The notes below the pieces were generated by a model that searched no databases, was not told the DNA's origin, and was given only the letters and a program-made list of their open reading frames with translations. From Parabacteroides sp. An277 (GTDB lineage Bacteria > Bacteroidota > Bacteroidia > Bacteroidales > Tannerellaceae), in the NCBI RefSeq assembly GCF_002159645.1, contig NZ_NFJB01000011.1, positions 1-64,000 of the forward strand: 64,000 nucleotides of DNA, in the 5' to 3' direction. Shown here piece after piece: positions 1 to 64,000 of the stretch; the first letter of the stretch is position 1, and every line of letters begins with the position of its first letter. Made by a program: the position numbers and the translations under genes.

Positions 1-2
1 GT

Positions 3-245
3 CTGTCCATGGCACGGTGGTACAACAAAGTGGAAGAAGCCGGATTTCACTCATTTAACGTCATAGCCGCTACCTTCCATGAGCATTATGATGAGATCCT
101 GAACTTCTATAACAACCGATCTTCCAATGCCTTGGCAGAGTCCTTCAATGCAAAAGTCAAACTCTTCAGGGCTAACCTCAGAGGGGTTGCTGATAAGAAG
201 TTCTTCTTATTCCGTATTGCAAAACTATATGCATATCCCCACTAA
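3..245 (+). mobile_element. Transposase C-terminal fragment (ISL3/ISAon1-like), cut by window edge
   Basis: The reading frame is open to the left edge of the window, so only the last ~80 residues are visible. They contain FYNNRSSNALAESFNAK followed by FRANLRGVADKKFFLFRIAK, the typical C-terminal end of the DDE transposases of ISL3-like elements common in Bacteroidales. The frame ends at a normal stop. The downstream inverted repeat was not identified, so the right end of the element is unknown. Whether the copy is intact depends on sequence outside the window. The family assignment is from recalled motifs. Confidence 0.75.
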
Positions 246-260
246 ATTTCTACTGAGCCA

Positions 261-305
261 GAAAAATCCCCTTAGCTTGAGGTAGGAAATTACCTTGCTA
301 AGGGG
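261..305 (-). terminator. Hairpin terminator downstream of the membrane/kinase fusion gene
   Basis: A 9-bp perfect stem (CCCCTTAGC at 268-276 with GCTAAGGGG at 297-305) is extended by an inner AGGTA/TACCT stem. On the minus strand it is followed by GATTTTTC, so it reads as an intrinsic terminator for the gene ending at 355. It also insulates that gene from the transposase fragment. Confidence 0.65.
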
Positions 306-354
306 GAATGGTCGCCTCTGACCGTAAAGTCCGGGCAGTACTGTTCGTGACGCG

Positions 355-1635
355 TTAGGGTCGCTTAGTAGTCAATAGGTTATAAATCGTATCAACCGCA
401 CCCTCGATACCCAACGAAGAGCTCCGGATGCAAAGGTCGTAGCCCGAAGGGTCGCCCCATGTCTGCTGGGTGTAATAATTATAATGGTTGGCTCGGAGTT
501 GGTTGATGCGATGGATTTCATGCATGGCCTCTTCCGAAGAAAGATGTTGTTCAGCCGCAATGCGTTGGCAAGCAAAGGCTGCATCGGCCGAAATGAACAA
601 ATGGAAAGTCTGCGGGCGGTCTTTCAGAATCACATTCGCGCATCGCCCTACGATGACGCACGGCCCTTCGTCGGCAGCATGGCGGATGACGCGGCTTTGG
701 GCCACAAACAAACGGTCGTCGGGCGAAAGACTCTCGTCGACCGGCATCAAGTTATCCATCCAAATATCTTTCCAGACGCGCTGGAAGGAGGTCAGACGCT
801 GATCGTGTGCCTCCACATAACGGGTTGAGAGACCACTATTTCCCACGGTCAGGTTCACCAGTTCGCGGTCGTAGAACTTCCAACCCAAACGGGCGGCAAG
901 CTTCTCTCCTATCTCGTGCCCACCGCTGCCAAACTCGCGGGCAATCGTCACCACCGTATATCCCGCTTCGTCCGCCTGTTTTACCGGCTGGTGCCGGTCG
1001 AGCCACGCACCCAGCCACGCCATGTGCGGCTGAATCTTCCCCACAAAGAATCCCACCAGCAAGGCGGATAGCAACGTTCCCTCGCGCACGCCCCGTATCT
1101 CGCCAAAAAGAAAAAGGGAAAACACCAGGCTAATCGCAATCAACGAACAATCGAACCCAATCTTTACCTTCCCGAAAGGTTTTTTCCAGAGCTTGGCCAA
1201 GACGAGCATAAGCCCCTCGCCTGCAATCAACATGACTTTAGGTGTGACCTCAAACACAATTCCCACTGCCAAGATAGCCGACCCAACAACGACATACAAT
1301 ATCCGCATCCAATAGGCCTCGGGCACCATCCATTCGGTGAGCCACACCGAGAAATCAATAAAAAAGCCAAACAGGAATCCCATCACCAACTGCATGTACT
1401 GCAATTTAGGAAACGACTTACGCAAGATAGCCACCTGAATCAGCACAAAGCAAACGTGCATCGCTATCGTAAATTGTCCTACTGTCGGGCGCAGACCCAG
1501 ACTCAATACATAAGGCGGACAAGAAATAGGCGTAATGCCCAACTGGGCGTGAATACTCAACGCGATGCCAATCGACATCAAAAACAAACCGGCGATAAGC
1601 GTAGCATATCGCTCCATCAACTCTTGCATTTTCAT
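355..1635 (-). CDS. YczE/YitT-like membrane domain fused to cytidylate kinase-like domain
   Basis: The protein has 426 residues. Residues 1 to about 215 form five or six hydrophobic segments of the YczE/YitT (DUF6198) kind, starting MKMQELMERYATLIAGLF. From about residue 227 a soluble P-loop domain begins with TVVTIAREFGSGGHEIGEKL, the signature of the cytidylate-kinase-like family; GSGGHEIG (about 236-243) is the phosphate-binding loop. The kinase-like half is known as a stand-alone nucleoside-phosphate kinase relative of unknown substrate. The fusion suggests a membrane-tethered nucleotide-dependent function, which is inference. A minus-strand TATTTTTG box at 1660-1667 is the likely -7 element. 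Monocistronic, ending at a hairpin. Confidence 0.8.
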   Translation of the reverse strand: MKMQELMERYATLIAGLFLMSIGIALSIHAQLGITPISCPPYVLSLGLRPTVGQFTIAMHVCFVLIQVAILRKSFPKLQYMQLVMGFLFGFFIDFSVWLTEWMVPEAYWMRILYVVVGSAILAVGIVFEVTPKVMLIAGEGLMLVLAKLWKKPFGKVKIGFDCSLIAISLVFSLFLFGEIRGVREGTLLSALLVGFFVGKIQPHMAWLGAWLDRHQPVKQADEAGYTVVTIAREFGSGGHEIGEKLAARLGWKFYDRELVNLTVGNSGLSTRYVEAHDQRLTSFQRVWKDIWMDNLMPVDESLSPDDRLFVAQSRVIRHAADEGPCVIVGRCANVILKDRPQTFHLFISADAAFACQRIAAEQHLSSEEAMHEIHRINQLRANHYNYYTQQTWGDPSGYDLCIRSSSLGIEGAVDTIYNLLTTKRP

Positions 1636-1759
1636 CTTCTATTCCAAATTTCTTACCTGCAAAAATAAGAAAAAAGCAGCCGATTATGGTAGTTTTCCCA
1701 ATACTTTGCACTATTTTTGTGTGACAAAAAGATTACATCGTATTTAATAGTTAGGAAGT

Positions 1760-2512
1760 ATGTCGGATAGTATTGTAATTATACCTACTTATAACGAGAA
1801 AGAAAACATTGAAAACATCATTCGTGCTGTCTTCGGACTGGAAAAGGAGTTCCATATCCTGGTCATCGACGACGGCTCGCCCGATGGGACGGCTACAATC
1901 GTTAAGGCCCTGCAGAAAGAATTCCCCGAACGGCTCTTCCTTGTCGAACGAGCGGGTAAACAAGGATTGGGCACGGCCTATATCTGTGGCTTCAAATGGT
2001 GCATCGAGCATCAATATGATTATATTTTCGAGATGGATGCCGACTTCAGCCATAACCCCGAAGACCTCCCGCGCCTCTATGCCGCTTGCACGGAACAGGG
2101 CGGAGACGTAGCTGTCGGGTCGCGCTATTGCAATGGGGTAAATGTGGTGAACTGGCCGTTAGGACGGGTACTGATGTCCTATTTCGCCTCCGTCTATGTC
2201 CGCTTCGTGACCGGCATGGACATCCGCGACACGACGGCCGGCTTCGTCTGCTACCGACGCGAAGTGCTCGAGACTATCGGCATCGACCAAATCCATTTCA
2301 AAGGCTATGCATTCCAAATCGAAATGAAGTTCACGGCCTACAAGTGCGGGTTCAAGCTCGTAGAAGTACCCATTATCTTCATCAACCGCGTGCTGGGGAC
2401 TTCGAAGATGAATTCCTCCATCTTTGGCGAAGCCCTCTTCGGTGTTCTGAAACTGAAATGGTGGAGCCTCTGGCGAAAGTATCCGCAGAAGGGACGGACG
2501 TTGAAAAGCTAA
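1760..2512 (+). CDS. Polyprenol monophosphomannose synthase (DPM1-like GT2)
   Basis: A family 2 glycosyltransferase of 250 residues without membrane segments. It shows IPTYNEKENI (8-17), the nucleotide-binding DDGSPDGT (37-44), and the metal-binding DADFSHNP (about 93-100), followed by DTTAGFVCYRR. This is the DPM1 pattern, so the likely reaction is transfer of mannose from GDP-mannose to polyprenyl phosphate at the inner membrane face. The product would feed lipid-linked mannosyl transfer such as protein O-glycosylation or envelope glycans. A TATTTTTG -7 box lies at 1712-1719. It converges on the glycosyltransferase pair to the right, with a palindromic array between them. Confidence 0.85.
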   Translation: MSDSIVIIPTYNEKENIENIIRAVFGLEKEFHILVIDDGSPDGTATIVKALQKEFPERLFLVERAGKQGLGTAYICGFKWCIEHQYDYIFEMDADFSHNPEDLPRLYAACTEQGGDVAVGSRYCNGVNVVNWPLGRVLMSYFASVYVRFVTGMDIRDTTAGFVCYRREVLETIGIDQIHFKGYAFQIEMKFTAYKCGFKLVEVPIIFINRVLGTSKMNSSIFGEALFGVLKLKWWSLWRKYPQKGRTLKS

Positions 2513-2532
2513 GGATTTTCTCCCTCGATACC

Positions 2533-2640
2533 CTTGGAAGTACTACCAAGGCACCCTTGGTAATGCTTCCAAGGCAGGCTTGGTAATACTACCAAGACAC
2601 TCTTGGTAACGTTACCAAGACATCCTTGGTAGTACTATCG
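2533..2640. repeat. 23-bp palindromic tandem array (4.7 units) between convergent genes
   Basis: Units start at 2533, 2556, 2579, 2602 and 2625, exactly 23 bp apart. Each holds an 18-bp imperfect palindrome (CTTGGTAATACTACCAAG in unit 3) and a 5-bp linker. The last, partial unit runs over the stop codon of the minus-strand gene at 2635. The array fills the gap between two convergent genes, so it could act as a bidirectional 3' hairpin cluster. Confidence 0.9.
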
Positions 2641-3612
2641 GGAGGGCGTAGGCAACGTTTCCCCTTTCTCTTCCCCGATGCATTGCTCGATAAGGTAGAG
2701 CGGACGACGTTTCACTTCCGTATAAATCTTCCCTACATATTCCCCGATAATGCCGACCGATGTAATCACCACCCCGCCGATAAACCATGTGGAAACCAAA
2801 AGGGAAGTCCAGCCCGGTATCGTATCTCCCTTCGCATACGAAATGATACCATAAATAATAGCTACCAACGTCACGAGAATCATCAACAACCCCACCAACA
2901 CAATGTAGCGCAACGGACGGACCGAAAAGGAGGTAATACCATCGATAGCAAAACTCAGCATCTTCTTGAAAGGATATTTCGATTCGCCCGCCATTCGCTT
3001 CTGCCGGTCGTAATAAACCACAGCGGAAGGGAAACCCAACGAGCAGACCATACCCCGCAGGAAAAGGTTTCGCTCCGGGTATTGCATGAGGGCTTGCAAC
3101 GTGCGACGGCTCATCAGGCGAAAGTCGGCATGGTTGTACACAATCTCGCCCCCCATCTCTTTCATGAGCTTATAGAAGGCCTGTGCCGTATGTTTCTTGA
3201 AGAAGGTATCGGTACATCGTTCCTGACGGACACCATACACGATATCGGTACCTTGGCGGTAATAATCAATCATCTGGGGAATGACCTCCACGTCGTCTTG
3301 CAAGTCGGCATCGATGCTGATGGCCACGTCGGCATGAGACGCGGCATATTCCAGTCCCGCCCAGAGCGCATGTTGGTGCCCTACGTTATGGGCCAATTTC
3401 AATCCGCGTACCGGAAAACCTTCCGAAGCAAAAGAGCAGATAAGCGTCCAAGTTCCGTCGCGACTTCCATCGTCTACATATAATATATGTCCCTCTTGGA
3501 TACGCCCTTCCTTTTCCAGCCGCTGGAGGAGCGCAGAAAGACGGCGGTTCGTCTCGGGTAAGACCGCCTCTTCATTATAACACGGTACGACAATGAGCAA
3601 ATGTGTATTCAT
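2635..3612 (-). CDS. ArnC/GtrB-like polyprenyl-phosphate glycosyltransferase (GT2)
   Basis: A GT2 enzyme of 325 residues with VVPCYNEE (8-15), VDDGSRDGT (46-54) and DADLQDD (101-107). Two C-terminal membrane helices at about 235-258 and 270-292 are the layout of ArnC, GtrB and DPMS-type enzymes that load a sugar onto undecaprenyl phosphate. The start codon overlaps the stop of the upstream ArnT-like gene by four bases (ATGA), so the two are translationally coupled. The pair probably makes and then uses the same lipid-linked sugar. The sugar cannot be read from the sequence. The stop lies inside the 23-bp palindrome array. Confidence 0.85.
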   Translation of the reverse strand: MNTHLLIVVPCYNEEAVLPETNRRLSALLQRLEKEGRIQEGHILYVDDGSRDGTWTLICSFASEGFPVRGLKLAHNVGHQHALWAGLEYAASHADVAISIDADLQDDVEVIPQMIDYYRQGTDIVYGVRQERCTDTFFKKHTAQAFYKLMKEMGGEIVYNHADFRLMSRRTLQALMQYPERNLFLRGMVCSLGFPSAVVYYDRQKRMAGESKYPFKKMLSFAIDGITSFSVRPLRYIVLVGLLMILVTLVAIIYGIISYAKGDTIPGWTSLLVSTWFIGGVVITSVGIIGEYVGKIYTEVKRRPLYLIEQCIGEEKGETLPTPSR

Positions 3613-5333
3613 TTCGTAATGCTTTGCTTATGGGTTTGCCGGAAGCGATACAAATGGACCACGCTATGGTCGTCGCAACTCCTCCGGTTCGAATTATAGA
3701 TATCTTCCAATGCATAATCAGCGTATTGTTTCAAGAAAGGCTCGCGTTCGTGTTCGCCCATCAGAAGGTAACCCTCTTCAGGCAGGAAGGCTTGGAAAGG
3801 CACTATCCGGTCGCCCAGATAGAAGTTCACCGTAAAGGGATGCAACGGATTCCCTTCCGTATTCTCGCTCCGGTAGGAATAAATCCGCCCCTGGGGCACG
3901 AGGGTAGCAATCTCGCGAGCCATGGGTTTATCTGATTTGACATTGAGCACGGTAGGTTGATAGAATCCGTCCAATGTCAAATAAATAGACAATACCAACG
4001 CAAAGAGGGGTGAAAGCAACTCCCGTTTCTCTTTCACATGCAGGGCGGAATAGTAAATGGTCATCACGGAAAGAGCCAACAAAAGAAGAGGCACTACGCC
4101 CAGCGGCACGTATCGCAGCGCTTGGATATAAGCCCATGTCTCTTCCGGATGCCTTCCGCCTATCCATGCTTCTTGCACACCTCCCACACGGATAAAAAGG
4201 AAGAGCGCCAATAGAAGCAGGCTCGCCACACTCAGGATATAAACCGAAATCTTCAGTACCCGCGGGTATTGCCTCCGGAGATAAAGGAGGTACTCCGCGA
4301 TAAAGTAGGCCACGAAGGGATACATCGGTAAAAGGTACACGCTTCGCTTGCTCTTCGGTATGCAATAAAAGACAAAGATGACTACGGCACAGGTAAGTGT
4401 ATAAAGCCGCGTCTCGTCCATCGTGCGGATAGCCTGGGTGAGTCTCGCCCACAGCCCTTTAAACTGGAGTTCAGGCTTCTTATATTTCAAGAAAAAGAGG
4501 GAAACAACTAAAAAGAGCGTATAAGGCACAAAGCCAGCCACAAGCGTAACCAAGTTATAATAGGCCGGGTTCTCGTGCGAACCATACGTCATCTTGCCCA
4601 TGAAACGAAGCACATTCTCTTCCACCACCAATGAGAGGAAACGTTCGCCTCCTTGCTGATAGGCCGCTATATACCAAAGCATCGGAAGGATACAAGCCGC
4701 CAACGCCACGCAAGCATACTTCCCTACGAGCGGAAGGAAACGATATCCCTTCATCCAACAAAAGAGGAAAGCCGCCCCACATGGCAGGACAATCCCGACA
4801 GGTCCTTTGGTCAATGCTGCGCCGCTCAAGCACAAGATGGCCAACCAGGGTACACCTCGCAACCTGCGTTCATACCATATATATAATAAGTATAGTGCCA
4901 ATACCATGAAAGCCGCCAGCACCATGTCTACCCGGCAATTGACTCCCGCCCGATGCACCTCGAAGTTCGTGAGCGTCACCAGCGAAGCCACCATCGCTAC
5001 CTCTGCTCCCCGCCTCCGCGCATAAAAGGCATAGCCCGCCAAGAGCATGACCATCAGCATCAAAGCCGACGGAAACCGCGCCGTATATTCCGTCACTTCG
5101 CCCACCACGCTCGAAGCCACCGCAATCATCCAATGGAACAAAGGCGGCTTATAAGCAATATCCACTCCATTATTCACCGGCAAAATCCAATTGCCATCCT
5201 TTAGCATCGAGAGCGCAACTACCGCCTCACGGGGTTCGCCTTTCGTATGGAACGACGTCTCGCCCATAAATAAAAACAATACCACAAAGCAAATGATTGC
5301 CAACCAAATCCCTTGTTTTTTCTTTTCGTCCAT
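3609..5333 (-). CDS. ArnT-like glycosyltransferase, family 39
   Basis: A 574-residue integral membrane protein. The N-terminal two thirds hold around a dozen hydrophobic helices, with the first periplasmic loop containing GETSFHTKGEPREA, the position of the catalytic acidic residue in GT39/GT83 enzymes. A soluble tail follows after about residue 420. ArnT-type enzymes move a sugar from polyprenyl phosphate to lipid A or another acceptor on the periplasmic side. The downstream coupled ArnC-like gene would supply the donor. Transcription probably starts from a well-formed promoter at 5588-5618, giving a ~245-nt leader that contains a dispersed repeat element. The donor could be something other than aminoarabinose. 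Confidence 0.8.
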   Translation of the reverse strand: MDEKKKQGIWLAIICFVVLFLFMGETSFHTKGEPREAVVALSMLKDGNWILPVNNGVDIAYKPPLFHWMIAVASSVVGEVTEYTARFPSALMLMVMLLAGYAFYARRRGAEVAMVASLVTLTNFEVHRAGVNCRVDMVLAAFMVLALYLLYIWYERRLRGVPWLAILCLSGAALTKGPVGIVLPCGAAFLFCWMKGYRFLPLVGKYACVALAACILPMLWYIAAYQQGGERFLSLVVEENVLRFMGKMTYGSHENPAYYNLVTLVAGFVPYTLFLVVSLFFLKYKKPELQFKGLWARLTQAIRTMDETRLYTLTCAVVIFVFYCIPKSKRSVYLLPMYPFVAYFIAEYLLYLRRQYPRVLKISVYILSVASLLLLALFLFIRVGGVQEAWIGGRHPEETWAYIQALRYVPLGVVPLLLLALSVMTIYYSALHVKEKRELLSPLFALVLSIYLTLDGFYQPTVLNVKSDKPMAREIATLVPQGRIYSYRSENTEGNPLHPFTVNFYLGDRIVPFQAFLPEEGYLLMGEHEREPFLKQYADYALEDIYNSNRRSCDDHSVVHLYRFRQTHKQSITK

Positions 5334-5350
5334 TGTCTATTCTTTCTTTT

Positions 5351-5405
5351 ATGCCTATCAAAACTTCCCGACATGCCTATGGAAACTTCCGTTCTTGCCT
5401 ATCAT
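5351..5405. repeat. 22-bp tandem repeat, 2.5 units, in the ArnT-like gene leader
   Basis: ATGCCTAT starts at 5351 and 5373, and a TTGCCTAT variant at 5395, exactly 22 bp apart. AAACTTCC follows two bases later in the first two units. The array sits directly beside dispersed repeat copy 1. Confidence 0.7.
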
Positions 5406-5507
5406 TTCTATAAATATCGACGATATTTGTACAAGTATCGGCGATATTTGTATATCTTTAGCCTGAAGATACAAAAATATCGACGATGCGCGAAGAATAG
5501 GTACCGA
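5406..5507. repeat. Dispersed 102-bp palindromic element, copy 1
   Basis: The 102 bases match copy 2 (29749-29850) at 88 positions without gaps and align with copy 3 (51205) with one 2-base gap. The core is a palindrome (TATATCTTTAGCC then TGAAGATA), flanked by ATATCG-CGATATTT blocks that can extend the stem to roughly 25 bp. This copy lies between a minus-strand promoter (5588-5618) and its gene, so it is probably transcribed in that leader. There is no coding potential. Confidence 0.85.
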
Positions 5508-5587
5508 GCTCCAGAAGAATTTATCCCTGTCTTTCGGCTTTTTCCTCGGCATCTCCGGAACCTTTCCTGCCGGGTCAATCATGGATG

Positions 5588-5618
5588 CAAAAGTATAAAA
5601 ATTAGTTCATACGGCAAA
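5588..5618 (-). promoter_or_regulatory. Bacteroidetes-type promoter for the ArnT-like/ArnC-like operon
   Basis: On the minus strand TTTG (complement of 5615-5618) is followed after 19 nt by TACTTTTG (complement of 5588-5595), a match to the TTTG-N19-21-TAnnTTTG consensus. The predicted leader of about 245 nt is unusually long for the region. The rest of the 5508-5726 gap contains only a TAATTTTG -7 box at 5691-5698 for the phoH-family operon. Confidence 0.7.
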
Positions 5619-5726
5619 CGGGAGGAGGAAACTGGAACAAATTCGTAGATTTATTTCGCCCTGAAAGGTCGAACTATCCGTATTTTTTGCTAATTTTGCC
5701 TACCATTTAAAAGAAAAATAAATTGG

Positions 5727-6713
5727 ATGATAGAGCGAATATACATTCTTGAGACGGTAGACCCGGTGATATTCTACGGTGTGAACAACAGTAACATGCA
5801 ATTGATTAAGACGTTGTTCCCGAAGCTTCGCATCGTCGCGCGTGGCAATGTAATGAAAGTCATCGGAGATGAAGAGGAGTCTGAACTGTTTTTAAAGAAG
5901 ATTCGTGAAATAGAAAAGTATTGCGAAGAGTATAACACACTATCTGAAGAGGTTATCATCGATATCATTAAAGGCAAAGGCCCGGCGGTGGTAAAGCAGG
6001 AGAACCTGATTATCCATGGCATGAATGGCAAGCCCATCACCGCCCGCACCGAAAACCAGCAGAAGTTGGTCAAGGCATTCGACGAGAACGACCTGGTATT
6101 TGCCACCGGTCCGGCCGGTTCGGGAAAAACGTTCGTAGCCATTGCCCTTGCGGTAAAAGCGTTGAAGAATAAACAAGTACGGAAAATTATCCTGAGTCGT
6201 CCGGCCGTAGAAGCAGGCGAGAAGTTAGGATTCCTCCCGGGCGAGATGAAAGACAAGCTCGACCCTTACTTGCAACCGCTCTACGATGCCTTGCAAGATA
6301 TGATTCCGGCCGTGAAATTGAAAGAATATATGGAGAATAATGTCATCCAAATAGCCCCTTTGGCCTTCATGCGTGGACGGACATTGAACGACGCGGTGAT
6401 TATCCTTGACGAAGCGCAGAATACGACTACCCATCAAATCAAAATGTTCCTCACCCGGTTGGGCATGAACGCGAAGATGATCGTAACGGGCGACATGACG
6501 CAAATAGACCTTCCCGCTTCGACCATCTCTGGTTTGAAAGAAGCAATGAGCATTTTGAAAGAGGTAGATGGCATCGGACGTGTGGAATTCACCAAGAAAG
6601 ATATCGTCCGACATAAGTTAGTGCAACGCATTGTGGAAGCATACGATAAGTTTGACCGGAAGCAACGCGCCACAAAGAAAGAATCAAATACTCAAATAAA
6701 AGAAGATAAATAA
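5727..6713 (+). CDS. PhoH family ATPase
   Basis: A protein of 328 residues. Residues 1-100 form the small N-terminal domain seen in PhoH/YbeZ proteins. The P-loop GPAGSGKT is at 128-135 and the Walker B segment [10 protein letters not shown] at 224-233, in a helicase-like fold. PhoH proteins are cytosolic ATPases linked to RNA processing and ribosome maturation; the exact substrate is not settled. It is first in a five-gene co-oriented run, with only 4 nt to purC. ATG at 5727 follows a TAATTTTG -7 box at 5691-5698. Confidence 0.92.
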
Positions 6714-6717
6714 GATT

Positions 6718-7668
6718 ATGAAAGCAGCATTAGTAAAGACAGATTTCCACTTTCCGGGTCAGGAGAGCGTTTATCATGGGAAAGTACGTGATGTGTATTC
6801 GATAAAGGATAACTTATTGGTCATGGTGGCTACCGACCGCATCTCGGCATTTGATGTCATTTTGCCGGAAGGTATTCCTTATAAAGGACAAATGTTAAAC
6901 CAAATTGCCGCTAAATTCCTGGATGCCACGACAGATATCTGCCCGAATTGGAAACTGGCTTCGCCCGACCCGATGGTTACAGTAGGCGTACGATGCGAAG
7001 GTTTCCCAGTCGAAATGATTGTACGCGGTTATCTTTGCGGAAGCGCTTGGCGTGCTTATAAGAGTGGGGTACGTGAAATCTGTGGCGTGAAGCTTCCGGA
7101 AGGCATGCGCGAAAACGAACGCTTCCCCGAACCGATTATCACGCCTACGACAAAAGCCGAGATTGGCGAGCACGACCAGGATATCTCGAAAGAAGAAATC
7201 TTGGCTCGCGGATTAGCTACGCCTGAAGAATATGCCCTGTTAGAGAAATACACAATGGCACTCTTCAAGCGGGGTACGGAAATCGCTGAGAAACGTGGGT
7301 TGATTCTCGTAGATACCAAATATGAATTCGGTAAGCACAACGGGCAAATTTATCTGATGGACGAAATCCACACACCCGACTCTTCGCGTTATTTCTACCT
7401 CGAAGGTTACGAAGAACGATTTGCCAAAGGAGAACCCCAGAAACAACTCTCGAAAGAGTTTGTACGTGAATGGTTGATGGAAAACGGTTTCCAAGGAAAA
7501 GAAGGGCAACAAGTACCTGAAATGACTCCCGAAATCGTAGAAAATATCAGTAACCGCTATATCGAATTGTTCGAACACATCACGGGCGAATCGTTTGTTA
7601 AAGCAGATACCTCGCACATTGCCGAACGTATCGAGAAGAATGTAACTGAATACTTGAATACATTATAA
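6718..7668 (+). CDS. purC: Phosphoribosylaminoimidazole-succinocarboxamide synthase
   Basis: A 316-residue SAICAR synthetase that joins aspartate to CAIR in purine synthesis using [12 protein letters not shown] near residue 21, [21 protein letters not shown] and [10 protein letters not shown] are hallmark segments. The length fits the longer Bacteroidetes/eukaryote-like form rather than the ~240-residue E. coli form. It follows the phoH-family gene by 4 nt and precedes menG by 22 nt, so it is almost certainly co-transcribed. There is no sign of a purine riboswitch. Confidence 0.97.
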
Positions 7669-7690
7669 TTATTCTAATAAGAAGTAACGC

Positions 7691-8428
7691 ATGGGTATAG
7701 GTTCAGAAAATGTACTCCCTTACAATCAGGAAGAGCATAAAGGCACACAAGTGAAACGTATGTTCGATGCCATCGCGGGAAAATACGATTTGCTGAACCA
7801 TACGCTCTCATTTGGCTTCGACAAAGGATGGCGCAGGAAGGGAATTCGTTTCCTGCGCCCTTTTTCTCCGAAACAGCTATTAGACATAGCCACAGGAACG
7901 GGAGATTTGGCTTTGCAAATGCAACGTGAACTGGTTCCGGAGCATATCACAGGCGTAGATATATCGGAAGGTATGATGGAAGTAGGAAGAAACAAAGTAC
8001 GTCAAGCCGGATTATCGGAATACATTACTTTCGAGTACCAGGATTGCATGAATTTAACGTATGAAGATAACCGTTTCGATGCTGTTACTGCAGCTTTTGG
8101 TGTACGAAACTTCGAGCATATCGAACAAGGACTGGCCGAGATGTATCGTGTAACGAAACCGGGTGGCCAAGTAATGATATTGGAGTTATCTACACCCGAA
8201 CGTTTTCCCATGAAACAACTTTATGCGTTATACTCCCGTATCGTCATCCCAACTATCGGACGGTGGATATCTCGGGAAAAGGCTGCTTATAGCTATTTGC
8301 CCGCTTCTATACAAGTAGTTCCACAGGGTAAGGTGATGAGAGGATTACTCTCGAAGGTTGGTTATCGAGAGGTACAATCCCAGTCGCTTACCTTTGGAAT
8401 ATGTTCGTTGTACACAGGTATTAAATAA
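7691..8428 (+). CDS. menG: Demethylmenaquinone methyltransferase
   Basis: A class I SAM methyltransferase of 245 residues of the UbiE/MenG family. It shows FGFDKGWR, the SAM-binding LLDIATGTGDLALQM, ITGVDISEGMM and FDAVTAAFGVRNF. It performs the last step of menaquinone synthesis, C-methylation of demethylmenaquinone at the inner membrane. Bacteroidales respire with menaquinone, so MenG is preferred over UbiE. Third gene of the operon, with 22-24 nt gaps on both sides. Confidence 0.95.
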   Translation: MGIGSENVLPYNQEEHKGTQVKRMFDAIAGKYDLLNHTLSFGFDKGWRRKGIRFLRPFSPKQLLDIATGTGDLALQMQRELVPEHITGVDISEGMMEVGRNKVRQAGLSEYITFEYQDCMNLTYEDNRFDAVTAAFGVRNFEHIEQGLAEMYRVTKPGGQVMILELSTPERFPMKQLYALYSRIVIPTIGRWISREKAAYSYLPASIQVVPQGKVMRGLLSKVGYREVQSQSLTFGICSLYTGIK

Positions 8429-8452
8429 ATCAGAGATTAAAGTATAAGTATT

Positions 8453-9199
8453 ATGCAAAAATACGGTTTGATAGGCTATCCGTTAGGGCACTCGTTCTCT
8501 CGCAATTATTTCAACCAAAAGTTTGAATCGGAGAATATTGACGCCCAGTATTTGAACTTTGAAATTCCCTCGATCAAGGATTTTAAAGAGGTTTTGAAAG
8601 AGAATCCTGAACTGAATGGATTGAACGTCACGATCCCCTACAAAGAACAAGTTATACCCTATTTGGACGACCTTGATGAAGATGCACGACAGATAGGAGC
8701 CGTCAATGTTATCAAGTTCACCAAAGGATTATTCGGAAAGACCAAATTAATAGGATATAACTCAGATGTCATTGGTTTCAAGCAATCTATCGAACCGTTG
8801 CTTACCGAAACACACCGTAAAGCATTAGTGTTGGGCACAGGTGGAGCTTCTAAAGCGGTTGTATATGGATTGAAGCAATTGGGGATAGAATCCACATTGG
8901 TTTCCCGAACAAAGAAAAGTGGATGTTTTACGTATGCAGAACTTACTCCTGAAATCATGGCTGAATATACCGTCATTGTAAATACGACTCCATTAGGTAT
9001 GTTTCCCCACGTAGACGCTTGTCCGGATATTCCGTATGCCTGCCTTACACCTTTCCATCTCCTTTACGATTTATTATACAACCCAGATACGACACTTTTC
9101 ATGCGAAAAGGACAAGAGCATGGCGCAATTGTAAAAAATGGATTGGAGATGTTACTCCTTCAAGCTTTTGCTGCTTGGGGTATATGGCAAAACGCATAA
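8453..9199 (+). CDS. aroE: Shikimate dehydrogenase
   Basis: A protein of 248 residues, on the short side for AroE (about 270). The substrate-binding GYPLGHSFSRNYFN is at the N-terminus and NVTIPYKE contains the catalytic lysine. VLGTGGASKAV is the nucleotide-binding loop, and NTTPLGMFP is typical of the family. It reduces 3-dehydroshikimate in the pathway to aromatic amino acids and chorismate, which also supplies menaquinone, so sitting beside menG makes metabolic sense. A gap of 12 nt separates it from the next gene. Confidence 0.95.
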   Translation: MQKYGLIGYPLGHSFSRNYFNQKFESENIDAQYLNFEIPSIKDFKEVLKENPELNGLNVTIPYKEQVIPYLDDLDEDARQIGAVNVIKFTKGLFGKTKLIGYNSDVIGFKQSIEPLLTETHRKALVLGTGGASKAVVYGLKQLGIESTLVSRTKKSGCFTYAELTPEIMAEYTVIVNTTPLGMFPHVDACPDIPYACLTPFHLLYDLLYNPDTTLFMRKGQEHGAIVKNGLEMLLLQAFAAWGIWQNA

Positions 9200-9211
9200 T
9201 CTCACGATAGA

Positions 9212-9823
9212 ATGATAGACTTCATTACGTTGTGCGATTATGTGGGGACTTTCGCTTTTGCCATTAGCGGAATTCGCCTGGCATCAGCCAAAAAGTTCGA
9301 TTGGTTTGGCGCTTACGTCGTAGGAATTGTGACAGCAGTCGGTGGTGGAACCATTCGCGACATTCTCTTAAATGCTACACCCTTCTGGATGACACAACCC
9401 TCTTATATGGTCATATCGGGATTAGCCCTTCTCTTTGTACTGGTATTTCGTAAGTATGTGATACGATTGAACAACACCTTTTTCATCTTTGACGCCGTAG
9501 GATTAGGTTTGTTTGCCATCGTAGGTATAGCCAAGTCCATTGAGTTTGGTTTTCCTTTTTGGGTAGCTATCGTTATGGGTACCATTACAGGTGCATTTGG
9601 TGGAATGATGCGAGATATTCTTATCAACGAGGAACCTCTCATTTTCCGAAAAGACATCTATGCATTGGCTTGCGTTTTCGGAGGGCTTGTATATTATGGA
9701 TGCGACCGTATGGGGGTTCCCTTGTCGCTTACACAGTTCATTGCGGCTGTAGCTGTTTTTATGGCTCGTGTCTTGGCGGTTAAATACCATATCAGTCTCC
9801 CGGCTTTAAAAGGAGAAGAATAA
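9212..9823 (+). CDS. Trimeric intracellular cation channel (TRIC/UPF0126) protein
   Basis: A membrane protein of 203 residues with seven hydrophobic segments. It carries two related glycine-rich repeats: AVGGGTIRDILL in the first half and AFGGMMRDILINEEP in the second. These are the paired UPF0126 domains of bacterial TRIC homologues, which form potassium-permeable trimers in the inner membrane. Last gene of the phoH-to-TRIC run, followed by a strong terminator. Its physiological role here is unknown. Confidence 0.88.
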   Translation: MIDFITLCDYVGTFAFAISGIRLASAKKFDWFGAYVVGIVTAVGGGTIRDILLNATPFWMTQPSYMVISGLALLFVLVFRKYVIRLNNTFFIFDAVGLGLFAIVGIAKSIEFGFPFWVAIVMGTITGAFGGMMRDILINEEPLIFRKDIYALACVFGGLVYYGCDRMGVPLSLTQFIAAVAVFMARVLAVKYHISLPALKGEE

Positions 9824-9860
9824 TTACGATTTTCTTTTTTCATTTTGTATATATACCTCT

Positions 9861-9910
9861 GGGCTGGATGCTATTGACGGGGAGTCAATAACTTTCCAGC
9901 CCTCCTTTTT
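9861..9910 (+). terminator. Intrinsic terminator of the phoH-TRIC operon
   Basis: GGGCTGGA (9861-9868) pairs with TCCAGCCC (9895-9902). An inner ATTGAC/GTCAAT stem closes on a GGGGA loop. The stem is followed by TCCTTTTT. Strong and clearly placed 38 nt after the stop. Confidence 0.88.
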
Positions 9911-9981
9911 CATCTTAACAAAGAAAACAAACGAAGCTCTTAAAGAGAGGGAAAAGTATCCCGCCGACAGAGAGTTTGCAC

Positions 9982-10026
9982 AAAAAAAGAATCGCCTGGG
10001 AAACTCGTTTATTTCCCAAACGATTC
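9982..10026 (-). terminator. Intrinsic terminator of the threonine dehydrogenase gene
   Basis: Read on the minus strand, GAATCG (10026-10021) and GGGAAA pair with TTTCCC and CGATTC, followed by TTTTTTT. It overlaps the 22-bp array at 10000-10065. Confidence 0.8.
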
Positions 10027-10065
10027 TCGTTATAATTCAAACGGTTTCTCGTTTATTTCTTATAC
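10000..10065. repeat. 22-bp tandem repeat (3 units) at the 3' end of tdh
   Basis: Units start at 10000, 10022 and 10044 with the shared core TCTCGTTTAT or TCTCGTTATA. The array overlaps the terminator and the last codons of the dehydrogenase gene. The 13-mer GATTCTCGTTATA at 10022 recurs at 41045 in another 22-bp array. Confidence 0.65.
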
Positions 10066-11009
10066 TTTTCTCCCAGCTTTTGGAGCATGTCCTTGGTCAT
10101 AGTATCCAAATCATATTCCGGTTTCCAACCCCATTCTTCACGCGCGCAAGTATCATCGAGCGAATTAGGCCATGATTCCGCAATAGCTTGACGCAACGGG
10201 TCTACTTGATATTCCATTTCAAAATTAGGAACATATTTCTTAATATTATGGTAGATGATTTCCGGATCAAAGCTCATCGAAGCAATATTAAAGGAGTTTC
10301 GATGGACAAACTTCGAGGAATCTGCTTCCATGATTTCAATAGCTGCGCGGAGAGCATCAGGCATATACATCATATCCATAAATGTGCCTGCCGCAATCGG
10401 GCAAATGAACTTCTCGCCCTTAGCTGCTGAATAATAAATATCTACTGCATAATCGGTAGTACCGCCGCCCGGAGGTGTTACATAAGAAATCAAGCCCGGG
10501 AAACGAACCGAACGCGTATCAACACCGAAACGGATGAAATAATAATCGCTCAAAAGCTCACCCGATACTTTTGTCACGCCATACATGGTACGAGGATTGC
10601 GAATGGTATCTTGCGGAGTCTTGTCTTTCGGCGTGTTATTGCCAAATACACCGATAGAACTGGGGGTAAATACAGCGCAACCCATTTCACGAGCCACTTC
10701 CAAAACATTGAACAAGCCACCCATACCAATCTTCCACGCTAACTGAGGCTTCTTCTCTGCCACGGCAGAAAGCAAGGCAGCCAAGTTATAAATCGTATCG
10801 ATACGGTACCGAGATACGGTTTCTGCTATTTGTTGTTCGTTGGTAATATCTACGATAGCAGAAGGACCTGATTCCAACAATGCGCCTTTCGGCTCTGCCC
10901 CCGGAATATATCCTGCCACTACATGGTCTCCGCCATAAATACCTCTCAACTTCATCGTTAACTCCGAACCAATCTGGCCCGTCGAACCAATAATCAATAT
11001 ATTCTTCAT
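10053..11009 (-). CDS. L-threonine 3-dehydrogenase, SDR/epimerase type
   Basis: An extended short-chain dehydrogenase of 318 residues. The Rossmann loop is IIGSTGQIGSELTMKL and the active site contains YGVTK. It resembles the NAD-dependent epimerase-like threonine dehydrogenases that oxidise threonine to 2-amino-3-ketobutyrate. The divergent neighbour encodes the ligase that cleaves that product, which supports the assignment over UDP-sugar epimerase. The frame extends upstream to 11060, but a TACCTTTG -7 box (complement of 11050-11057) lies within that extension, so the ATG at 11009 is chosen. Confidence 0.88.
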   Translation of the reverse strand: MKNILIIGSTGQIGSELTMKLRGIYGGDHVVAGYIPGAEPKGALLESGPSAIVDITNEQQIAETVSRYRIDTIYNLAALLSAVAEKKPQLAWKIGMGGLFNVLEVAREMGCAVFTPSSIGVFGNNTPKDKTPQDTIRNPRTMYGVTKVSGELLSDYYFIRFGVDTRSVRFPGLISYVTPPGGGTTDYAVDIYYSAAKGEKFICPIAAGTFMDMMYMPDALRAAIEIMEADSSKFVHRNSFNIASMSFDPEIIYHNIKKYVPNFEMEYQVDPLRQAIAESWPNSLDDTCAREEWGWKPEYDLDTMTKDMLQKLGEKYKK

Positions 11010-11219
11010 TCCTTTATTAGATTTTATGTGAGTTATATTTTCACTTCCGCAAAGGTACAAGAATAAAAAATAGATTTTGCATGATTTTCTTGATTTTTTT
11101 CATCCTTATCTCGAAAAAAAATAAGAACTTTGTTTCGCCGAAAAGAAGGGACTAAATGGATTCATCCACCGGTATCTTTTTATCGGTCTATAAAAATTTC
11201 ATTTTTAAACTAATACAAT

Positions 11220-12410
11220 ATGTACGGAAAATTCAAAGATTTCTTGGCGGCTGAATTAGCTAACATCGAAGCCGCAGGTTTGTACAAAAACGAACGGATT
11301 ATTACTACACCGCAGCGTGCGGACATCAAAGTAGGGGCAGGAGAAGATGTGCTGAACTTCTGCGCGAACAATTATCTGGGGCTGGCTGATAACCAACGTT
11401 TAATCGAGGCTGCTAAACAAGCGATGGATACGCACGGCTATGGCATGTCATCTGTTCGTTTCATTTGTGGCACACAAGATTTACACAAACAACTGGAAGC
11501 AGCCATTTCTGATTACTTCAAAACAGAAGACACCATTTTATATGCTGCTTGCTTCGATGCGAATGGCGGTTTGTTTGAACCCCTCTTTACAGATGAGGAC
11601 GCTATTATTTCCGATTCATTGAACCATGCCTCCATCATCGATGGCGTACGCCTTTGCAAAGCGAAACGCTATCGTTATGCCAATGCTGACATGGCCGATT
11701 TGGAACGTTGCCTGCAGGAAGCACAAGCCCAACGCCATCGCATCATCGCAACCGATGGTGTATTCTCGATGGATGGGAATGTAGCACCTATGGATAAGAT
11801 TTGCGAATTGGCTGAGAAGTATGATGCTTTGGTAATGGTAGATGAATCGCATTCTGCCGGTGTAGTGGGCCCGACGGGACATGGTGTGGCAGAACAATTC
11901 AATTGCTACGGACGCATTGATGTCTTCACGGGTACATTAGGAAAAGCTTTCGGCGGTGCGATGGGTGGATTCACGACGGGCCGGAAGGAAATTATCGATA
12001 TGCTCCGTCAGCGTTCGCGTCCTTACTTGTTCTCCAACTCAGTTGCCCCTGCTATCGTAGGTGCCAGCCTGGAAATGTTCAAGATATTGAAAGAGAGCCA
12101 TGCATTGCATGATAAATTAATGGACAATGTCACTTATTTCCGCGATAAGATGCTGGCTGCCGGGTTCGATATCAAACCGACGCAATCGGCTATTTGTGCG
12201 GTTATGCTTTACGATGCCAAACTTTCACAAGATTTCGCAGCTAAAATGCAAGAAGAAGGCATCTACGTCACGGGCTTCTATTATCCAGTAGTTCCCAAAG
12301 GACAAGCCCGTATCCGTGTCCAACTCTCGGCAGGTCATGAAAAAGCCCATTTGGACAAAGCCATCGCTGCTTTCATCAAAGTCGGGAAAGAACTGGGTGT
12401 ATTGAAATAA
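11220..12410 (+). CDS. kbl: Glycine C-acetyltransferase (2-amino-3-ketobutyrate CoA ligase)
   Basis: A PLP-dependent alpha-oxoamine synthase of 396 residues. NFCANNYLGLA is at the N-terminus, VDESHSAG holds the PLP-contacting aspartate, and the Schiff-base lysine is Lys242 in GTLGKAFGG. It splits 2-amino-3-ketobutyrate with CoA into glycine and acetyl-CoA. The tdh gene is divergent across a 210-bp spacer, so the two probably share regulation. Paralogous to the serine palmitoyltransferase at 31049, but the threonine context separates them. A hairpin terminator follows immediately. Confidence 0.96.
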   Translation: MYGKFKDFLAAELANIEAAGLYKNERIITTPQRADIKVGAGEDVLNFCANNYLGLADNQRLIEAAKQAMDTHGYGMSSVRFICGTQDLHKQLEAAISDYFKTEDTILYAACFDANGGLFEPLFTDEDAIISDSLNHASIIDGVRLCKAKRYRYANADMADLERCLQEAQAQRHRIIATDGVFSMDGNVAPMDKICELAEKYDALVMVDESHSAGVVGPTGHGVAEQFNCYGRIDVFTGTLGKAFGGAMGGFTTGRKEIIDMLRQRSRPYLFSNSVAPAIVGASLEMFKILKESHALHDKLMDNVTYFRDKMLAAGFDIKPTQSAICAVMLYDAKLSQDFAAKMQEEGIYVTGFYYPVVPKGQARIRVQLSAGHEKAHLDKAIAAFIKVGKELGVLK

Positions 12411-12425
12411 CCAGATACAAAACAA

Positions 12426-12473
12426 AAAGACACGGGGGCTGCACTATACGGCGCTCCGTGTCTTTATTTTTCT
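12426..12473 (+). terminator. Intrinsic terminator of kbl
   Basis: AAAGACACGG (12426-12435) pairs with CCGTGTCTTT (12456-12465), followed by ATTTTTC. It begins 15 nt after the kbl stop. Confidence 0.88.
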
Positions 12474-12500
12474 ACCTAATCATCAAGGACTCACATTTCT

Positions 12501-13346
12501 ATGCAATATAGCAATTATCATAGCCACTGCATCTTTTGCGATGGACGCAGTTTTCCTGAGAATTTCGTACAATTCGCCATCCGGCATCATTTCCGCGCCT
12601 ACGGATTCTCCTCCCACTCCCCGCTCCCTTTTGAAACCAACTGGAATATGTCGAAGGACAACATGGACGAATATTTGAAAGAAATTCAAAGAATCAAAGA
12701 GAAATATGCCCACCAGTTGGAAATCTATGTCGGATTGGAAATCGATTACCTGGATGAAAGTTATAACGCATCATCGGCCTATTTCCAAGAACTCCCGCTG
12801 GATTATCGCATTTCGTCGATTCACTTCCTTCCGCTTCTTTATCCGTTGGCCGAGGCCAATATGATGTGTATCGACGGCTCTTTCCATGAATTCTCTGAGA
12901 AAGTCCGTTTATATTATGGGCAGGATATCCGCCGTTTGGTGAAGCATTATTTCCAATCTTCGTGTAAAATGGTGGAACGAGGCGGATTTGATATTGTCGG
13001 CCACATGGACAAAGTCTACATGAACGCCCAACATTACCCCGGATTCGACTTGAATGCTCCTTGGTATCAAAAGGCTTTCCTCGAATTTTTGGATTTGATT
13101 CAGGAAAAGAACCTCCTGATTGAAATCAACACCAAAAACTTCCGCAAGAAAAAAGAACTCTATCCTCACGTCGATTTTCTTTCTTTCTTAGTTGAACGGC
13201 ATATCCCGGTTTTGGTAAATTCGGATTGCCATTATCCGGACTTGGTCAACGACGGACGCGCAGAGGCTTTCCAATTGCTGCGCGAGAAGGGGTTCCGCTC
13301 GACGTATGAATTAGTAAAAGGGAAATGGGAGGAAATCCCGCTTTAA
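12501..13346 (+). CDS. PHP-family histidinol-phosphatase (HisJ-like)
   Basis: A PHP metal-dependent phosphoesterase of 281 residues. The first metal motif is NYHSHCIFCDG, followed by YGFSSHSPLPFE. The middle VGLEIDYL, the later DIVGHMDK and VNSDCHYPDLV supply further histidine and acidic ligands. HisJ-type enzymes dephosphorylate histidinol phosphate. No other his gene is nearby, so a related phosphoesterase role cannot be excluded. It converges on the serine deaminase, whose stop is 25 nt away, with no obvious terminator between them. Confidence 0.85.
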   Translation: MQYSNYHSHCIFCDGRSFPENFVQFAIRHHFRAYGFSSHSPLPFETNWNMSKDNMDEYLKEIQRIKEKYAHQLEIYVGLEIDYLDESYNASSAYFQELPLDYRISSIHFLPLLYPLAEANMMCIDGSFHEFSEKVRLYYGQDIRRLVKHYFQSSCKMVERGGFDIVGHMDKVYMNAQHYPGFDLNAPWYQKAFLEFLDLIQEKNLLIEINTKNFRKKKELYPHVDFLSFLVERHIPVLVNSDCHYPDLVNDGRAEAFQLLREKGFRSTYELVKGKWEEIPL

Positions 13347-13371
13347 CGCCTGTTTCCTCCCTATTTTTCTG

Positions 13372-14583
13372 CTACATGTGTTCTACGTTGTATTTCTTGG
13401 CCAGCCCGCCTTCCGATGTTTCTTTGTAGAGGCTGGGCAAGTCATTACCGGTTTGCTGCATCACCTCTACGACTTGGTCGAAGCTGACACGGTGTCTTCC
13501 GTCGGAGAAGTTGGAGAAGGTATTCGCATCCAAGGCGCGCGCGGCGGCAAAGGCATTACGTTCGATGCAAGGAATTTGGACAAGTCCGCACACGGGGTCG
13601 CACGTCAGCCCCAAGTGGTGCTCCAATCCCATCTCGGCTGCATATTCGACTTGCGCTGCCGTCCCGCCGAACAGTTGGCTGGCTGCAGCAGCGGCCATCG
13701 CACAGGCCACGCCGACCTCGCCTTGGCAACCCACTTCCGCGCCCGAGACAGAGGCATTGGTACGCACCACGTTCCCGAACAATCCCGCCGTAGCCAACGC
13801 CCGCAGGATACGTGAGTCGCGAAACTCGCGTGTCTCCTTCAGGTGGTAAAGGACTGCCGGCATCACGCCGCATGAACCGCACGTCGGCGCCGTTACGATT
13901 TTCCCTCCGCACGCATTCTCTTCTGATACGGCCAGCGCGTAAGCATATACCATGCCGCGGCTCTTGATGCTGCTGCCATATCCACGCGCCCGGATCATAT
14001 AATCGGATGCCTTCCGCCGGATACCCAATCCGCCGGGCAGGATGCCTTCCGACTCCAATCCGCGGCGCACGGCCTCTTGCATCACCTCCCAGACCTCGGC
14101 CAGGTAGTCCCAAATCTCTTTGCCTTCACATTGTTCCACATATTCCCAATAGGAATAGCCGGTGTCTTCGCACCACTTCAGGATATCGCGGATGTAGTGC
14201 ATTTTATACACTTCGTTGGTGGTCTGTTCGTTGTACGTCTCGTTGGCCAGCGTACCGCCGCCGATGCTATAAATCGTCCACGAATCCAGCTTTTTCCCTT
14301 CCGTATCGAAGGCTTCGAACAGCATCCCGTTCGGGTGGAAAGGAAGGAAAACCTTCGGCTCCCAATGGATGGTGGTCGGCGCGACAGGACGGAGCACATT
14401 CAAAATCGCCTCGTCCGTCATGTGTCCTTTGCCCGTTGCCGCCAAACTGCCATAAAGCGTCACTTCAAAAGAGGCGGCCTCCGGATGTTTCTCTAAAAAC
14501 ATCTGCGCCGCGCGCATCGGCCCCATCGTATGACTGCTCGACGGACCATGTCCGATTCTGTAAATCTGTTTTATCGATTCCAT
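13372..14583 (-). CDS. sdaA: L-serine ammonia-lyase (serine deaminase), single chain
   Basis: A protein of 403 residues. The beta domain starts with GPSSSHTMGPMRAAQMFL and the alpha domain carries APTCGSCGVMPAVLYHL. The cysteines there and in later segments (CDPVCGLVQIPC) bind the oxygen-labile [4Fe-4S] cluster. The enzyme converts serine to pyruvate and ammonia in the cytosol. With tdh/kbl it forms a local group for hydroxy-amino-acid breakdown. A 42-bp hairpin array fills the space upstream, between this gene and the SDR gene that is transcribed toward it. Confidence 0.96.
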   Translation of the reverse strand: MESIKQIYRIGHGPSSSHTMGPMRAAQMFLEKHPEAASFEVTLYGSLAATGKGHMTDEAILNVLRPVAPTTIHWEPKVFLPFHPNGMLFEAFDTEGKKLDSWTIYSIGGGTLANETYNEQTTNEVYKMHYIRDILKWCEDTGYSYWEYVEQCEGKEIWDYLAEVWEVMQEAVRRGLESEGILPGGLGIRRKASDYMIRARGYGSSIKSRGMVYAYALAVSEENACGGKIVTAPTCGSCGVMPAVLYHLKETREFRDSRILRALATAGLFGNVVRTNASVSGAEVGCQGEVGVACAMAAAAASQLFGGTAAQVEYAAEMGLEHHLGLTCDPVCGLVQIPCIERNAFAAARALDANTFSNFSDGRHRVSFDQVVEVMQQTGNDLPSLYKETSEGGLAKKYNVEHM

Positions 14584-14654
14584 TTTCTTTCTTTATGTTA
14601 TAAATAGGTATAACCGTTCACGTTTTTATCTCTAAATGCCATTGCCGAGGCTTA

Positions 14655-14960
14655 CCCGCTTGCGGGAAATCCTTTTGACGCGCCTCAATGACCTCACCCG
14701 CTTGCGGGTATCCCTTTTGACGCGCCTCAATGACCTCACCCGCTTGCGGGTATCCCTTTTGACGCACCTCAAAGACCTCACCCGCTTGCGGGAAATCCTT
14801 TTGACACGCCTCAAAGACCTCGCCCGCTTGCGGGAAACCCTTTTGACGCGCTTCAAAGACCTCGCCCGCTTGCGGGAAATCCTTTTGACGCGCCTCAAAG
14901 ACCTCGCCCGCTTGCGGGAAACCCTTTTGACACGCTTCAAAGACCTCGCCCGCTTGCGGG
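14655..14960. repeat. 42-bp palindromic tandem array, 8 units
   Basis: The perfect palindrome CCCGCTTGCGGG starts at 14655, 14697, 14739, 14781, 14823, 14865, 14907 and 14949, exactly 42 bp apart. The 30-bp linkers are also repeated with scattered substitutions, so it is not a CRISPR. The last unit ends four bases before the stop codon of the SDR gene. It occupies nearly all of the 381-bp gap to sdaA; the remaining ~70 bases upstream of sdaA show nothing clear. Confidence 0.95.
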
Positions 14961-14964
14961 TAAA

Positions 14965-15813
14965 CTAAAAAACATACCCTCGTTGGGAAAGAAGGGCCTC
15001 CGTATCGTTCCAAAGCGACTTCATCTGCGGATGCGCCAAATATTTGGGAGCCAAATGGCGCTGGCGGGAGGAGGCGAACATCTGTCCGGTCGTTCCGTCG
15101 GGCAAATCGTCGACAAGGAGATGCACGGCCGTGGCCGCACCCTGTTTCGGTGTCCGGATAAAGGGACGGAAAAGGATATCGGTCAGCGGGTCGAACCACA
15201 TGTGCATCGTGATGATGCCTGTCGAAACGATGCCCGGGTCGGCCGCATTCACGAGAATGCCCCGCTCGCGCACCCGGCTGGCCAACTCGCGGACGAACAG
15301 CCAGAGCGCCAACTTCGTATGGCTATAAATCGGGATGCGCCAGAAGGAACCCCGCCTGCCGCGCGTGAAGAACTCGGGCGTGATGCGGCCGATGGCATAC
15401 GTGCACGAGACCATGCAAACCACGCGCGACCCCTTGCCCATGAGCGGGAGCAACCGGCGCGTGAGCAGGTAAGGCGCGACGTAATTGACCGCCACCGTGC
15501 GCTCCAGCCCATCTTCCGTCTGTTCGAAATGGGTACACATCGTGCCGGCATTGTTCATCAGCAACGCGATGGGCACGTTTTCTTGCAAAAGGGAAGCCGC
15601 AACGGCCTCCACGGATTTCATCCGCGAAAGGTCCACCTCGCGCACAGAAATCTCGCTACATTCCGTCTCGCGCACGGCCTGCTCCTTACGTTTCTCACCC
15701 GCCGCGGCATCGAGGCAGAGCATGACGACCTCATAACCCGCCAACGCAACCGCCTTGGTGATTTCAAACCCCATGCCGCCGTCGGCACCCGTGATGACCG
15801 CACGCCCTTTCAT
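14965..15813 (-). CDS. SDR oxidoreductase, predicted 3-beta-hydroxysteroid dehydrogenase
   Basis: A short-chain dehydrogenase of 282 residues with the cofactor loop TGADGGMG (8-15), NNAG (87-90), and a complete Asn110-Ser136-Tyr163-Lys167 tetrad (YSHTK). It is closest in feel to retinol dehydrogenase-like SDRs. The start overlaps the stop of the flavin reductase by four bases (ATGA). Its place in one operon with an old yellow enzyme and a steroid 5-alpha-reductase matches the cluster described in gut Bacteroidota for conversion of 3-oxo bile acids to isoallo forms. A 3-beta-HSDH role is therefore the best inference, resting on context. Confidence 0.7.
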   Translation of the reverse strand: MKGRAVITGADGGMGFEITKAVALAGYEVVMLCLDAAAGEKRKEQAVRETECSEISVREVDLSRMKSVEAVAASLLQENVPIALLMNNAGTMCTHFEQTEDGLERTVAVNYVAPYLLTRRLLPLMGKGSRVVCMVSCTYAIGRITPEFFTRGRRGSFWRIPIYSHTKLALWLFVRELASRVRERGILVNAADPGIVSTGIITMHMWFDPLTDILFRPFIRTPKQGAATAVHLLVDDLPDGTTGQMFASSRQRHLAPKYLAHPQMKSLWNDTEALLSQRGYVF

Positions 15814-17042
15814 GACTGGGCCTCCTTTTCCAATCGTTCGATTTCCTTTTCCAACGAACGGGGCAACGGGCGACGGAGACGTTTATGGCACGCCATGTCG
15901 AGGGTATACATCCGGGCGATGCAATAGTTGCTATGCCCACAATCGCACCGGCAGGTCTCCGATTCGCGCATCCGGTTGACGAAGTCCGGCGTGTTGAGCA
16001 GGGCGCGTCCCATCTGTACGAAGGGGAAACCCAGGTTCAACACCTCGTCAATCTTCTCCCGCGAGACCAATCCACCCACATACACCAAGGGAATATCCTT
16101 CACCTCGTCGCGGAAACGCAAGGCATCCTCCAAGAAATAGGCCTCCTTGAACGGCACAGTCGGAATCATGTATTTCCCCGCCATGCGCACGCCCCATTTG
16201 AGCCACCAACAATCCATATAATGCGTCATCGTCTTGATAGGCATCTCGCCCCGCATGACGTACATCGGCGCCTTGCTCACAAACCCACCACTCAAGACCA
16301 ACGCATGGGCGCCGTCTTCCTTCAGACGCTTTGCCACTTCGAGGCACTCGTCGATTTCCATACCGCCTTTGAATCCATCGCGCATGTTCATTTTCACAAG
16401 GACTGCCATATCATTCCCAGCCGCCTTCATGACTTCGTCCATGCACATGTCCATGAAGCGCATCCGGTTCTCCAACGAGCCGCCAAACTCATCCTTGCGG
16501 TGATTCGTGTAGGGCGAAAGGAATTGGCTAATCAAATAACCATGCCCCGCGTGGATTTCGACCGCATCAAAACCCGCCTCGCGCGCCAAACGGACAGATT
16601 TCCCGTAAGCTTTCGCCATTTCAGGCAACTCCTCGCGGCGCAAACCACGGACGAACGTAGGCGAGTAAAGATTGAAACCCGACGACGCGCCGACGGGCGT
16701 CTCTCCACATATCGCTTTATGTGACATATTCCCACAATGTCCCAATTGGATGCTCGCTGCCGCTCCCTCCTTATGGATGGCATTCGTGATAGTTAGCAAA
16801 CCGGGGACAATCTCTGGCCGCATCCAAAGCTGGCGGTCGAAAGAAAGGCCGCTACGCGTCACAGCCGCATAGGCTATCGTAGTCATACCGACGCCCCCTG
16901 CGGCGACCGATTGATGATAATCCAAAAGTTGCTGTGAGGGCATATTCCCTGGACACATGCTCTCGAACGCCGCCGAGCGTATCGTCCGGTTGCGTATCGT
17001 AAGCGGACCAATCGTCCCGGGTGTAAATAGACAAGAATTCAT
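15810..17042 (-). CDS. Old yellow enzyme-type NADH:flavin oxidoreductase, predicted steroid 5-beta-reductase
   Basis: A protein of 410 residues: an FMN-binding TIM barrel with the active-site strand HAGHGYLISQFLSP (164-177). Near the C-terminus Cys364, 366, 368, 374 and 385 suggest an iron-sulfur cluster as in BaiCD/BaiH and dienoyl-CoA reductases. The C-terminal FAD/NAD domain of those enzymes is absent. The cysteine spacing differs from the usual C-x2-C-x3-C-x11-C. In the operon it would act as the delta4-3-ketosteroid 5-beta-reductase step, inferred from its neighbours. Two bases separate it from the upstream gene. Confidence 0.75.
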   Translation of the reverse strand: MNSCLFTPGTIGPLTIRNRTIRSAAFESMCPGNMPSQQLLDYHQSVAAGGVGMTTIAYAAVTRSGLSFDRQLWMRPEIVPGLLTITNAIHKEGAAASIQLGHCGNMSHKAICGETPVGASSGFNLYSPTFVRGLRREELPEMAKAYGKSVRLAREAGFDAVEIHAGHGYLISQFLSPYTNHRKDEFGGSLENRMRFMDMCMDEVMKAAGNDMAVLVKMNMRDGFKGGMEIDECLEVAKRLKEDGAHALVLSGGFVSKAPMYVMRGEMPIKTMTHYMDCWWLKWGVRMAGKYMIPTVPFKEAYFLEDALRFRDEVKDIPLVYVGGLVSREKIDEVLNLGFPFVQMGRALLNTPDFVNRMRESETCRCDCGHSNYCIARMYTLDMACHKRLRRPLPRSLEKEIERLEKEAQS

Positions 17043-17043
17043 A

Positions 17044-17808
17044 TCAAAATATATAAGGTATTAAACATTTTCGTTTTCCTACGGCTTCCCGCCCGAACTC
17101 CTCTCGATATTTCCGACGAATGGCATAAGCTCGTGGCGCCAAATTGGCAAAAGTCCACCACACGAATACCCAAGCGGCAGGTGAGGCGGTCAAAAGGGCA
17201 AACCCTGTCCATTCAACCAGTTCCCCGAAGTAATTCCCCGACGTCACCCAACGATACATGCCTTTCTGCGGAAGATAATGCCGCGTATCGCCCGGCTTAC
17301 GCAAATGACGGATTACATAATCGGAATGCCAATTGATACCCATTCCTACAAAGAAAAGCACCAACCCGACCCAATATGCCGGACGGTAGATGAACGCCTC
17401 ATCATAAAAACCATCTGGAGCAAGATAAAACAACCATTCGCCCTGAATATAGCCATTCAGCAAATTAAATACAACTCCCATCAAGAGAATCGCCACCGGC
17501 ATCCGGCTCTTTCCCTTCAGCAAGAGCGGAAAGACGAACGAACGTTGGAAATAATGCAACTCGAAAAGCAGAAAAAAAAGGAAAGGAAGCCCCTTCGCCC
17601 CTGTCCCACTCTGCCACCAAAGCGCCCACATCACAAAAAAAACGGGTGCTTCCATGCACACCCAGCCTATCTTGTTCGGTACCGATACGCCCCATTGCCT
17701 CGTACGGAACATGCCATATCCCGCCTTGATGAAGAAAAGCGCGACAAACACCACCAGCCCCAAGGCAGAAAAAGCGATTAATATCCAATTAAAAAATTCC
17801 AAACTCAT
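17044..17808 (-). CDS. 3-oxo-5-alpha-steroid 4-dehydrogenase (steroid 5-alpha-reductase) family
   Basis: A membrane protein of 254 residues with six or seven helices. HYFQRSFVFP is at 85-94 and NYFGELVEW at 192-200, followed by FANLAPRAYAIRRKYREEF and the end KCLIPYIF. This is the C-terminal signature of steroid 5-alpha-reductases, where the NYFGE segment contacts NADPH and substrate. It would saturate the delta4 bond of 3-oxo steroids or bile acids to the 5-alpha form. First gene of a three-gene operon with reductase and SDR; a TACTTTTG -7 box lies at 17838-17845 on the minus strand. Acting on gut bile acids is inference. Confidence 0.85.
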   Translation of the reverse strand: MSLEFFNWILIAFSALGLVVFVALFFIKAGYGMFRTRQWGVSVPNKIGWVCMEAPVFFVMWALWWQSGTGAKGLPFLFFLLFELHYFQRSFVFPLLLKGKSRMPVAILLMGVVFNLLNGYIQGEWLFYLAPDGFYDEAFIYRPAYWVGLVLFFVGMGINWHSDYVIRHLRKPGDTRHYLPQKGMYRWVTSGNYFGELVEWTGFALLTASPAAWVFVWWTFANLAPRAYAIRRKYREEFGREAVGKRKCLIPYIF

Positions 17809-18026
17809 ACTTCTTCTTTAATAAGATTTCACACGAACAAAAGTAGGCAAAATATCCGCCGACTGATATGCCTGCAGGCTTCTATTAATATTATTTTAGA
17901 TTTCGAGGAAATTCATACCTATAACTGCCCGGATTTACCGTTATATTCGGGCGGATTCAAGCTTGTGTTTCCCGGCATTTACGCCTATGTTTTTTTAAAA
18001 GCAAGTACAAATTCTATGCCGACGGA

Positions 18027-18057
18027 TTGTTTTATTTACAAAATGCTATTACCTTTG
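18027..18057 (+). promoter_or_regulatory. Promoter of the DUF4494-yggS-DHOD run
   Basis: TTG at 18027-18029 is followed after 20 nt by TACCTTTG at 18050-18057. It lies downstream of an in-frame ATG at 17965, which rules that start out in favour of 18097. Confidence 0.65.
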
Positions 18058-18096
18058 CGAAGAGAAAACAAGAACAAACTTAAAAACAATAATAAA

Positions 18097-18588
18097 ATGC
18101 ACAATTGGTTTGAATGCAAAGTATCGTATGAGAAGATGATGGAAAATGGGATGCAAAAGAAAGTAACAGAACCATACCTCGTAGATGCCCTTTCCTTTAC
18201 GGAGGCGGAAACGCGCATCATCGAGGAAATCCGTCCCTTCATCACAGGCGAATTCACGATTACAGATATCAAACGGGCCCGGATTTCGGAACTTTTCTTC
18301 AACGAAAACGGGGATCGCTATTATAAAATAAAGGTATATTTCATTACACTCGACGAGAAGAGCGGCGCGGAGAAGAAGACGGCCGCCATGATGCTCGCCC
18401 AAGCTTCCACACTGAAAGAGGCCATCAACGTGCTCGAAGAGGGCATGAAGGGAACGCTCTCGGATTATACCATCGCCTCCGTAGCGGAAACGATGCTGAT
18501 GGATGTCTTCCCGTTTGATGCCGACCGCGTCCCTGCTGAACCGAAATCGGACGAAGAACGGATGGCCGAACTGAAGGCGAACGCATAA
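18097..18588 (+). CDS. DUF4494 domain-containing protein
   Basis: A small cytosolic protein of 163 residues beginning MHNWFECKVSYEKMMENGM and continuing with VTEPYLVDALSFTEAETRI. This is the conserved opening of the Bacteroidetes DUF4494 family, whose function is not known to me. The protein has no signal or membrane segment and ends with an acidic tail. It lies 15 nt before yggS and is probably co-transcribed. The upstream frame to 17965 is rejected because the promoter lies inside it. Confidence 0.85.
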   Translation: MHNWFECKVSYEKMMENGMQKKVTEPYLVDALSFTEAETRIIEEIRPFITGEFTITDIKRARISELFFNENGDRYYKIKVYFITLDEKSGAEKKTAAMMLAQASTLKEAINVLEEGMKGTLSDYTIASVAETMLMDVFPFDADRVPAEPKSDEERMAELKANA

Positions 18589-18603
18589 AGAAAAAAGACA
18601 AAG

Positions 18604-19266
18604 ATGAACATAGCGCAACATATTCAGGAACTGAAAGCCTCGCTCCCCCAAGGAGTGACGCTCGTGGCCGTCTCGAAGTTTCATCCCGTAGAGGCGCTTC
18701 AAGAAGCATACGACGCAGGGCAACGCATCTTTGGCGAAAGCCGGGCACAAGAGCTGGTAGCCAAAGCGAAGGTGATGCCTGCCGATGTAGAATGGCATTT
18801 CATTGGTCCGCTCCAAAGCAATAAGGTGAAAGACATCGCTCCGTTCATCCACCTTATCCATAGTATCGATTCGCTCAAACTCTTGCAAGAGGTAGAAAAA
18901 CAAGCGGCGAAGCAGGGACGTATCCTGCGTGTCTTGCTGGAGATTCACGTGGCAGAAGAGGAGACAAAGCATGGATTCTCTCCTGAAGAGTGCCGCGCGT
19001 TGGTGTCTCATTTGCCCGACCTGCCCCATGTCCGCATCTGTGGCCTCATGGGGATGGCGACATTGACCGACGACGAGGCGCAAATCGCGCGCGAATTCCA
19101 TACCCTCCATGTGCTCTTCGAAGAACTGAAATCGACTGCCTTCCAGGGCATGGAGGATTTCACGGTGCTCTCAATGGGCATGAGCCATGATTACAAGCTT
19201 GCCATTCGCGAAGGGAGCAACATGATTCGGGTAGGAACTTACATCTTTGGTGAACGAGAATATTAA
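18604..19266 (+). CDS. YggS family PLP homeostasis protein
   Basis: A protein of 220 residues with VAVSKFHPVEALQEAYDAGQ, which contains the PLP-binding lysine. FGESRAQEL, WHFIGPLQSNK and LSMGMSHDYKLAIREGSNM are the other family blocks. YggS/PLPBP proteins are single-domain TIM barrels without known catalysis that buffer pyridoxal phosphate and affect amino-acid pools. It follows DUF4494 by 15 nt and precedes the DHOD-like gene by 20 nt. Confidence 0.93.
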   Translation: MNIAQHIQELKASLPQGVTLVAVSKFHPVEALQEAYDAGQRIFGESRAQELVAKAKVMPADVEWHFIGPLQSNKVKDIAPFIHLIHSIDSLKLLQEVEKQAAKQGRILRVLLEIHVAEEETKHGFSPEECRALVSHLPDLPHVRICGLMGMATLTDDEAQIAREFHTLHVLFEELKSTAFQGMEDFTVLSMGMSHDYKLAIREGSNMIRVGTYIFGEREY

Positions 19267-19286
19267 ACGATTAAAAACACACAAAT

Positions 19287-20264
19287 ATGGCAAATCTAAA
19301 GACCCAATACGCGGGATTGACACTCCAATCCCCGATTATCGTCAGTAGTTCGGGGCTTACGATGCACCCCGAGCGTAACAAAGAGTTCGAAAAGGCTGGA
19401 GCGGGTGCCATTGTCCTCAAATCTTTGTTCGAAGAGCAAATCGAGATGCAGGGCGATACCATGCTCCAAGAGTCAGGTTATCCGGAAGCTGCCGATTACA
19501 TCCGTGGCTATGTGAAAGCGAATCAGGTAGAGAACTACCTCAACCTCATTCGCCAAACCAAAGCGCTTTGCACGGTCCCCATCATCGCCAGCATCAACTG
19601 CTATCGCGCAGATACCTGGATTGAATTTGCAAAGCACCTCGAAGAGGCCGGTGCCGATGCGTTGGAACTGAACGTATTCGAACTGGATACAGACATCCAT
19701 AGCAAGGGGGGCGAGATGCAGAAACTGTATGTCAATATCCTGAAGCAAGTCAAGAAGGAAATCTCCATCCCGGTGACGGTCAAGCTCGGCAAATATACCT
19801 CGAACTTGCCGGCCCTCGTGAACCAGCTTCATGCCAATGGGGCAGACGGCGTGGTGCTCTTCAACCGTTTCTATCGTCCGGATATTGATATCAACACCCT
19901 CCAGATCGTGTCGGGAAACGTGTTCAGCAATCATGGCGACTTGAGCGATACGCTTCGCTGGACGGCCATCGTCTCCGGGAAGCTCCCGAACGTCTCCATC
20001 TCGGCGTCGACCGGCGTGCATGATTGGGAAGATGTCATCAAATGCCTCTTGGCGGGTGCGTCGGCCGTACAGATGTGCAGTGCGCTCTATACGCATGGAG
20101 CGGAGCTTATCTCGCAAATACTCACCTGTATAGACGAATGGATGCATCAGGAGAACTTCAACGCGATCTCCGACTTCATCGGACGGTTGAACTATGCCAA
20201 CATCCCGAACCCCACACTCTACGAACGTTCGCAGTTCATGAAATACTTCTCGAATAGGGATTGA
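19287..20264 (+). CDS. Dihydroorotate dehydrogenase-like protein
   Basis: A flavin TIM-barrel protein of 325 residues. SPIIVSSSGLTMHPE, IIASINCYRADTWIEFA, ALELNVFELDTD and VTVKLGKYTSNLPALV follow the class 1 DHOD layout, with FMN contacts near the C-terminus (SASTGVHDWEDVIK). The usual catalytic Cys/Ser context is not clear, and members of this Bacteroidetes group are usually labelled DHOD-like rather than PyrD. No pyrimidine genes are adjacent. A perfect 15-bp hairpin terminator begins 26 nt after the stop, within a 23-bp array. Confidence 0.85.
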   Translation: MANLKTQYAGLTLQSPIIVSSSGLTMHPERNKEFEKAGAGAIVLKSLFEEQIEMQGDTMLQESGYPEAADYIRGYVKANQVENYLNLIRQTKALCTVPIIASINCYRADTWIEFAKHLEEAGADALELNVFELDTDIHSKGGEMQKLYVNILKQVKKEISIPVTVKLGKYTSNLPALVNQLHANGADGVVLFNRFYRPDIDINTLQIVSGNVFSNHGDLSDTLRWTAIVSGKLPNVSISASTGVHDWEDVIKCLLAGASAVQMCSALYTHGAELISQILTCIDEWMHQENFNAISDFIGRLNYANIPNPTLYERSQFMKYFSNRD

Positions 20265-20290
20265 CATCTCCCTACGCTTGGAGGACTTAG

Positions 20291-20336
20291 ATACCCTACC
20301 GTTGGTCGTCGCAATACCCAACGGTAGGGTATTTTT
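20291..20336 (+). terminator. Strong intrinsic terminator of the DHOD-like gene
   Basis: A perfect 15-bp stem, ATACCCTACCGTTGG (20291-20305) with CCAACGGTAGGGTAT (20318-20332), a 12-nt loop, and a TTTT tail. It is formed by the first two units of the 23-bp array. Confidence 0.9.
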
Positions 20337-20429
20337 ATGACCAACCGTAGGGTACTTCCATAACCTACGAGTAGGGTATGGTCATTAGTCACTGTGACTA
20401 TTACCCATTAGTCACTGTGACTATTGATG
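20291..20429. repeat. 23/24-bp tandem array, 6 diverged units
   Basis: Units start with AT at 20291, 20314, 20337, 20360, 20384 and 20407. GTAGGGTA recurs at 20324, 20347 and 20371. The last two units share the 19-mer ATTAGTCACTGTGACTATT, which contains the perfect palindrome AGTCACTGTGACT. The first two units form the terminator hairpin. Confidence 0.8.
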
Positions 20430-20675
20430 ACATACCTAATATAGATGCTTACCGGAAGGTAATATAGGTGTCGCCATCCCTCCAAGCAATTCATTACCCT
20501 TCCCCGCGTTACCCCTTCCCCATACCCTGCAGTGGCGGCCCGCTACCCCCTGCCTTGAGCCGTTCCCGCCCCCTACCGTGGGGCATTTCGTCTGTCTTTT
20601 TAGCTTTTTTGTCGATAATCTCTTTCAGGAATGGAAAAGGTTATGTATTATTGCGACCAAAAATTAAATAGGCAT
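20430..20675. other. Intergenic stretch, C-rich, no gene seen
   Basis: The stretch holds a TTACC/GGTAA hairpin near 20451 and a C-rich run with degenerate TTACCCCTTCCCC-like repeats (about 20490-20580). No convincing RNA gene and no well-spaced promoter was found. It is the leader of the M64 peptidase gene. Confidence 0.5.
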
Positions 20676-22313
20676 ATGATGAAGATAAAACAGATACTCT
20701 CGTCCCTTCTCTTCGTGTGGCTGGCCGTGTCTTGCGCAGAAGAGACCCCCTATATCGACATGGACCAAACGGAACAGGCAGAAGTGACCCTCGGCTCGAC
20801 GGAATCGTCGTCGGAAACCTTCACCTTCTCGACCAACCAAACCTGGAGCGCGAGCGACGATGCAGACTGGCTTACCGTCTCTCCTACTTCGGGAGGCGAA
20901 GGGAACAATACCCTGACCCTAACGGCCGAGAAAGAGAACCGAACGGGTAAGGCGCGCACGGCTACCCTTACCCTGACGACAGCCACGCTCGAACAGGAGA
21001 TACAAATCACCCAAGAGGCCGGACGGTATATCCAACTGGAAGAGGACACCATCCGGGTAAGTAGAGAGGGGGGCGACATCCAAGTATACTTCACCACGGA
21101 AATGATTGAGGATGAATATGCTATTTACCGAACGGGGCGTTGGCTCACGCAAGAGGGGCAATCGACCCGCAGCACCTATACGGCTTATGTGCCGCTAACG
21201 GTACTTCCCAACACAGGAGAACAGAGCCGCATGGCGTATCTCATCTTTACCGCTGCAGGCGAAGGGGCAGATGGAGACCCGTTTGCAACGGCCGTCATCG
21301 TGCAAGAGGGATTGCTCTCCAGTTACGAATCGACGGACTATTCAGCCGATAAGACCGTACGCGTCTTGCAGGAAGCGACACGCGGTACAGGCATTCCGAT
21401 TGTCCTCATGGGCGATGGCTTTATAGATACAGAGATTGCCGACGGGACATACGATGAGGTGATGGACCAAGCCTACGCGAACCTCTTCTCGGAAGAGCCC
21501 ATTAGTTCGCTCCGCGATTACTTTGACGTCTATGCCGTAACGGCCGTTTCGCGAAACAGCGGTGTCGGGACATGGTACGATACGGTGTTCAGTACCTGGC
21601 TGGAAGGAGGCGGAAGCTCGCTGATTGAAGGCGACAATGAGGCCGTGAGAGAATATGTACAATGTGTGGAAGGCATTGATATAGACAACACGCTGGCCGT
21701 AGTCATCCCGAATACGACAGATTATGCCGGCACGACCTATTTCGGATATGGCACAATAGACAACATGACGGAATTTGCCATCGCTTATTGCCCTATTATC
21801 AACGGTATCAGCAGCGAACTCTTCCGCACGGTCCTTTGCCACGAAGCGATTGGACATGGGTTCGGGAAGTTGAACGACGAATATGCGTATGAAGGCACTA
21901 TGCCCAGCAATGAAATAGAAGAGGCTCAAACCATGCAGACAATAGGATGGTACCAGAACGTGGACTTCACAGACGATACGAATACCGTGCTTTGGTCTGC
22001 CTTTCTCTCCGACTCGCGTTATGCCAACGAAGATGTAGGCATCTACGAAGGAGCCTGTACCTATTCCCACGGCGCTTACCGCCCTTCGGATGAGAGTATC
22101 ATGAACAGCAATATCCTTGGATTCAACGCCCCTTCACGCCAAGCCCTTTACAATAAAGTAATGAAGTTGGGCGAAGGAAGAGAGGCTACATACGAAGAGT
22201 TCGTCTCCTTCGACAGTCCGGAGACACAGACAACAACCCGCGCTACCACGATATCAGCAGACTTCCGTCCGTTCCACGCGCCTCAGTTCGTGAACCGTCC
22301 GCTCAAACCCTAA
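20676..22313 (+). CDS. Secreted lipoprotein: BACON domains plus M64 (IgA peptidase-like) metallopeptidase
   Basis: A protein of 545 residues from ATG 20676. A lipoprotein signal (LLFVWLAVSC, cleavage before Cys) sends it to the envelope. Two BACON-like beta domains occupy about residues 30-115 and 118-213. The peptidase M64 domain follows, starting near GIPIVLMGDGF, with the zinc motif HEAIGHGFGKLNDEY at about 389-403. Family members cleave host glycoproteins such as IgA hinge or mucin-type targets; the substrate here is unknown. The frame begins at 20631, but that start would place charged residues ahead of the signal peptide, so 20676 is preferred. Confidence 0.88.
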   Translation: MMKIKQILSSLLFVWLAVSCAEETPYIDMDQTEQAEVTLGSTESSSETFTFSTNQTWSASDDADWLTVSPTSGGEGNNTLTLTAEKENRTGKARTATLTLTTATLEQEIQITQEAGRYIQLEEDTIRVSREGGDIQVYFTTEMIEDEYAIYRTGRWLTQEGQSTRSTYTAYVPLTVLPNTGEQSRMAYLIFTAAGEGADGDPFATAVIVQEGLLSSYESTDYSADKTVRVLQEATRGTGIPIVLMGDGFIDTEIADGTYDEVMDQAYANLFSEEPISSLRDYFDVYAVTAVSRNSGVGTWYDTVFSTWLEGGGSSLIEGDNEAVREYVQCVEGIDIDNTLAVVIPNTTDYAGTTYFGYGTIDNMTEFAIAYCPIINGISSELFRTVLCHEAIGHGFGKLNDEYAYEGTMPSNEIEEAQTMQTIGWYQNVDFTDDTNTVLWSAFLSDSRYANEDVGIYEGACTYSHGAYRPSDESIMNSNILGFNAPSRQALYNKVMKLGEGREATYEEFVSFDSPETQTTTRATTISADFRPFHAPQFVNRPLKP

Positions 22314-22326
22314 ACAAAGAAAGAAG

Positions 22327-23511
22327 TCAGGCAGGTTTTCGCCCGACGATAAGTACCTTTTCCCCGTCGCGGAGGGTAGTGGCAAAGAGATACAGGTCGC
22401 CGCCCTCCGCGATTTTTGTCCGCTTGCGTAACTCCTCGACCGAGAGCGGGAAGTTTCGGACCGCGATATGGGCACGGGGTATTTCACGATGCAATGTTTT
22501 CCCTATTTTAGACGAAAAAGGAACGACCTGCTCAACTTGGAAAGTACGGCCAGGGAAATCCTTCACCCGTTCCCCTGAAGTATAAAGATGGCTACTGACA
22601 TGCAACTTTTCCACCCCCAGCCGCACGGCCACCATCTTGAACGCTCCGGCCTTGAGCAAAGCCGCATTAGGTTCATATAGATAAGTTCCTACCGCAGGAG
22701 CCAACCGCAGGGCCGCATTCCGTTCATCGGCTTGCGTAAAAGAAAAAAGCTCCTCCCCATTCGTCGAGAAATGCACGCAATGAAGGACAGGTTCCGCCTC
22801 TCCTTCCCGCCGCACGTCGAACAAGAGCTCTTTGCATTCGTTTCGAACTGCTACCACATGAATCGCCACCGTCCCAGGAAGCAAGGTCCGCGTCTGACTG
22901 ATATCGGCCATGGGCGAAAGCTTTGCCAAGACACGCGGCGCCTTCTGCCATAACGCAGGGAGCAAGGCAGGCAAATCCGGCTCGCAATCACTTAACGCAT
23001 AAACCCTCCGATTCCCGGAACCACGACGCGCCGGGTCTATATAGCACACATCTACTTCCGGAAGCTGGGCGAGGCATTGTGTGGCATCGGCATTCATTAC
23101 CGTTATATTTCTGGCTCCCAACATGTGGAAGTTATGTCGCGCCGCCTCGCAATAGGCAGGGAAACGCTCCACATAAACCACCTGCTGCACTTTACGAGAG
23201 AAGAAGTAACTGTCGATGCCCAATCCTCCCGTCAGGTCGCATAGACGATCGTCTGCCGATACCAAACGTTGCTTATAGCGAGCTGTCTGCTCCGAGGAAC
23301 ATTGCTCGGCTGCAATCTTGGCGGGAAACCATAGCGCATCGTTCGCGTACCACGACGGAAGTTTGTCGCGTATCTGCCTCCGCGCCTCGATTTGCTCCAC
23401 CAAGAAAGGGATGTCCAAATCCGGATGACGGTGCGCCCCCAGCAGGAGTTTCGCCACGTCGTCCGATTGATGTTCCTTTACATAAGCTCGTTCTTTCTCT
23501 CCCCAATGCAT
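22327..23511 (-). CDS. Class I SAM methyltransferase with THUMP-like C-terminus (PG_1098 type)
   Basis: A protein of 394 residues. An N-terminal helical part precedes a Rossmann methyltransferase core with LCDLTGGLGIDSYFFSRK (SAM loop) and VDVCYIDPARR, where DPAR replaces the usual DPPY. The C-terminal part resembles the PG_1098 ferredoxin-like and THUMP-like domains found in Bacteroidetes. A role in RNA methylation is likely, but the target is unknown. It lies 12 nt after rseP and ends the minus-strand housekeeping run. Confidence 0.8.
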   Translation of the reverse strand: MHWGEKERAYVKEHQSDDVAKLLLGAHRHPDLDIPFLVEQIEARRQIRDKLPSWYANDALWFPAKIAAEQCSSEQTARYKQRLVSADDRLCDLTGGLGIDSYFFSRKVQQVVYVERFPAYCEAARHNFHMLGARNITVMNADATQCLAQLPEVDVCYIDPARRGSGNRRVYALSDCEPDLPALLPALWQKAPRVLAKLSPMADISQTRTLLPGTVAIHVVAVRNECKELLFDVRREGEAEPVLHCVHFSTNGEELFSFTQADERNAALRLAPAVGTYLYEPNAALLKAGAFKMVAVRLGVEKLHVSSHLYTSGERVKDFPGRTFQVEQVVPFSSKIGKTLHREIPRAHIAVRNFPLSVEELRKRTKIAEGGDLYLFATTLRDGEKVLIVGRKPA

Positions 23512-23523
23512 TCCCTTCAGCCT

Positions 23524-24849
23524 TTACTGGAAGAAATAACGTATCACGTCGTTCCCATTTGCGTAAAGCAACAAAGCAAGCAACAGAGCCATGCCCGCCA
23601 TTTGTGCATATTCAAGGAACTTGTCGCTGGGCTTGCGGCGCGTCACCACTTCATACAGCAGGAACATGATGTGTCCACCATCCAAGGCTGGAATCGGAAT
23701 GATATTCATGAAAGCCAAGATAACCGAAAGCCAAGCCGTACGCTCCCAGAAAAGCTCCCAATCCCATACCGAAGGGAAAAGGCTGCCAATCGCTCCAAAA
23801 CCGCCCAAACTGCTCGCCCCCTCTTTCGTGAAGACGTACTTCATGTCGTTTACATAGCCTTTCAGCGTGTTGACACCTTTCGCAATACCGGCCGGGAACG
23901 ATTCAAAAAAACCATACGTACGCGTCACCGTCTGATACATATCGTAAGGATTCACCAAGAGAATACCAATTTTCCCCAACGAATCGACCTGCATCGCCAA
24001 CGTATCATGCACACCAGCACGTGAAATCCCCAAACGAATCTCCTGTCCACGGAATTTATGGAAAGCTATCTGCGCATCCACGGCAGTCGGTGTCGCCTCG
24101 TCGTTTACCGAAAGGATGCTATCGCCTGGCTGAAGACCGGCCCGTACAGCTGGCGCATCGGCTATCGGCAGCTCTTTCACTATCATCGGGTAGCGCATGC
24201 TGGCAAATCCTTTCTTGTCTCGCAAAAGGCGTTGCATCATATCTTCGGGTATCGGAATTACCACCTGCTCGTCTCCTCGGAGCACTGTCACAGTCTGCGC
24301 TTCTACAACGCTCCGGAGGCAATCTTCCCCAAAGCGTTCCAACGTAGTCGTATCCGCCTTCAAGAGGATGTCGCCGTCTTGGAAACCAATCTCGTGGAAC
24401 GTCTCGCTGTAGTCCATACCCATTTTCATGTTCTTCAACGGCAAATAGGTATCGCCCCAATGGAAAAGAATCATTGAATAGATAAATAACGCCAACAGAA
24501 AATTAAACAGCACGCCGCCCACCATAATCAACAGCCGCTGCCCCGCCGGTTTCGAACGGAACTCATACGGCTTCGGGGGTTGCGCCATCGCCTCCCGGTC
24601 CATGCTTTCGTCTATCATGCCGGAAATTTTGCAATAACCGCCCAACGGCAGCCAACCCACGCCGTATTCCGTCTCGCTGTTCTTCGGTTTATAACGGAAA
24701 AGGGCAAACCACGGGTCAAAGAAAAGGTAAAACTTCTCCACACGCACTTTAAAGATGCGGGCGAAGATGAAATGGCCGAACTCATGTATAATCACCAATA
24801 TGGAAAGGCTCAACAAGAGTTGGACCGCTTTAATCAAAAATGTTTCCAT
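23524..24849 (-). CDS. rseP: RIP site-2 metalloprotease RseP
   Basis: An inner-membrane zinc protease of 441 residues. HEFGH at 22-26 sits in the first helix, one or two PDZ domains fill the middle (PAVRAGLQPGDSILSVND), and NIIPIPALDGGH near the C-terminus supplies the third zinc ligand. RseP cuts membrane-embedded anti-sigma factors and leftover signal peptides. It follows dxr by 22 nt, an order typical of Bacteroidales. Confidence 0.95.
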   Translation of the reverse strand: METFLIKAVQLLLSLSILVIIHEFGHFIFARIFKVRVEKFYLFFDPWFALFRYKPKNSETEYGVGWLPLGGYCKISGMIDESMDREAMAQPPKPYEFRSKPAGQRLLIMVGGVLFNFLLALFIYSMILFHWGDTYLPLKNMKMGMDYSETFHEIGFQDGDILLKADTTTLERFGEDCLRSVVEAQTVTVLRGDEQVVIPIPEDMMQRLLRDKKGFASMRYPMIVKELPIADAPAVRAGLQPGDSILSVNDEATPTAVDAQIAFHKFRGQEIRLGISRAGVHDTLAMQVDSLGKIGILLVNPYDMYQTVTRTYGFFESFPAGIAKGVNTLKGYVNDMKYVFTKEGASSLGGFGAIGSLFPSVWDWELFWERTAWLSVILAFMNIIPIPALDGGHIMFLLYEVVTRRKPSDKFLEYAQMAGMALLLALLLYANGNDVIRYFFQ

Positions 24850-24871
24850 CTCAATTTGTTATCTGTTATTT

Positions 24872-26020
24872 TTAAAATAATTCCGCTGCCACGCGACGCG
24901 CCTCGGCATCGGTCTGTACATAATCTTCATACGAGGGTTGCGCCAGGAAGGTCGCCTTGGCCATCGTCCGTTCGATGACGTCGCTCATCTGGAGGAAGCC
25001 GATGCGGTCTTGCAAGAAAGCCGCCACTACCACCTCGTTCGCCGCGTTCAGGATGCAAGGCATGTTGCCTCCGCGACGCACCGCCTCAAACGCGAACGCC
25101 AAATTCCGGAAGCGCGTCGTGTCCGGCTCTTCGAAAGTCAGCGTAGCGTACTGCCGGAAATCCAAACGCGGTGCCGGACTCTTCATCCGCTGCGGATACG
25201 AGAAGGCATAAGCGATGGGCAGTTTCATGTCCGGAATGCCCAACTGCGCGATGACGGCACCATCCTCGAATTGCACCATCGAATGAATCACCGACTGCGG
25301 ATGCACCACAATCTGAATCTGTTCCGGCGCGACGCCAAAGAGCCATTTGGCCTCTATCATCTCGAAACCCTTGTTCATCATCGAGGCGGAATCTATCGTA
25401 ATCTTCGCACCCATGTGCCAGTTCGGATGCTTCAGGGCCTGCGCCTTCGTCACGTGCGCCAGTTCGTCGAGCGTCTTATGCAGGAAAGGGCCGCCCGATG
25501 CCGTGAGCAGCAACTTCTCCACCGCGTTCCCGTCCGCCCCGTTCAGGCATTGGAAAATGGCCGAATGCTCCGAATCAACCGGCAAAATCGGAACGCGGTG
25601 CTGCATCGCCAGCGACATAATCAGCTCGCCCGCCACCACCAGCGTCTCCTTGTTGGCCAGTGCGATGGCTTTCCCCGCCTTGATGGCGGCCATGGTCGGG
25701 CGAAGCCCCGCGTAACCCACCATTGCCGTCAGCACCATGTCGATAGGTGCCGCTTGGACCACCTGCGCAATCGCCTCCTCGCCAGCCCAGACTTTGATGG
25801 GCAAATCCTCCAGCGCCTCTTTCAGCTCCGGATATTTCCGTTCGTTGGCAATCACCACCACTTCAGGCATGAAACGCCGTGCCTGGTTTATCAATAAATC
25901 CACCTGGTTATTGGCCGTCAGCGCATACACCTCGAAGAGGTCGGGATGTTCTCCCACCACTTCCAACGCCTGCGTCCCTATCGAACCCGTGGAACCCAAT
26001 ATAGCCAATTGTCTTTTCAT
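24872..26020 (-). CDS. dxr: 1-deoxy-D-xylulose-5-phosphate reductoisomerase
   Basis: A protein of 382 residues with NADPH-binding ILGSTGSIGTQALEVV at the N-terminus, LANKETLVVAGELI, PVDSEHSAIFQCL (metal and substrate site) and ASGGPF. It makes methylerythritol phosphate, the committed step of the non-mevalonate isoprenoid pathway. The ispE gene of the same pathway lies at 45085 in this window. A 40-bp array of four units separates it from the upstream M23 peptidase gene. Confidence 0.97.
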   Translation of the reverse strand: MKRQLAILGSTGSIGTQALEVVGEHPDLFEVYALTANNQVDLLINQARRFMPEVVVIANERKYPELKEALEDLPIKVWAGEEAIAQVVQAAPIDMVLTAMVGYAGLRPTMAAIKAGKAIALANKETLVVAGELIMSLAMQHRVPILPVDSEHSAIFQCLNGADGNAVEKLLLTASGGPFLHKTLDELAHVTKAQALKHPNWHMGAKITIDSASMMNKGFEMIEAKWLFGVAPEQIQIVVHPQSVIHSMVQFEDGAVIAQLGIPDMKLPIAYAFSYPQRMKSPAPRLDFRQYATLTFEEPDTTRFRNLAFAFEAVRRGGNMPCILNAANEVVVAAFLQDRIGFLQMSDVIERTMAKATFLAQPSYEDYVQTDAEARRVAAELF

Positions 26021-26064
26021 TTTTCTTACTCATTAATCCTCATGAAGCTGCTCCGACAGCCGGG

Positions 26065-26224
26065 GAACATGGAAAATTTTTTTCAGACTTCCCCTCGGCG
26101 TGGCGAACGTAGAAAATTTTTTTCCGACTTCCCCACGACGTGGCGAACGTAGAAAATCTTTTTCCGACTTCCCCACGGCGTGGCGGGCTTAGAAAAATTT
26201 TTTCCACGTTCCCAGCTCCCTTCT
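26065..26224. repeat. 40-bp tandem array, 4 units, between M23 gene and dxr
   Basis: Units start at 26065, 26105, 26145 and 26185. Each has an A/T core (GAAAATTTTTTTC) and, in units 2 and 3, a CCACG-N-CGTGG type hairpin. The array begins 14 nt past the M23 stop on the minus strand and interrupts an otherwise tight gene run. Confidence 0.9.
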
Positions 26225-26238
26225 TCGCGCTTCATTTT

Positions 26239-27117
26239 TTAAAAAACAATAAAATCTTCCGGATTCACCGGTTTGCCGTTATACCATAATTCGAAATGGA
26301 GATGCGGCCCCGTCGAGAGCTTCCCCGTGTTGCCCGCCAAGGCTATCGCCTCGCCCGCCACCACCTGGTCTCCCGGTTTCTTTAACAACAACTCGTTGTG
26401 TTTGTAAACCGATACAAATCCGTTCTTATGTTGTATTTGAATAACATTCCCTTGGTTGGAATCGAAACCGGCATAAATCACGGTTCCGTCTAACGTCGCC
26501 ACGACACTCTCTTTCGGCGCCGCAGCTACATCAATCCCAAAATGCTGTATATTCGCCTGAAAACGGGAAGATACCATCCCGTTCACCGGTTTATAAAAGA
26601 AAAGCCCCTCCACCGGGAGCGGATTTGGGTTGAGGACAGTCAGATTGTATTTCTCCTCCTCTTCAAAATCCTTCACGAAAGCCTGTTCCGCCTCGCTTCG
26701 GGGAATTTCGAAATCAGCATCCACACGCGCCAGCGAATCAATCTGCCGGATAGAATCCAGCCGAACTTCACCTGAAATGATTTCGGTGACATTCCGCAAA
26801 TACAAATCCTGAATCTGTATCATCCGCTCTAACGAATCGGCGCGCATGGCGTTTTGCATAATCGACTTACGCACTTCTACGTCCAAATACCCAGGGAGAT
26901 AATTGCGGATAGGCGTCATAATAATCACGAAAGCCGTAAAGGCGACCAGCGAGAAAGCAAAAACGGCCAGCATCAAGAAAACCGAAAGTTGCGACAAACG
27001 GACCGCCCATACCTCTTCAAGCGTGTTCTCGTTGATGAACGAAAGTTTGTATTTGAAACGTATCCGTTTCCAAAAGGATAACTTCGAATGGTTTCTTTTC
27101 GGCTTTTTCCACTTCAT
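26239..27117 (-). CDS. M23 family murein metallopeptidase
   Basis: A protein of 292 residues. A basic N-terminus and one membrane helix (about 44-68) are followed by a coiled linker, then a LytM domain. The zinc ligands appear in HFGIDVAA (from 192) and GPHLHFELW (270-278). It is anchored in the inner membrane with the peptidase in the periplasm, where such enzymes cut peptidoglycan cross-bridges or regulate amidases. It lies 10 nt after rimM in the DUF4290-murA-rimM-M23 run. All zinc ligands are present, so activity is expected. Confidence 0.93.
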   Translation of the reverse strand: MKWKKPKRNHSKLSFWKRIRFKYKLSFINENTLEEVWAVRLSQLSVFLMLAVFAFSLVAFTAFVIIMTPIRNYLPGYLDVEVRKSIMQNAMRADSLERMIQIQDLYLRNVTEIISGEVRLDSIRQIDSLARVDADFEIPRSEAEQAFVKDFEEEEKYNLTVLNPNPLPVEGLFFYKPVNGMVSSRFQANIQHFGIDVAAAPKESVVATLDGTVIYAGFDSNQGNVIQIQHKNGFVSVYKHNELLLKKPGDQVVAGEAIALAGNTGKLSTGPHLHFELWYNGKPVNPEDFIVF

Positions 27118-27127
27118 ATCCGCACGC

Positions 27128-27652
27128 TTATAAATCCAATAGGCCTTCCGGAAGAGACATGTGCAATTCTTTTCGTGTCATATCGACATCTACCACAAAG
27201 GCATCGACGGCGGGTACCAATAGCTCCCGGCCGGCGTGGTCGACTTGAAGCAGCACATTCTCGGTCGAATCGTCTACATCCGTAATCTCGCCCAACGCTC
27301 CTGCAACTTTATCGATAACCCGGAAACCCATCAGCCCTTCCCAACTCATCCCCTCCTGCCAAACTTCTCCATCGAGTTTCGCCAAAGGATAATAAACTGG
27401 CCGGTTAACAAACGCACGAGCTGCGGCTTCCGAATCGACACCTTCCAATTTGAGAAGCATCGTCGTATCCGTTTTATACCGGAAATCTTCTACGAAAAAG
27501 GGAACCAAGATGCCCTCCATATCGCATACGATATAGCACGCTTCGTCCGCTTCCTCGAACACGTCCCGGTCTACTACGAAGGTAATCTCTCCTTTAATAC
27601 CATGTAGTTTGGCAAAATGACCTATCCTTATGACCTCTTCTTGCCGAATCAT
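27128..27652 (-). CDS. rimM: Ribosome maturation factor RimM
   Basis: A protein of 174 residues. The N-terminal RimM domain starts IGHFAKLHGIKGEITF, and a C-terminal PRC-barrel contains GFRVIDKVAGALGEITDVDD and LLVPAVDAFVVDVD. It assists 30S subunit head assembly through S19. It lies 29 nt after murA and 10 nt before the M23 gene. Confidence 0.95.
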   Translation of the reverse strand: MIRQEEVIRIGHFAKLHGIKGEITFVVDRDVFEEADEACYIVCDMEGILVPFFVEDFRYKTDTTMLLKLEGVDSEAAARAFVNRPVYYPLAKLDGEVWQEGMSWEGLMGFRVIDKVAGALGEITDVDDSTENVLLQVDHAGRELLVPAVDAFVVDVDMTRKELHMSLPEGLLDL

Positions 27653-27681
27653 ACTGCTTCTTTCCTTACATTATATTATAA

Positions 27682-28986
27682 TTATATGCGTGTAATACGA
27701 GCTCCGATTTGGTTCAAACGCTTGTCGATGTTTTGATAACCCCGGTCGATTTGGTCAATGTTATGAATCGTGCTGGTACCTTCCGCACTCATTGCTGCTA
27801 TCAGGAGGGCAATACCCGCACGGATATCTGGAGACACCATATTCGAAGCTCGCAAATTGAAACGATGCCCCAATCCTATGACCGTCGCGCGGTGTGGGTC
27901 GCAAAGGATAATCTGCGCACCCATATCAATGAGCTTATCTACAAAGAAAAGGCGACTCTCAAACATTTTCTGATGAATTAGTACACTTCCGACTGCTTGC
28001 GTCGCCACGACAAGAAAGACACTCAGCAAATCGGGCGTCAAACCCGGCCAAGGCGCATCGGCAATCGTCATAATCGACCCGTCAATGAAGGTTTCTATCT
28101 CATACGATTCGTGTGTCGGGATATAAATATCGTCGCCCCGTTGCTCGACCGTAATACCCAACCGACGGAACGACTCCGGAATAATACCTAACATATTGTA
28201 GGCCGTTTCCTTAATCAAAAGCTCGGAAGCCGTCATCGCCGCCATGCCGATAAAGCTCCCCACCTCAATCATATCCGGGAGAATCGTATGCTCTGTCCCA
28301 TGCAAAGCGGAAACGCCTTCGATGGTCAAGAGGTTCGACCCGACACCTGTGATGTGCGCCCCCATTCGGTTGAGCATCTTCGAGAGTTGCTGGAGATAAG
28401 GCTCGCACGCGGCATTGTAAATAGTCGTAGTTCCTTCCGCCAAGACGGAAGCCATCAGGATATTGGCCGTTCCCGTAATCGAGGCTTCATCCAAAAGCAT
28501 ATAAGTTCCCTTCAGCTTCTGAGCCTGCACTTCATAGACTTGTCGCGTCGCGTCATACGAGAAAGAGGCTCCCAACTTCTGAATCCCCACGAAGTGCGTA
28601 TCCAACCGCCGGCGTCCGATTTTATCCCCGCCCGGTTTCGGAAGCAAAGCCTTTCCGAAGCGAGCTACCAAAGGACCGACAATCATGACCGAACCTCGAA
28701 GCGAAGTGCTCCGGCGAAGGAAATCTTCCGTCTGCAAATAATCCAAATTCACCTCGTCGGCTTGGAAGGAATAGGTATTCACGCCCAAACGTTCCACTTT
28801 TACCTGCATGTCGCGCAAAAGCTGGATAAGATTATTTACATCCAAAATATCGGGAATGTTGTGGATAACCACCTTTTCGGGCGTCAACAAAACGGCACAG
28901 ATAACCTCCAACGCTTCGTTCTTGGCGCCCTGCGGCGTAATCTCGCCCGACAACCGGTGTCCTCCTTCTATGACAAACGAACTCAT
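27682..28986 (-). CDS. murA: UDP-N-acetylglucosamine 1-carboxyvinyltransferase
   Basis: An EPSP-synthase-fold enzyme of 434 residues. GGHRLSGEITPQGAKNEAL at the N-terminus, PGGDKIGRRRLDTH and RLFFVDKLIDMGA are family blocks. It transfers enolpyruvate from PEP to UDP-GlcNAc, the first committed step of peptidoglycan synthesis. The active-site loop position usually occupied by the fosfomycin-target cysteine was not resolved by eye. The start overlaps the end of the DUF4290 gene by four bases. Confidence 0.96.
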   Translation of the reverse strand: MSSFVIEGGHRLSGEITPQGAKNEALEVICAVLLTPEKVVIHNIPDILDVNNLIQLLRDMQVKVERLGVNTYSFQADEVNLDYLQTEDFLRRSTSLRGSVMIVGPLVARFGKALLPKPGGDKIGRRRLDTHFVGIQKLGASFSYDATRQVYEVQAQKLKGTYMLLDEASITGTANILMASVLAEGTTTIYNAACEPYLQQLSKMLNRMGAHITGVGSNLLTIEGVSALHGTEHTILPDMIEVGSFIGMAAMTASELLIKETAYNMLGIIPESFRRLGITVEQRGDDIYIPTHESYEIETFIDGSIMTIADAPWPGLTPDLLSVFLVVATQAVGSVLIHQKMFESRLFFVDKLIDMGAQIILCDPHRATVIGLGHRFNLRASNMVSPDIRAGIALLIAAMSAEGTSTIHNIDQIDRGYQNIDKRLNQIGARITRI

Positions 28987-29594
28987 CTGTTTTTCTTCGA
29001 GTTATTATTGCGCTTATTACTATTGTTATTATTTAGACGCGCCAAGAGTTCGCGGCTCTCGGCCAACTTATATTCGCCTTCGTGCAAGACGATTTGCCCA
29101 TGGGAAAACTCAGCCAAATCTTTAAATATCTTACGGTCGTCTACCGATTCCTTATTCCACGTAAGGAACGACTTCTTCATTTGCGTAGCCAACAGGTGAA
29201 CTAACTGATTGCGTTCGGGACCTTCTGGATACTCGGTCGCCTTCTGCACCATCTGCTCCAACATCTTTCCATAATGACGATAACGGATGCGCGAATTGTT
29301 GTAGGCCATACGAGGCGGACGCGTATAAAGATTTTCTTTCCGTACCACTTCGTAAGGGTAATCAATATCCAACTTAAAGTCGGACATGATAGCCAAATGG
29401 TCCCACAAAATATGCTTAAAATCATTCACATCCCGCAAATGAGGAAACATATTTCCCATTACATTAATAATCGTATTCGCACAACGTTTGCGTTCTTCCC
29501 TGTCTTCAATGGTCAGGCAATAATCCACCATCCGCTGGATATTCCGGCCATATTCTGGCAATGCCAGTCTCTTTTCTTGCGTGTTATATTTCAT
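28983..29594 (-). CDS. DUF4290 domain-containing protein
   Basis: A helical cytosolic protein of 203 residues beginning MKYNTQEKRLALPEYGRNIQ, typical of the Bacteroidetes DUF4290 family. No catalytic motif is visible. The C-terminus is an Asn/Lys-rich low-complexity tail (NNNNSNKRNNNSKKNR). It overlaps murA by four bases and heads the run murA-rimM-M23, which suggests a link to cell-wall growth, but the function is unknown. A minus-strand TATATTTG -7 box lies at 29615-29622. Confidence 0.88.
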   Translation of the reverse strand: MKYNTQEKRLALPEYGRNIQRMVDYCLTIEDREERKRCANTIINVMGNMFPHLRDVNDFKHILWDHLAIMSDFKLDIDYPYEVVRKENLYTRPPRMAYNNSRIRYRHYGKMLEQMVQKATEYPEGPERNQLVHLLATQMKKSFLTWNKESVDDRKIFKDLAEFSHGQIVLHEGEYKLAESRELLARLNNNNSNKRNNNSKKNR

Positions 29595-29748
29595 TCTTTT
29601 TATTTGTTTGGCCGCAAATATACTGAATTTCTAAACAAAAAAACGCGATATGCCCCTTAAAAGAATCAAAACCCCGCGGGCAATGTTCATTTTCCCCCTT
29701 TAGAAACTTCGCCAGCTGCCTATCTATTTTTTGTTTTATGCCGAACAA

Positions 29749-29850
29749 TTCTATAAATATCGTCGATATTTACACAAACATCGCCGATATTTGTATATCT
29801 TTAGCCTAAAGATATAGAAACGTCGACGATACGTGAAGAATAAGTACCGA
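29749..29850. repeat. Dispersed 102-bp palindromic element, copy 2
   Basis: Same orientation as copy 1, 88 of 102 positions identical. The core palindrome TATATCTTTAGCC/TAAAGATATA is best preserved here. It lies 45 nt downstream of the lipid kinase gene (minus strand) and upstream of the DUF4290 gene. The remainder of the 29595-29894 gap holds the DUF4290 -7 box and no gene. Confidence 0.85.
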
Positions 29851-29894
29851 AGAAAACAAGTTTTCCCCGGTACCTTTCCACTTTTTCCTCCCTA

Positions 29895-30851
29895 TCAACG
29901 GAAAATATACGGGCGACGCTGGTCGAAGAAACGCGAGACTTCGCCAAATATAGCCTGTACCTCTTTTCGGAAAGAAACGACTTCGGGCGTAAAAACACGC
30001 AGGGCGTGCGGGATGACGGCAAGGTCGATACGGGCATCCGCCATGATAGGTTCGCCATCCAAGTGCATCCAACCCGGATTCTGCCGGATAATGGAAAGCG
30101 TAGTGGCTTTCATCGTTTTGATTTTACTATTCTTATCAATCTGTTTTGTAAATAATTGAATAGCGAGTTGCGGTATATCCTTGGGGAGAAAAGGCGAAAG
30201 AATCGTGATATCCATTTGCCCGTCCTGGATATTGGCATGCGGCGCGATATAGGCATTATTACCATATTGCGAAGCATTACCACACGCCACCAGGAAAGCC
30301 TTCTCTTGGATAGCCTCGCCATTAACCAACAAATCGTACACCTCTGGCTGGTAACTCAGGTATTCCTCGACCGTATTTTTTATATAAGTCAACGAACCAC
30401 GCCGCTTCTCGCCCGCAAATTTTTGACTTACAGCCGCATCAAACCCCACTCCGCACGTACAAAAAAAGATATGCTCGTTAGCGCGGCAACAATCGATGGT
30501 TAATTCATGCCCACGTCGAATGACTTCAAACGCGCGCTTCACGTCCATCGGGATATGAAGTTCACGAGCCAATCCATTCCCTGAACCTTTGGGAATAATA
30601 CCCAATACGGCATCGGTATGGACTAAAGCCCGCGCAATTTCATTAACCGTACCATCGCCACCCACGGCAATCACACACTTCGCACCATCCTCTATAGCCT
30701 TCGACGCTACTATATTAGCATGACCTGGATACTCCGTAAAGCGGATATTCAAATCATACCCAGCCTCTTTACATAATTGCTCAATCATCTTCGGAATCTT
30801 CCGTTTGGAACCGACTCCGGAAATCGGATTGATAATAGCTTGCACTTTCAT
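29895..30851 (-). CDS. Diacylglycerol kinase family lipid kinase
   Basis: A DagK/YegS/sphingosine-kinase-fold protein of 318 residues. INPISGVGSKRK opens the nucleotide-binding lobe, GGDGTVNE is at 64-71 and GSGNGLAR at 90-97. The C-terminal beta-sandwich contains the lipid-binding region. It phosphorylates a lipid hydroxyl such as diacylglycerol. The divergent neighbour is serine palmitoyltransferase, so a sphingoid or ceramide substrate is a reasonable alternative, offered as inference. Confidence 0.88.
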   Translation of the reverse strand: MKVQAIINPISGVGSKRKIPKMIEQLCKEAGYDLNIRFTEYPGHANIVASKAIEDGAKCVIAVGGDGTVNEIARALVHTDAVLGIIPKGSGNGLARELHIPMDVKRAFEVIRRGHELTIDCCRANEHIFFCTCGVGFDAAVSQKFAGEKRRGSLTYIKNTVEEYLSYQPEVYDLLVNGEAIQEKAFLVACGNASQYGNNAYIAPHANIQDGQMDITILSPFLPKDIPQLAIQLFTKQIDKNSKIKTMKATTLSIIRQNPGWMHLDGEPIMADARIDLAVIPHALRVFTPEVVSFRKEVQAIFGEVSRFFDQRRPYIFR

Positions 30852-31048
30852 TTCAACACTTACTTTTTCTGATTCCAGCCGACAAAAATAATGCTTTTAG
30901 CAAAACTTTTGTGCTTTTTGATTACACAAAGTAAAAAATATTACTACTTTTGCGGCGGGATTAATGACTAAAGGAGCAGATTAGGGTACTATTAATCTGA
31001 AACTTAAAAGTAAATTAAGTAGATAAATCAATTCTCTTCATTAAGAAT

Positions 31049-32236
31049 ATGAGACTTTTACAAGAGAAATTAGCAAAGTATGATGCCCCACAACAATACA
31101 TGAAAGCGGGGATTTATCCGTATTTTCGCACGATAGAAAGTGACCAAGATACGGAAGTCATTATTAATGGTAGAAAAGTTTTGATGTTTGGTTCGAACGC
31201 TTATTTAGGCCTTACCAACCATCCTAAAGTGAAAGAAGCAGCCATTAACGCCATTAAAAAGTATGGAACAGGATGCGCCGGCTCTCGTTTCTTGAACGGG
31301 ACGCTCGATTTGCATATCCAGTTAGAAAAGCGTTTGGCCGATTTCGTAGGCAAAGAAGATGCCATCGTGTATTCAACCGGTTTCCAAGTAAATCTGGGAG
31401 TAGTTTCTTGCATTACAGGCCGCGAAGATTATATCCTATGGGACGAACAAGACCATGCTTCCATTATCGAAGGCCATCGCCTCTCTTTCTCTACCAAACT
31501 GAAATATAAGCACAACGATATGGAATCGTTGGAAAAGCAACTCCAGAAATGCGAACCCGATAAAATCAAACTGATTGTTATGGATGGGGTATTCAGCATG
31601 GAAGGAGACATTGCCAAGCTGCCCGAAATCGTAGCCCTTGCCAAAAAATACAATGCCAGCATTATGGTAGACGAAGCACATGGTCTTGGCGTATTAGGTG
31701 ACCATGGACGCGGAACATGTAACCATTTTGGAGTAACCGACGATGTAGACCTCATCATGGGTACCTTTAGTAAATCGTTAGCCTCTATCGGTGGTTTCAT
31801 TGCTTCGGATAAAGATACTATTAATTATTTACGCCATAACTCCCGTTCATACATATTTAGTGCGAGCAATACACCAGCAGCTACCGCAGCAGCAGGAGCT
31901 GCACTCGACATTATGTTGAACGAACCTGAACGCATCGAACATTTATGGGAATTAACCCATTACGCATTGGATGGATTCCGCCACATGGGATGCGAAATCG
32001 GACATACAGAGACACCGATTATTCCGCTCTTCATCCGAGACAATAACCTGACATTCCTTATTGTAAAGGAATTATTCGATGCAGGTATCTTCGTTAATCC
32101 GGTAGTTGCGCCGGCAGTAGCACCCAACGACACATTGATTCGTTTTTCGTTGATGGCAACTCATACGAAAGAGCAACTCGACCGAGCCCTTGATACCATT
32201 CAAACCGTGTTCCGGAAACATCAATTGATTCCATAA
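31049..32236 (+). CDS. spt: Serine palmitoyltransferase
   Basis: An alpha-oxoamine synthase of 395 residues. FGSNAYLGLTNHPKV, GSRFLNGTLDLHIQLE, DEAHGLGVLG (208-217) and the PLP lysine Lys242 in GTFSKSLASIGG are present. The N-terminus (MRLLQEKLAKYDAPQQYMKA) and the GTFSKS motif match the sphingolipid-making enzymes of Bacteroides and relatives rather than Kbl or BioF; a separate Kbl is encoded at 11220. It condenses serine with a long-chain acyl-CoA or acyl-ACP to 3-ketosphinganine. A TACTTTTG -7 box lies at 30945-30952. Monocistronic with its own terminator. Confidence 0.93.
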   Translation: MRLLQEKLAKYDAPQQYMKAGIYPYFRTIESDQDTEVIINGRKVLMFGSNAYLGLTNHPKVKEAAINAIKKYGTGCAGSRFLNGTLDLHIQLEKRLADFVGKEDAIVYSTGFQVNLGVVSCITGREDYILWDEQDHASIIEGHRLSFSTKLKYKHNDMESLEKQLQKCEPDKIKLIVMDGVFSMEGDIAKLPEIVALAKKYNASIMVDEAHGLGVLGDHGRGTCNHFGVTDDVDLIMGTFSKSLASIGGFIASDKDTINYLRHNSRSYIFSASNTPAATAAAGAALDIMLNEPERIEHLWELTHYALDGFRHMGCEIGHTETPIIPLFIRDNNLTFLIVKELFDAGIFVNPVVAPAVAPNDTLIRFSLMATHTKEQLDRALDTIQTVFRKHQLIP

Positions 32237-32251
32237 AAATAAGAAACAAAT

Positions 32252-32290
32252 AAGCGAAGAGTTGATACCCATCAGTTCTTCGCTTTTCCG
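32252..32290 (+). terminator. Intrinsic terminator of spt
   Basis: AAGCGAAGA (32252-32260) pairs with TCTTCGCTT (32277-32285), with an inner TGAT/ATCA pair, followed by TTCC. The T-run is short. Confidence 0.75.
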
Positions 32291-32350
32291 ATTAAAGGTG
32301 TAAAAGTGCTTGTTTTTGCGCCTTTTTTGTTCTATTTACCTTTCTCTATT

Positions 32351-32380
32351 TTTGTATCCCATCTTTTTTAACTACTTTTG
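32351..32380 (+). promoter_or_regulatory. Promoter of the TetR-FabH-FabG-RluA run
   Basis: TTTG (32351-32354), an 18-nt spacer, and TACTTTTG (32373-32380). It lies 32 nt before the TetR start codon. Confidence 0.7.
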
Positions 32381-32411
32381 CGCGCAAAATCAACTATAAT
32401 GTGCAATCGTT

Positions 32412-33008
32412 ATGCCGGTAACTGTTTCAAAAACGCGAGATATGTTGGTGGATGTGGCCAGACAACTCTTTGCCCGCAAAGGGTTAGATGAAACCACGAT
32501 GAACGATATTGCACAAGCTTCTGGAAAAGGAAGACGAACGCTCTATACCTATTTTAAAAGCAAAAATGAGATTTATGCAGCTGTTGTAGAATCTGAATTA
32601 GACCGCTTACACAAAATGCTGGTCGATGTAGGAGAAAAAGATTTGCCAGCAGATGAGAAATTAATGACATTTATATATACCCGCCTGGATGCGGTTAAAT
32701 CGTTAGTTTTTCGAAATGGGACATTACGCGCTACATTCTTCCGTGATATTTGGCGTGTGGAAAAAGTACGAAAAGAATTCGACTTGCGGGAAATTGAAAT
32801 AATAAAAAACATATTGGATGATGGCGTGAAGAACGGAATCTTTGCCATGCCTGATACCGGCATTACCGCTTTAGTCCTCCATCATGCACTGAAAGGATTG
32901 GAAGTTCCTTATATTCGCGGATTAATGGGCGATACCATCAATCAGCGAATTAAACGAAGAGACAATGTAATGAATTTAATATTTAATGGTATTAGAATAA
33001 AAAGATAA
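32412..33008 (+). CDS. TetR/AcrR family transcriptional regulator
   Basis: A protein of 198 residues. The N-terminal helix-turn-helix reads ARKGLDETTMNDIAQASG then KGRRTLYTYFKSKNEIY, a standard TetR DNA-binding domain. The C-terminal ligand domain is helical and unassigned. It is first in a run with a ketoacyl synthase III-like gene (20 nt away) and fabG, so it probably senses or controls fatty-acid supply for the adjacent sphingolipid/acyl pathway. This is inference from context. Confidence 0.92.
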   Translation: MPVTVSKTRDMLVDVARQLFARKGLDETTMNDIAQASGKGRRTLYTYFKSKNEIYAAVVESELDRLHKMLVDVGEKDLPADEKLMTFIYTRLDAVKSLVFRNGTLRATFFRDIWRVEKVRKEFDLREIEIIKNILDDGVKNGIFAMPDTGITALVLHHALKGLEVPYIRGLMGDTINQRIKRRDNVMNLIFNGIRIKR

Positions 33009-33028
33009 AGCAAACACGAAAATAAGAG

Positions 33029-33973
33029 ATGTATATAAATGCGACCGGTTATTATATACCCGAAGAGCGGGTAGATAACCAACATTTTTTGGAATTAAAC
33101 GGTTTAACAAGTGAATGGATTGAACAACGTACAGGTATTCGTACACGTTCGAAAGCTAAACCGGAAGAAAATATCAATACGATGAGCTTAGAAGCGCTCC
33201 GAAATGCTTTACCTAAATTACCTTACGATATTACAGAGGTAGATTTAATTATTTCGGCATCGTATTCTCCGTATGATACGGTGGCAACGGCCGCACACAA
33301 AGCACAGTTCGAATATCAGATAACGAACGCCAAAGCGTTATATCTTTCGTCGGCATGTTCTTCTTTTTTAAATGCTTTAGAAGTAGCTGAAGGTTATTTT
33401 GCTATGGGAAAAGCTTCGAAAGCTTTAATCTTGGCAGCAGATAAAAATTCGGCATACGCCAACGAGACGAACCCCAAAGATGGACACCTATGGGGAGATG
33501 CAGCAGCCGCTTTCTTTATATCGAAAGAGAAAATGGCAGAAGGAGAACCTGAAATCATCGATATTTATACGCACGGACTGGGACATCTTCCTAAAGCACC
33601 TGAAGCGGTTCATTTGCGCCCGCGTGATGGAGGCATTCAGATGCCAGAAGGACGCGACGTGTTTATGCAAGCTTGTACTTACATGCCAAAAAATGTACTT
33701 TACTTGTTAGATAAGAACCATCTTTCGTTAGACGATTTAAGTTATTTCATCGGTCATCAAGCAAATATGCGTATCATGATGAACATCGCGAAACAACTTT
33801 CCTTGCCGGAAGACAAATTCTTACATAATATCGAGGAACTGGGAAATACAGGTTCTGTTAGCTCGGCTTTGGTTTTTGCGCAAAACATTGAACGATTCAA
33901 AACAGGCGATTTGATTGCAATTACAGTCTTCGGCGGTGGGTATTCTACCGGAGCTTGTTTGATAAAGTATTAA
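33029..33973 (+). CDS. 3-oxoacyl-ACP synthase III (FabH)-like protein
   Basis: A thiolase-fold protein of 314 residues starting GYYIPEERVDN. The catalytic triad is complete: Cys110 (SSACSS), His243 (GHQANMRIM) and Asn273 (NTGSVSSA). It would condense an acyl-CoA or acyl group with malonyl-ACP. It sits between a TetR regulator and fabG, away from the main fab cluster, so a specialised starter unit such as branched chains is possible. The substrate cannot be read from sequence. Confidence 0.88.
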   Translation: MYINATGYYIPEERVDNQHFLELNGLTSEWIEQRTGIRTRSKAKPEENINTMSLEALRNALPKLPYDITEVDLIISASYSPYDTVATAAHKAQFEYQITNAKALYLSSACSSFLNALEVAEGYFAMGKASKALILAADKNSAYANETNPKDGHLWGDAAAAFFISKEKMAEGEPEIIDIYTHGLGHLPKAPEAVHLRPRDGGIQMPEGRDVFMQACTYMPKNVLYLLDKNHLSLDDLSYFIGHQANMRIMMNIAKQLSLPEDKFLHNIEELGNTGSVSSALVFAQNIERFKTGDLIAITVFGGGYSTGACLIKY

Positions 33974-33992
33974 TCTTAAAAGAGATAAAAAG

Positions 33993-34739
33993 ATGAAATT
34001 ATTGGAAGGTAAAGTCGCCCTCATCACAGGTGCGGCACGAGGCATCGGAAAAGCGGTTGCCTTGAAATTTGCTTCGGAAGGAGCTAACATTGCATTCACC
34101 GATTTAGTTATTGATGAAAATGGTCTTGCTACTCAACAGGAATTGGAAGCTTTAGGTGTAAAGGCGAAAGGATATGCTTCGAATGCGGCTAACTTTGAAG
34201 AAACACATAACGTAGTAGCAGAAATCGTCAAAGATTTCGGACGCATCGACGTGTTGGTCAACAACGCCGGCATCACCAAAGATGGTCTCATGATGCGCAT
34301 GAGCGAAGGCCAATGGGATGCTGTGTTGAACGTTAATCTGAAATCAGCATTCAATTTCATCCACGCCTGCACTCCTATCATGATGAAACAGCGTGCCGGA
34401 AGCATTATCAATATGGCTTCTGTTGTAGGCGTACATGGCAACGCCGGACAATGTAACTATTCTGCGTCGAAAGCAGGTATGATTGGCTTGGCTAAATCCA
34501 TTGCACAAGAATTGGGTTCACGCGGTATTCGTGCCAATGCGATTGCTCCGGGATTCATCATTACCGATATGACGGCTGCCCTGCCTGAAAACGTCCGCGA
34601 GGAATGGTGTAAGAAGATTCCGCTTCGCCGTGGCGGTACACCTGAAGATGTAGCCAACATCGCGTTGTTCTTGGCATCAGACCTTTCTGCTTACGTATCG
34701 GGACAAGTTATCCAAGTGGATGGCGGAATGAACATGTAA
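33993..34739 (+). CDS. fabG: 3-oxoacyl-ACP reductase
   Basis: A classical SDR of 248 residues. ITGAARGIGKAVALKF is the NADPH loop, followed by VLVNNAGITKDGLMMRM, the catalytic YSASKAG and the end SAYVSGQVIQVDGGMNM. These are the FabG hallmarks. It reduces 3-ketoacyl-ACP in fatty-acid elongation and follows the FabH-like gene by 19 nt. Only 4 nt separate it from rluA. Confidence 0.94.
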   Translation: MKLLEGKVALITGAARGIGKAVALKFASEGANIAFTDLVIDENGLATQQELEALGVKAKGYASNAANFEETHNVVAEIVKDFGRIDVLVNNAGITKDGLMMRMSEGQWDAVLNVNLKSAFNFIHACTPIMMKQRAGSIINMASVVGVHGNAGQCNYSASKAGMIGLAKSIAQELGSRGIRANAIAPGFIITDMTAALPENVREEWCKKIPLRRGGTPEDVANIALFLASDLSAYVSGQVIQVDGGMNM

Positions 34740-34743
34740 TATC

Positions 34744-35418
34744 ATGGAAGTGCTATATGAGGATAATCACCTCATCGCGGTTAATAAAACGTGTCGCGAA
34801 ATTGTCCAAGGAGATAAAACAGGAGACGAACCTCTCTCTGAAACGCTCAAGAGATGGCTCAAAGAGAAATATGCCAAACCAGGAAATGTGTTCTTAGGTG
34901 TAGCGCATCGTTTGGACCGTCCCGTAAGCGGTGTGGTTCTTTTCGCGAAAACGAGCAAAGCGTTAGCTCGGTTAAATGAAATGTTCCGCAACGGAGGGGT
35001 TAAGAAAACGTATTGGGCAATCGTACACGAACGTCCGCCCCGCGAGGAGGATAAACTCACGCACTGGCTCGTCCGAAACGAGGCAAAAAACAAAAGTTTC
35101 GCATACGATTCGGAACGTCCAGGCGCTAAAAAAGCTATTTTGCATTATCGCGTAATAGCACGTTCCGATAATTATTATTTGTTGGAAATTGACCTCCAAA
35201 CCGGACGACATCATCAGATTCGTTGCCAGTTGGCTAAGATAGGATGCCCCATTAAGGGCGATTTGAAATATGGCGCGCGGCGCTCGAATCCGGACGGAGG
35301 CATCAGCTTGCATGCCCGTAGCGCAGCGTTCATTCATCCGGTCTCCAAACAGCCGATAGAAATTGTCGCACCTGTTCCGGACGATAATTTGTGGCATGCG
35401 CTTTCAGCCCGTATGTAA
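34744..35418 (+). CDS. RluA family pseudouridine synthase
   Basis: A protein of 224 residues without an S4 domain. VAHRLDRPVSGVVLFAKT contains the catalytic Asp58, and TGRHHQIRCQLA is the second conserved block. It isomerises uridine in rRNA or tRNA; the position is not predictable, though the short S4-less layout recalls RluA/TruC-type enzymes. Fourth gene of the run from the TetR gene, followed by a strong bidirectional-looking hairpin. Confidence 0.9.
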   Translation: MEVLYEDNHLIAVNKTCREIVQGDKTGDEPLSETLKRWLKEKYAKPGNVFLGVAHRLDRPVSGVVLFAKTSKALARLNEMFRNGGVKKTYWAIVHERPPREEDKLTHWLVRNEAKNKSFAYDSERPGAKKAILHYRVIARSDNYYLLEIDLQTGRHHQIRCQLAKIGCPIKGDLKYGARRSNPDGGISLHARSAAFIHPVSKQPIEIVAPVPDDNLWHALSARM

Positions 35419-35455
35419 GGTCATTCTGAAAGAAAATTTGTTGTACATTGTATTA

Positions 35456-35505
35456 GGTACGGATGGTAAAGATTCTCATCGAATCGCGCATCCGTACCAT
35501 TTTTA
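35456..35505 (+). terminator. Intrinsic terminator between rluA and convergent thrC
   Basis: GGTACGGATG (35456-35465) pairs with CATCCGTACC (35489-35498). An inner GATTC/GAATC stem (35471-35485) extends it, and ATTTTTATG follows. Confidence 0.85.
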
Positions 35506-35533
35506 TGATGTAAAAGGACAAAATAGAAATTCC

Positions 35534-36829
35534 CTATGCCAAGAGGTATTGCTTGAAGCAATCGAAATCGTTGGGAAGGGCAATGCTTTGTTTCTCGCCT
35601 TGCATAAATGCCTGCAACTTGTCGGGGATAGGAATTTCACGGTCTAAAATGGCGTCGACGGTCTCTTTGAACTTGGCTGGATGTGCCGTCTCGAGGAACA
35701 CGCCATGTTCCTTATCGGTCAACGAATCGCAGAGCGCCTGATAACCACAGGCTCCGTGCGGGTCGAGTACGTAACCCGTCTCGTCGAACGTGCGACGAAT
35801 CGTGTCGGCAATCTCTTCATCCGTATAATGCGCTCCGGAAATATGCCGCGTGATTTCAGCATGGTCGTGCTGGTAAAGGTCGAGAATGCGGGCAAAATTA
35901 CTCGGCGCGCCTACGTCCATTGCATTGGCTATCGTGCGGACCGAAGGACGAGGTTCATACTTTCCGCTCCGTAAGTACTCGAAGAAAACATCATTCCGGT
36001 TGTTCGCCGCAATAAAACGTTTAACGGGCAATCCCATTTCTGCTGCAAATAGACCCGCCGTCAGGTTTCCCAGATTGCCGCTCGGAACGCATACAACCCA
36101 CTCGTCGGCGACACCTCGAGCTGCCATTTGCGCATAGGCATTAAAATAGTAGAAGGACTGCGGGAGGAAACGCGCCACGTTGATGGAATTGGCCGACGTG
36201 AGGCGGAGCTTGGCATTTAAGGTTTCGTCGAGAAAGGCCGCCTTCACGAGCGCCTGGCAATCGTCGAACGTGCCGTCTACTTCGAGCGCCGTAATGTTTT
36301 GTCCTAAGGTCGCAAACTGGCATTCTTGAATGGGACTCACCTTCCCTTTTGGATAAAGCACATGCACTTGGATGCCCTCCACACCCAGAAAACCATTTGC
36401 TACAGCGCTGCCCGTATCGCCCGATGTGGCTACAAGCACATGCACGGGTTCTGCACTATCACGTAGGAAATGACGCAGCAACCGCGCCATGAAACGTGCT
36501 CCTACGTCTTTGAACGCCAGCGTCGGACCATGGAACAGTTCGAGGCTGTAGCGATTCCTGTCGACAGGCACTACGGGTGTCTCGAACGAAAGGGTATCGC
36601 GCACGATATTTTCCAAGGTTTCCTTTTCGATGTCCTCTCCAAAGAACGCATCCGCTACGATACAAGCAATATCGGCAAACGGCATTCCCGGCATCTGGCG
36701 AATGACATCCGCCTCGATGCGACGGATATGTTCCGGCATATACAATCCCTTGTCGCCCGCTAATCCTTTGATGACGGCTTCGCGGAGGGAAGCCAGCGGA
36801 ACTTGTTTATTCGTACTGTAATATTTCAT
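35534..36829 (-). CDS. thrC: Threonine synthase
   Basis: A fold-type II PLP enzyme of 431 residues. The PLP lysine is Lys107 in GPTLAFKDVGARF, and VLVATSGDTGSAVANGF and SGNLGNLTAG bind the cofactor phosphate. It converts O-phosphohomoserine to threonine. The start codon overlaps the stop of the apgM-like gene by four bases (ATGA), so the two are translationally coupled. Last gene of the thrA-apgM-thrC operon. Confidence 0.97.
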   Translation of the reverse strand: MKYYSTNKQVPLASLREAVIKGLAGDKGLYMPEHIRRIEADVIRQMPGMPFADIACIVADAFFGEDIEKETLENIVRDTLSFETPVVPVDRNRYSLELFHGPTLAFKDVGARFMARLLRHFLRDSAEPVHVLVATSGDTGSAVANGFLGVEGIQVHVLYPKGKVSPIQECQFATLGQNITALEVDGTFDDCQALVKAAFLDETLNAKLRLTSANSINVARFLPQSFYYFNAYAQMAARGVADEWVVCVPSGNLGNLTAGLFAAEMGLPVKRFIAANNRNDVFFEYLRSGKYEPRPSVRTIANAMDVGAPSNFARILDLYQHDHAEITRHISGAHYTDEEIADTIRRTFDETGYVLDPHGACGYQALCDSLTDKEHGVFLETAHPAKFKETVDAILDREIPIPDKLQAFMQGEKQSIALPNDFDCFKQYLLA

Positions 36830-38031
36830 CGCAGTAATTCTTTTATAAATTGATTCTTTTCTAAAAGCGGATAACGCCCGGCACGGACGGAAATTTCGTC
36901 GAAACGGGTTACCGCATCCGGCTCCATGCCTGGCTTATATATCAAGAAGGGGACTGGCTCGGCCGTATGCGTCCGAATCGCACAGGGCGTCGGATGGTCG
37001 GGTAGCACGGCTATCGCCACGGGTTCGTTCCACGTGCGGAGCGCCTCGACGACAGGCCCCACGATGCGGCTGTCGAGGTTCTCGATGGTGCGGACTTTCA
37101 GTTGGACATCTCCTTCGTGCCCTGCTTCATCGCTCGCCTCGACGTGCAAATAGACGAAATCGTCCGTTCGTAACGCCTCCAGCGCGGCAGCGGCTTTCCC
37201 TTCGTAGTTTGTGTCGTACAATCCGGTCGCACCCTCCACTTCGATGACTTTCAATCCCGCATAAACGCCGATGCCGCGAATGAGGTCGACAGCGGAAATC
37301 ACCGAACCTCGCCCAATGCCATACAGCTCGTGCAGGGTTTGCATCGCCGGACGCTCGCCAGGCGACCAGGGCCAGATGCTATTGGCCATGTCTTTTCCTT
37401 CCCGCGCCCGTTTTTGGTTGACGGGATGCGCCGGCAGGATTTCCTGCGAACGAAGTATCAACTCATTCAGGAAGGCGGCTGTCTCTTCGGCTTCCGGCCG
37501 CTCGGCGCGCACCAGATAAGGCGCGAAGGGCTGGAGGGGAATGTCGTGCGGCGGCGTGCAAAGCAGATGCTTGTCTCCCCGCTTCAGCACCAACAGATGG
37601 CGATACGACACACCGGGATAGAACTTCACCCGGTCGGAACCGAGCCGTTCGTCGAGATACGCCATCAGTTCCTCGGCCTCGCCCGTCGTGATATGCCCCG
37701 CCGAATGGTTCTTCAGCAAATCCCCTTCCACGCAGACGAGGTTGCAACGCATCGCGATTTCGCCCGGCTGCAAATCTACGTTCATGCTCGCCGCCTCCAA
37801 GACGCCGCGCCCCTCGTAGACGGTCGGCAAGTCGTAGCCCAGGACGGACATGTTCGCCACCTCGCTTCCCGGATGAAATCCATCGGCTACGGTCTTCAGC
37901 CGCCCGGTGACGCCTGCCGCCGCCAGCCGGTCCATGTGGGGCGTGCGGGCGTATTGCAACGGCGTTTGGCCTCCCAGTTCGGCAATCGGCTCGTCCGCCA
38001 TGCCATCTCCCAAAATGATTAAAGTCTTCAT
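36826..38031 (-). CDS. ApgM-like alkaline-phosphatase-superfamily enzyme in the thr operon (possible homoserine kinase analogue)
   Basis: A protein of 401 residues starting MKTLIILGDGMADEPI. HPGSEVANMSVLGYD contains the catalytic serine and DHPTPCAIRTH the metal-binding residues of cofactor-independent phosphoglycerate mutases of the archaeal type. It lies between thrA and thrC and is coupled to thrC, where homoserine kinase (ThrB) would be expected. No GHMP-type thrB is in the operon. Comparative genomics has proposed this family as a functional analogue of homoserine kinase; the sequence alone cannot choose between roles. The frame continues upstream to 38127 only through the repeat array, so ATG 38031 is used. 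Confidence 0.85.
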   Translation of the reverse strand: MKTLIILGDGMADEPIAELGGQTPLQYARTPHMDRLAAAGVTGRLKTVADGFHPGSEVANMSVLGYDLPTVYEGRGVLEAASMNVDLQPGEIAMRCNLVCVEGDLLKNHSAGHITTGEAEELMAYLDERLGSDRVKFYPGVSYRHLLVLKRGDKHLLCTPPHDIPLQPFAPYLVRAERPEAEETAAFLNELILRSQEILPAHPVNQKRAREGKDMANSIWPWSPGERPAMQTLHELYGIGRGSVISAVDLIRGIGVYAGLKVIEVEGATGLYDTNYEGKAAAALEALRTDDFVYLHVEASDEAGHEGDVQLKVRTIENLDSRIVGPVVEALRTWNEPVAIAVLPDHPTPCAIRTHTAEPVPFLIYKPGMEPDAVTRFDEISVRAGRYPLLEKNQFIKELLR

Positions 38032-38070
38032 GATACTTTTCCTTTTATATAAAACAATGTTCAAATCTTT

Positions 38071-38287
38071 CTGCAAACGTGCCCACGACGTGGGGAAGAA
38101 ATCAGAGCACTCTGCAAACGTGCCCACGACGTGGGGAAGAAATCAGAGCACTCTGCAAACGTGCCCACGACGTGGGGAAGAAATCGGAGCACTCTGCAAA
38201 CGTGCCCACGACGTGGGGAAGAAATCGGAGCACTCTGCAAACGTGCCCACGACGTGGGGAAGAAATCGGAGCGCTCTGCAAGCATTC
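38071..38287. repeat. 41-bp tandem array, 5 units plus partial, inside the thr operon
   Basis: Units start at 38071, 38112, 38153, 38194, 38235 and a partial one at 38276, exactly 41 bp apart. Each holds CCCACGACGTGGG, a hairpin-forming near-palindrome, and TGCAAACGT. The units are almost identical, differing at A/G of ATCAGAG/ATCGGAG and near the ends. The array fills the gap between the thrA stop and the apgM start. Confidence 0.95.
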
Positions 38288-40732
38288 CTACCGGATATTC
38301 GCAATCGAAATGATGTCGGCAAAGACACCTGCTGCCGTCACATCGGCTCCTGCGCCGTATCCCTGGATAATCATGGGATATTCGTGGTAGCGTTCCGTCG
38401 ATATCATGATGATATTGTTGCTGCCCTCCAGCTCGTAGAAGGGATGGTGGCTCGTGACCTCTTCCAACCCGACTTCGCACTTCCCGTTCTCCATGCGCGC
38501 CACGAAGCGCAACCGTTTGCCCTCGGCATCCAGCTGTTTGCGACGTGCTTCAAACGCGGCATCCATCTGCGGAATATCCCGCCAGAAATCCTCCAGCGAA
38601 CCCTGGAAATAGGTATCGGGGACGAACAGGTTCTTCTCCACGTCGGTTTGTTCTACCCGATAGCCTGCTTCGCGCGTCAAGATAACCAGCTTACGCACGA
38701 CGTCCTTGCCGCTCAGGTCAATGCGCGGGTCGGGCTCAGCGTATCCTGCCTCCATCGCCATCCGAATCGCTTGGCTGAAAGGCACCTCCGCGCTGATGGT
38801 ATTGAAGATATAATTGAGCGTGCCCGAAAGGACAGCTTCGAGCTTGAGGATATGGTCTCCGCTATTGATGAGGTCGTTCATCGTATTGATAATCGGCAGC
38901 CCCGCGCCTACATTCGTCTCGAAAAGGAACTTGATGTCGCGATGGCGGGCCGTCTCTTTCAGTTGGATATAATTCTCGTAAGAAGAAGAAGCCGCCTCTT
39001 TGTTGGCCGCCACGACGGAGACGTTCCCGTTGAGCAACCGGCTATACAGCGCGGCGATATCGGGACTGGCCGTACAATCCACGAAGACGGAGTTGAAGAT
39101 ATTCATCGTCAGGATGGCGTCGCACAACGACTGGGGTGTGCTATCCTCCCCTTTCGTCATCAACTCTTCCCGATAGTTATCCAAGCAGATGCCATCGCGG
39201 TTGAAAATCGCCTTCTTCGAATTGGCAATGCCGACGATATTCAGCTTCAATCCATTCTGCTCGATGAGGTTGGGCTGCTGCAACCGAATCTGCTCCAAGA
39301 GATTCCCTCCTACCGTACCGATACCTACGACAAAAAGGTTCAGTACTTTGTATTCGGAAAGGAAAAACGAATCGTGGATGGAGTTCAACGCCTTGCGCAG
39401 GTATTTCAGCTTGATGACGAAGGAGATGTTCGTCTCGGAAGCTCCTTGCGCACAAGCTATCACGCTGATACCCGCACGCCCCAACGTACCGAAGAGCTTG
39501 CCTGCGATACCCGGCGTACGCTTCATGTGCTCGCCCACGATAGCCACGGTAGCCAAATCCTTCTCGGCTACGGTATCGTTCATATCGCCCTGCGCGCGTT
39601 CGGCTGCAAACTCCTCGTCGAGCACCTTCACGGCTAAGTCTGCATCCGCGTTCTTTACGGCGAAAGTGGTATTATTCTCGGAGCTGGCTTGCGATACCAT
39701 GAAGACGCTGATGCCATTCTTCGCCAACGTCTTGAAGATACGGTAATTCACCCCAATGACACCCACCATACCCAAACCTTGCACGGTAATGAGGCACGTA
39801 TCGTTGATGGAAGAGATACCCTTGATAAGCCCCTTCCCTACCGTTGCCTTCTCTTTGGCACGCGAAATGTAAGTACCTCGCGCACTGGGGTTGAACGTAT
39901 TGCGAATGCGTATCGGAATGTTTTTATGGTAAACGGGATAAATCGTAGGCGGATAGATAACTTTCGCTCCGAAATTACAAAGCTCCATCGCCTCGGTAAA
40001 GCTCAGTCGGTCGATGACGTAAGCGGAATTAATCACGCGCGGGTCAGCCGTCATGAAGCCATCCACGTCTGTCCATATCTCGAGGATGGAAGCATCGAGC
40101 GCAGTCGCCAAGATAGATGCCGTATAATCCGAGCCACCACGCCCCAGGTTCGTTACCTCCCCATTGTCGCGGCTTGTCGAAATAAAGCCCGGTACCAACG
40201 AGACTTTGGGAAGCGGGTTGAACGTCTCGCGAATCAATCGGTTCGTTTGTTCGAAATCCACCACGTGTTTGTTGAACTGCTTCACCGTCTTGATGAATTT
40301 GCGCGAATCAAAAAGCTGCGCATCCCGAATCACATGCGAAACGATAAGCGACGAAAGACGTTCGCCATAGCTGACGATAGCGTCTGACGTCTTACATGAC
40401 AAGTCGTTGATTAAGAATACCCCCCGAAGGATATTCCCCAACTCGTCGAGGAGGTTCATCGCCCGAATCTGTACGCTCCGACGTACTTCCGCATCGGGAA
40501 TCACCCCTTCGATGACATCCAAATGACGCGAGACGATACCCGAAAATTCCTTCTCGTACGATACATCCCCTTGCGCCGCCAAGGCTGATGTCTGTAACAA
40601 TTTGTCCGTAATGCCACCCAACGCTGAAACAACCACCACGACAGGCTCTTCCACCGCTTCTACTATCTTCTTTACACTTAAAATACTATCGATTGTGCCG
40701 ACGGATGTCCCGCCAAACTTTAAAACTTTCAT
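38288..40732 (-). CDS. thrA: Bifunctional aspartate kinase / homoserine dehydrogenase I
   Basis: A protein of 814 residues. The aspartokinase domain starts KFGGTSVG (5-12), paired ACT regulatory domains span about 310-460, and the homoserine dehydrogenase domain starts at GIGTVGGNLL (470-479). It catalyses the first and third steps from aspartate to homoserine, and the ACT domains suggest feedback inhibition by threonine. It heads the operon thrA-apgM-thrC. A ~175-nt leader with a duplicated bipartite motif precedes it. Confidence 0.97.
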   Translation of the reverse strand: MKVLKFGGTSVGTIDSILSVKKIVEAVEEPVVVVVSALGGITDKLLQTSALAAQGDVSYEKEFSGIVSRHLDVIEGVIPDAEVRRSVQIRAMNLLDELGNILRGVFLINDLSCKTSDAIVSYGERLSSLIVSHVIRDAQLFDSRKFIKTVKQFNKHVVDFEQTNRLIRETFNPLPKVSLVPGFISTSRDNGEVTNLGRGGSDYTASILATALDASILEIWTDVDGFMTADPRVINSAYVIDRLSFTEAMELCNFGAKVIYPPTIYPVYHKNIPIRIRNTFNPSARGTYISRAKEKATVGKGLIKGISSINDTCLITVQGLGMVGVIGVNYRIFKTLAKNGISVFMVSQASSENNTTFAVKNADADLAVKVLDEEFAAERAQGDMNDTVAEKDLATVAIVGEHMKRTPGIAGKLFGTLGRAGISVIACAQGASETNISFVIKLKYLRKALNSIHDSFFLSEYKVLNLFVVGIGTVGGNLLEQIRLQQPNLIEQNGLKLNIVGIANSKKAIFNRDGICLDNYREELMTKGEDSTPQSLCDAILTMNIFNSVFVDCTASPDIAALYSRLLNGNVSVVAANKEAASSSYENYIQLKETARHRDIKFLFETNVGAGLPIINTMNDLINSGDHILKLEAVLSGTLNYIFNTISAEVPFSQAIRMAMEAGYAEPDPRIDLSGKDVVRKLVILTREAGYRVEQTDVEKNLFVPDTYFQGSLEDFWRDIPQMDAAFEARRKQLDAEGKRLRFVARMENGKCEVGLEEVTSHHPFYELEGSNNIIMISTERYHEYPMIIQGYGAGADVTAAGVFADIISIANIR

Positions 40733-40777
40733 CTGTTTGATTTTCTATCTGTAGGTTATCTAACTAATATATATGTA

Positions 40778-40882
40778 TCACGAAGCAGACACAACGCCCG
40801 TCTGCCAATGGAACAAAACGTTTGCACTTCCCCCCAAAAGGGGCATCAACGCCCAAGTGTAATATATGTTCAACGTTTGCAT
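40778..40882 (-). other. Possible 34-codon leader ORF upstream of thrA
   Basis: An ATG at 40882 opens 34 codons ending in TGA at 40778, wholly inside the predicted thrA leader. It starts MQTLNIYYTW and is not enriched in Thr or Ile codons, so classical attenuation by this peptide is unlikely. Its start codon sits directly on one of the repeated boxes. Confidence 0.25.
40792..40881 (-). promoter_or_regulatory. Duplicated bipartite motif in the thrA leader
   Basis: On the minus strand TGCAAACGTT, 17 nt, then GGGCGTTG occurs twice (40881-40847 and 40826-40792), with both boxes 55 bp apart and the same spacer length but different spacer sequences. CAA(A)CG can pair with CGTTG, so each copy can form a hairpin in RNA. 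A CCCC-AAAA-GGGG palindrome lies between them and a GCAGAC/GTCTGC hairpin (40785-40805) overlaps the second copy. The pattern fits a tandem operator or tandem RNA element controlling thrA. Confidence 0.6.
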
Positions 40883-40915
40883 GGTCTTTCTTTTCTTTAC
40901 ATTCGTTTTCGGATG

Positions 40916-40947
40916 CAATATTACAAGATATTTTTAGAAAAAGCAAA
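40916..40947 (-). promoter_or_regulatory. Predicted thrA promoter
   Basis: On the minus strand TTTG (complement of 40944-40947), 20 nt, then TAATATTG (complement of 40916-40923), one mismatch from TAnnTTTG. It predicts a leader of about 175 nt. Confidence 0.5.
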
Positions 40948-41000
40948 CTTTATTTTACGAAGATGCCTCTTTTCGCGCAAAAAGTGCCTATTTCAGAAGA

Positions 41001-41066
41001 AAAAATAGTTATAATCGCGCGGGATTCTCGTTAGAATCGCATCCGATTCTCGTTATATTTTGCCAT
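41001..41066. repeat. 22-bp tandem repeat, about 3 units, upstream of the acyltransferase gene
   Basis: GATTCTCGTTA starts at 41023 and 41045; a diverged unit at 41001 keeps GTTA-AATCGC at the same phase. The 13-mer GATTCTCGTTATA at 41045 is identical to one at 10022. The 40733-41155 gap otherwise holds the thrA leader and a TACCTTTG -7 box at 41096-41103. Confidence 0.6.
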
Positions 41067-41155
41067 AGGACAAAAATTTGCCGTCCGAAAATCCATACCT
41101 TTGCCCCGATAATCGAAAAACATAACACTTAATTCATCAAAAACACAGTTTTATC

Positions 41156-42313
41156 ATGGGAAAAATTTCAGCAGCCGCATTTGCGGATACCAAGCCCCAC
41201 TACGAGATTCTGGACGGATTGCGTGGCGTGGCAGCACTTTTAGTCGTGTTCTATCACATCTTCGAAGGACTTTCGTTTGCGGCAGGAGGAACACTTATTA
41301 CCACTATCAACCACGGCTATTTGGCGGTGGATTTCTTCTTCATCCTCTCAGGGTTTGTCATTGGATATGCCTACGATGACCGTTTGGGCAAGACGATGAC
41401 ACTTGGGAATTTCTTCAAACGACGCCTTATCCGTTTGCATCCGATGATAGTGATGGGCGCGTTGCTGGGCGTTGTCTTCTACGTCTTGCAAGGATGCGTG
41501 AAGTGGGACGGCACGCACGTGTCGACTTCCTTGATTATGCTCGCTTTGCTCTGCGCGATGTTTTTCATTCCGGCTACGCCGGGTGCCAGTTACGACATTC
41601 GCGGCAATGGCGAGATGTTCTCTTTGAACGGTCCCAGTTGGTCACTCTTCTTCGAATACATTGGGAACCTATTGTATGCGATTTTCATCCATCGCCTTTC
41701 AAACAAGGCACTGACGGTATGGGTTTTCCTGTTGGGCATCGCTTTGGCATGGTTTGCTTTGTTCGATGTCGCAGGATATGGGATGATAGGTGTGGGATGG
41801 ACGCTCGACGGCGTGAACTTCTTGGGCGGTTCGCTTCGGATGCTCTTCCCCTTCTCGCTTGGCATCCTGCTTTCGCGAAACTTCAAACCTATTCAGGTGA
41901 GAGGCGCGTTTTGGATTTGCTCGTTGGTTTTATTGGTGCTCTTTTGCGTACCCTACATCGAGAGCGAGGGTATGATTAGCCTGAACGGTTTGTTTGAAAC
42001 GGTGTGCATCCTCTTTATCTTCCCTGTATTGGTTTGGATTGGCGCATCAGGAAAAACAACAGACAAGCGCTCGACGCAGATATGCAAGTTTTCGGGTGAT
42101 ATTTCTTTCCCGCTCTATGCCGTACATTACCCCGTCATGTACCTGTTCTATGCTTGGTTGATTGAGCACAAGTACTATACGTTTGGCGAAATCTGGCCGA
42201 TGGCTATCGTGGTATATTTCGGAAGCATCCTTTTGGCATACCTCTGTTTGAAAGGATATGACGAACCTGTAAGGCGATGGCTCACGCGGAAATTTTTACC
42301 AAAGAAGAAGTAA
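41156..42313 (+). CDS. Acyltransferase 3 family membrane protein
   Basis: A protein of 385 residues with about ten membrane helices. The opening YEILDGLRGVAALLVVFYHI contains the catalytic-type histidine and arginine of the acyltransferase 3 (OafA/NodX-like) family. Such enzymes O-acetylate or O-acylate sugars of the envelope or capsule at the inner membrane. It lies 59 nt before the GH84 gene on the same strand. The acceptor is unknown. Confidence 0.9.
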   Translation: MGKISAAAFADTKPHYEILDGLRGVAALLVVFYHIFEGLSFAAGGTLITTINHGYLAVDFFFILSGFVIGYAYDDRLGKTMTLGNFFKRRLIRLHPMIVMGALLGVVFYVLQGCVKWDGTHVSTSLIMLALLCAMFFIPATPGASYDIRGNGEMFSLNGPSWSLFFEYIGNLLYAIFIHRLSNKALTVWVFLLGIALAWFALFDVAGYGMIGVGWTLDGVNFLGGSLRMLFPFSLGILLSRNFKPIQVRGAFWICSLVLLVLFCVPYIESEGMISLNGLFETVCILFIFPVLVWIGASGKTTDKRSTQICKFSGDISFPLYAVHYPVMYLFYAWLIEHKYYTFGEIWPMAIVVYFGSILLAYLCLKGYDEPVRRWLTRKFLPKKK

Positions 42314-42372
42314 AATACAGCTTTTGTCATACAAAATCGCTATATTTGTCATGAATTATAAAAAACAAGCGT

Positions 42373-44742
42373 ATGAAAAACAACAACCCATGGATTGCTT
42401 GGAGCATGGCTTTCGCTTTGATGTGCGGCACTTTGTCGGCACAAGAAGCTGATTTTGACTTGTCATCCCAACGGTCGGAAGCTCAAAACGTGTTGCCTGT
42501 ACCAGGCAAGAAACTAAATCACGAGGGGATTATTGTAAATCCCACACCGCATCAAATGACGCTCGACAAGAGCCACCGCGTGGATATTTCAAGCGGCATC
42601 TCTTTACAAGACAAACAAAAGAAGTTCGCCCAGGATTTCGGCTTTACCACTCTTTCAGACAAAGGGGTGAAGCTCTCTATCGATTTTGGCACGAAGTTGG
42701 CCAAGAAGCAAGGCGTCAAAGAGGTGTCAGGTGCCTATGCATTTACGATAGATGAAAAGGGCATCCGTATCGTAGGGTACGACGAACGAGGAGCTTACTA
42801 TGGTATCCAAACGTTGCGCCAACTGATAGAAAGCCCTGCCTTCAAGGACGGGAAGTTGCCATACGTTACCATCAACGATTATCCGGACTTGCCTTTCCGT
42901 GGCGTTGTCGAAGGATTTTATGGTACGCCTTGGAGCCATGAAGTGCGCATGTCGCTTATCGACTTTTATGGCAAATTCAAGATGAACACCTACCTGTATG
43001 GCCCGAAAGACGACCCTTACCATAGCAGTCCGAATTGGCGGTTGCCTTATCCGGAAGAGGAGGCGAAAAAGATTCGGGAATTGGTGTCACGTTGTCACGC
43101 GTCACGGGTGGATTTCGTATGGGCTATCCATCCAGGAAAAGATATTAAATGGAACGAAGAGGATTACCAGAACCTCGTGCATAAGTTCAACCTGATGTAC
43201 GACTTGGGGGTTCGTTCGTTTGCTGTCTTTTTTGATGATATTTCAGGAGAAGGCACCAACCCTGAACGGCAAGTCGAGCTCCTCAACCGCCTGACGAAAG
43301 ATTTCGTGCACAAGAAGGGAGATATTGCCTCGCTCACGGTTTGCCCTACGGATTATTCCAAACTTTGGGCGAACCCTACGCCTCAAGGTAGCTTGGCTAT
43401 CTATGGCAATACGCTCGACAAATCGGTACAGGTGTTTTGGACGGGCGATGTCGTCTGCAGCGATTTAACGCGCGAGACGATGGAATGGCTCAACACGCGC
43501 ATCCAACGCCCAGGGTATTATTGGTGGAACTTCCCTGTAACGGATTACGCACGGCATATCCTCATGCAAGGCCCGTCGTATGGTTTGGATACGACTTTGA
43601 CGGCAAATGATTTGTGTGGTATCGTCTCCAACCCCATGGAGCATGGCGAGGCGTCGAAGCTCGCGCTGTATGGCGTAGCGGATTATGCGTGGAACGTCGC
43701 CTCTTATAATGCATTGGATAATTGGGAACGGGGCTTGGCTGAACTCATGCCTAACACCACCGAGGCATACCGCACGTTTGCTATCCATTCAGCGGATACG
43801 GAAACGGGTTACCGGCGCGACGAATCGTGGGAAACGACTACCTTCCGCCTGAAGGATTATACCGACGAAAAGGCAGACGCGCTTTTGGCTGAGTTTAAAC
43901 GGGTGGCTGCTACCCCGCAGGCTATCGAGCAGGGATGCGAGAATAAGCTCCTTGTGCAGGAACTTCGTCCGTGGCTCGACGAGTTTGAAAAACTGGGGGT
44001 GCGTGGCGAACGGGCTATCGAACTGATGAAGCTCTATCGCACAGGTACCGACGAGGCTGCCTTTTGGGATAAATATACACAGAACCTGATGAGTGCCGAC
44101 GCGCGCAAAGCCTACGAGGCGCACAAAATCGGCACCATGAAGCTCCAACCCTTCTACGAACGCGCCATGGATGATATGGCAGATGCCTTCTTGGAGAAGC
44201 TCTTGGGCAAGAAGCCGATGCTTTATAAGGGGATTGGCTCGTTTGCCAACTCCAGCTCTACGCTGACGAAGCTCATGTTCGACAACGATTCGACGACACA
44301 CTACACCTCGGGGTTTGCCCAAAAGGAGGGCGATTGGATTGGTATCGATATGGGTAGCGTGCAGCCTGTGCGCGAAGTTTCTATCTTGCAAGGACGAAAC
44401 TCGGTGGATGATGTGGATTACTTTGACCATGCGTGCCTCGAAGCCTCGGCAGATGGACGCACTTGGACAACGCTCCTCCCTGAATTGACGCGCCAATACG
44501 TCATCCATTGGAGCAGCGAAACGCCTGTCGACGCGCGCTACGTGCGTCTCCTTCGCCTCGATTCGGAGAAGAAGAATTATGCTGCCGTGCGTTCGTTCGA
44601 CGTGAACCCACTCCACGAGTCGTCGTTGGGCGCACCTTGGGATATGCGGTATGCCTTCGACAAGCGTATCGATACCTCGTTTGCGCTCGATGGTACCCGC
44701 TCGTGGCTATCCCCGAAGGTACACGAGGCTATACGTTCCTGA
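42373..44742 (+). CDS. GH84 beta-N-acetylglucosaminidase (O-GlcNAcase-like), C-terminus frameshifted
   Basis: A protein of 789 residues with a Sec signal (to about residue 24, ending LSAQ). The N-terminal domain precedes the GH84 barrel (FRGVVEGFYGTPWSHEVR) with the catalytic pair Asp288-Asp289 in FFDDISGEG. A helical domain and an F5/8-type (CBM32-like) domain follow. The homologous C-terminal tail is not in this frame but continues in the -1 frame from about 44710 to 44915. A one-base deletion near 44700-44712 would restore a protein of about 847 residues. The catalytic domain is intact, so the product may still cut GlcNAc from mucin or host glycans. Confidence 0.88.
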   Translation: MKNNNPWIAWSMAFALMCGTLSAQEADFDLSSQRSEAQNVLPVPGKKLNHEGIIVNPTPHQMTLDKSHRVDISSGISLQDKQKKFAQDFGFTTLSDKGVKLSIDFGTKLAKKQGVKEVSGAYAFTIDEKGIRIVGYDERGAYYGIQTLRQLIESPAFKDGKLPYVTINDYPDLPFRGVVEGFYGTPWSHEVRMSLIDFYGKFKMNTYLYGPKDDPYHSSPNWRLPYPEEEAKKIRELVSRCHASRVDFVWAIHPGKDIKWNEEDYQNLVHKFNLMYDLGVRSFAVFFDDISGEGTNPERQVELLNRLTKDFVHKKGDIASLTVCPTDYSKLWANPTPQGSLAIYGNTLDKSVQVFWTGDVVCSDLTRETMEWLNTRIQRPGYYWWNFPVTDYARHILMQGPSYGLDTTLTANDLCGIVSNPMEHGEASKLALYGVADYAWNVASYNALDNWERGLAELMPNTTEAYRTFAIHSADTETGYRRDESWETTTFRLKDYTDEKADALLAEFKRVAATPQAIEQGCENKLLVQELRPWLDEFEKLGVRGERAIELMKLYRTGTDEAAFWDKYTQNLMSADARKAYEAHKIGTMKLQPFYERAMDDMADAFLEKLLGKKPMLYKGIGSFANSSSTLTKLMFDNDSTTHYTSGFAQKEGDWIGIDMGSVQPVREVSILQGRNSVDDVDYFDHACLEASADGRTWTTLLPELTRQYVIHWSSETPVDARYVRLLRLDSEKKNYAAVRSFDVNPLHESSLGAPWDMRYAFDKRIDTSFALDGTRSWLSPKVHEAIRS

Positions 44743-44915
44743 TGAACCAACCGACGGGAAAACTCATCCTGCGCGTGCTGAAAGCCGATGGTAGCGTGCT
44801 ACAAGAAATTCCGCTCGATGCGCCTTACCGGCATATCGAAGTGGATGATGAAGCCTCCTCGCTCAGCCTCGAAGGAAAAGGTGAGTTCTTTGAGATTTTA
44901 ACGATTCAAAAATGA
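44710..44915 (+). pseudogene. Out-of-frame C-terminal tail of the GH84 gene
   Basis: In the frame one base behind the GH84 gene, translation reads VAIPEGTRGYTFLMNQPTGK and goes on to a natural end (EFFEILTIQK). This fits the expected beta-rich C-terminus of the same protein. No slippery heptamer was seen at the junction, so a mutation or sequencing error is more likely than programmed frameshifting. The 45-84 nt after it look non-coding. Confidence 0.7.
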
Positions 44916-45084
44916 TTGTATTTTCAGATGAGGAGGAATGGCACACAGGATGACACCAGATGAGAGCGATTTTCACAGATTTTTCAGGGTGTAGCTTCGC
45001 TACAAAATATAAAAACTGTGGTTATCTTGTTAAATCGGCGTTGTTTGTGTGCTAAAAAAATACAAACTAAACAAACAACAACTT

Positions 45085-45894
45085 ATGATTTGTTTCCCGA
45101 ATGCAAAAATAAACTTAGGATTGCACATTACGCGCAAGCGGGAAGACGGATACCACGACATCGAGACGGTATTCTACCCTATCCCCCTTTGCGACGCGTT
45201 GGAAATAACCGAAGCCAGCGAGACGACGTTTCGCCAAACAGGCATAGCCATCGACGCACCGGCAGAGAAGAACCTCGTGATGTGCGCACTAGCCAAGTTG
45301 AAAGAACACCATCCCCTGCCTCCGCTCCACATCGAACTCCGCAAAGTAATACCCTTTGGCGCAGGATTGGGAGGAGGCTCGTCTGACGCCGCGCACATGC
45401 TCAAGCTCGTAAACGACTTTTGCCATTTGCAGCTTTCAGACGAGGAGTTGGAACGCATCGCCTCGTCGATAGGAGCCGATTGCGCTTTTTTCATTCGCAA
45501 CGCGCCTGTGTTTGCTACAGGCATTGGCAACGTGTTCGCGCCTTTGAAGCTATCCCTCGCAGGATGGCATTTGGTATTGGTAAAGCCCGACGTATCAGTA
45601 CCGACAGGGGAAGCCTATGCGCAAGTCTCGCCTCATGCACCTGCCGTTTCGCTTCCTGAGATAATCGCCCGCCCAGTGGAAACCTGGAAAGAAGCCATGA
45701 CAAACGACTTCGAAGCGAGCGTATTGGCAAAGTATCCCCTTATCGGGCAGATAAAAGAAAAGCTCTACGCGCAGGGAGCCGTATACGCATCGATGTCAGG
45801 CTCAGGCTCGGCTGTCTACGGATTGTTTCGCGAAGCACCCGCCTTGCAGGATGCCTTCGAAGGCAGCTTCGTATGGCAAGCCCAGCTTCCTTAG
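45085..45894 (+). CDS. ispE: 4-diphosphocytidyl-2-C-methyl-D-erythritol kinase
   Basis: A GHMP kinase of 269 residues from ATG 45085: FPNAKINLGLHITRKREDGYH, then the ATP loop PFGAGLGGGSSDAA and the C-terminal MSGSGSAVYGLF. It phosphorylates CDP-ME in the non-mevalonate isoprenoid pathway, two steps after the dxr product. The upstream in-frame ATG at 45049 would add 12 residues rich in Lys and Gln not seen in the family. The stop overlaps the stop of the convergent TPR gene by two bases, so there is no room for a terminator. Confidence 0.95.
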   Translation: MICFPNAKINLGLHITRKREDGYHDIETVFYPIPLCDALEITEASETTFRQTGIAIDAPAEKNLVMCALAKLKEHHPLPPLHIELRKVIPFGAGLGGGSSDAAHMLKLVNDFCHLQLSDEELERIASSIGADCAFFIRNAPVFATGIGNVFAPLKLSLAGWHLVLVKPDVSVPTGEAYAQVSPHAPAVSLPEIIARPVETWKEAMTNDFEASVLAKYPLIGQIKEKLYAQGAVYASMSGSGSAVYGLFREAPALQDAFEGSFVWQAQLP

Positions 45895-48017
45895 TTCATC
45901 ATGCGCTTGATGATACTGTAGGCATTGACGATACCCAGCTCACCCGCTTTCGAAAGGTCGGCAATGCCTCGGTTCGTATCCCCTTGCGAGAGGCGCGCCA
46001 AGCCTCGGTTGAAATAGGCTTCGGCAAACTCAGGGTCACGTTCGATAGCTTCCGTATAATCTTGGATAGCTGCCCGATAATCGCGCAAAGCGCAGCGCAA
46101 GTTCGCCCGGTTGAAATAGGCATAGACAAACTCAGGCGCAAGTTGGATGCACTTATCGTAATCGCGCGTGATAAGTTCGTGGTTGTACGCGCGCTCCTTA
46201 TCTTCCACTTCCTGCAAGGCATTCGTAGCCGACAATGTGACAGGTGACGACGTGACACCCTTTTTCCCAAACGAAAAGGTCATCCCTCCTGCCGAAGGCA
46301 TATCCAAAATCTCTGCCTTACGGTTCGAATCCTCATACTGCATTTGCTTGTAGCGCACGACAGCCCGATTGAAATAGGCAATCACAGCGTCAGACTGCAA
46401 CTCGATGACTTTATCGTAATCCTTAATAGCCGCTGCAAAATCTTGCACAAGCATATAATCGATGGCACGCCCCAGGTAAGCATCTGCATCGTTCGGATTT
46501 TGTCCGATACGCGCTGAATAATCGTCAATCGACGCGAAATGAGTAGCCACCTGCCCCTCTGTCAGAGCTGCCTCGTCGTTCGTAATGAGGAGTTTCATCT
46601 TCAAGGCTTGCCGACGGTTGAAATCATCAATCAGCTTGCTGTAATAGAGTTGGCTCTTTACCTCGTCAGGTTTCTCGTAATAGGTCAGGATAAACTGAGG
46701 TTCCAAATCGACACGCACGTTACGGTCTTGTACCCTGCCACGTACTTCGTTCTGATACTTGCTTTTCCGCTCCTCCTCTTTATCATACACCACGAGGCGA
46801 TTGAACTTATCGATATTCTTATCCGATTGCTCGCGCGTGTTCTCATCGTTCGACGCCTGGTTCTGCGAAGCATTTCCTTGGGAAGAAGCAGAGGAAGCCA
46901 ACTGCTTGCCTGAAGCTCTATCCTTCTTGGCTTGCTCCTCTTTGCGGTATGCCGTCCAAATATCCTTGTCGGCTCCTGCTGCATCGCCTAACTTCTTTTT
47001 GGCTTCAGCCCGACTATAATAACCAGGGAGGAAATCAGGATATTCATTCAAGACAATGTCGAAATCGTTGATGGCACCCCCATAATCACCCGTCTCATAA
47101 CGGAGCAACGCCCGATTATAGTACGCCATATAGTTGTCCGGTTCCAACTGCAAGACGACATCGAAATCCTCAATCGCCCGATTGTTATCCCCCACTTGGA
47201 AACGAAGCAACCCTCGATTGAAACGCGCAATGAGATTATCCTTATCCAAACCAATCACCTGGTCATAATCCGCCATCGCGCCACGCAAGTTATTCATCTG
47301 ATAACGTACCAATCCCCGATTGATATAATAGCCATTCTCGCGCGGGTCAAGACGAATAGCCTCATTCAAATCCGCCAATGCCTTCTCGAAATCCTGCTGT
47401 TGATAATAGACAATCGCCCGATTCCCATAGGCAGGCGCATAATAAGCATCCAATTCGATAGCTTTATCGTAATCAGCCAACGCCTTTGCCGTATCCCCCT
47501 TTTCCAAATACATCGCACCGCGCGTAAGATAATTCATGGAATATTTAGGATAGGCTTTCATGAGGCGTTCGAACATCTTCTCTGCACCATCATAATCTTT
47601 CTTTTGGATATACGCCACGGCTTCGTTTACCATCATCGCCCTATCTTCGCGCTTAAACTCCAATCCTCTTTCGTAATCGGCAATTGCGCCATCATAGTCT
47701 TCCATGCTCTGCCGGGCAATACCTCGTGCGTAATAAGCCTGCGCAAGAAACGGATTCCGTTCGAGGCAAGCCGTACAATCTAATTCAGCACCTTTATAAT
47801 CATCCAAATTAATCTTCGCCACCGCCCGAAAGAAATAGGGCTCAGCCAACCAAGGTTTCGAACGAATTACCTGGTTGAAATATTGAATAGAAAGCACATA
47901 GTCTTCAAAATATAAGGCATTGCGTCCAATCGCCAACACGCGGTCGGTATTGATTTGCGCCATAAGCGAGAGCGAGCAAAACTGCAACGCCAACCAAAAT
48001 ATCAACTTCTTCATCAT
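45891..48017 (-). CDS. Exported tetratricopeptide repeat protein
   Basis: A protein of 708 residues with a signal peptide (LALQFCSLSLMAQ). About nine consecutive TPRs fill residues 20-350, a charged, Ser/Gln/Asn-rich linker lies around 370-400, and four or so further TPRs end the protein. Repeats show the usual A-Y-NRG and DYDKAIELD patterns. TPR arrays scaffold protein complexes; here the array faces the periplasm or sits on the outer membrane, partner unknown. A TACTTTTG -7 box lies at 48063-48070 on the minus strand. Confidence 0.88.
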   Translation of the reverse strand: MMKKLIFWLALQFCSLSLMAQINTDRVLAIGRNALYFEDYVLSIQYFNQVIRSKPWLAEPYFFRAVAKINLDDYKGAELDCTACLERNPFLAQAYYARGIARQSMEDYDGAIADYERGLEFKREDRAMMVNEAVAYIQKKDYDGAEKMFERLMKAYPKYSMNYLTRGAMYLEKGDTAKALADYDKAIELDAYYAPAYGNRAIVYYQQQDFEKALADLNEAIRLDPRENGYYINRGLVRYQMNNLRGAMADYDQVIGLDKDNLIARFNRGLLRFQVGDNNRAIEDFDVVLQLEPDNYMAYYNRALLRYETGDYGGAINDFDIVLNEYPDFLPGYYSRAEAKKKLGDAAGADKDIWTAYRKEEQAKKDRASGKQLASSASSQGNASQNQASNDENTREQSDKNIDKFNRLVVYDKEEERKSKYQNEVRGRVQDRNVRVDLEPQFILTYYEKPDEVKSQLYYSKLIDDFNRRQALKMKLLITNDEAALTEGQVATHFASIDDYSARIGQNPNDADAYLGRAIDYMLVQDFAAAIKDYDKVIELQSDAVIAYFNRAVVRYKQMQYEDSNRKAEILDMPSAGGMTFSFGKKGVTSSPVTLSATNALQEVEDKERAYNHELITRDYDKCIQLAPEFVYAYFNRANLRCALRDYRAAIQDYTEAIERDPEFAEAYFNRGLARLSQGDTNRGIADLSKAGELGIVNAYSIIKRMMN

Positions 48018-48118
48018 TCGTCTGTTGTTCTCGTTAAAGTCTGCGACACTTTATTCGAGCCACAAAAGTAAGAAAATATTTTAGATGTGCGCCGCTTTCG
48101 CCCGCTCCTTTTTCTTTC

Positions 48119-50128
48119 TTAACGAATTGCCTTCAACGCATCGCGCCACATCTCGGCATGCAGCTCTTGCCCTGGCTCAGAGAAATGGATGCCATCTGCC
48201 CGTTGCCATACCTTATCCAACCTGTCTGTATCAGGGCCCAAGTAAATATCTTCATACTTGTCTGCCAATTGTTTTTGCGCCTGTCGGATGGTTTCGCTCT
48301 TCCCGTTATCTTCGTCCAAGCAATTAGGATGGTAGGAGACTTGGGCTATCACGATAGGCGCGTCGATACCTCGGCTTCGGAATACCTCCCGAATCGTCTC
48401 GAAGAGGCGAACATATTCCTCCGTAGAGGTATTCAGGATGTTGTCCGTCTCGCCTTGATGCCACAAGATATAATCTGGCTTGATGCCATCCTGCTTCATT
48501 TGCTCGACGGTACGAACCAACTTGCCATATAGCTCGTCACCTTTTGCCCAAGCACCTATACGCACGCCACCTACACCAATAGGAACGAGCGTCACTTGCT
48601 TCGCCATGCCTGCCTCTACGAGTTTATCTCCCACACGAGTCCAAACGCTTCCTCCTTCACCTGTAGCACCAATCAAGGGGTCAGAGGCGGGATAAAGCTT
48701 TCCTTCGAAATAGTTGTATTGCGTATGACGAGGCTGATAACGTCCTTGCCCATGATTCGCCGAATTGGATTGTCCGAAGGTAAAGAGCACCAAGCTATCG
48801 TCGGCTTTTTCCAACGGAAGCGAATCCTGCTCAGCCCAATCGCGCAACATCTCGATAGCCGTAAACAATACGCCTGCCTCGCCTCGAAACGTTCCCGAAC
48901 CTTGAGGTTCTCCGCCAGGCGTATACCATTCGTAGAAACCCTTATTCACCAAGATGCGTTGCAACATGGGTTGAATCTCAGCATAAGCCTCTTCCACCAA
49001 ACCATTCGCCACCAACGCTTGAATCATACGTCCGCCAAACCACGTCCAATCGCCTCCGTTCTGATAGCCATACGGATACATACTCACACCTTGAAACGAA
49101 CCCGCAGGATAGGTAGGATACATCGTCACGCCAATGGTTTGTGCATGCGCTAAGCGTTGGTTCTCAAGCATCTTCTGATTGGCTACCTTTATCTCGTCTG
49201 CACTATGCAATCCGGCAAGGATGGCTATCGTCGTACCCCCTTGATAATAAATGCGGTTCTCATCCAATTTGGCTGAGAAAGGAGAACCATTCAAATAGAT
49301 ATGCGGGATATACTTCTCGTGCTCCTCGTCCCACAAATATTTTCGGATATTCGCTTTCAGCTCGTCGCGCACCTTTGTCCATCGAGCCTTCTTATTGGCG
49401 TCGTCTATCAATTCCAAATAATTATTGAGCGCAAGCACCATCATCGCATTATCGTAAATATCAATAGCGAGGTGCGTATTCTCGTCTATTTCCACACCCC
49501 AAGGATGCTCTGGTTGGACATCGCCCCAATCTGCCGTCGTAGCACCTATCAGCAATCCATATTGCGTGTTATACTTCTCGTTCATCAGGTATTCCAACGC
49601 CCATTCCATCCGTTCGAGTACCGTCTTGCCTGCCACCGTCGTTTGCAAATACGCCCGGTTTCCACTTCGCTTTACATATTTATAGATAGCTTGAATAAGG
49701 GATGTCTCATGGTCGGTTTCTACCGTATTCTTATGAGCGGCAAAACGTTTCTCTGTTTCCGAGAGGCGATACTTATATCCTCCCACATTATCCAAATCCG
49801 CCTTTCGAATATCGATGAATCCATCCACAATATCTCCCGTCTTTCCTTGGAAATGGAAAAAAGTATTGAGGTTTTCGCGAATAGCCTCGTCGGGCATCAC
49901 CTCCATCGCCAATTCGATAAAGGTATTATAATCGCGAATCCACACTTCGCCATACCCATCACCTGCATTAAAGCCACCCGCTACTACTTCGCGCGCCATC
50001 TCTTCGACTTGCGCCATCTTCGCATCGTCTAATATCTGTTTCCGAAGCAAGTGCTCGTCTTCGGCCATCACCCATAAAGGCATGAACGTCAATACGCCCA
50101 AGCCCAACCATTTACCCATTTTGTTCAT
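48119..50128 (-). CDS. Secreted fusion: (alpha/alpha)6 debranching-like glycosidase + SASA-type acetylesterase
   Basis: A protein of 669 residues from ATG 50128 with signal peptide LGVLTFMPLWVMAED. Residues ~30-425 form an (alpha/alpha)6 toroid like amylo-1,6-glucosidase/trehalase-type enzymes (GEVWIRDYNTF at 60-70, GDWTWFGGRM). From about 440 a SGNH esterase of the sialate O-acetylesterase (SASA) type follows, with FGQSN (451-455), WHQGETD (556-562) and DGIH (645-648), all blocks present. The protein could deacetylate and trim one glycan. The frame extends to 50191, but a TACCTTTG -7 box at 50160-50167 lies within that extension. The fusion is unusual to me. Confidence 0.82.
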   Translation of the reverse strand: MNKMGKWLGLGVLTFMPLWVMAEDEHLLRKQILDDAKMAQVEEMAREVVAGGFNAGDGYGEVWIRDYNTFIELAMEVMPDEAIRENLNTFFHFQGKTGDIVDGFIDIRKADLDNVGGYKYRLSETEKRFAAHKNTVETDHETSLIQAIYKYVKRSGNRAYLQTTVAGKTVLERMEWALEYLMNEKYNTQYGLLIGATTADWGDVQPEHPWGVEIDENTHLAIDIYDNAMMVLALNNYLELIDDANKKARWTKVRDELKANIRKYLWDEEHEKYIPHIYLNGSPFSAKLDENRIYYQGGTTIAILAGLHSADEIKVANQKMLENQRLAHAQTIGVTMYPTYPAGSFQGVSMYPYGYQNGGDWTWFGGRMIQALVANGLVEEAYAEIQPMLQRILVNKGFYEWYTPGGEPQGSGTFRGEAGVLFTAIEMLRDWAEQDSLPLEKADDSLVLFTFGQSNSANHGQGRYQPRHTQYNYFEGKLYPASDPLIGATGEGGSVWTRVGDKLVEAGMAKQVTLVPIGVGGVRIGAWAKGDELYGKLVRTVEQMKQDGIKPDYILWHQGETDNILNTSTEEYVRLFETIREVFRSRGIDAPIVIAQVSYHPNCLDEDNGKSETIRQAQKQLADKYEDIYLGPDTDRLDKVWQRADGIHFSEPGQELHAEMWRDALKAIR

Positions 50129-50228
50129 TTCTTTCGTTGTTTTTTGATTATATGTGAAGCAAAGGTAATTCGAAATCTCCAACCCACGCATACACTTTCC
50201 TCCGAATGGCTTGGACTTTCTTATGGTT

Positions 50229-50624
50229 TTAAGGCAACATTATCAATTTCTCCAAATCTGCAATAAAATCAACAGCTTGAGGATATAATTCCTTTACTTT
50301 TTCTTCATCCATTCTAATAAAATCATCATAATCTCCCGTTTGTCGATAATCATACAGAATAGAAAAGAAACGGGCTTTCTCTCTCGACACCAATCCCTTC
50401 AACACAAACTCTTTTCCAAATGCTTGTCGAACACCTGCATGTGTTTTTAGTTGAACGCCTGCTTGGAGCAATAAAGCTGCTACCATATAGTAACAAGCAT
50501 AATACATCCGATTTGTAGCCGTATTCCAAAAACCATTATTAATATGAACTGGAACTTCGGCTAATGTAGCCTTTGCATTTTGAACGCGTAAAGCAACCAA
50601 ATCTATTCTTTCTCCTTCCGTCAT
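50229..50624 (-). CDS. HEPN domain protein (UPF0332-like), partner of MNT
   Basis: An all-helical protein of 131 residues: YYACYYMVAALLLQAG, then KTHAGVRQAFGKEFV and LYDYRQTGDYDDF, the UPF0332 HEPN pattern. HEPN proteins paired with a minimal nucleotidyltransferase form toxin-antitoxin type modules in which the HEPN partner can be an RNase. No R-x4-6-H RNase motif is visible here, so an active RNase is uncertain. Overlaps the MNT gene by four bases (ATGA). Confidence 0.85.
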   Translation of the reverse strand: MTEGERIDLVALRVQNAKATLAEVPVHINNGFWNTATNRMYYACYYMVAALLLQAGVQLKTHAGVRQAFGKEFVLKGLVSREKARFFSILYDYRQTGDYDDFIRMDEEKVKELYPQAVDFIADLEKLIMLP

Positions 50625-50929
50625 AACACAATCCCCTCGCGCATTACGTTTTCATAAAAAGGAGTAGGATGCTTTTCCCATTGCGCTTTGCTAAAGATAT
50701 GCGGACTAATTATCACGCCCGTATCAAATTCTATATCGTACAACGGGTAAGCTATCGCCTGCTCTTCTTTCAACGAAATGGCATCCTTGTCCAACAATAT
50801 CAACAAATCGATATCGCTATCCGGACGTGCTTCTCCCCGCGCTTCGCTACCATAAAGAATAGCGTATGCATTAGGGGCTACACGATGTAGTGTTTCCCGT
50901 ATCCGATTGATTATATCCGTACGCCTCAT
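50621..50929 (-). CDS. Minimal nucleotidyltransferase (MNT), partner of HEPN
   Basis: A protein of 102 residues from ATG 50929. YGSEARGEARPDSDIDLL holds the GS loop (27-28) and metal-binding Asp39 and Asp41 of the pol-beta superfamily. In HEPN/MNT modules the MNT protein can modify its partner with AMP. The longer frame to 51022 would start upstream of a well-formed promoter (50958-50988) and is rejected. It leads a two-gene operon with HEPN. Confidence 0.88.
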   Translation of the reverse strand: MRRTDIINRIRETLHRVAPNAYAILYGSEARGEARPDSDIDLLILLDKDAISLKEEQAIAYPLYDIEFDTGVIISPHIFSKAQWEKHPTPFYENVMREGIVL

Positions 50930-50957
50930 TGCCCAAATCCGTTTTCCTGTATGACTA

Positions 50958-50988
50958 CAAAGATATAATAGAAAAAAGAGAAATGCAA
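50958..50988 (-). promoter_or_regulatory. Promoter of the MNT-HEPN operon
   Basis: On the minus strand TTG (complement of 50986-50988), 20 nt, then TATCTTTG (complement of 50958-50965). It lies 28 nt ahead of the MNT start codon. Confidence 0.65.
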
Positions 50989-51204
50989 TAAGAGTCGTTC
51001 GAATTTTTGGAAAGAACCACAAAAAGATGCGGAATAATAAGCACTATTAAGCTTATCACCCCGCACCAAAACATCTTTCAAAAGTCAAACTTTAGCCAAA
51101 TTGGTTACAAATCTTGTTATTATCCATAATATAATTTATTTTTCCTTATCCCCTTATCCAAACTTAAAACAAACCGGAAAAACTTTGCAAGACAGTTATA
51201 TTTT

Positions 51205-51300
51205 TTCTAAATATCGTCGATGTTTACACAAATATCGTCGATATTTGTATATCTTTAGGCTAAAGATACAGAAACATCGTCGATACGCGAAAGAAAGATA
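51205..51300. repeat. Dispersed palindromic element, copy 3
   Basis: Aligns with copies 1 and 2 in the same orientation, with a 2-base gap near the left end and more divergence at the right. The core is TATATCTTTAGGC/TAAAGATA. It lies between two divergent promoters and so is not in an obvious transcript. The remainder of the 50930-51419 gap holds the two promoters and an imperfect stem-loop at about 51023-51078. Confidence 0.8.
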
Positions 51301-51330
51301 ACGGGAAAAGGAAGTTTATCTATAGGGCAT

Positions 51331-51364
51331 TTTGCTTTTTGTTCCCTATTTTTTCGTACTTTTG
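51331..51364 (+). promoter_or_regulatory. Likely promoter of the OPT transporter operon
   Basis: TTTG (51331-51334), 22 nt, then TACTTTTG (51357-51364). The spacing is slightly long. Confidence 0.5.
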
Positions 51365-51419
51365 CAGCTAAAAGAAACAAAAAACAGAATTAATCGTTCA
51401 AAAAGTACATCGAAAGGAA

Positions 51420-53414
51420 ATGGAAGAGAACAAAGAGAAAATGTCCGGATTGCCTGAGAATGCATATCGGGAATTGAAGGAAGGAGAAGAGTATCGCCCT
51501 ATCATGCAGGCGGATAAGAAGTATCGGGAGGTAACGCCCTGGTCGGTTTGTTGGGGATTAGTCATGGCCGTCATCTTCAGTGCTGCAGCGGCTTATTTGG
51601 GATTGAAAGTCGGACAAGTGTTTGAAGCAGCTATCCCGATTGCGATTATCGCCGTAGGGCTTTCGAGCGGTTTCAAACGTCGGAACGCCTTGGGCGAGAA
51701 TGTGATTATCCAATCCATAGGAGCCAGTAGCGGCGTGATTGTGGCAGGTGCCATCTTCACGCTTCCTGCGCTTTACATCCTGCAAGACAAGTATCCAGAG
51801 ATTACGGTGAACTTCCTCGAAGTATTCCTCAGTTCGCTCCTCGGAGGCGTGTTGGGCATTTTGCTCTTGATACCTTTCCGCAAGTATTTCGTCTCAGACA
51901 TGCACGGGAAATACCCCTTCCCCGAAGCAACCGCTACCACGCAAGTGCTCGTCTCGGGCGAAAAAGGTGGAAGCCAAGCGAAACCCTTGATATTCGCAGG
52001 CTTGATTGGCGGATTATACGACTTCATCATCGCTACGTTCGGCTGGTGGAGCGAAACGATTAGTACCACTATCGTAGGTGCAGGCGAAGCCTTAGCCGAG
52101 AAAGCCAAATTAGTCATGAAGGTAAACACGGGTGCTGCCGTGTTAGGATTGGGTTACATCGTCGGATTGAAGTATTCAGCCATCATTTGCGCAGGTTCGT
52201 TTTTGGTTTGGTTAGTCATCATCCCGTTGATGTCTGCCTTCTTTGGAGACGAAGTATTGAAATTTGGAAATGATGCCATCACCGCCACTGTAGGAAGCAT
52301 GAGCGCGGAAGAGATATTCACCTCCTATGCCCGCCATATCGGTATCGGCGGTATTGCCACGGCAGGTGTGATTGGCATCGTGAAGTCGTGGAGCATTATC
52401 CGAGGCGCGGTCGGGTTGGCAGCCAAAGAATTGAAGGGCAAAAGCACAGGAGCGAACGTCGAAGTAAAACGTACCCAACGGGACTTGTCGATGAAAGTCA
52501 TTGCCATCGGTGTCATCGTGACGTTAATCATCTCGTTACTTTTCTTCCAATTCGGATTGCTGGATAATTGGTTTTACGCCATCATAGGGTTGCTGTTGGT
52601 AGGCATCATCGCATTCTTGTTTACCACCGTAGCAGCCAACGCCATCGCCATCGTAGGGACGAACCCCGTATCAGGCATGACACTCATGACGCTTATCCTT
52701 GCCTCCATCATCCTCGTGGCTTGCGGTTTGAACGGTCCTGCGGGAATGGTATCTTCTTTGATTATTGGAGGTGTCGTCTGTACAGCACTTTCCATGGCCG
52801 GAGGCTTTATCACCGACTTGAAGATTGGCTATTGGCTTGGCAGTACGCCTGTGAAACAGGAATCGTGGAAGTTCCTCGGCACGCTTGTATCAGCAGCGAC
52901 CGTAGGCGGCGTCATCTTGATATTGAACCAAACGTATGGATTCACAAGCGGGCAATTGGCAGCTCCGCAAGCCAACGCGATGGCAGCCGTGATTGAACCC
53001 TTAATGAGCGGTTCGGGTGCACCTTGGATTCTTTATTTGATAGGAGCTATCATCGCCATTGCGCTCAACTTTGCCGGGATTCCTGCCTTGGCGTTTGCCT
53101 TGGGTATGTTCATTCCGATTGAATTGAATACCCCGCTGCTTATCGGAGGTGCCATCAATTGGTACGTCAGTACGCGAAGCCAAGACAAGGAACTGAATAC
53201 GGCTCGTGTGGAACGAGGTACCTTGCTCTCGTCGGGATTCATTGCCGGAGGCGCATTAATGGGCGTAGTGAGTGCCGCACTTCGTTTTGCCGGAGTAGAT
53301 ATGTTTAATGCCGAATGGGCAAGCGGGCAAATGGCAGAAGTGCTGGGCATTGTGATGTACGTGCTGCTCATCGGATACCTCATCTATAGTTCCTTGCAAG
53401 CCAAGAAATCCTAA
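51420..53414 (+). CDS. OPT family oligopeptide transporter
   Basis: An inner-membrane protein of 664 residues with about fifteen helices. PWSVCWGLVMAVIFSAAAAYLG, GENVIIQSIGASSG and KYPFPEATATTQVL are conserved OPT segments. OPT carriers import small peptides or metal-chelate compounds with protons. It lies 3 nt before a sodium:solute symporter gene, so they share a transcript that continues into engB. Substrate unknown. Confidence 0.92.
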   Translation: MEENKEKMSGLPENAYRELKEGEEYRPIMQADKKYREVTPWSVCWGLVMAVIFSAAAAYLGLKVGQVFEAAIPIAIIAVGLSSGFKRRNALGENVIIQSIGASSGVIVAGAIFTLPALYILQDKYPEITVNFLEVFLSSLLGGVLGILLLIPFRKYFVSDMHGKYPFPEATATTQVLVSGEKGGSQAKPLIFAGLIGGLYDFIIATFGWWSETISTTIVGAGEALAEKAKLVMKVNTGAAVLGLGYIVGLKYSAIICAGSFLVWLVIIPLMSAFFGDEVLKFGNDAITATVGSMSAEEIFTSYARHIGIGGIATAGVIGIVKSWSIIRGAVGLAAKELKGKSTGANVEVKRTQRDLSMKVIAIGVIVTLIISLLFFQFGLLDNWFYAIIGLLLVGIIAFLFTTVAANAIAIVGTNPVSGMTLMTLILASIILVACGLNGPAGMVSSLIIGGVVCTALSMAGGFITDLKIGYWLGSTPVKQESWKFLGTLVSAATVGGVILILNQTYGFTSGQLAAPQANAMAAVIEPLMSGSGAPWILYLIGAIIAIALNFAGIPALAFALGMFIPIELNTPLLIGGAINWYVSTRSQDKELNTARVERGTLLSSGFIAGGALMGVVSAALRFAGVDMFNAEWASGQMAEVLGIVMYVLLIGYLIYSSLQAKKS

Positions 53415-53417
53415 CCC

Positions 53418-54887
53418 ATGAACAGTTATATCATCCTGCTCATCATCGTACTCTATTTCGGCGTCTTGCTGGGTGTAGCTTGGCTCACAGGGCGCGGGAA
53501 TACGGGCAACGAGGCCTTTTTCTTGGGGAACAGGCAATCCCCGTGGTATATCGTTTCCATTGGGATGATTGGGACATCGCTCTCGGGCGTCACGTTCGTG
53601 TCTGTCCCCGGCATGGTGCGGAGCATGGATATGACTTACATGCAAACCGTATTGGGTTTCTTTGTGGGATATGTACTCATTGCGCATGTCCTGCTTCCTT
53701 TATATTATAGGCTGCAACTCACCTCCATTTATACCTATTTGGAGAAACGCATCGGAAGGAATAGCTACAAGACAGGTGCTTCGTTCTTTCTACTCTCGAA
53801 GATTATCGGGGCGGCGGCACGTCTCTATTTAGTGGTCTTGATATTGCAACATTATGTGTTCGATACGTGGAACATTCCCTTTTGGGTGACAGTTGTGTTG
53901 AGTATCTTCCTTGTTTGGCTTTATACGTTTCGAAGCGGGGTGAAGACCATCATTTGGACAGATACCTTGCAAGCCCTTTGTCTCGTGGCGATGCTGCTCG
54001 TCATTATCTGGCAAGTCAAAGATAAGTTGGGGGTAGATACCGCCGGCATGGTGCAAGTCTTGACAGAGAGCCCTCATTTCCGCCTCTTCGAATTTTCAGA
54101 TTGGCATAGTACCCAGCACTTCGTCAAGCAATTCTTTAGCGGGATATTTATTACCATCGTCATGACAGGATTAGACCAGGATATGATGCAGAAAAACCTC
54201 TCGTGCCGGAACCTTCGCGAAGCTCAGAAGAACATGTACACCTATGGCTTTGCTTTCACTCCTGTGAACTTTCTCTTCCTCTCGCTCGGCGTACTTTTGC
54301 TGGCGATGGCAGAGCAGGAACATATCGCGCTTCCCGCTTTGAGCGACGACATCCTACCGATGTTTTGTACCTCCGGTATCTTGGGTAACAGTATGCTGAT
54401 ATTCTTTACCATCGGCATCATTGCAGCGGCATTTAGCAGTGCCGACTCTGCTCTGACGGCTCTTACCACCTCTTTTTGCGTCGATATTTTAGGGATAGAA
54501 AAAGCTCATGCGGGAGAAGCCAAACGGACACGCCTCTGGGTACATTTCCTTATCTCCGTCCTCTTCGCCCTCATCATCATCATCATCAAAGAGGTAAACA
54601 ACCGGAGTGTGATTGATGCCATCTATATGATTGCCTCTTACACGTATGGCCCGCTTTTAGGACTTTTTGCATTCGGACTTTTTACCCGAAAGCATCCAAA
54701 AGACAAATATGTTCCGTATATTTGCATCGCCTCTCCTGCCATTTGCTTTTTGGCAAGCTACGTAGCAGAGCATCACGCGGGATATGTCTTCGGATACGAG
54801 CTGTTGATGCTCAACGGAGCTATCACATTCGCAGGGCTTTGGCTATTATCAACTCATAATAACATCCAAAAGATTCACACAACATGA
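53418..54887 (+). CDS. Sodium:solute symporter (SSS family)
   Basis: A protein of 489 residues with 13 predicted helices. [43 protein letters not shown] and KSGVKTIIW-type segments (here [16 protein letters not shown]) mark the SSS family. It uses a sodium gradient to import a small solute, not identifiable here. The stop overlaps the engB start by four bases (ATGA). Confidence 0.92.
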
Positions 54888-55486
54888 ACATTAAAAGCGC
54901 AGAATTTATCATCAGCAATACAGATGTACGAAAATGCCCCGAAGGGACACGTCCGGAATATGCCTTTATCGGGCGAAGCAATGTGGGGAAATCGTCCCTC
55001 ATCAACATGCTTACGGGGCGGAAAGGATTGGCCATGACCTCTTCAAAACCGGGCAAGACGCTTCTTATCAACCATTTCCTCATTAACGACGAATGGTTTC
55101 TCGTGGATTTGCCCGGATACGGCTTCGCCCAGCGCGGAAAAGAACAACGCGAGCAACTTCGCACGTTAATAGAAAATTACACCTTCTACCGCGAGCAACT
55201 CACCTGCCTCTTCGTCTTGGTGGACTGCCGCCACGAACCGCAGAAGATAGATTTGGAATTCATGGAATGGCTGGGCGAGAACGGCATCCCTTTTGCTATC
55301 ATCTTCACCAAGATAGACAAGATAAGCCGCGGGCGGCTAAACGAGCACGTCAAAATATATAAAGAACGGCTCCTCGAAACCTGGGAAGAGCTCCCGCCTA
55401 TCTTCTACTCTTCGTCGGAAACGAAAGAGGGGCGCGAGGAAATTTTAGGCTATATCGACGAAATCAACCATAGTCTGGAGGAATGA
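54884..55486 (+). CDS. engB: Ribosome biogenesis GTPase YihA/YsxC (EngB)
   Basis: A protein of 200 residues. The G1 motif is [12 protein letters not shown] (30-41), G3 is DLPGYGFA and G4 is FTKIDK. It assists 50S subunit maturation in the cytosol. Its coupling to a symporter gene is probably transcriptional convenience. A GGGGA/TCCCC hairpin without a T-run follows at about 55497. Confidence 0.96.
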
Positions 55487-55563
55487 CCAGCTTGCGGGGA
55501 GCCTGCAAGGCGTTCCCCATACGGAAATACAACGATTATTTGTCGCATTTATAACTATACTTA

Positions 55564-56343
55564 TTGGAAATGATAAGCAAGAACAAAATCAAATATATCC
55601 ATGCATTGGAAGCTAAAAAACGGAGGCAAGAAGCCGGCGTATTTATAGCAGAAGGAAATAAGTTGGTGGCAGACATGCTGCCGTTTTACCGATGCCAGTT
55701 CCTGGCGGCCAAGCCCTGCTGGATGGCTACGCAAGGCGACATTCCGGCCGAAGAACTTATCGTAGCCGACGAAGAGGATATCCGCCGGGCAAGCCTCCTA
55801 AAGAACCCACAAGACGTGCTGGCGGTGTTCTATCTCCCGACATGGAACCTGGAAGAGGTGCATCCCGACCGGGAATTGGTGTTGGTGCTCGACGGCATCC
55901 AAGACCCTGGCAACCTGGGGACGATTATCCGCCTGGCCGATTGGTTTGGCATCGAACATATCGTCTGCAGCCCCGATACGGCGGATGCCTTTAATCCGAA
56001 AGTAGTACAAGCGACCATGGGTGCCTTGGCGCACGTGAAAGTATTTTATACCGAGCTGGAGCCCTACCTGAAACAGGAGAAAGCGCAAGGCATCCCCTTA
56101 TATGGTACTTTCCTCGATGGAGAGAACCTGTATGACAAAAAATTGACCCAAAACGGATTGTTAGTTATGGGAAATGAAGGGAATGGAGTCCGTCCGCAAA
56201 TAAAAGCCTTGCTCGACGAACGTCTTTACATCCCGCCCTTTCCGCCCGGACGGGAAACGGCCGAATCACTCAACGTGGCCATCGCGACGGCCATTGTATG
56301 TGCCGAGTTCCGACGCCGCGAAGGGGTGAAGCGTGAGATGTAA
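55564..56343 (+). CDS. TrmH/SpoU family RNA 2'-O-methyltransferase
   Basis: A SPOUT methyltransferase of 259 residues. The N-terminal substrate-binding part (SKNKIKYIHALEAKKRRQE) precedes the knotted domain with LVLDGIQDPGNLGTIIRLADW, VMGNEGNGV and ESLNVAIATAIVCAEFRR. It most likely methylates a ribose in 23S rRNA; the exact site is unknown. The last 78 bases overlap the 3' end of a gene on the opposite strand. Confidence 0.92.
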   Translation: MEMISKNKIKYIHALEAKKRRQEAGVFIAEGNKLVADMLPFYRCQFLAAKPCWMATQGDIPAEELIVADEEDIRRASLLKNPQDVLAVFYLPTWNLEEVHPDRELVLVLDGIQDPGNLGTIIRLADWFGIEHIVCSPDTADAFNPKVVQATMGALAHVKVFYTELEPYLKQEKAQGIPLYGTFLDGENLYDKKLTQNGLLVMGNEGNGVRPQIKALLDERLYIPPFPPGRETAESLNVAIATAIVCAEFRRREGVKREM

Positions 56344-56637
56344 CACCCGAACCGATTCGCCACCCAAAAGTTCCCAGGCTGGTAATAAATGCCCCAGACG
56401 CTCGCCAAGCGCCGGATACGAATCAAACGATTCCCCTTTTATCTGTGCCCAAACATGTTCCCACAAAAAGGAAAGCCCTACGGGAAGCACGAGTAAAAAA
56501 CCATTATAAAAAGAGGTACAAGCCCTCTCCTCGTCCAAGGGGAAAGTACCAAGGTAATTCCCTTCGGCATCCAATTCGACATACGAAAGCCGACGGAACG
56601 AACCATTGAAAAGATAATGCGAAGCCAAACGAGCCAT
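56266..56637 (-). CDS. Conserved hypothetical protein overlapping the methyltransferase 3' end
   Basis: A protein of 123 residues beginning MARLASHYLFNGSFRRLSYVE and continuing with LDAEGNYLGTFPLDEERACTSFYNGFLLVLPVG. No family is identified. The N-terminus recalls the small barrel seen ahead of amidohydrolases, a weak impression. ATG at 56637 is chosen over a TTG at 56643. A TATTTTTG -7 box (complement of 56661-56668) sits just upstream, which supports a real gene. The 78-bp tail overlap with the convergent methyltransferase is unusual. Confidence 0.6.
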   Translation of the reverse strand: MARLASHYLFNGSFRRLSYVELDAEGNYLGTFPLDEERACTSFYNGFLLVLPVGLSFLWEHVWAQIKGESFDSYPALGERLGHLLPAWELLGGESVRVLHLTLHPFAASELGTYNGRRDGHVE

Positions 56638-56729
56638 TTCCAATTACACTTATTTGCGCGCAAAAATACAAAAAGCCTATTTTATCTCGAAAAAAAATCG
56701 TTCCTTTGCGGAAGTAAATAAAAAGAAGG

Positions 56730-58265
56730 ATGAATATTAACCGAAGAGATTTCATTAAATCAGGAGGAATGCTTGTGTTAGGTAGCTTGATAGCCCCCTC
56801 GTTTTTGGAAAGTTGTGCCTCGCCCGAAGCGAAAAAAGCCGCAGGAGTGGCCTTTGGCATGAACCATTTCAAAGTAAGCCAAGAAGATTTGGAAAAAGTA
56901 CTCGCCGCAGCCCTCGAAGCAGGCGGAGACTATGCAGATTTGTTTTTTGAACATACGCTAAACAGCAGTTTGCAATTGCAAGACGGAGCCGTAAACAATA
57001 CCCAATCCAATATCGATTTCGGAATGGGCGTACGTGTTCTTTCGGGAGACCAGACTGGGTATGCATACGTAGAAAACATCACGCTCGACGAGATGCTACG
57101 TGCGGCACGTACTGCGGCACGCATAGCCGACGGCAAGAGCCAAGCTCATCAGGCTGCAGCCCTTTCGGAAACAGCTATTCCCGCCCGGTATTACGACGTG
57201 CAAGCTCCGTGGGAAACTTTTACAGTCAAGGATAAAATCCCTTACCTTCAGAAATTGAACGAACGCATTTTCGCGCTCGACGAACGCGTGCATAAAGTAC
57301 GGGCGTTCCTTTCCGATTCCACTTCACATATCTTCTTCTGCAATAGCGAAGGACAGATGTATTATGATTATCGCCCGATGTGTTCGTTGGCAGCTATTTG
57401 CATCATGGAAAAGGATGGACGAGTAGAAAATGCTTATGCCTCGCGTTCCTATCGGATGGGCACGGATTTCTTGAACGATACACTCATCGAAACGTTGGCA
57501 AAGGAGGCAGTCGAAAAAACCTCTATCCTCTTCCAGGCTGTCAAGCCCAAGGGAGGAGAAATGCCAGTAGTCATGGGAGCAGGTGGATCGGGTATTTTGC
57601 TCCACGAAGCCATCGGACATGCGTTCGAAGCCGATTTCAACCGGAAAAAGACCTCTATCTTCTCGGAATTATTGCATAAAAAGGTATGTGATGAGCATAT
57701 CAACGTGGTAGACGACGGTACGATTTCATGCAACCGAGGTTCCGTGAATATCGATGATGAAGGAACCCTTGGACAAAAGACCTACATCGTACGCGAAGGA
57801 ATCCTCAACAGTTACCTCCACGACCGTATCAGTGCCAAATATTATGGTATTTCTTCGACAGGAAACGGGCGACGAGAGAATTTCCGCCAAGTGCCTATCC
57901 CTCGTATGCGTGCTACATATATGGAAGCTGGTAACGTATCAGAAGAAGAGATTATCGCTTCGGTAAAGAAAGGCATCTACGCAAGTGCTTTTACCAACGG
58001 ACAAGTACAAATCGGAGCCGGAGATTTCACCTTCTTCGTTTCGCATGGTTATTTGATTGAAAATGGAAAATTGACGCAACCCATCAAAGATATCAACATC
58101 ATCGGAAATGGACCGAAGGCATTAGCTGATATCACGATGGTGGGAAACAATTACCAAATGGACAACGGTACGTGGACATGTGGAAAAGATGGACAATCTT
58201 GCCCTGTGACGTGCGGCATGCCCTCTGCCCTCGTAAGCAAACTGACCGTCGGCGGCGAAAATTAA
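56730..58265 (+). CDS. tldD: TldD-like metalloprotease with Tat signal
   Basis: A protein of 511 residues. The N-terminus MNINRRDFIKSGGMLVLGSL is a twin-arginine signal, ending near FLESCAS, which could also be lipid-modified. The TldD domain carries the zinc motif HEAIGHAFEAD (292-302). TldD works with TldE to degrade peptides such as microcin precursors or CcdA in other bacteria. Here the signal predicts export, while the paired TldE 33 nt downstream lacks one. Confidence 0.9.
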   Translation: MNINRRDFIKSGGMLVLGSLIAPSFLESCASPEAKKAAGVAFGMNHFKVSQEDLEKVLAAALEAGGDYADLFFEHTLNSSLQLQDGAVNNTQSNIDFGMGVRVLSGDQTGYAYVENITLDEMLRAARTAARIADGKSQAHQAAALSETAIPARYYDVQAPWETFTVKDKIPYLQKLNERIFALDERVHKVRAFLSDSTSHIFFCNSEGQMYYDYRPMCSLAAICIMEKDGRVENAYASRSYRMGTDFLNDTLIETLAKEAVEKTSILFQAVKPKGGEMPVVMGAGGSGILLHEAIGHAFEADFNRKKTSIFSELLHKKVCDEHINVVDDGTISCNRGSVNIDDEGTLGQKTYIVREGILNSYLHDRISAKYYGISSTGNGRRENFRQVPIPRMRATYMEAGNVSEEEIIASVKKGIYASAFTNGQVQIGAGDFTFFVSHGYLIENGKLTQPIKDINIIGNGPKALADITMVGNNYQMDNGTWTCGKDGQSCPVTCGMPSALVSKLTVGGEN

Positions 58266-58298
58266 GCATAAATAAACAAATGACAATTCGAAAAAAGC

Positions 58299-59618
58299 AT
58301 GATTACAAACGATAATAAAAATCTGGTTCAATGGGCGATGGATTATGCCCTGAAAAATGGATGCCAGGCATCGAAAGTAAGCCTCTACAATGGTTCGACC
58401 ACCTCGTTCGAAATTCGTGATCGGAAGATAGACCGTTTGCATCAGGCATCGGAAAATTCGCTGGTCGTCCAGCTTTACGTGGACGGACGGTTTGGTTCGT
58501 TCTCGACCAATCGGTTGGATAAAAGCGAACTGGAGAAATTCATTCGGGATAACATCGACGCGACCCGTTATTTGGCGGAAGACAAGGCGCGTACTCTTCC
58601 TGATACCTCGCGTTATTATCAAGGAGGTCTTCCCGATCTGCAATTAATCGACCCGGATTTCGACTCCATCCAGCCCGACGTAAAGAAAGATCTCGCGCTT
58701 CAGGCATGTGAAGAAATCATGGGGAAAGACGATCGCATCATTTCCGTTTCTACCGCATATGGCGACGAGAAGGATTTCAAATATATGGTTACCAGCAATG
58801 GATTCGAAGGCGAAACGTCGGCTTCTTCGTTCAGCTTGGCTGCCAGTGTGAGTATAAAAGGCGAAGGAGAAGCGCGCCCCGAATCCTACTGGTACGATTC
58901 GTCGCTCTATTTCTCCGATTTGCAAAAGACGGGCATCGGCACGAAAGCCTTGGAACGCGTGTTGCGAAAGTTGGGACAAAAGAAAATCCAGTCCGGACGT
59001 TATGAGATGGTGGTCGACAATATGAACGCGGCCCGGCTGCTCTCGCCAATGATGGATGCCATCGATGGCGCTTCCATCCAGCAGAAAAGCTCGTTCCTGA
59101 TAGATAAATTGGGGCAACAGGTCGCGGGAAAGAAATTTACGCTCCGCGACGAACCCCATCTCCGCAAGACGGCGGGCGCCCGCTATTTTGATAACGAAGG
59201 CGTGGCGACAAGCCCGCTGACGATTTTCAACGCTGGCGTATTGGAAACCTACTTTATCGACACGTATCGCGCGAACAAAATGAATGTGGCGCCCACGATA
59301 TCTTCTCCCTCGGTTCTCACCATGGAAATGGGCGATAAAAATGTGGACGGGCTCATCGCGGACATCGCGCGAGGTATTCTCGTCACCGGGTTTAATGGCG
59401 GAAACAGTAACAGTACTTCCGGCGATTTTTCCTATGGTATCGAAGGATTCCTCATCGAGAACGGGCAGCTGACGCGTCCCATCTCTGAGATGAATGTCAC
59501 CGGGAATATGCTCCAGCTTTGGAACCAACTCGTGGAAGTGGGAAACGACCCGCGCCTTACCTCCAGCTGGCGTATACCCAGCCTCCGCTTCGAAGGCATC
59601 GATTTCAGCGGATTGTAA
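58299..59618 (+). CDS. pmbA: TldE/PmbA family protein
   Basis: A protein of 439 residues, the catalytically inactive-type partner of TldD without the HExxxH motif. ASKVSLYNGSTTSFEIRD opens the N-terminal domain, and NSTSGDFSYGIEGFLIENG is the typical C-terminal segment shared with TldD. No signal peptide is visible. It follows tldD by 33 nt and forms the expected heterodimer pair, ended by a terminator. Confidence 0.93.
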   Translation: MITNDNKNLVQWAMDYALKNGCQASKVSLYNGSTTSFEIRDRKIDRLHQASENSLVVQLYVDGRFGSFSTNRLDKSELEKFIRDNIDATRYLAEDKARTLPDTSRYYQGGLPDLQLIDPDFDSIQPDVKKDLALQACEEIMGKDDRIISVSTAYGDEKDFKYMVTSNGFEGETSASSFSLAASVSIKGEGEARPESYWYDSSLYFSDLQKTGIGTKALERVLRKLGQKKIQSGRYEMVVDNMNAARLLSPMMDAIDGASIQQKSSFLIDKLGQQVAGKKFTLRDEPHLRKTAGARYFDNEGVATSPLTIFNAGVLETYFIDTYRANKMNVAPTISSPSVLTMEMGDKNVDGLIADIARGILVTGFNGGNSNSTSGDFSYGIEGFLIENGQLTRPISEMNVTGNMLQLWNQLVEVGNDPRLTSSWRIPSLRFEGIDFSGL

Positions 59619-59647
59619 CAGGATAAAAATCAAAATAAATGACGAAG

Positions 59648-59687
59648 AACGGGGAACAGGCGACGCTTGTTTCCCGTTTTCCTTTTT
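59648..59687 (+). terminator. Intrinsic terminator of tldD-pmbA
   Basis: AACGGG and AACA (59648-59658) pair with TTGTT and CCCGTT (to 59678), followed by TTCCTTTTT. Confidence 0.8.
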
Positions 59688-59792
59688 ATCTTTTCAACTC
59701 GTCTTCATGATTCTTACGTTTTTCCCGCTTGTATTTAACAGATGAATCTCCCAACTTTGTGTCCGAAAATAACTAACTAACATAAACGAATT

Positions 59793-60239
59793 ATGATATT
59801 AGCATCCTTAAAAGACGCGGGCGCCATTGAAAAAATGCACCCCCTTTTTCCTAAAGCATTTGAATTTCTTCGTCAAACGGATTTCCAAAAGATGGAGGAT
59901 GGCTGCCACGAAATCGATGGCGATGCCCTTTTCGTCAACATCCAGACTATTTCCGGGAAAGGTTCGCAAGATGCGATTATAGAAACACATCAAAAATATA
60001 TCGATATCCAAGTTCCGCTCGTGGGAATTGAACAAATTGGATGGAAGCCGACGGCTGATTTAATGGAAATGGCCAAGCCCTATGATGAGGCGAACGACAT
60101 CACCTTTTTCGTCGATCGGCCTACTTCTATCGCTCGTATCTATCCGGGCCAATTTGCTATTTTCTTCCCCGAAGATGGCCACGCGCCGGGAATAGGTGAA
60201 GGCTTTATCCGCAAAGTAATTGTAAAGGTAAAACGATGA
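59793..60239 (+). CDS. YhcH/YjgK/YiaL family protein
   Basis: A protein of 148 residues starting MILASLKDAGAIEKMHP. THQKYIDIQVPLVGIEQIGW and FAIFFPEDGHAPGIGEG contain the metal-binding Glu and His positions of the cupin-like YhcH/EbgC fold. Relatives act in sialic acid or galactoside use as anomerases. No sialic-acid genes adjoin, so the substrate is open. Overlaps the GNAT gene by four bases (ATGA). Confidence 0.92.
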   Translation: MILASLKDAGAIEKMHPLFPKAFEFLRQTDFQKMEDGCHEIDGDALFVNIQTISGKGSQDAIIETHQKYIDIQVPLVGIEQIGWKPTADLMEMAKPYDEANDITFFVDRPTSIARIYPGQFAIFFPEDGHAPGIGEGFIRKVIVKVKR

Positions 60240-60811
60240 AAACGTACATGTTCCGAATGGCGACAGCACAAGATGCTGCTGCCATTCTTTCCATTTATGC
60301 GCCTTATATCCGCCAGACACCGATTACGTTTGAATATGAAGTTCCCACGTTGGAAGAATTTACAGAGCGTGTGCGGTGTATTTTGCGGAATTATCCGTAT
60401 ATCGTCTGCGAACAAGCGGGAGAAATCATAGGATATGGCTACGCTTCGGCTTACCACGAACGGGCTGCTTATCAATGGGATGCAGACCTATCCATTTATT
60501 TCGCGCCAGAGGCGACGGGACACGGACTGGGCCGGCAGATGCTTTGCAAGCTGGTCGAAATCCTGCGGCTGCAGGGCGTTAGGAATGTGTATAGCTGCGT
60601 CACATTTCCTAACCCGCCCAGCGAACAGATGCACGAGGCGCTCGGCTTCCGTACCGTCGGCCGTTTCCATCAGGCGGGATTTAAATGCGGCTCCTGGCAT
60701 GATGTGACTTGGTTTGAGAAACAAATTGCTCCTTGCGACGGACATCCGGAACCCTTCCGCTCTATTCAAAGCATCCCGACTGTGCAAATAATGGAGATTT
60801 TAACCCGCTAA
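60236..60811 (+). CDS. GNAT N-acetyltransferase (phosphinothricin acetyltransferase-like)
   Basis: A protein of 191 residues. YAPYIRQTPITFEYEVPTLE, IIGYGYASAYHERAAYQWDADLSIY and the acetyl-CoA loop GHGLGRQML match the PAT/MnaT branch of GNAT enzymes, which acetylate the amino group of small amino-acid-like compounds such as methionine derivatives. The last 15 residues run past the usual family end. Converges on the AraC-type gene with a 4-base overlap of the coding ends. Confidence 0.9.
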   Translation: MKTYMFRMATAQDAAAILSIYAPYIRQTPITFEYEVPTLEEFTERVRCILRNYPYIVCEQAGEIIGYGYASAYHERAAYQWDADLSIYFAPEATGHGLGRQMLCKLVEILRLQGVRNVYSCVTFPNPPSEQMHEALGFRTVGRFHQAGFKCGSWHDVTWFEKQIAPCDGHPEPFRSIQSIPTVQIMEILTR

Positions 60812-61287
60812 CCTTCCGTTTTCCATCGGTATAATTCCCGGAAATTGTCGGGTCGGTGCAGACGTCGATATTCCGTCGGCGAAGTTTTTTCCCATTTTTT
60901 AAATCGCTCAGTCAGGACGGATTGCCACTTCATTCCGCATTTCTGGGCGATTTCCGTCACGGTCAAATCCGTGCAGGCCAACCATTCTTTAGCTTGCGCC
61001 AGACGATATGCTACCAAAAAATCGCTGGCAAGCTGTCCGGTAAGCAAATGGATACAAGGAGAAAGTTCCTTGGCATCCACATTCAATTCCTTGGCAAAAT
61101 CTTGTACGCAAATGCAATCGGTAGATTGCATCAGTTCCGCAATCGATTCCATTAGGATGGAACCTACTTTAGGTACGCTTTTATCCACGGGAATCCAATA
61201 CATACCTCCGTCTGCACGTATCTGTAGTTTGGATTGAAGCACGGATACGTAAATCATTTCCACTGTAATAGGTTTCAAATAAATCAT
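60808..61287 (-). CDS. AraC-type helix-turn-helix regulator (short)
   Basis: A protein of 159 residues, much shorter than classical AraC proteins. The C-terminal half is an AraC DNA-binding domain: CVQDFAKELNVDAKELSPCIHLLTG is the first helix-turn-helix and TVTEIAQKCGMKWQSVLTERFKKWEKTSPTEYR the second. The first ~50 residues match no sensor domain I know. Target unknown; the GNAT and MATE neighbours suggest a defence or efflux role, a weak inference. Confidence 0.87.
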   Translation of the reverse strand: MIYLKPITVEMIYVSVLQSKLQIRADGGMYWIPVDKSVPKVGSILMESIAELMQSTDCICVQDFAKELNVDAKELSPCIHLLTGQLASDFLVAYRLAQAKEWLACTDLTVTEIAQKCGMKWQSVLTERFKKWEKTSPTEYRRLHRPDNFRELYRWKTEG

Positions 61288-61398
61288 ATTTCTTTCTTTT
61301 TTAGCTATGCGAAAATAGGGATTTCATTTTTCCTATCCAAATAAATGAGGCTAAAATTTACAAAATAATGGCTTTTTATAAAAGTTAGGCGGTAATGT

Positions 61399-61558
61399 AG
61401 AAAAAAATTTTCCATGATATCCGTCCGCACGGTATGATGGAAAATATTTTTCTATTATAATATACCGCATGAGAGAACGGAAAAAAATTTTCCATCATAC
61501 CACATTATATAGGATGATGGAAAAACTTTTTCTATATTGCTACACCGTATGAGATGAA
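61399..61558. repeat. 40-bp tandem array, 4 units, downstream of the MATE gene
   Basis: Units start at 61399, 61439, 61479 and 61519 with the A/T core GGAAAAAAATTTTCC and variants. Arms of neighbouring units form a perfect 14-bp inverted repeat, GGTATGATGGAAAA (61431-61444) with TTTTCCATCATACC (61488-61501). The array ends 12 nt from the stop of the MATE gene. Confidence 0.85.
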
Positions 61559-61570
61559 GAAAAGAATCTC

Positions 61571-62869
61571 TTATCGTAAAGGGAAGCGGGAGGAAAAGAA
61601 GAAAATACCCGTCTGCACTATCCCGCGCAAAGCCAAATAGGACAGAAAAGCAATCCATAAGGCGTGGTTCCCGAGAAGGGGATGAAGCGTAAAATAGACC
61701 AGGAAAAAGCTGGCCGAAGCAATCCACATCGACCGGAGCATTTCGCGCGAGAGCGTCGCCCCGACAAAAATTCCGTCCCATAGAAATGCAGCGACGCCAG
61801 CTACAGGAATCGCCACCGCCCAGCCGAAATAAGCGCGAGATGCGACGAGCACCGACGGCTCATTCGTCAGCAACGCCAAAAACGATTCGCCTCCCAACGC
61901 ATACACGAGGGTGAAGGCAATCGCGAGACCTGCCCCCCACGTAAACAAAACCCGCACGAGGCGACGAAGTCCGTTGCCGTTTTGCGCCCCGACGTAACGA
62001 CCCGTCAGCGCTTCGGCCGCATAGGCGAAACCGTCCATGACGTAGGAAAAAAGCGTAAAGAGTTGCATCAACAACGTGTTGACAGCCAGCACCACTTCCC
62101 CTTCGCGCGCCCCTTGCGAAGTAAAAAAGACCGTGACCGCTACGAGGCAAAGCGTGCGAAGGAAGATATCGCGGTTCAGCTTAAAAAAGGCCTGCATGGC
62201 TCCGGCCTCGCATACGACAGCCCAGCAAATACGCGGCCAAAGCCGCCCGTAATAAACCATCCACAGGAGGAGCGCCAGAAGGAAACCGGCGTATTGCGCG
62301 ATTAGCGTACCCAGCGCGACGCCTGCCACACCCATTTTCCCTATGAATACGAACGCGAGACTCGCGACGATATTTACAACATTCTGCACCAGCGCAATAT
62401 ACATCGGAAAGCGGGAATTCTGCATTCCCACAAACCAGCCTGAAAAGCTATAAAGTCCTAACACGGCTGGCGCACCCCAAACGCAAATGGAAAAATAAAG
62501 GGAAGCTAAGCGGCGCACCTCGTCGGTCGTATCGACCCACTGAAAAGCTACCGAAAGAATTGGCACCTGCAACGCCACGAGGCACAGTCCCAGCGCGACG
62601 CCGATACCCAGCGAACGGACGAACACGAGCGATACTTCGTCGAGATTCCGCCGGCCGAAAGCCTGCGCTGCCAAACCGCTCGTCCCCATCCGCAGAAATC
62701 CGAATACCCAATAAATCATGCTGAAAAGCATCCCCCCGACGGCAATGGCCCCGATATAAGAGGCAGCCCCCAAATGTCCCACAATGGCTACATCCACAAG
62801 TCCGAGAAGCGGAACGGTGATGTTCGAGATTATCGAAGGGATAGCGAGGCGAAGAATCCGGCGGTTCAT
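61571..62869 (-). CDS. MATE family efflux transporter (DinF-like)
   Basis: A protein of 432 residues from ATG 62869 with twelve helices: LAIPSIISNITVPLLGLVDVAIVGHLG is the N-lobe opening and the second lobe repeats the pattern. MATE pumps export drugs or metabolites by sodium or proton exchange. The chosen start overlaps the stop of the pantothenate kinase gene (ATGA); the in-frame ATG at 62884 lies 15 bases inside that gene and is less likely. Substrate unknown. Confidence 0.9.
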   Translation of the reverse strand: MNRRILRLAIPSIISNITVPLLGLVDVAIVGHLGAASYIGAIAVGGMLFSMIYWVFGFLRMGTSGLAAQAFGRRNLDEVSLVFVRSLGIGVALGLCLVALQVPILSVAFQWVDTTDEVRRLASLYFSICVWGAPAVLGLYSFSGWFVGMQNSRFPMYIALVQNVVNIVASLAFVFIGKMGVAGVALGTLIAQYAGFLLALLLWMVYYGRLWPRICWAVVCEAGAMQAFFKLNRDIFLRTLCLVAVTVFFTSQGAREGEVVLAVNTLLMQLFTLFSYVMDGFAYAAEALTGRYVGAQNGNGLRRLVRVLFTWGAGLAIAFTLVYALGGESFLALLTNEPSVLVASRAYFGWAVAIPVAGVAAFLWDGIFVGATLSREMLRSMWIASASFFLVYFTLHPLLGNHALWIAFLSYLALRGIVQTGIFFFSSRFPLR

Positions 62870-63708
62870 CCCACTTCCTCGCATTCACGCTGGTAAATAA
62901 ACGACAACGCTGCCCCGATAGCCGTGCGGTATTCCGCATATTCGGGGATAATAAAACGCTTGCGGAACATCCCTTCGAGCACAGGAAAGGTCTCCGCGCA
63001 TTGCGGCATTTGTGTCAGATTACCAATCAAGACGAAATCATCAATATCAGAGTTAAGCGAAGAAAGAACTGCTGCCTGACCGATGCATTGAAGCACCATG
63101 TGAACCAGACCAGCCGCTACATCCTCGGGAGTCGCGTTGGCCTCCGCCTTGCCAAAAATAGACGCCGTCGCGCTGAGCGGCAAACCGGGAAGAGCCCGAT
63201 TACAAATATCTTGAATTTTGAGGTCGATCGAGTCTAACGAACCCCGCAAGGCCATATCAATAATTTGTTTGAAGTCCTGCGTCTTGAGCAAAAGGCGCGA
63301 AAGACCGAGAATCGTCCCCCCGCCAATACCAATCCCGCCGATATGACGAACATCTTGCCCCTCAACTCGCACGAACGAAGTCCCCGTGCCCATGCTTACG
63401 ACAATCAATTTCTCCAGCCGAGTTTTATATTGCGCACCGAGCCCATTCGCCAGAAACTCGTCGACACGTGCCGTAGGAAGCCCATACAAAGGCTGTGTGA
63501 TATAAGCACTCCCCACGCCCGTGAGCAATATTTTATCCACGCTTTCGAGCGGAATATGATTATCATATAAATACTTGCCTAATGCGCCAAAGAGGGAAGC
63601 CACTGGGTCTGTCGCACGCACGAAAAGCGGATTACAAATCTCTTTACCTGCAATCCCTACTACTTTCGTCGTGCTTCCCCCTACATCGATACCAATTACT
63701 ACTCCCAT
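62866..63708 (-). CDS. coaW: Type II pantothenate kinase
   Basis: An ASKHA-fold kinase of 280 residues. VVIGIDVGGSTTKVVGI (4-20) binds the ATP phosphate; VVSMGTGTSFVRVEG and GGIGIGGGTILGLSRLL follow. It phosphorylates pantothenate in the first step of CoA synthesis. The type II form is otherwise known from staphylococci and eukaryotes and is also found in Bacteroidales. A TACCTTTG -7 box lies at 63757-63764 on the minus strand. Confidence 0.9.
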   Translation of the reverse strand: MGVVIGIDVGGSTTKVVGIAGKEICNPLFVRATDPVASLFGALGKYLYDNHIPLESVDKILLTGVGSAYITQPLYGLPTARVDEFLANGLGAQYKTRLEKLIVVSMGTGTSFVRVEGQDVRHIGGIGIGGGTILGLSRLLLKTQDFKQIIDMALRGSLDSIDLKIQDICNRALPGLPLSATASIFGKAEANATPEDVAAGLVHMVLQCIGQAAVLSSLNSDIDDFVLIGNLTQMPQCAETFPVLEGMFRKRFIIPEYAEYRTAIGAALSFIYQRECEEVG

Positions 63709-63815
63709 ATTTATTCCTTATTAAATATAATGTATTATACTGTTTTTTGAGCGGGGCAAAGGTACATCCTTTTCCCCTTTCTGAAAAATAAATTCAACTT
63801 TTTCCATCCAAAGTA

Positions 63816-63845
63816 TTGCATATTCAAAAATAATGCCTACCTTTG
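63816..63845 (+). promoter_or_regulatory. Promoter of the tRNA cluster
   Basis: TTG (63816-63818), 19 nt, then TACCTTTG (63838-63845), 46 nt before the tRNA-Thr 5' end. Confidence 0.7.
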
Positions 63846-63891
63846 CACCGCAATTCAGGAAGAGAGCTTCCTCCCTAAGAAAGTACGAGAC

Positions 63892-63965
63892 GCCTCTTTA
63901 GCTCAGTTGGCCAGAGCACGTGATTTGTAATCTCGGGGTCGTTGGTTCGAATCCGACAAGAGGCT
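63892..63965 (+). tRNA. tRNA-Thr (anticodon TGT)
   Basis: The acceptor stem GCCTCTT (63892-63898) pairs with AAGAGGC (63958-63964). The D-arm is GCTC/GAGC, the anticodon loop is TTTGTAA with TGT at 63926-63928, and the T-arm is GTTGG-TTCGAAT-CCGAC. The anticodon stem CGTGA/TCTCG has one T-T mismatch. CA follows the discriminator T; a full CCA is not encoded. Confidence 0.95.
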
Positions 63966-63977
63966 CAAAATACAAAA

Positions 63978-64000
63978 GGGCAGTTACCAGAGTGGCCAAA
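63978..64000 (+). tRNA. Start of a second tRNA, probably tRNA-Tyr, cut by window end
   Basis: GGGCAGTTACCAGAGTGGCC looks like an acceptor strand followed by a D-arm and matches my recollection of Bacteroidales tRNA-Tyr. The anticodon is outside the window. Confidence 0.6.

Follow-up and report, generated by a model that had tools for sequence, protein, structure and literature searches.

We identified a three-gene operon on the minus strand, at positions 14965–17808 of a 64,000-nucleotide stretch of Parabacteroides sp. An277 DNA (the window), whose products very probably act on 3-oxo steroids or bile acids, converting the bent (5-beta) A/B ring junction into the flat (5-alpha) one. Judged by its sequence, the trio is the orthologue of the cluster reported for Parabacteroides merdae; this cluster and its pathway are already in print, as the reviews cited below indicate, and the window adds another copy. 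The kind of cluster being known, the part worth following is a modular pattern in the genus. Our proposal for it is tentative, held at a little under even confidence: a core flavoprotein gene (5BR) would be combined either with one short-chain dehydrogenase/reductase (SDR-B) without a neighbouring 5-alpha-reductase (5AR), giving 5-beta chemistry only, or with another, unrelated to the first (SDR-A), together with 5AR, giving isoallo products. The 5AR and SDR-A set would have been assembled at least twice in Parabacteroides, at a serine dehydratase site, where the clade of the window carries a Bacteroides/Phocaeicola-like trio, and at an rplY site, where in P. merdae SDR-B would have been exchanged for 5AR and SDR-A beside a resident 5BR and an efflux pump.

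Organization of the operon

Three complete, adjacent and co-directional ORFs in the order 5AR–5BR–SDR occupy the interval. Gene 1 (17044–17808, minus strand, 254 aa) encodes 5AR, a member of the steroid 5-alpha-reductase family (SRD5A-like; Pfam Steroid_dh, PF02544, 6e-38); gene 2 (15810–17042, minus strand, 410 aa) encodes a short old-yellow-enzyme flavoprotein of the 5BR type (Oxidored_FMN, PF00724, 4e-51); and gene 3 (14965–15813, minus strand, 282 aa) encodes SDR-A, a putative 3-beta-hydroxysteroid dehydrogenase (adh_short, PF00106, 1e-25). The ORFs and profiles bear out the tightly packed, one-strand gene set described in the first-pass annotation, as well as its 4-nt overlap, the 5BR stop and the SDR start overlapping within TCATGA. 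The first gap, given there as 2 nt, is 1 nt (position 17043), as direct reading of the junction (TTTTGA-T-ATG) indicated. The genome containing the window is 3.68 Mb in size and 99.8% complete. A single CBAH-family (PF02275) protein is encoded in it; this family comprises bile salt hydrolases and penicillin acylases.

Two further features of the window were recorded. A tandem array with a 42-bp unit lies at 14654–14965 (7.4 copies, 92% matches), its end coinciding with the SDR stop codon; the unit contains CCCGCTTGCGGG, a short hairpin, and the same program found no array of this type in bases 7000–10000 of the close relative L001. The protein encoded at 20631–22313 of the window is 560 aa long and contains a BACON domain and an M64 domain, the latter of the IgA peptidase family.

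Conserved residues and family assignment of the products

The 5AR protein scored 130.5 bits against PF02544 (cut-off 22.6), which places it in this family, and aligned over most of its length with the PDB entries 7c83 (7.5e-53) and 7bw1 (3e-38). The residues at the positions of human SRD5A2 E57, Y91, N160, D164, N193 and E197 were invariant in 93/93 aligned rows. Unrelated best homologues, which would have spoken against the annotation, were not what we found, since 5AR matched both bacterial and human steroid 5-alpha-reductase structures.

In the 5BR protein, H164, H167 and Y169, presumably a YqjM-type active site, were present in all of the 109 aligned rows. The C-terminal cysteines that had been pointed out in this old-yellow-enzyme protein were likewise conserved (C368, C374 and C385 in 109/109 rows, C366 in 105/109), and the four together form a possible iron–sulphur site of unusual spacing. 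The best NCBIfam profile was BaiCD (NF041087), yet 5BR reached 187 bits where the cut-off is 825, which leaves it outside that family.

The catalytic tetrad of SDR-A, described as complete in the first-pass annotation, was indeed so: N110, S136, Y163 and K167, the classical SDR tetrad, were each invariant in 94/94 aligned rows. The top NCBIfam profiles of this protein were general oxidoreductases, and the P. merdae SDR had the identical top three. SDR-B is a distinct SDR, with 24% identity to SDR-A; it matched generic SDRs only in NCBIfam and PDB, and no close copy of it was found in the window genome or in the same-genus genome G015, where the best matches were of 31% and 29%, respectively.

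Relation to the P. merdae cluster

The 5AR–5BR–3betaHSDH cluster of P. merdae and Odoribacteraceae is reportedly that of Sato 2021. A protein of G015 aligned over approximately residues 19–826 with PDB 6d7j/6dxu with no visible mismatch; we take these entries to be P. merdae beta-glucuronidase, and G015 was named as P. merdae on this basis. A title matching the P. merdae beta-glucuronidase entry is present in the reference list of PMC12789469. Of three G015 glycosidase ORFs compared with the PDB, one gave this match and the other two proved not to be the marker. The comparison with P. merdae proteins that the first-pass annotation had called for was made with G015, and the three genes, their order and their homology agreed. 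The G015 trio is collinear with that of the window, with identities of 58% (5AR), 76% (5BR) and 55% (SDR) over 254, 404 and 281 aligned columns, homology running along the length of each protein, and the claimed match to the P. merdae cluster was upheld. The P. vulgatus copy was nearer to that of the window than the P. merdae copy (5AR 71%, 5BR 85%, SDR 65%).

According to the review PMC10382948, isoalloLCA is formed from 3-oxo-delta4-LCA by P. merdae, Odoribacter laneus and Bacteroides dorei, and alloLCA derivatives are no longer made when the P. merdae 5AR is disrupted; the neighbours of 5AR in its cluster are a predicted 3beta-HSDH and a BaiCD/BaiH-like flavoenzyme hypothesised to be the 5beta-reductase. 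PMC10672800 gives the order of steps from 3-oxoLCA to isoalloLCA as 5BR, 5AR and 3beta-HSDH, and reports that eleven genera, some distant from Bacteroidota, form isoalloLCA from 3-oxoLCA; therefore, the cluster is not the sole route. In a review table of PMC12692668, H. hathewayi and Lachnospiraceae are the only entries for 5-beta-reductase, with none for Bacteroidota.

Distribution of the trio

In the genome collection, 317 stretches encode a relative of 5BR, and the best 80 were kept. Among these 80, the closest titled records to 5BR belonged to Parabacteroides (L001, 96%; L003, 86%) and P. faecalis (L002, 85%), with records of Bacteroides and Phocaeicola near behind (85–86%). Matches to 5AR and SDR-A were also present in 77 of the 80, including four in which the SDR match was 47–48% and 2–5 kb distant (L016, L033, L042 and L043) and one in which the 5AR match was split in two pieces (L006). 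The remaining three were L014, without SDR, and L046 and L064, which begin within 140 bases of the 5BR gene and are therefore unable to show 5AR. The co-occurrence of 5AR, 5BR and SDR is not a matter of chance. As a separate observation, the 5BR frame (match 6001–7227) contains an in-frame stop in both L059 and L066, which are records of uncultured Bacteroides.

Among 295 genomes of the order, including that of the window, 5AR was detected in 40 (at least 44% identity) and 5BR in 47 (at least 53%), thresholds that were chosen after the lists had been viewed. Both genes were present in 39 genomes, side by side in 34, and at these identities 5BR occurred without 5AR in eight; the sole genome with 5AR and without 5BR was G038, which has two 5AR copies.

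Two types of cassette in Parabacteroides

A 5BR match was present in 36 of 38 genomes of the genus (25/26 among the good ones), nearly full length in 32 of the 36 and partial or weak in four (G004, G025, G031 and G032), whereas 5AR was matched in only 20/38 (13/26 among the good ones). Isoallo formation therefore cannot be the sole role of 5BR, and the presence of 5BR in a Parabacteroides does not imply a capacity for isoalloLCA.

The cassette was typed at 30 of the 32 full-length loci of the genus. Sixteen had 5AR, 5BR and SDR-A, and twelve had 5BR and SDR-B, with no 5AR match anywhere in these twelve genomes. In the other two, 5BR and SDR-A stood without an adjacent 5AR: the genome of L092 has 5AR on another contig, and L102 has an in-frame stop in 5BR and shows no 5AR in its genome. 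A 5AR neighbour was thus found at 16/18 SDR-A loci and 0/12 SDR-B loci (Fisher p = 1e-6, a value that counts species and not events). On the 5BR tree, the pattern of SDR types needed only two changes, a count that omits rows without an SDR neighbour and one Prevotella row and comes from a quick tree with a long-branch warning. Beyond the 30 loci, G024 has 5AR adjoining 5BR, and G003 has SDR-B without 5AR. Outside the genus, SDR-B adjoined 5BR in five genomes (L192–L195 and L202); the four genomes of L192–L195 contain remote 5AR-family matches of 35–36% elsewhere, and that of L202 (G040) contains a 5AR-family match of 46%. No SDR-A or SDR-B neighbour was detected in L196–L201, six of the 12 stretches examined, one of which ends just past 5BR. 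The possibility that 5BR differs in function between the loci with SDR-A and those with SDR-B was considered and rejected, because just four positions, all conservative, had different residues fixed (each at 90% or more) in the 12 SDR-B rows and the 11 P. merdae-type rows. The alternation of SDR-A and SDR-B beside 5BR was not found in the literature searched, the reach of which did not extend to Sato 2021 and Li 2021.

Chromosomal sites and history of the cassettes

The window trio adjoins a serine dehydratase gene, as do those of G008 and G033 by sequence likeness, and does not occupy the P. merdae-type site before an rplY-like gene. At the rplY site of the window genome, G008 and G036, no such cassette was found, and a gene like that for a 301-aa protein adjoins rplY. 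A gene of 194–197 aa, which we take to be rplY, followed the cassette in all nine of the longer P. merdae/SDR-B-type stretches (L115–L117 and L168–L173). Upstream of the cassette, a transporter ORF of approximately 1040 aa, presumably of the RND type, was present in seven of the nine (L115–L117, L169–L171 and L173) and missing in L168 and L172; its position next to the 5BR cassette points to a connection with the export of bile acids or tolerance to them. In L172 (G009), the rplY site has 5BR and SDR-A without an adjacent 5AR, the 5AR of this genome being on another contig. In L117 (G004:C1:375000-391000), from a genome that we assume to be P. distasonis ATCC 8503, the transporter is 613 aa, cut at residue 609, and adjoins a 213-aa 5BR remnant corresponding to the last half (approximately residues 194–405), with SDR-B kept and 5AR absent.

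In an rpoB tree with ten outside rows (Bacteroides, Phocaeicola, Mediterranea, Caecibacteroides and Prevotella), the window genome fell in one starred clade with 18 other genomes of the genus. Grouping of the genus as a single unit gave p-AU values of 0.0017 for SDR-A and 0.0255 for 5AR, a rejection in both cases, whereas the value of 0.134 for 5BR did not reject it; the group was picked after the identities were known, and long branches are present in the trees of SDR and 5AR. On these values, a plain transfer of the whole operon into the window clade was dropped as a claim. On the 5BR tree, P. merdae-type SDR-A rows were interspersed with those of SDR-B, and the inner supports, 88–93, were under the star level. 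This mixing and the rejections for SDR-A and 5AR fit, without proving it, the addition of 5AR and SDR-A beside a resident 5BR in the P. merdae clade, where the two genes may have joined a 5BR already in place. That the window clade holds a Bacteroides/Phocaeicola-like trio at another site fits these results, without being proved by them. Both readings are weakened by the long branches and by the late choice of the group.

Proposed function and alternatives

We infer the substrate, reaction order, direction and stereochemistry of the trio as follows: 5BR would desaturate 3-oxoLCA to 3-oxo-delta4-LCA, or catalyse the reverse; 5AR would reduce 3-oxo-delta4-LCA to 3-oxoalloLCA; and the SDR would reduce the 3-ketone of 3-oxoalloLCA, yielding isoalloLCA. 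This bile-acid function is supported by orthology and collinearity with P. merdae, the reviews, the solved family to which 5AR belongs, the presence of 5BR in 39 of the 40 genomes with 5AR, and the CBAH-family protein. The wider occurrence of 5BR than of 5AR in the genus, the table of PMC12692668, the Ile at the H231 position and the lack of 5BR in G038 are points against it.

The same enzymes, unchanged, might have steroid hormones or dietary 3-keto-delta4 sterols as their main physiological substrates, and the match of 5AR to the human SRD5A2 structure and to a bacterial 3-oxo-5-alpha-steroid 4-dehydrogenase, together with the listing of Bacteroides and Parabacteroides strains among holders of androgen 5-alpha-reductase in the review PMC12789469, agrees with such a role. 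We regard it as unlikely, however, as the gene-level work on the cluster that was traced through PMC10382948 and PMC10672800 used bile acids, and the window genome encodes a CBAH-family protein. Still less probable in our estimate is that 5BR and its SDR form a general redox pair for other enones, to which 5AR came as a later arrival, the trio not being dedicated to bile acids. The 5BR and SDR-B loci without 5AR, 12 of 30 in the genus, and the pairs in the five genomes of other genera (L192–L195 and L202) speak for a general pair, but 5BR is nearly unchanged between contexts, differing at the four conservative positions, and the remote 5AR-family matches in the genomes of L192–L195 also argue against it. 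In addition, bile-acid 3alpha-/3beta-HSDH is reported in PMC13008668 for P. distasonis, which belongs with the SDR-B species provided that G004 is rightly named.

Under the favoured bile-acid function, the product would be isoalloLCA, which is reported to inhibit Clostridioides difficile (PMC10382948) and to promote regulatory T cells. If the modular reading is true, the type of cassette would predict which species make isoalloLCA; as the SDR type marks 5AR cassettes in the genus, it offers a simple marker by which producers could be predicted from sequence, and sister species with SDR-A and SDR-B provide a natural comparison for the product of each SDR.

Comparison with known systems

The window 5AR is homologous over most of its length to SRD5A2 (7bw1) and bacterial SRD5A (7c83), with the key residues retained. 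At the position of human H231, however, Ile is present in 93/93 aligned rows, and therefore the handling of substrate or cofactor may differ. The window 5BR shares the old-yellow-enzyme superfamily with the BaiCD and ci2350 5-beta-reductases of Firmicutes, but the long form is absent: the BaiCD model has 642 positions and the window protein 410 aa, which therefore leaves no room for the C-terminal part, presumably the FAD/NADH portion. It follows from this comparison that 5BR would have to obtain electrons without the FAD domain of BaiCD. In PMC12238238, two positions separate the hormone reductases (N, S) from the bile-acid reductases (Y or S, E); the window residues G168 and Q173, placed by an alignment made by eye only, are of neither type. 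The P. merdae/Odoribacteraceae cluster has the three families and their order in common with the window trio, while its 5BR stop and SDR start overlap by 1 nt, compared with 4 nt in the window, its chromosomal site, which does not define the function, is different, and it is more distant from the window trio than are the Phocaeicola copies.
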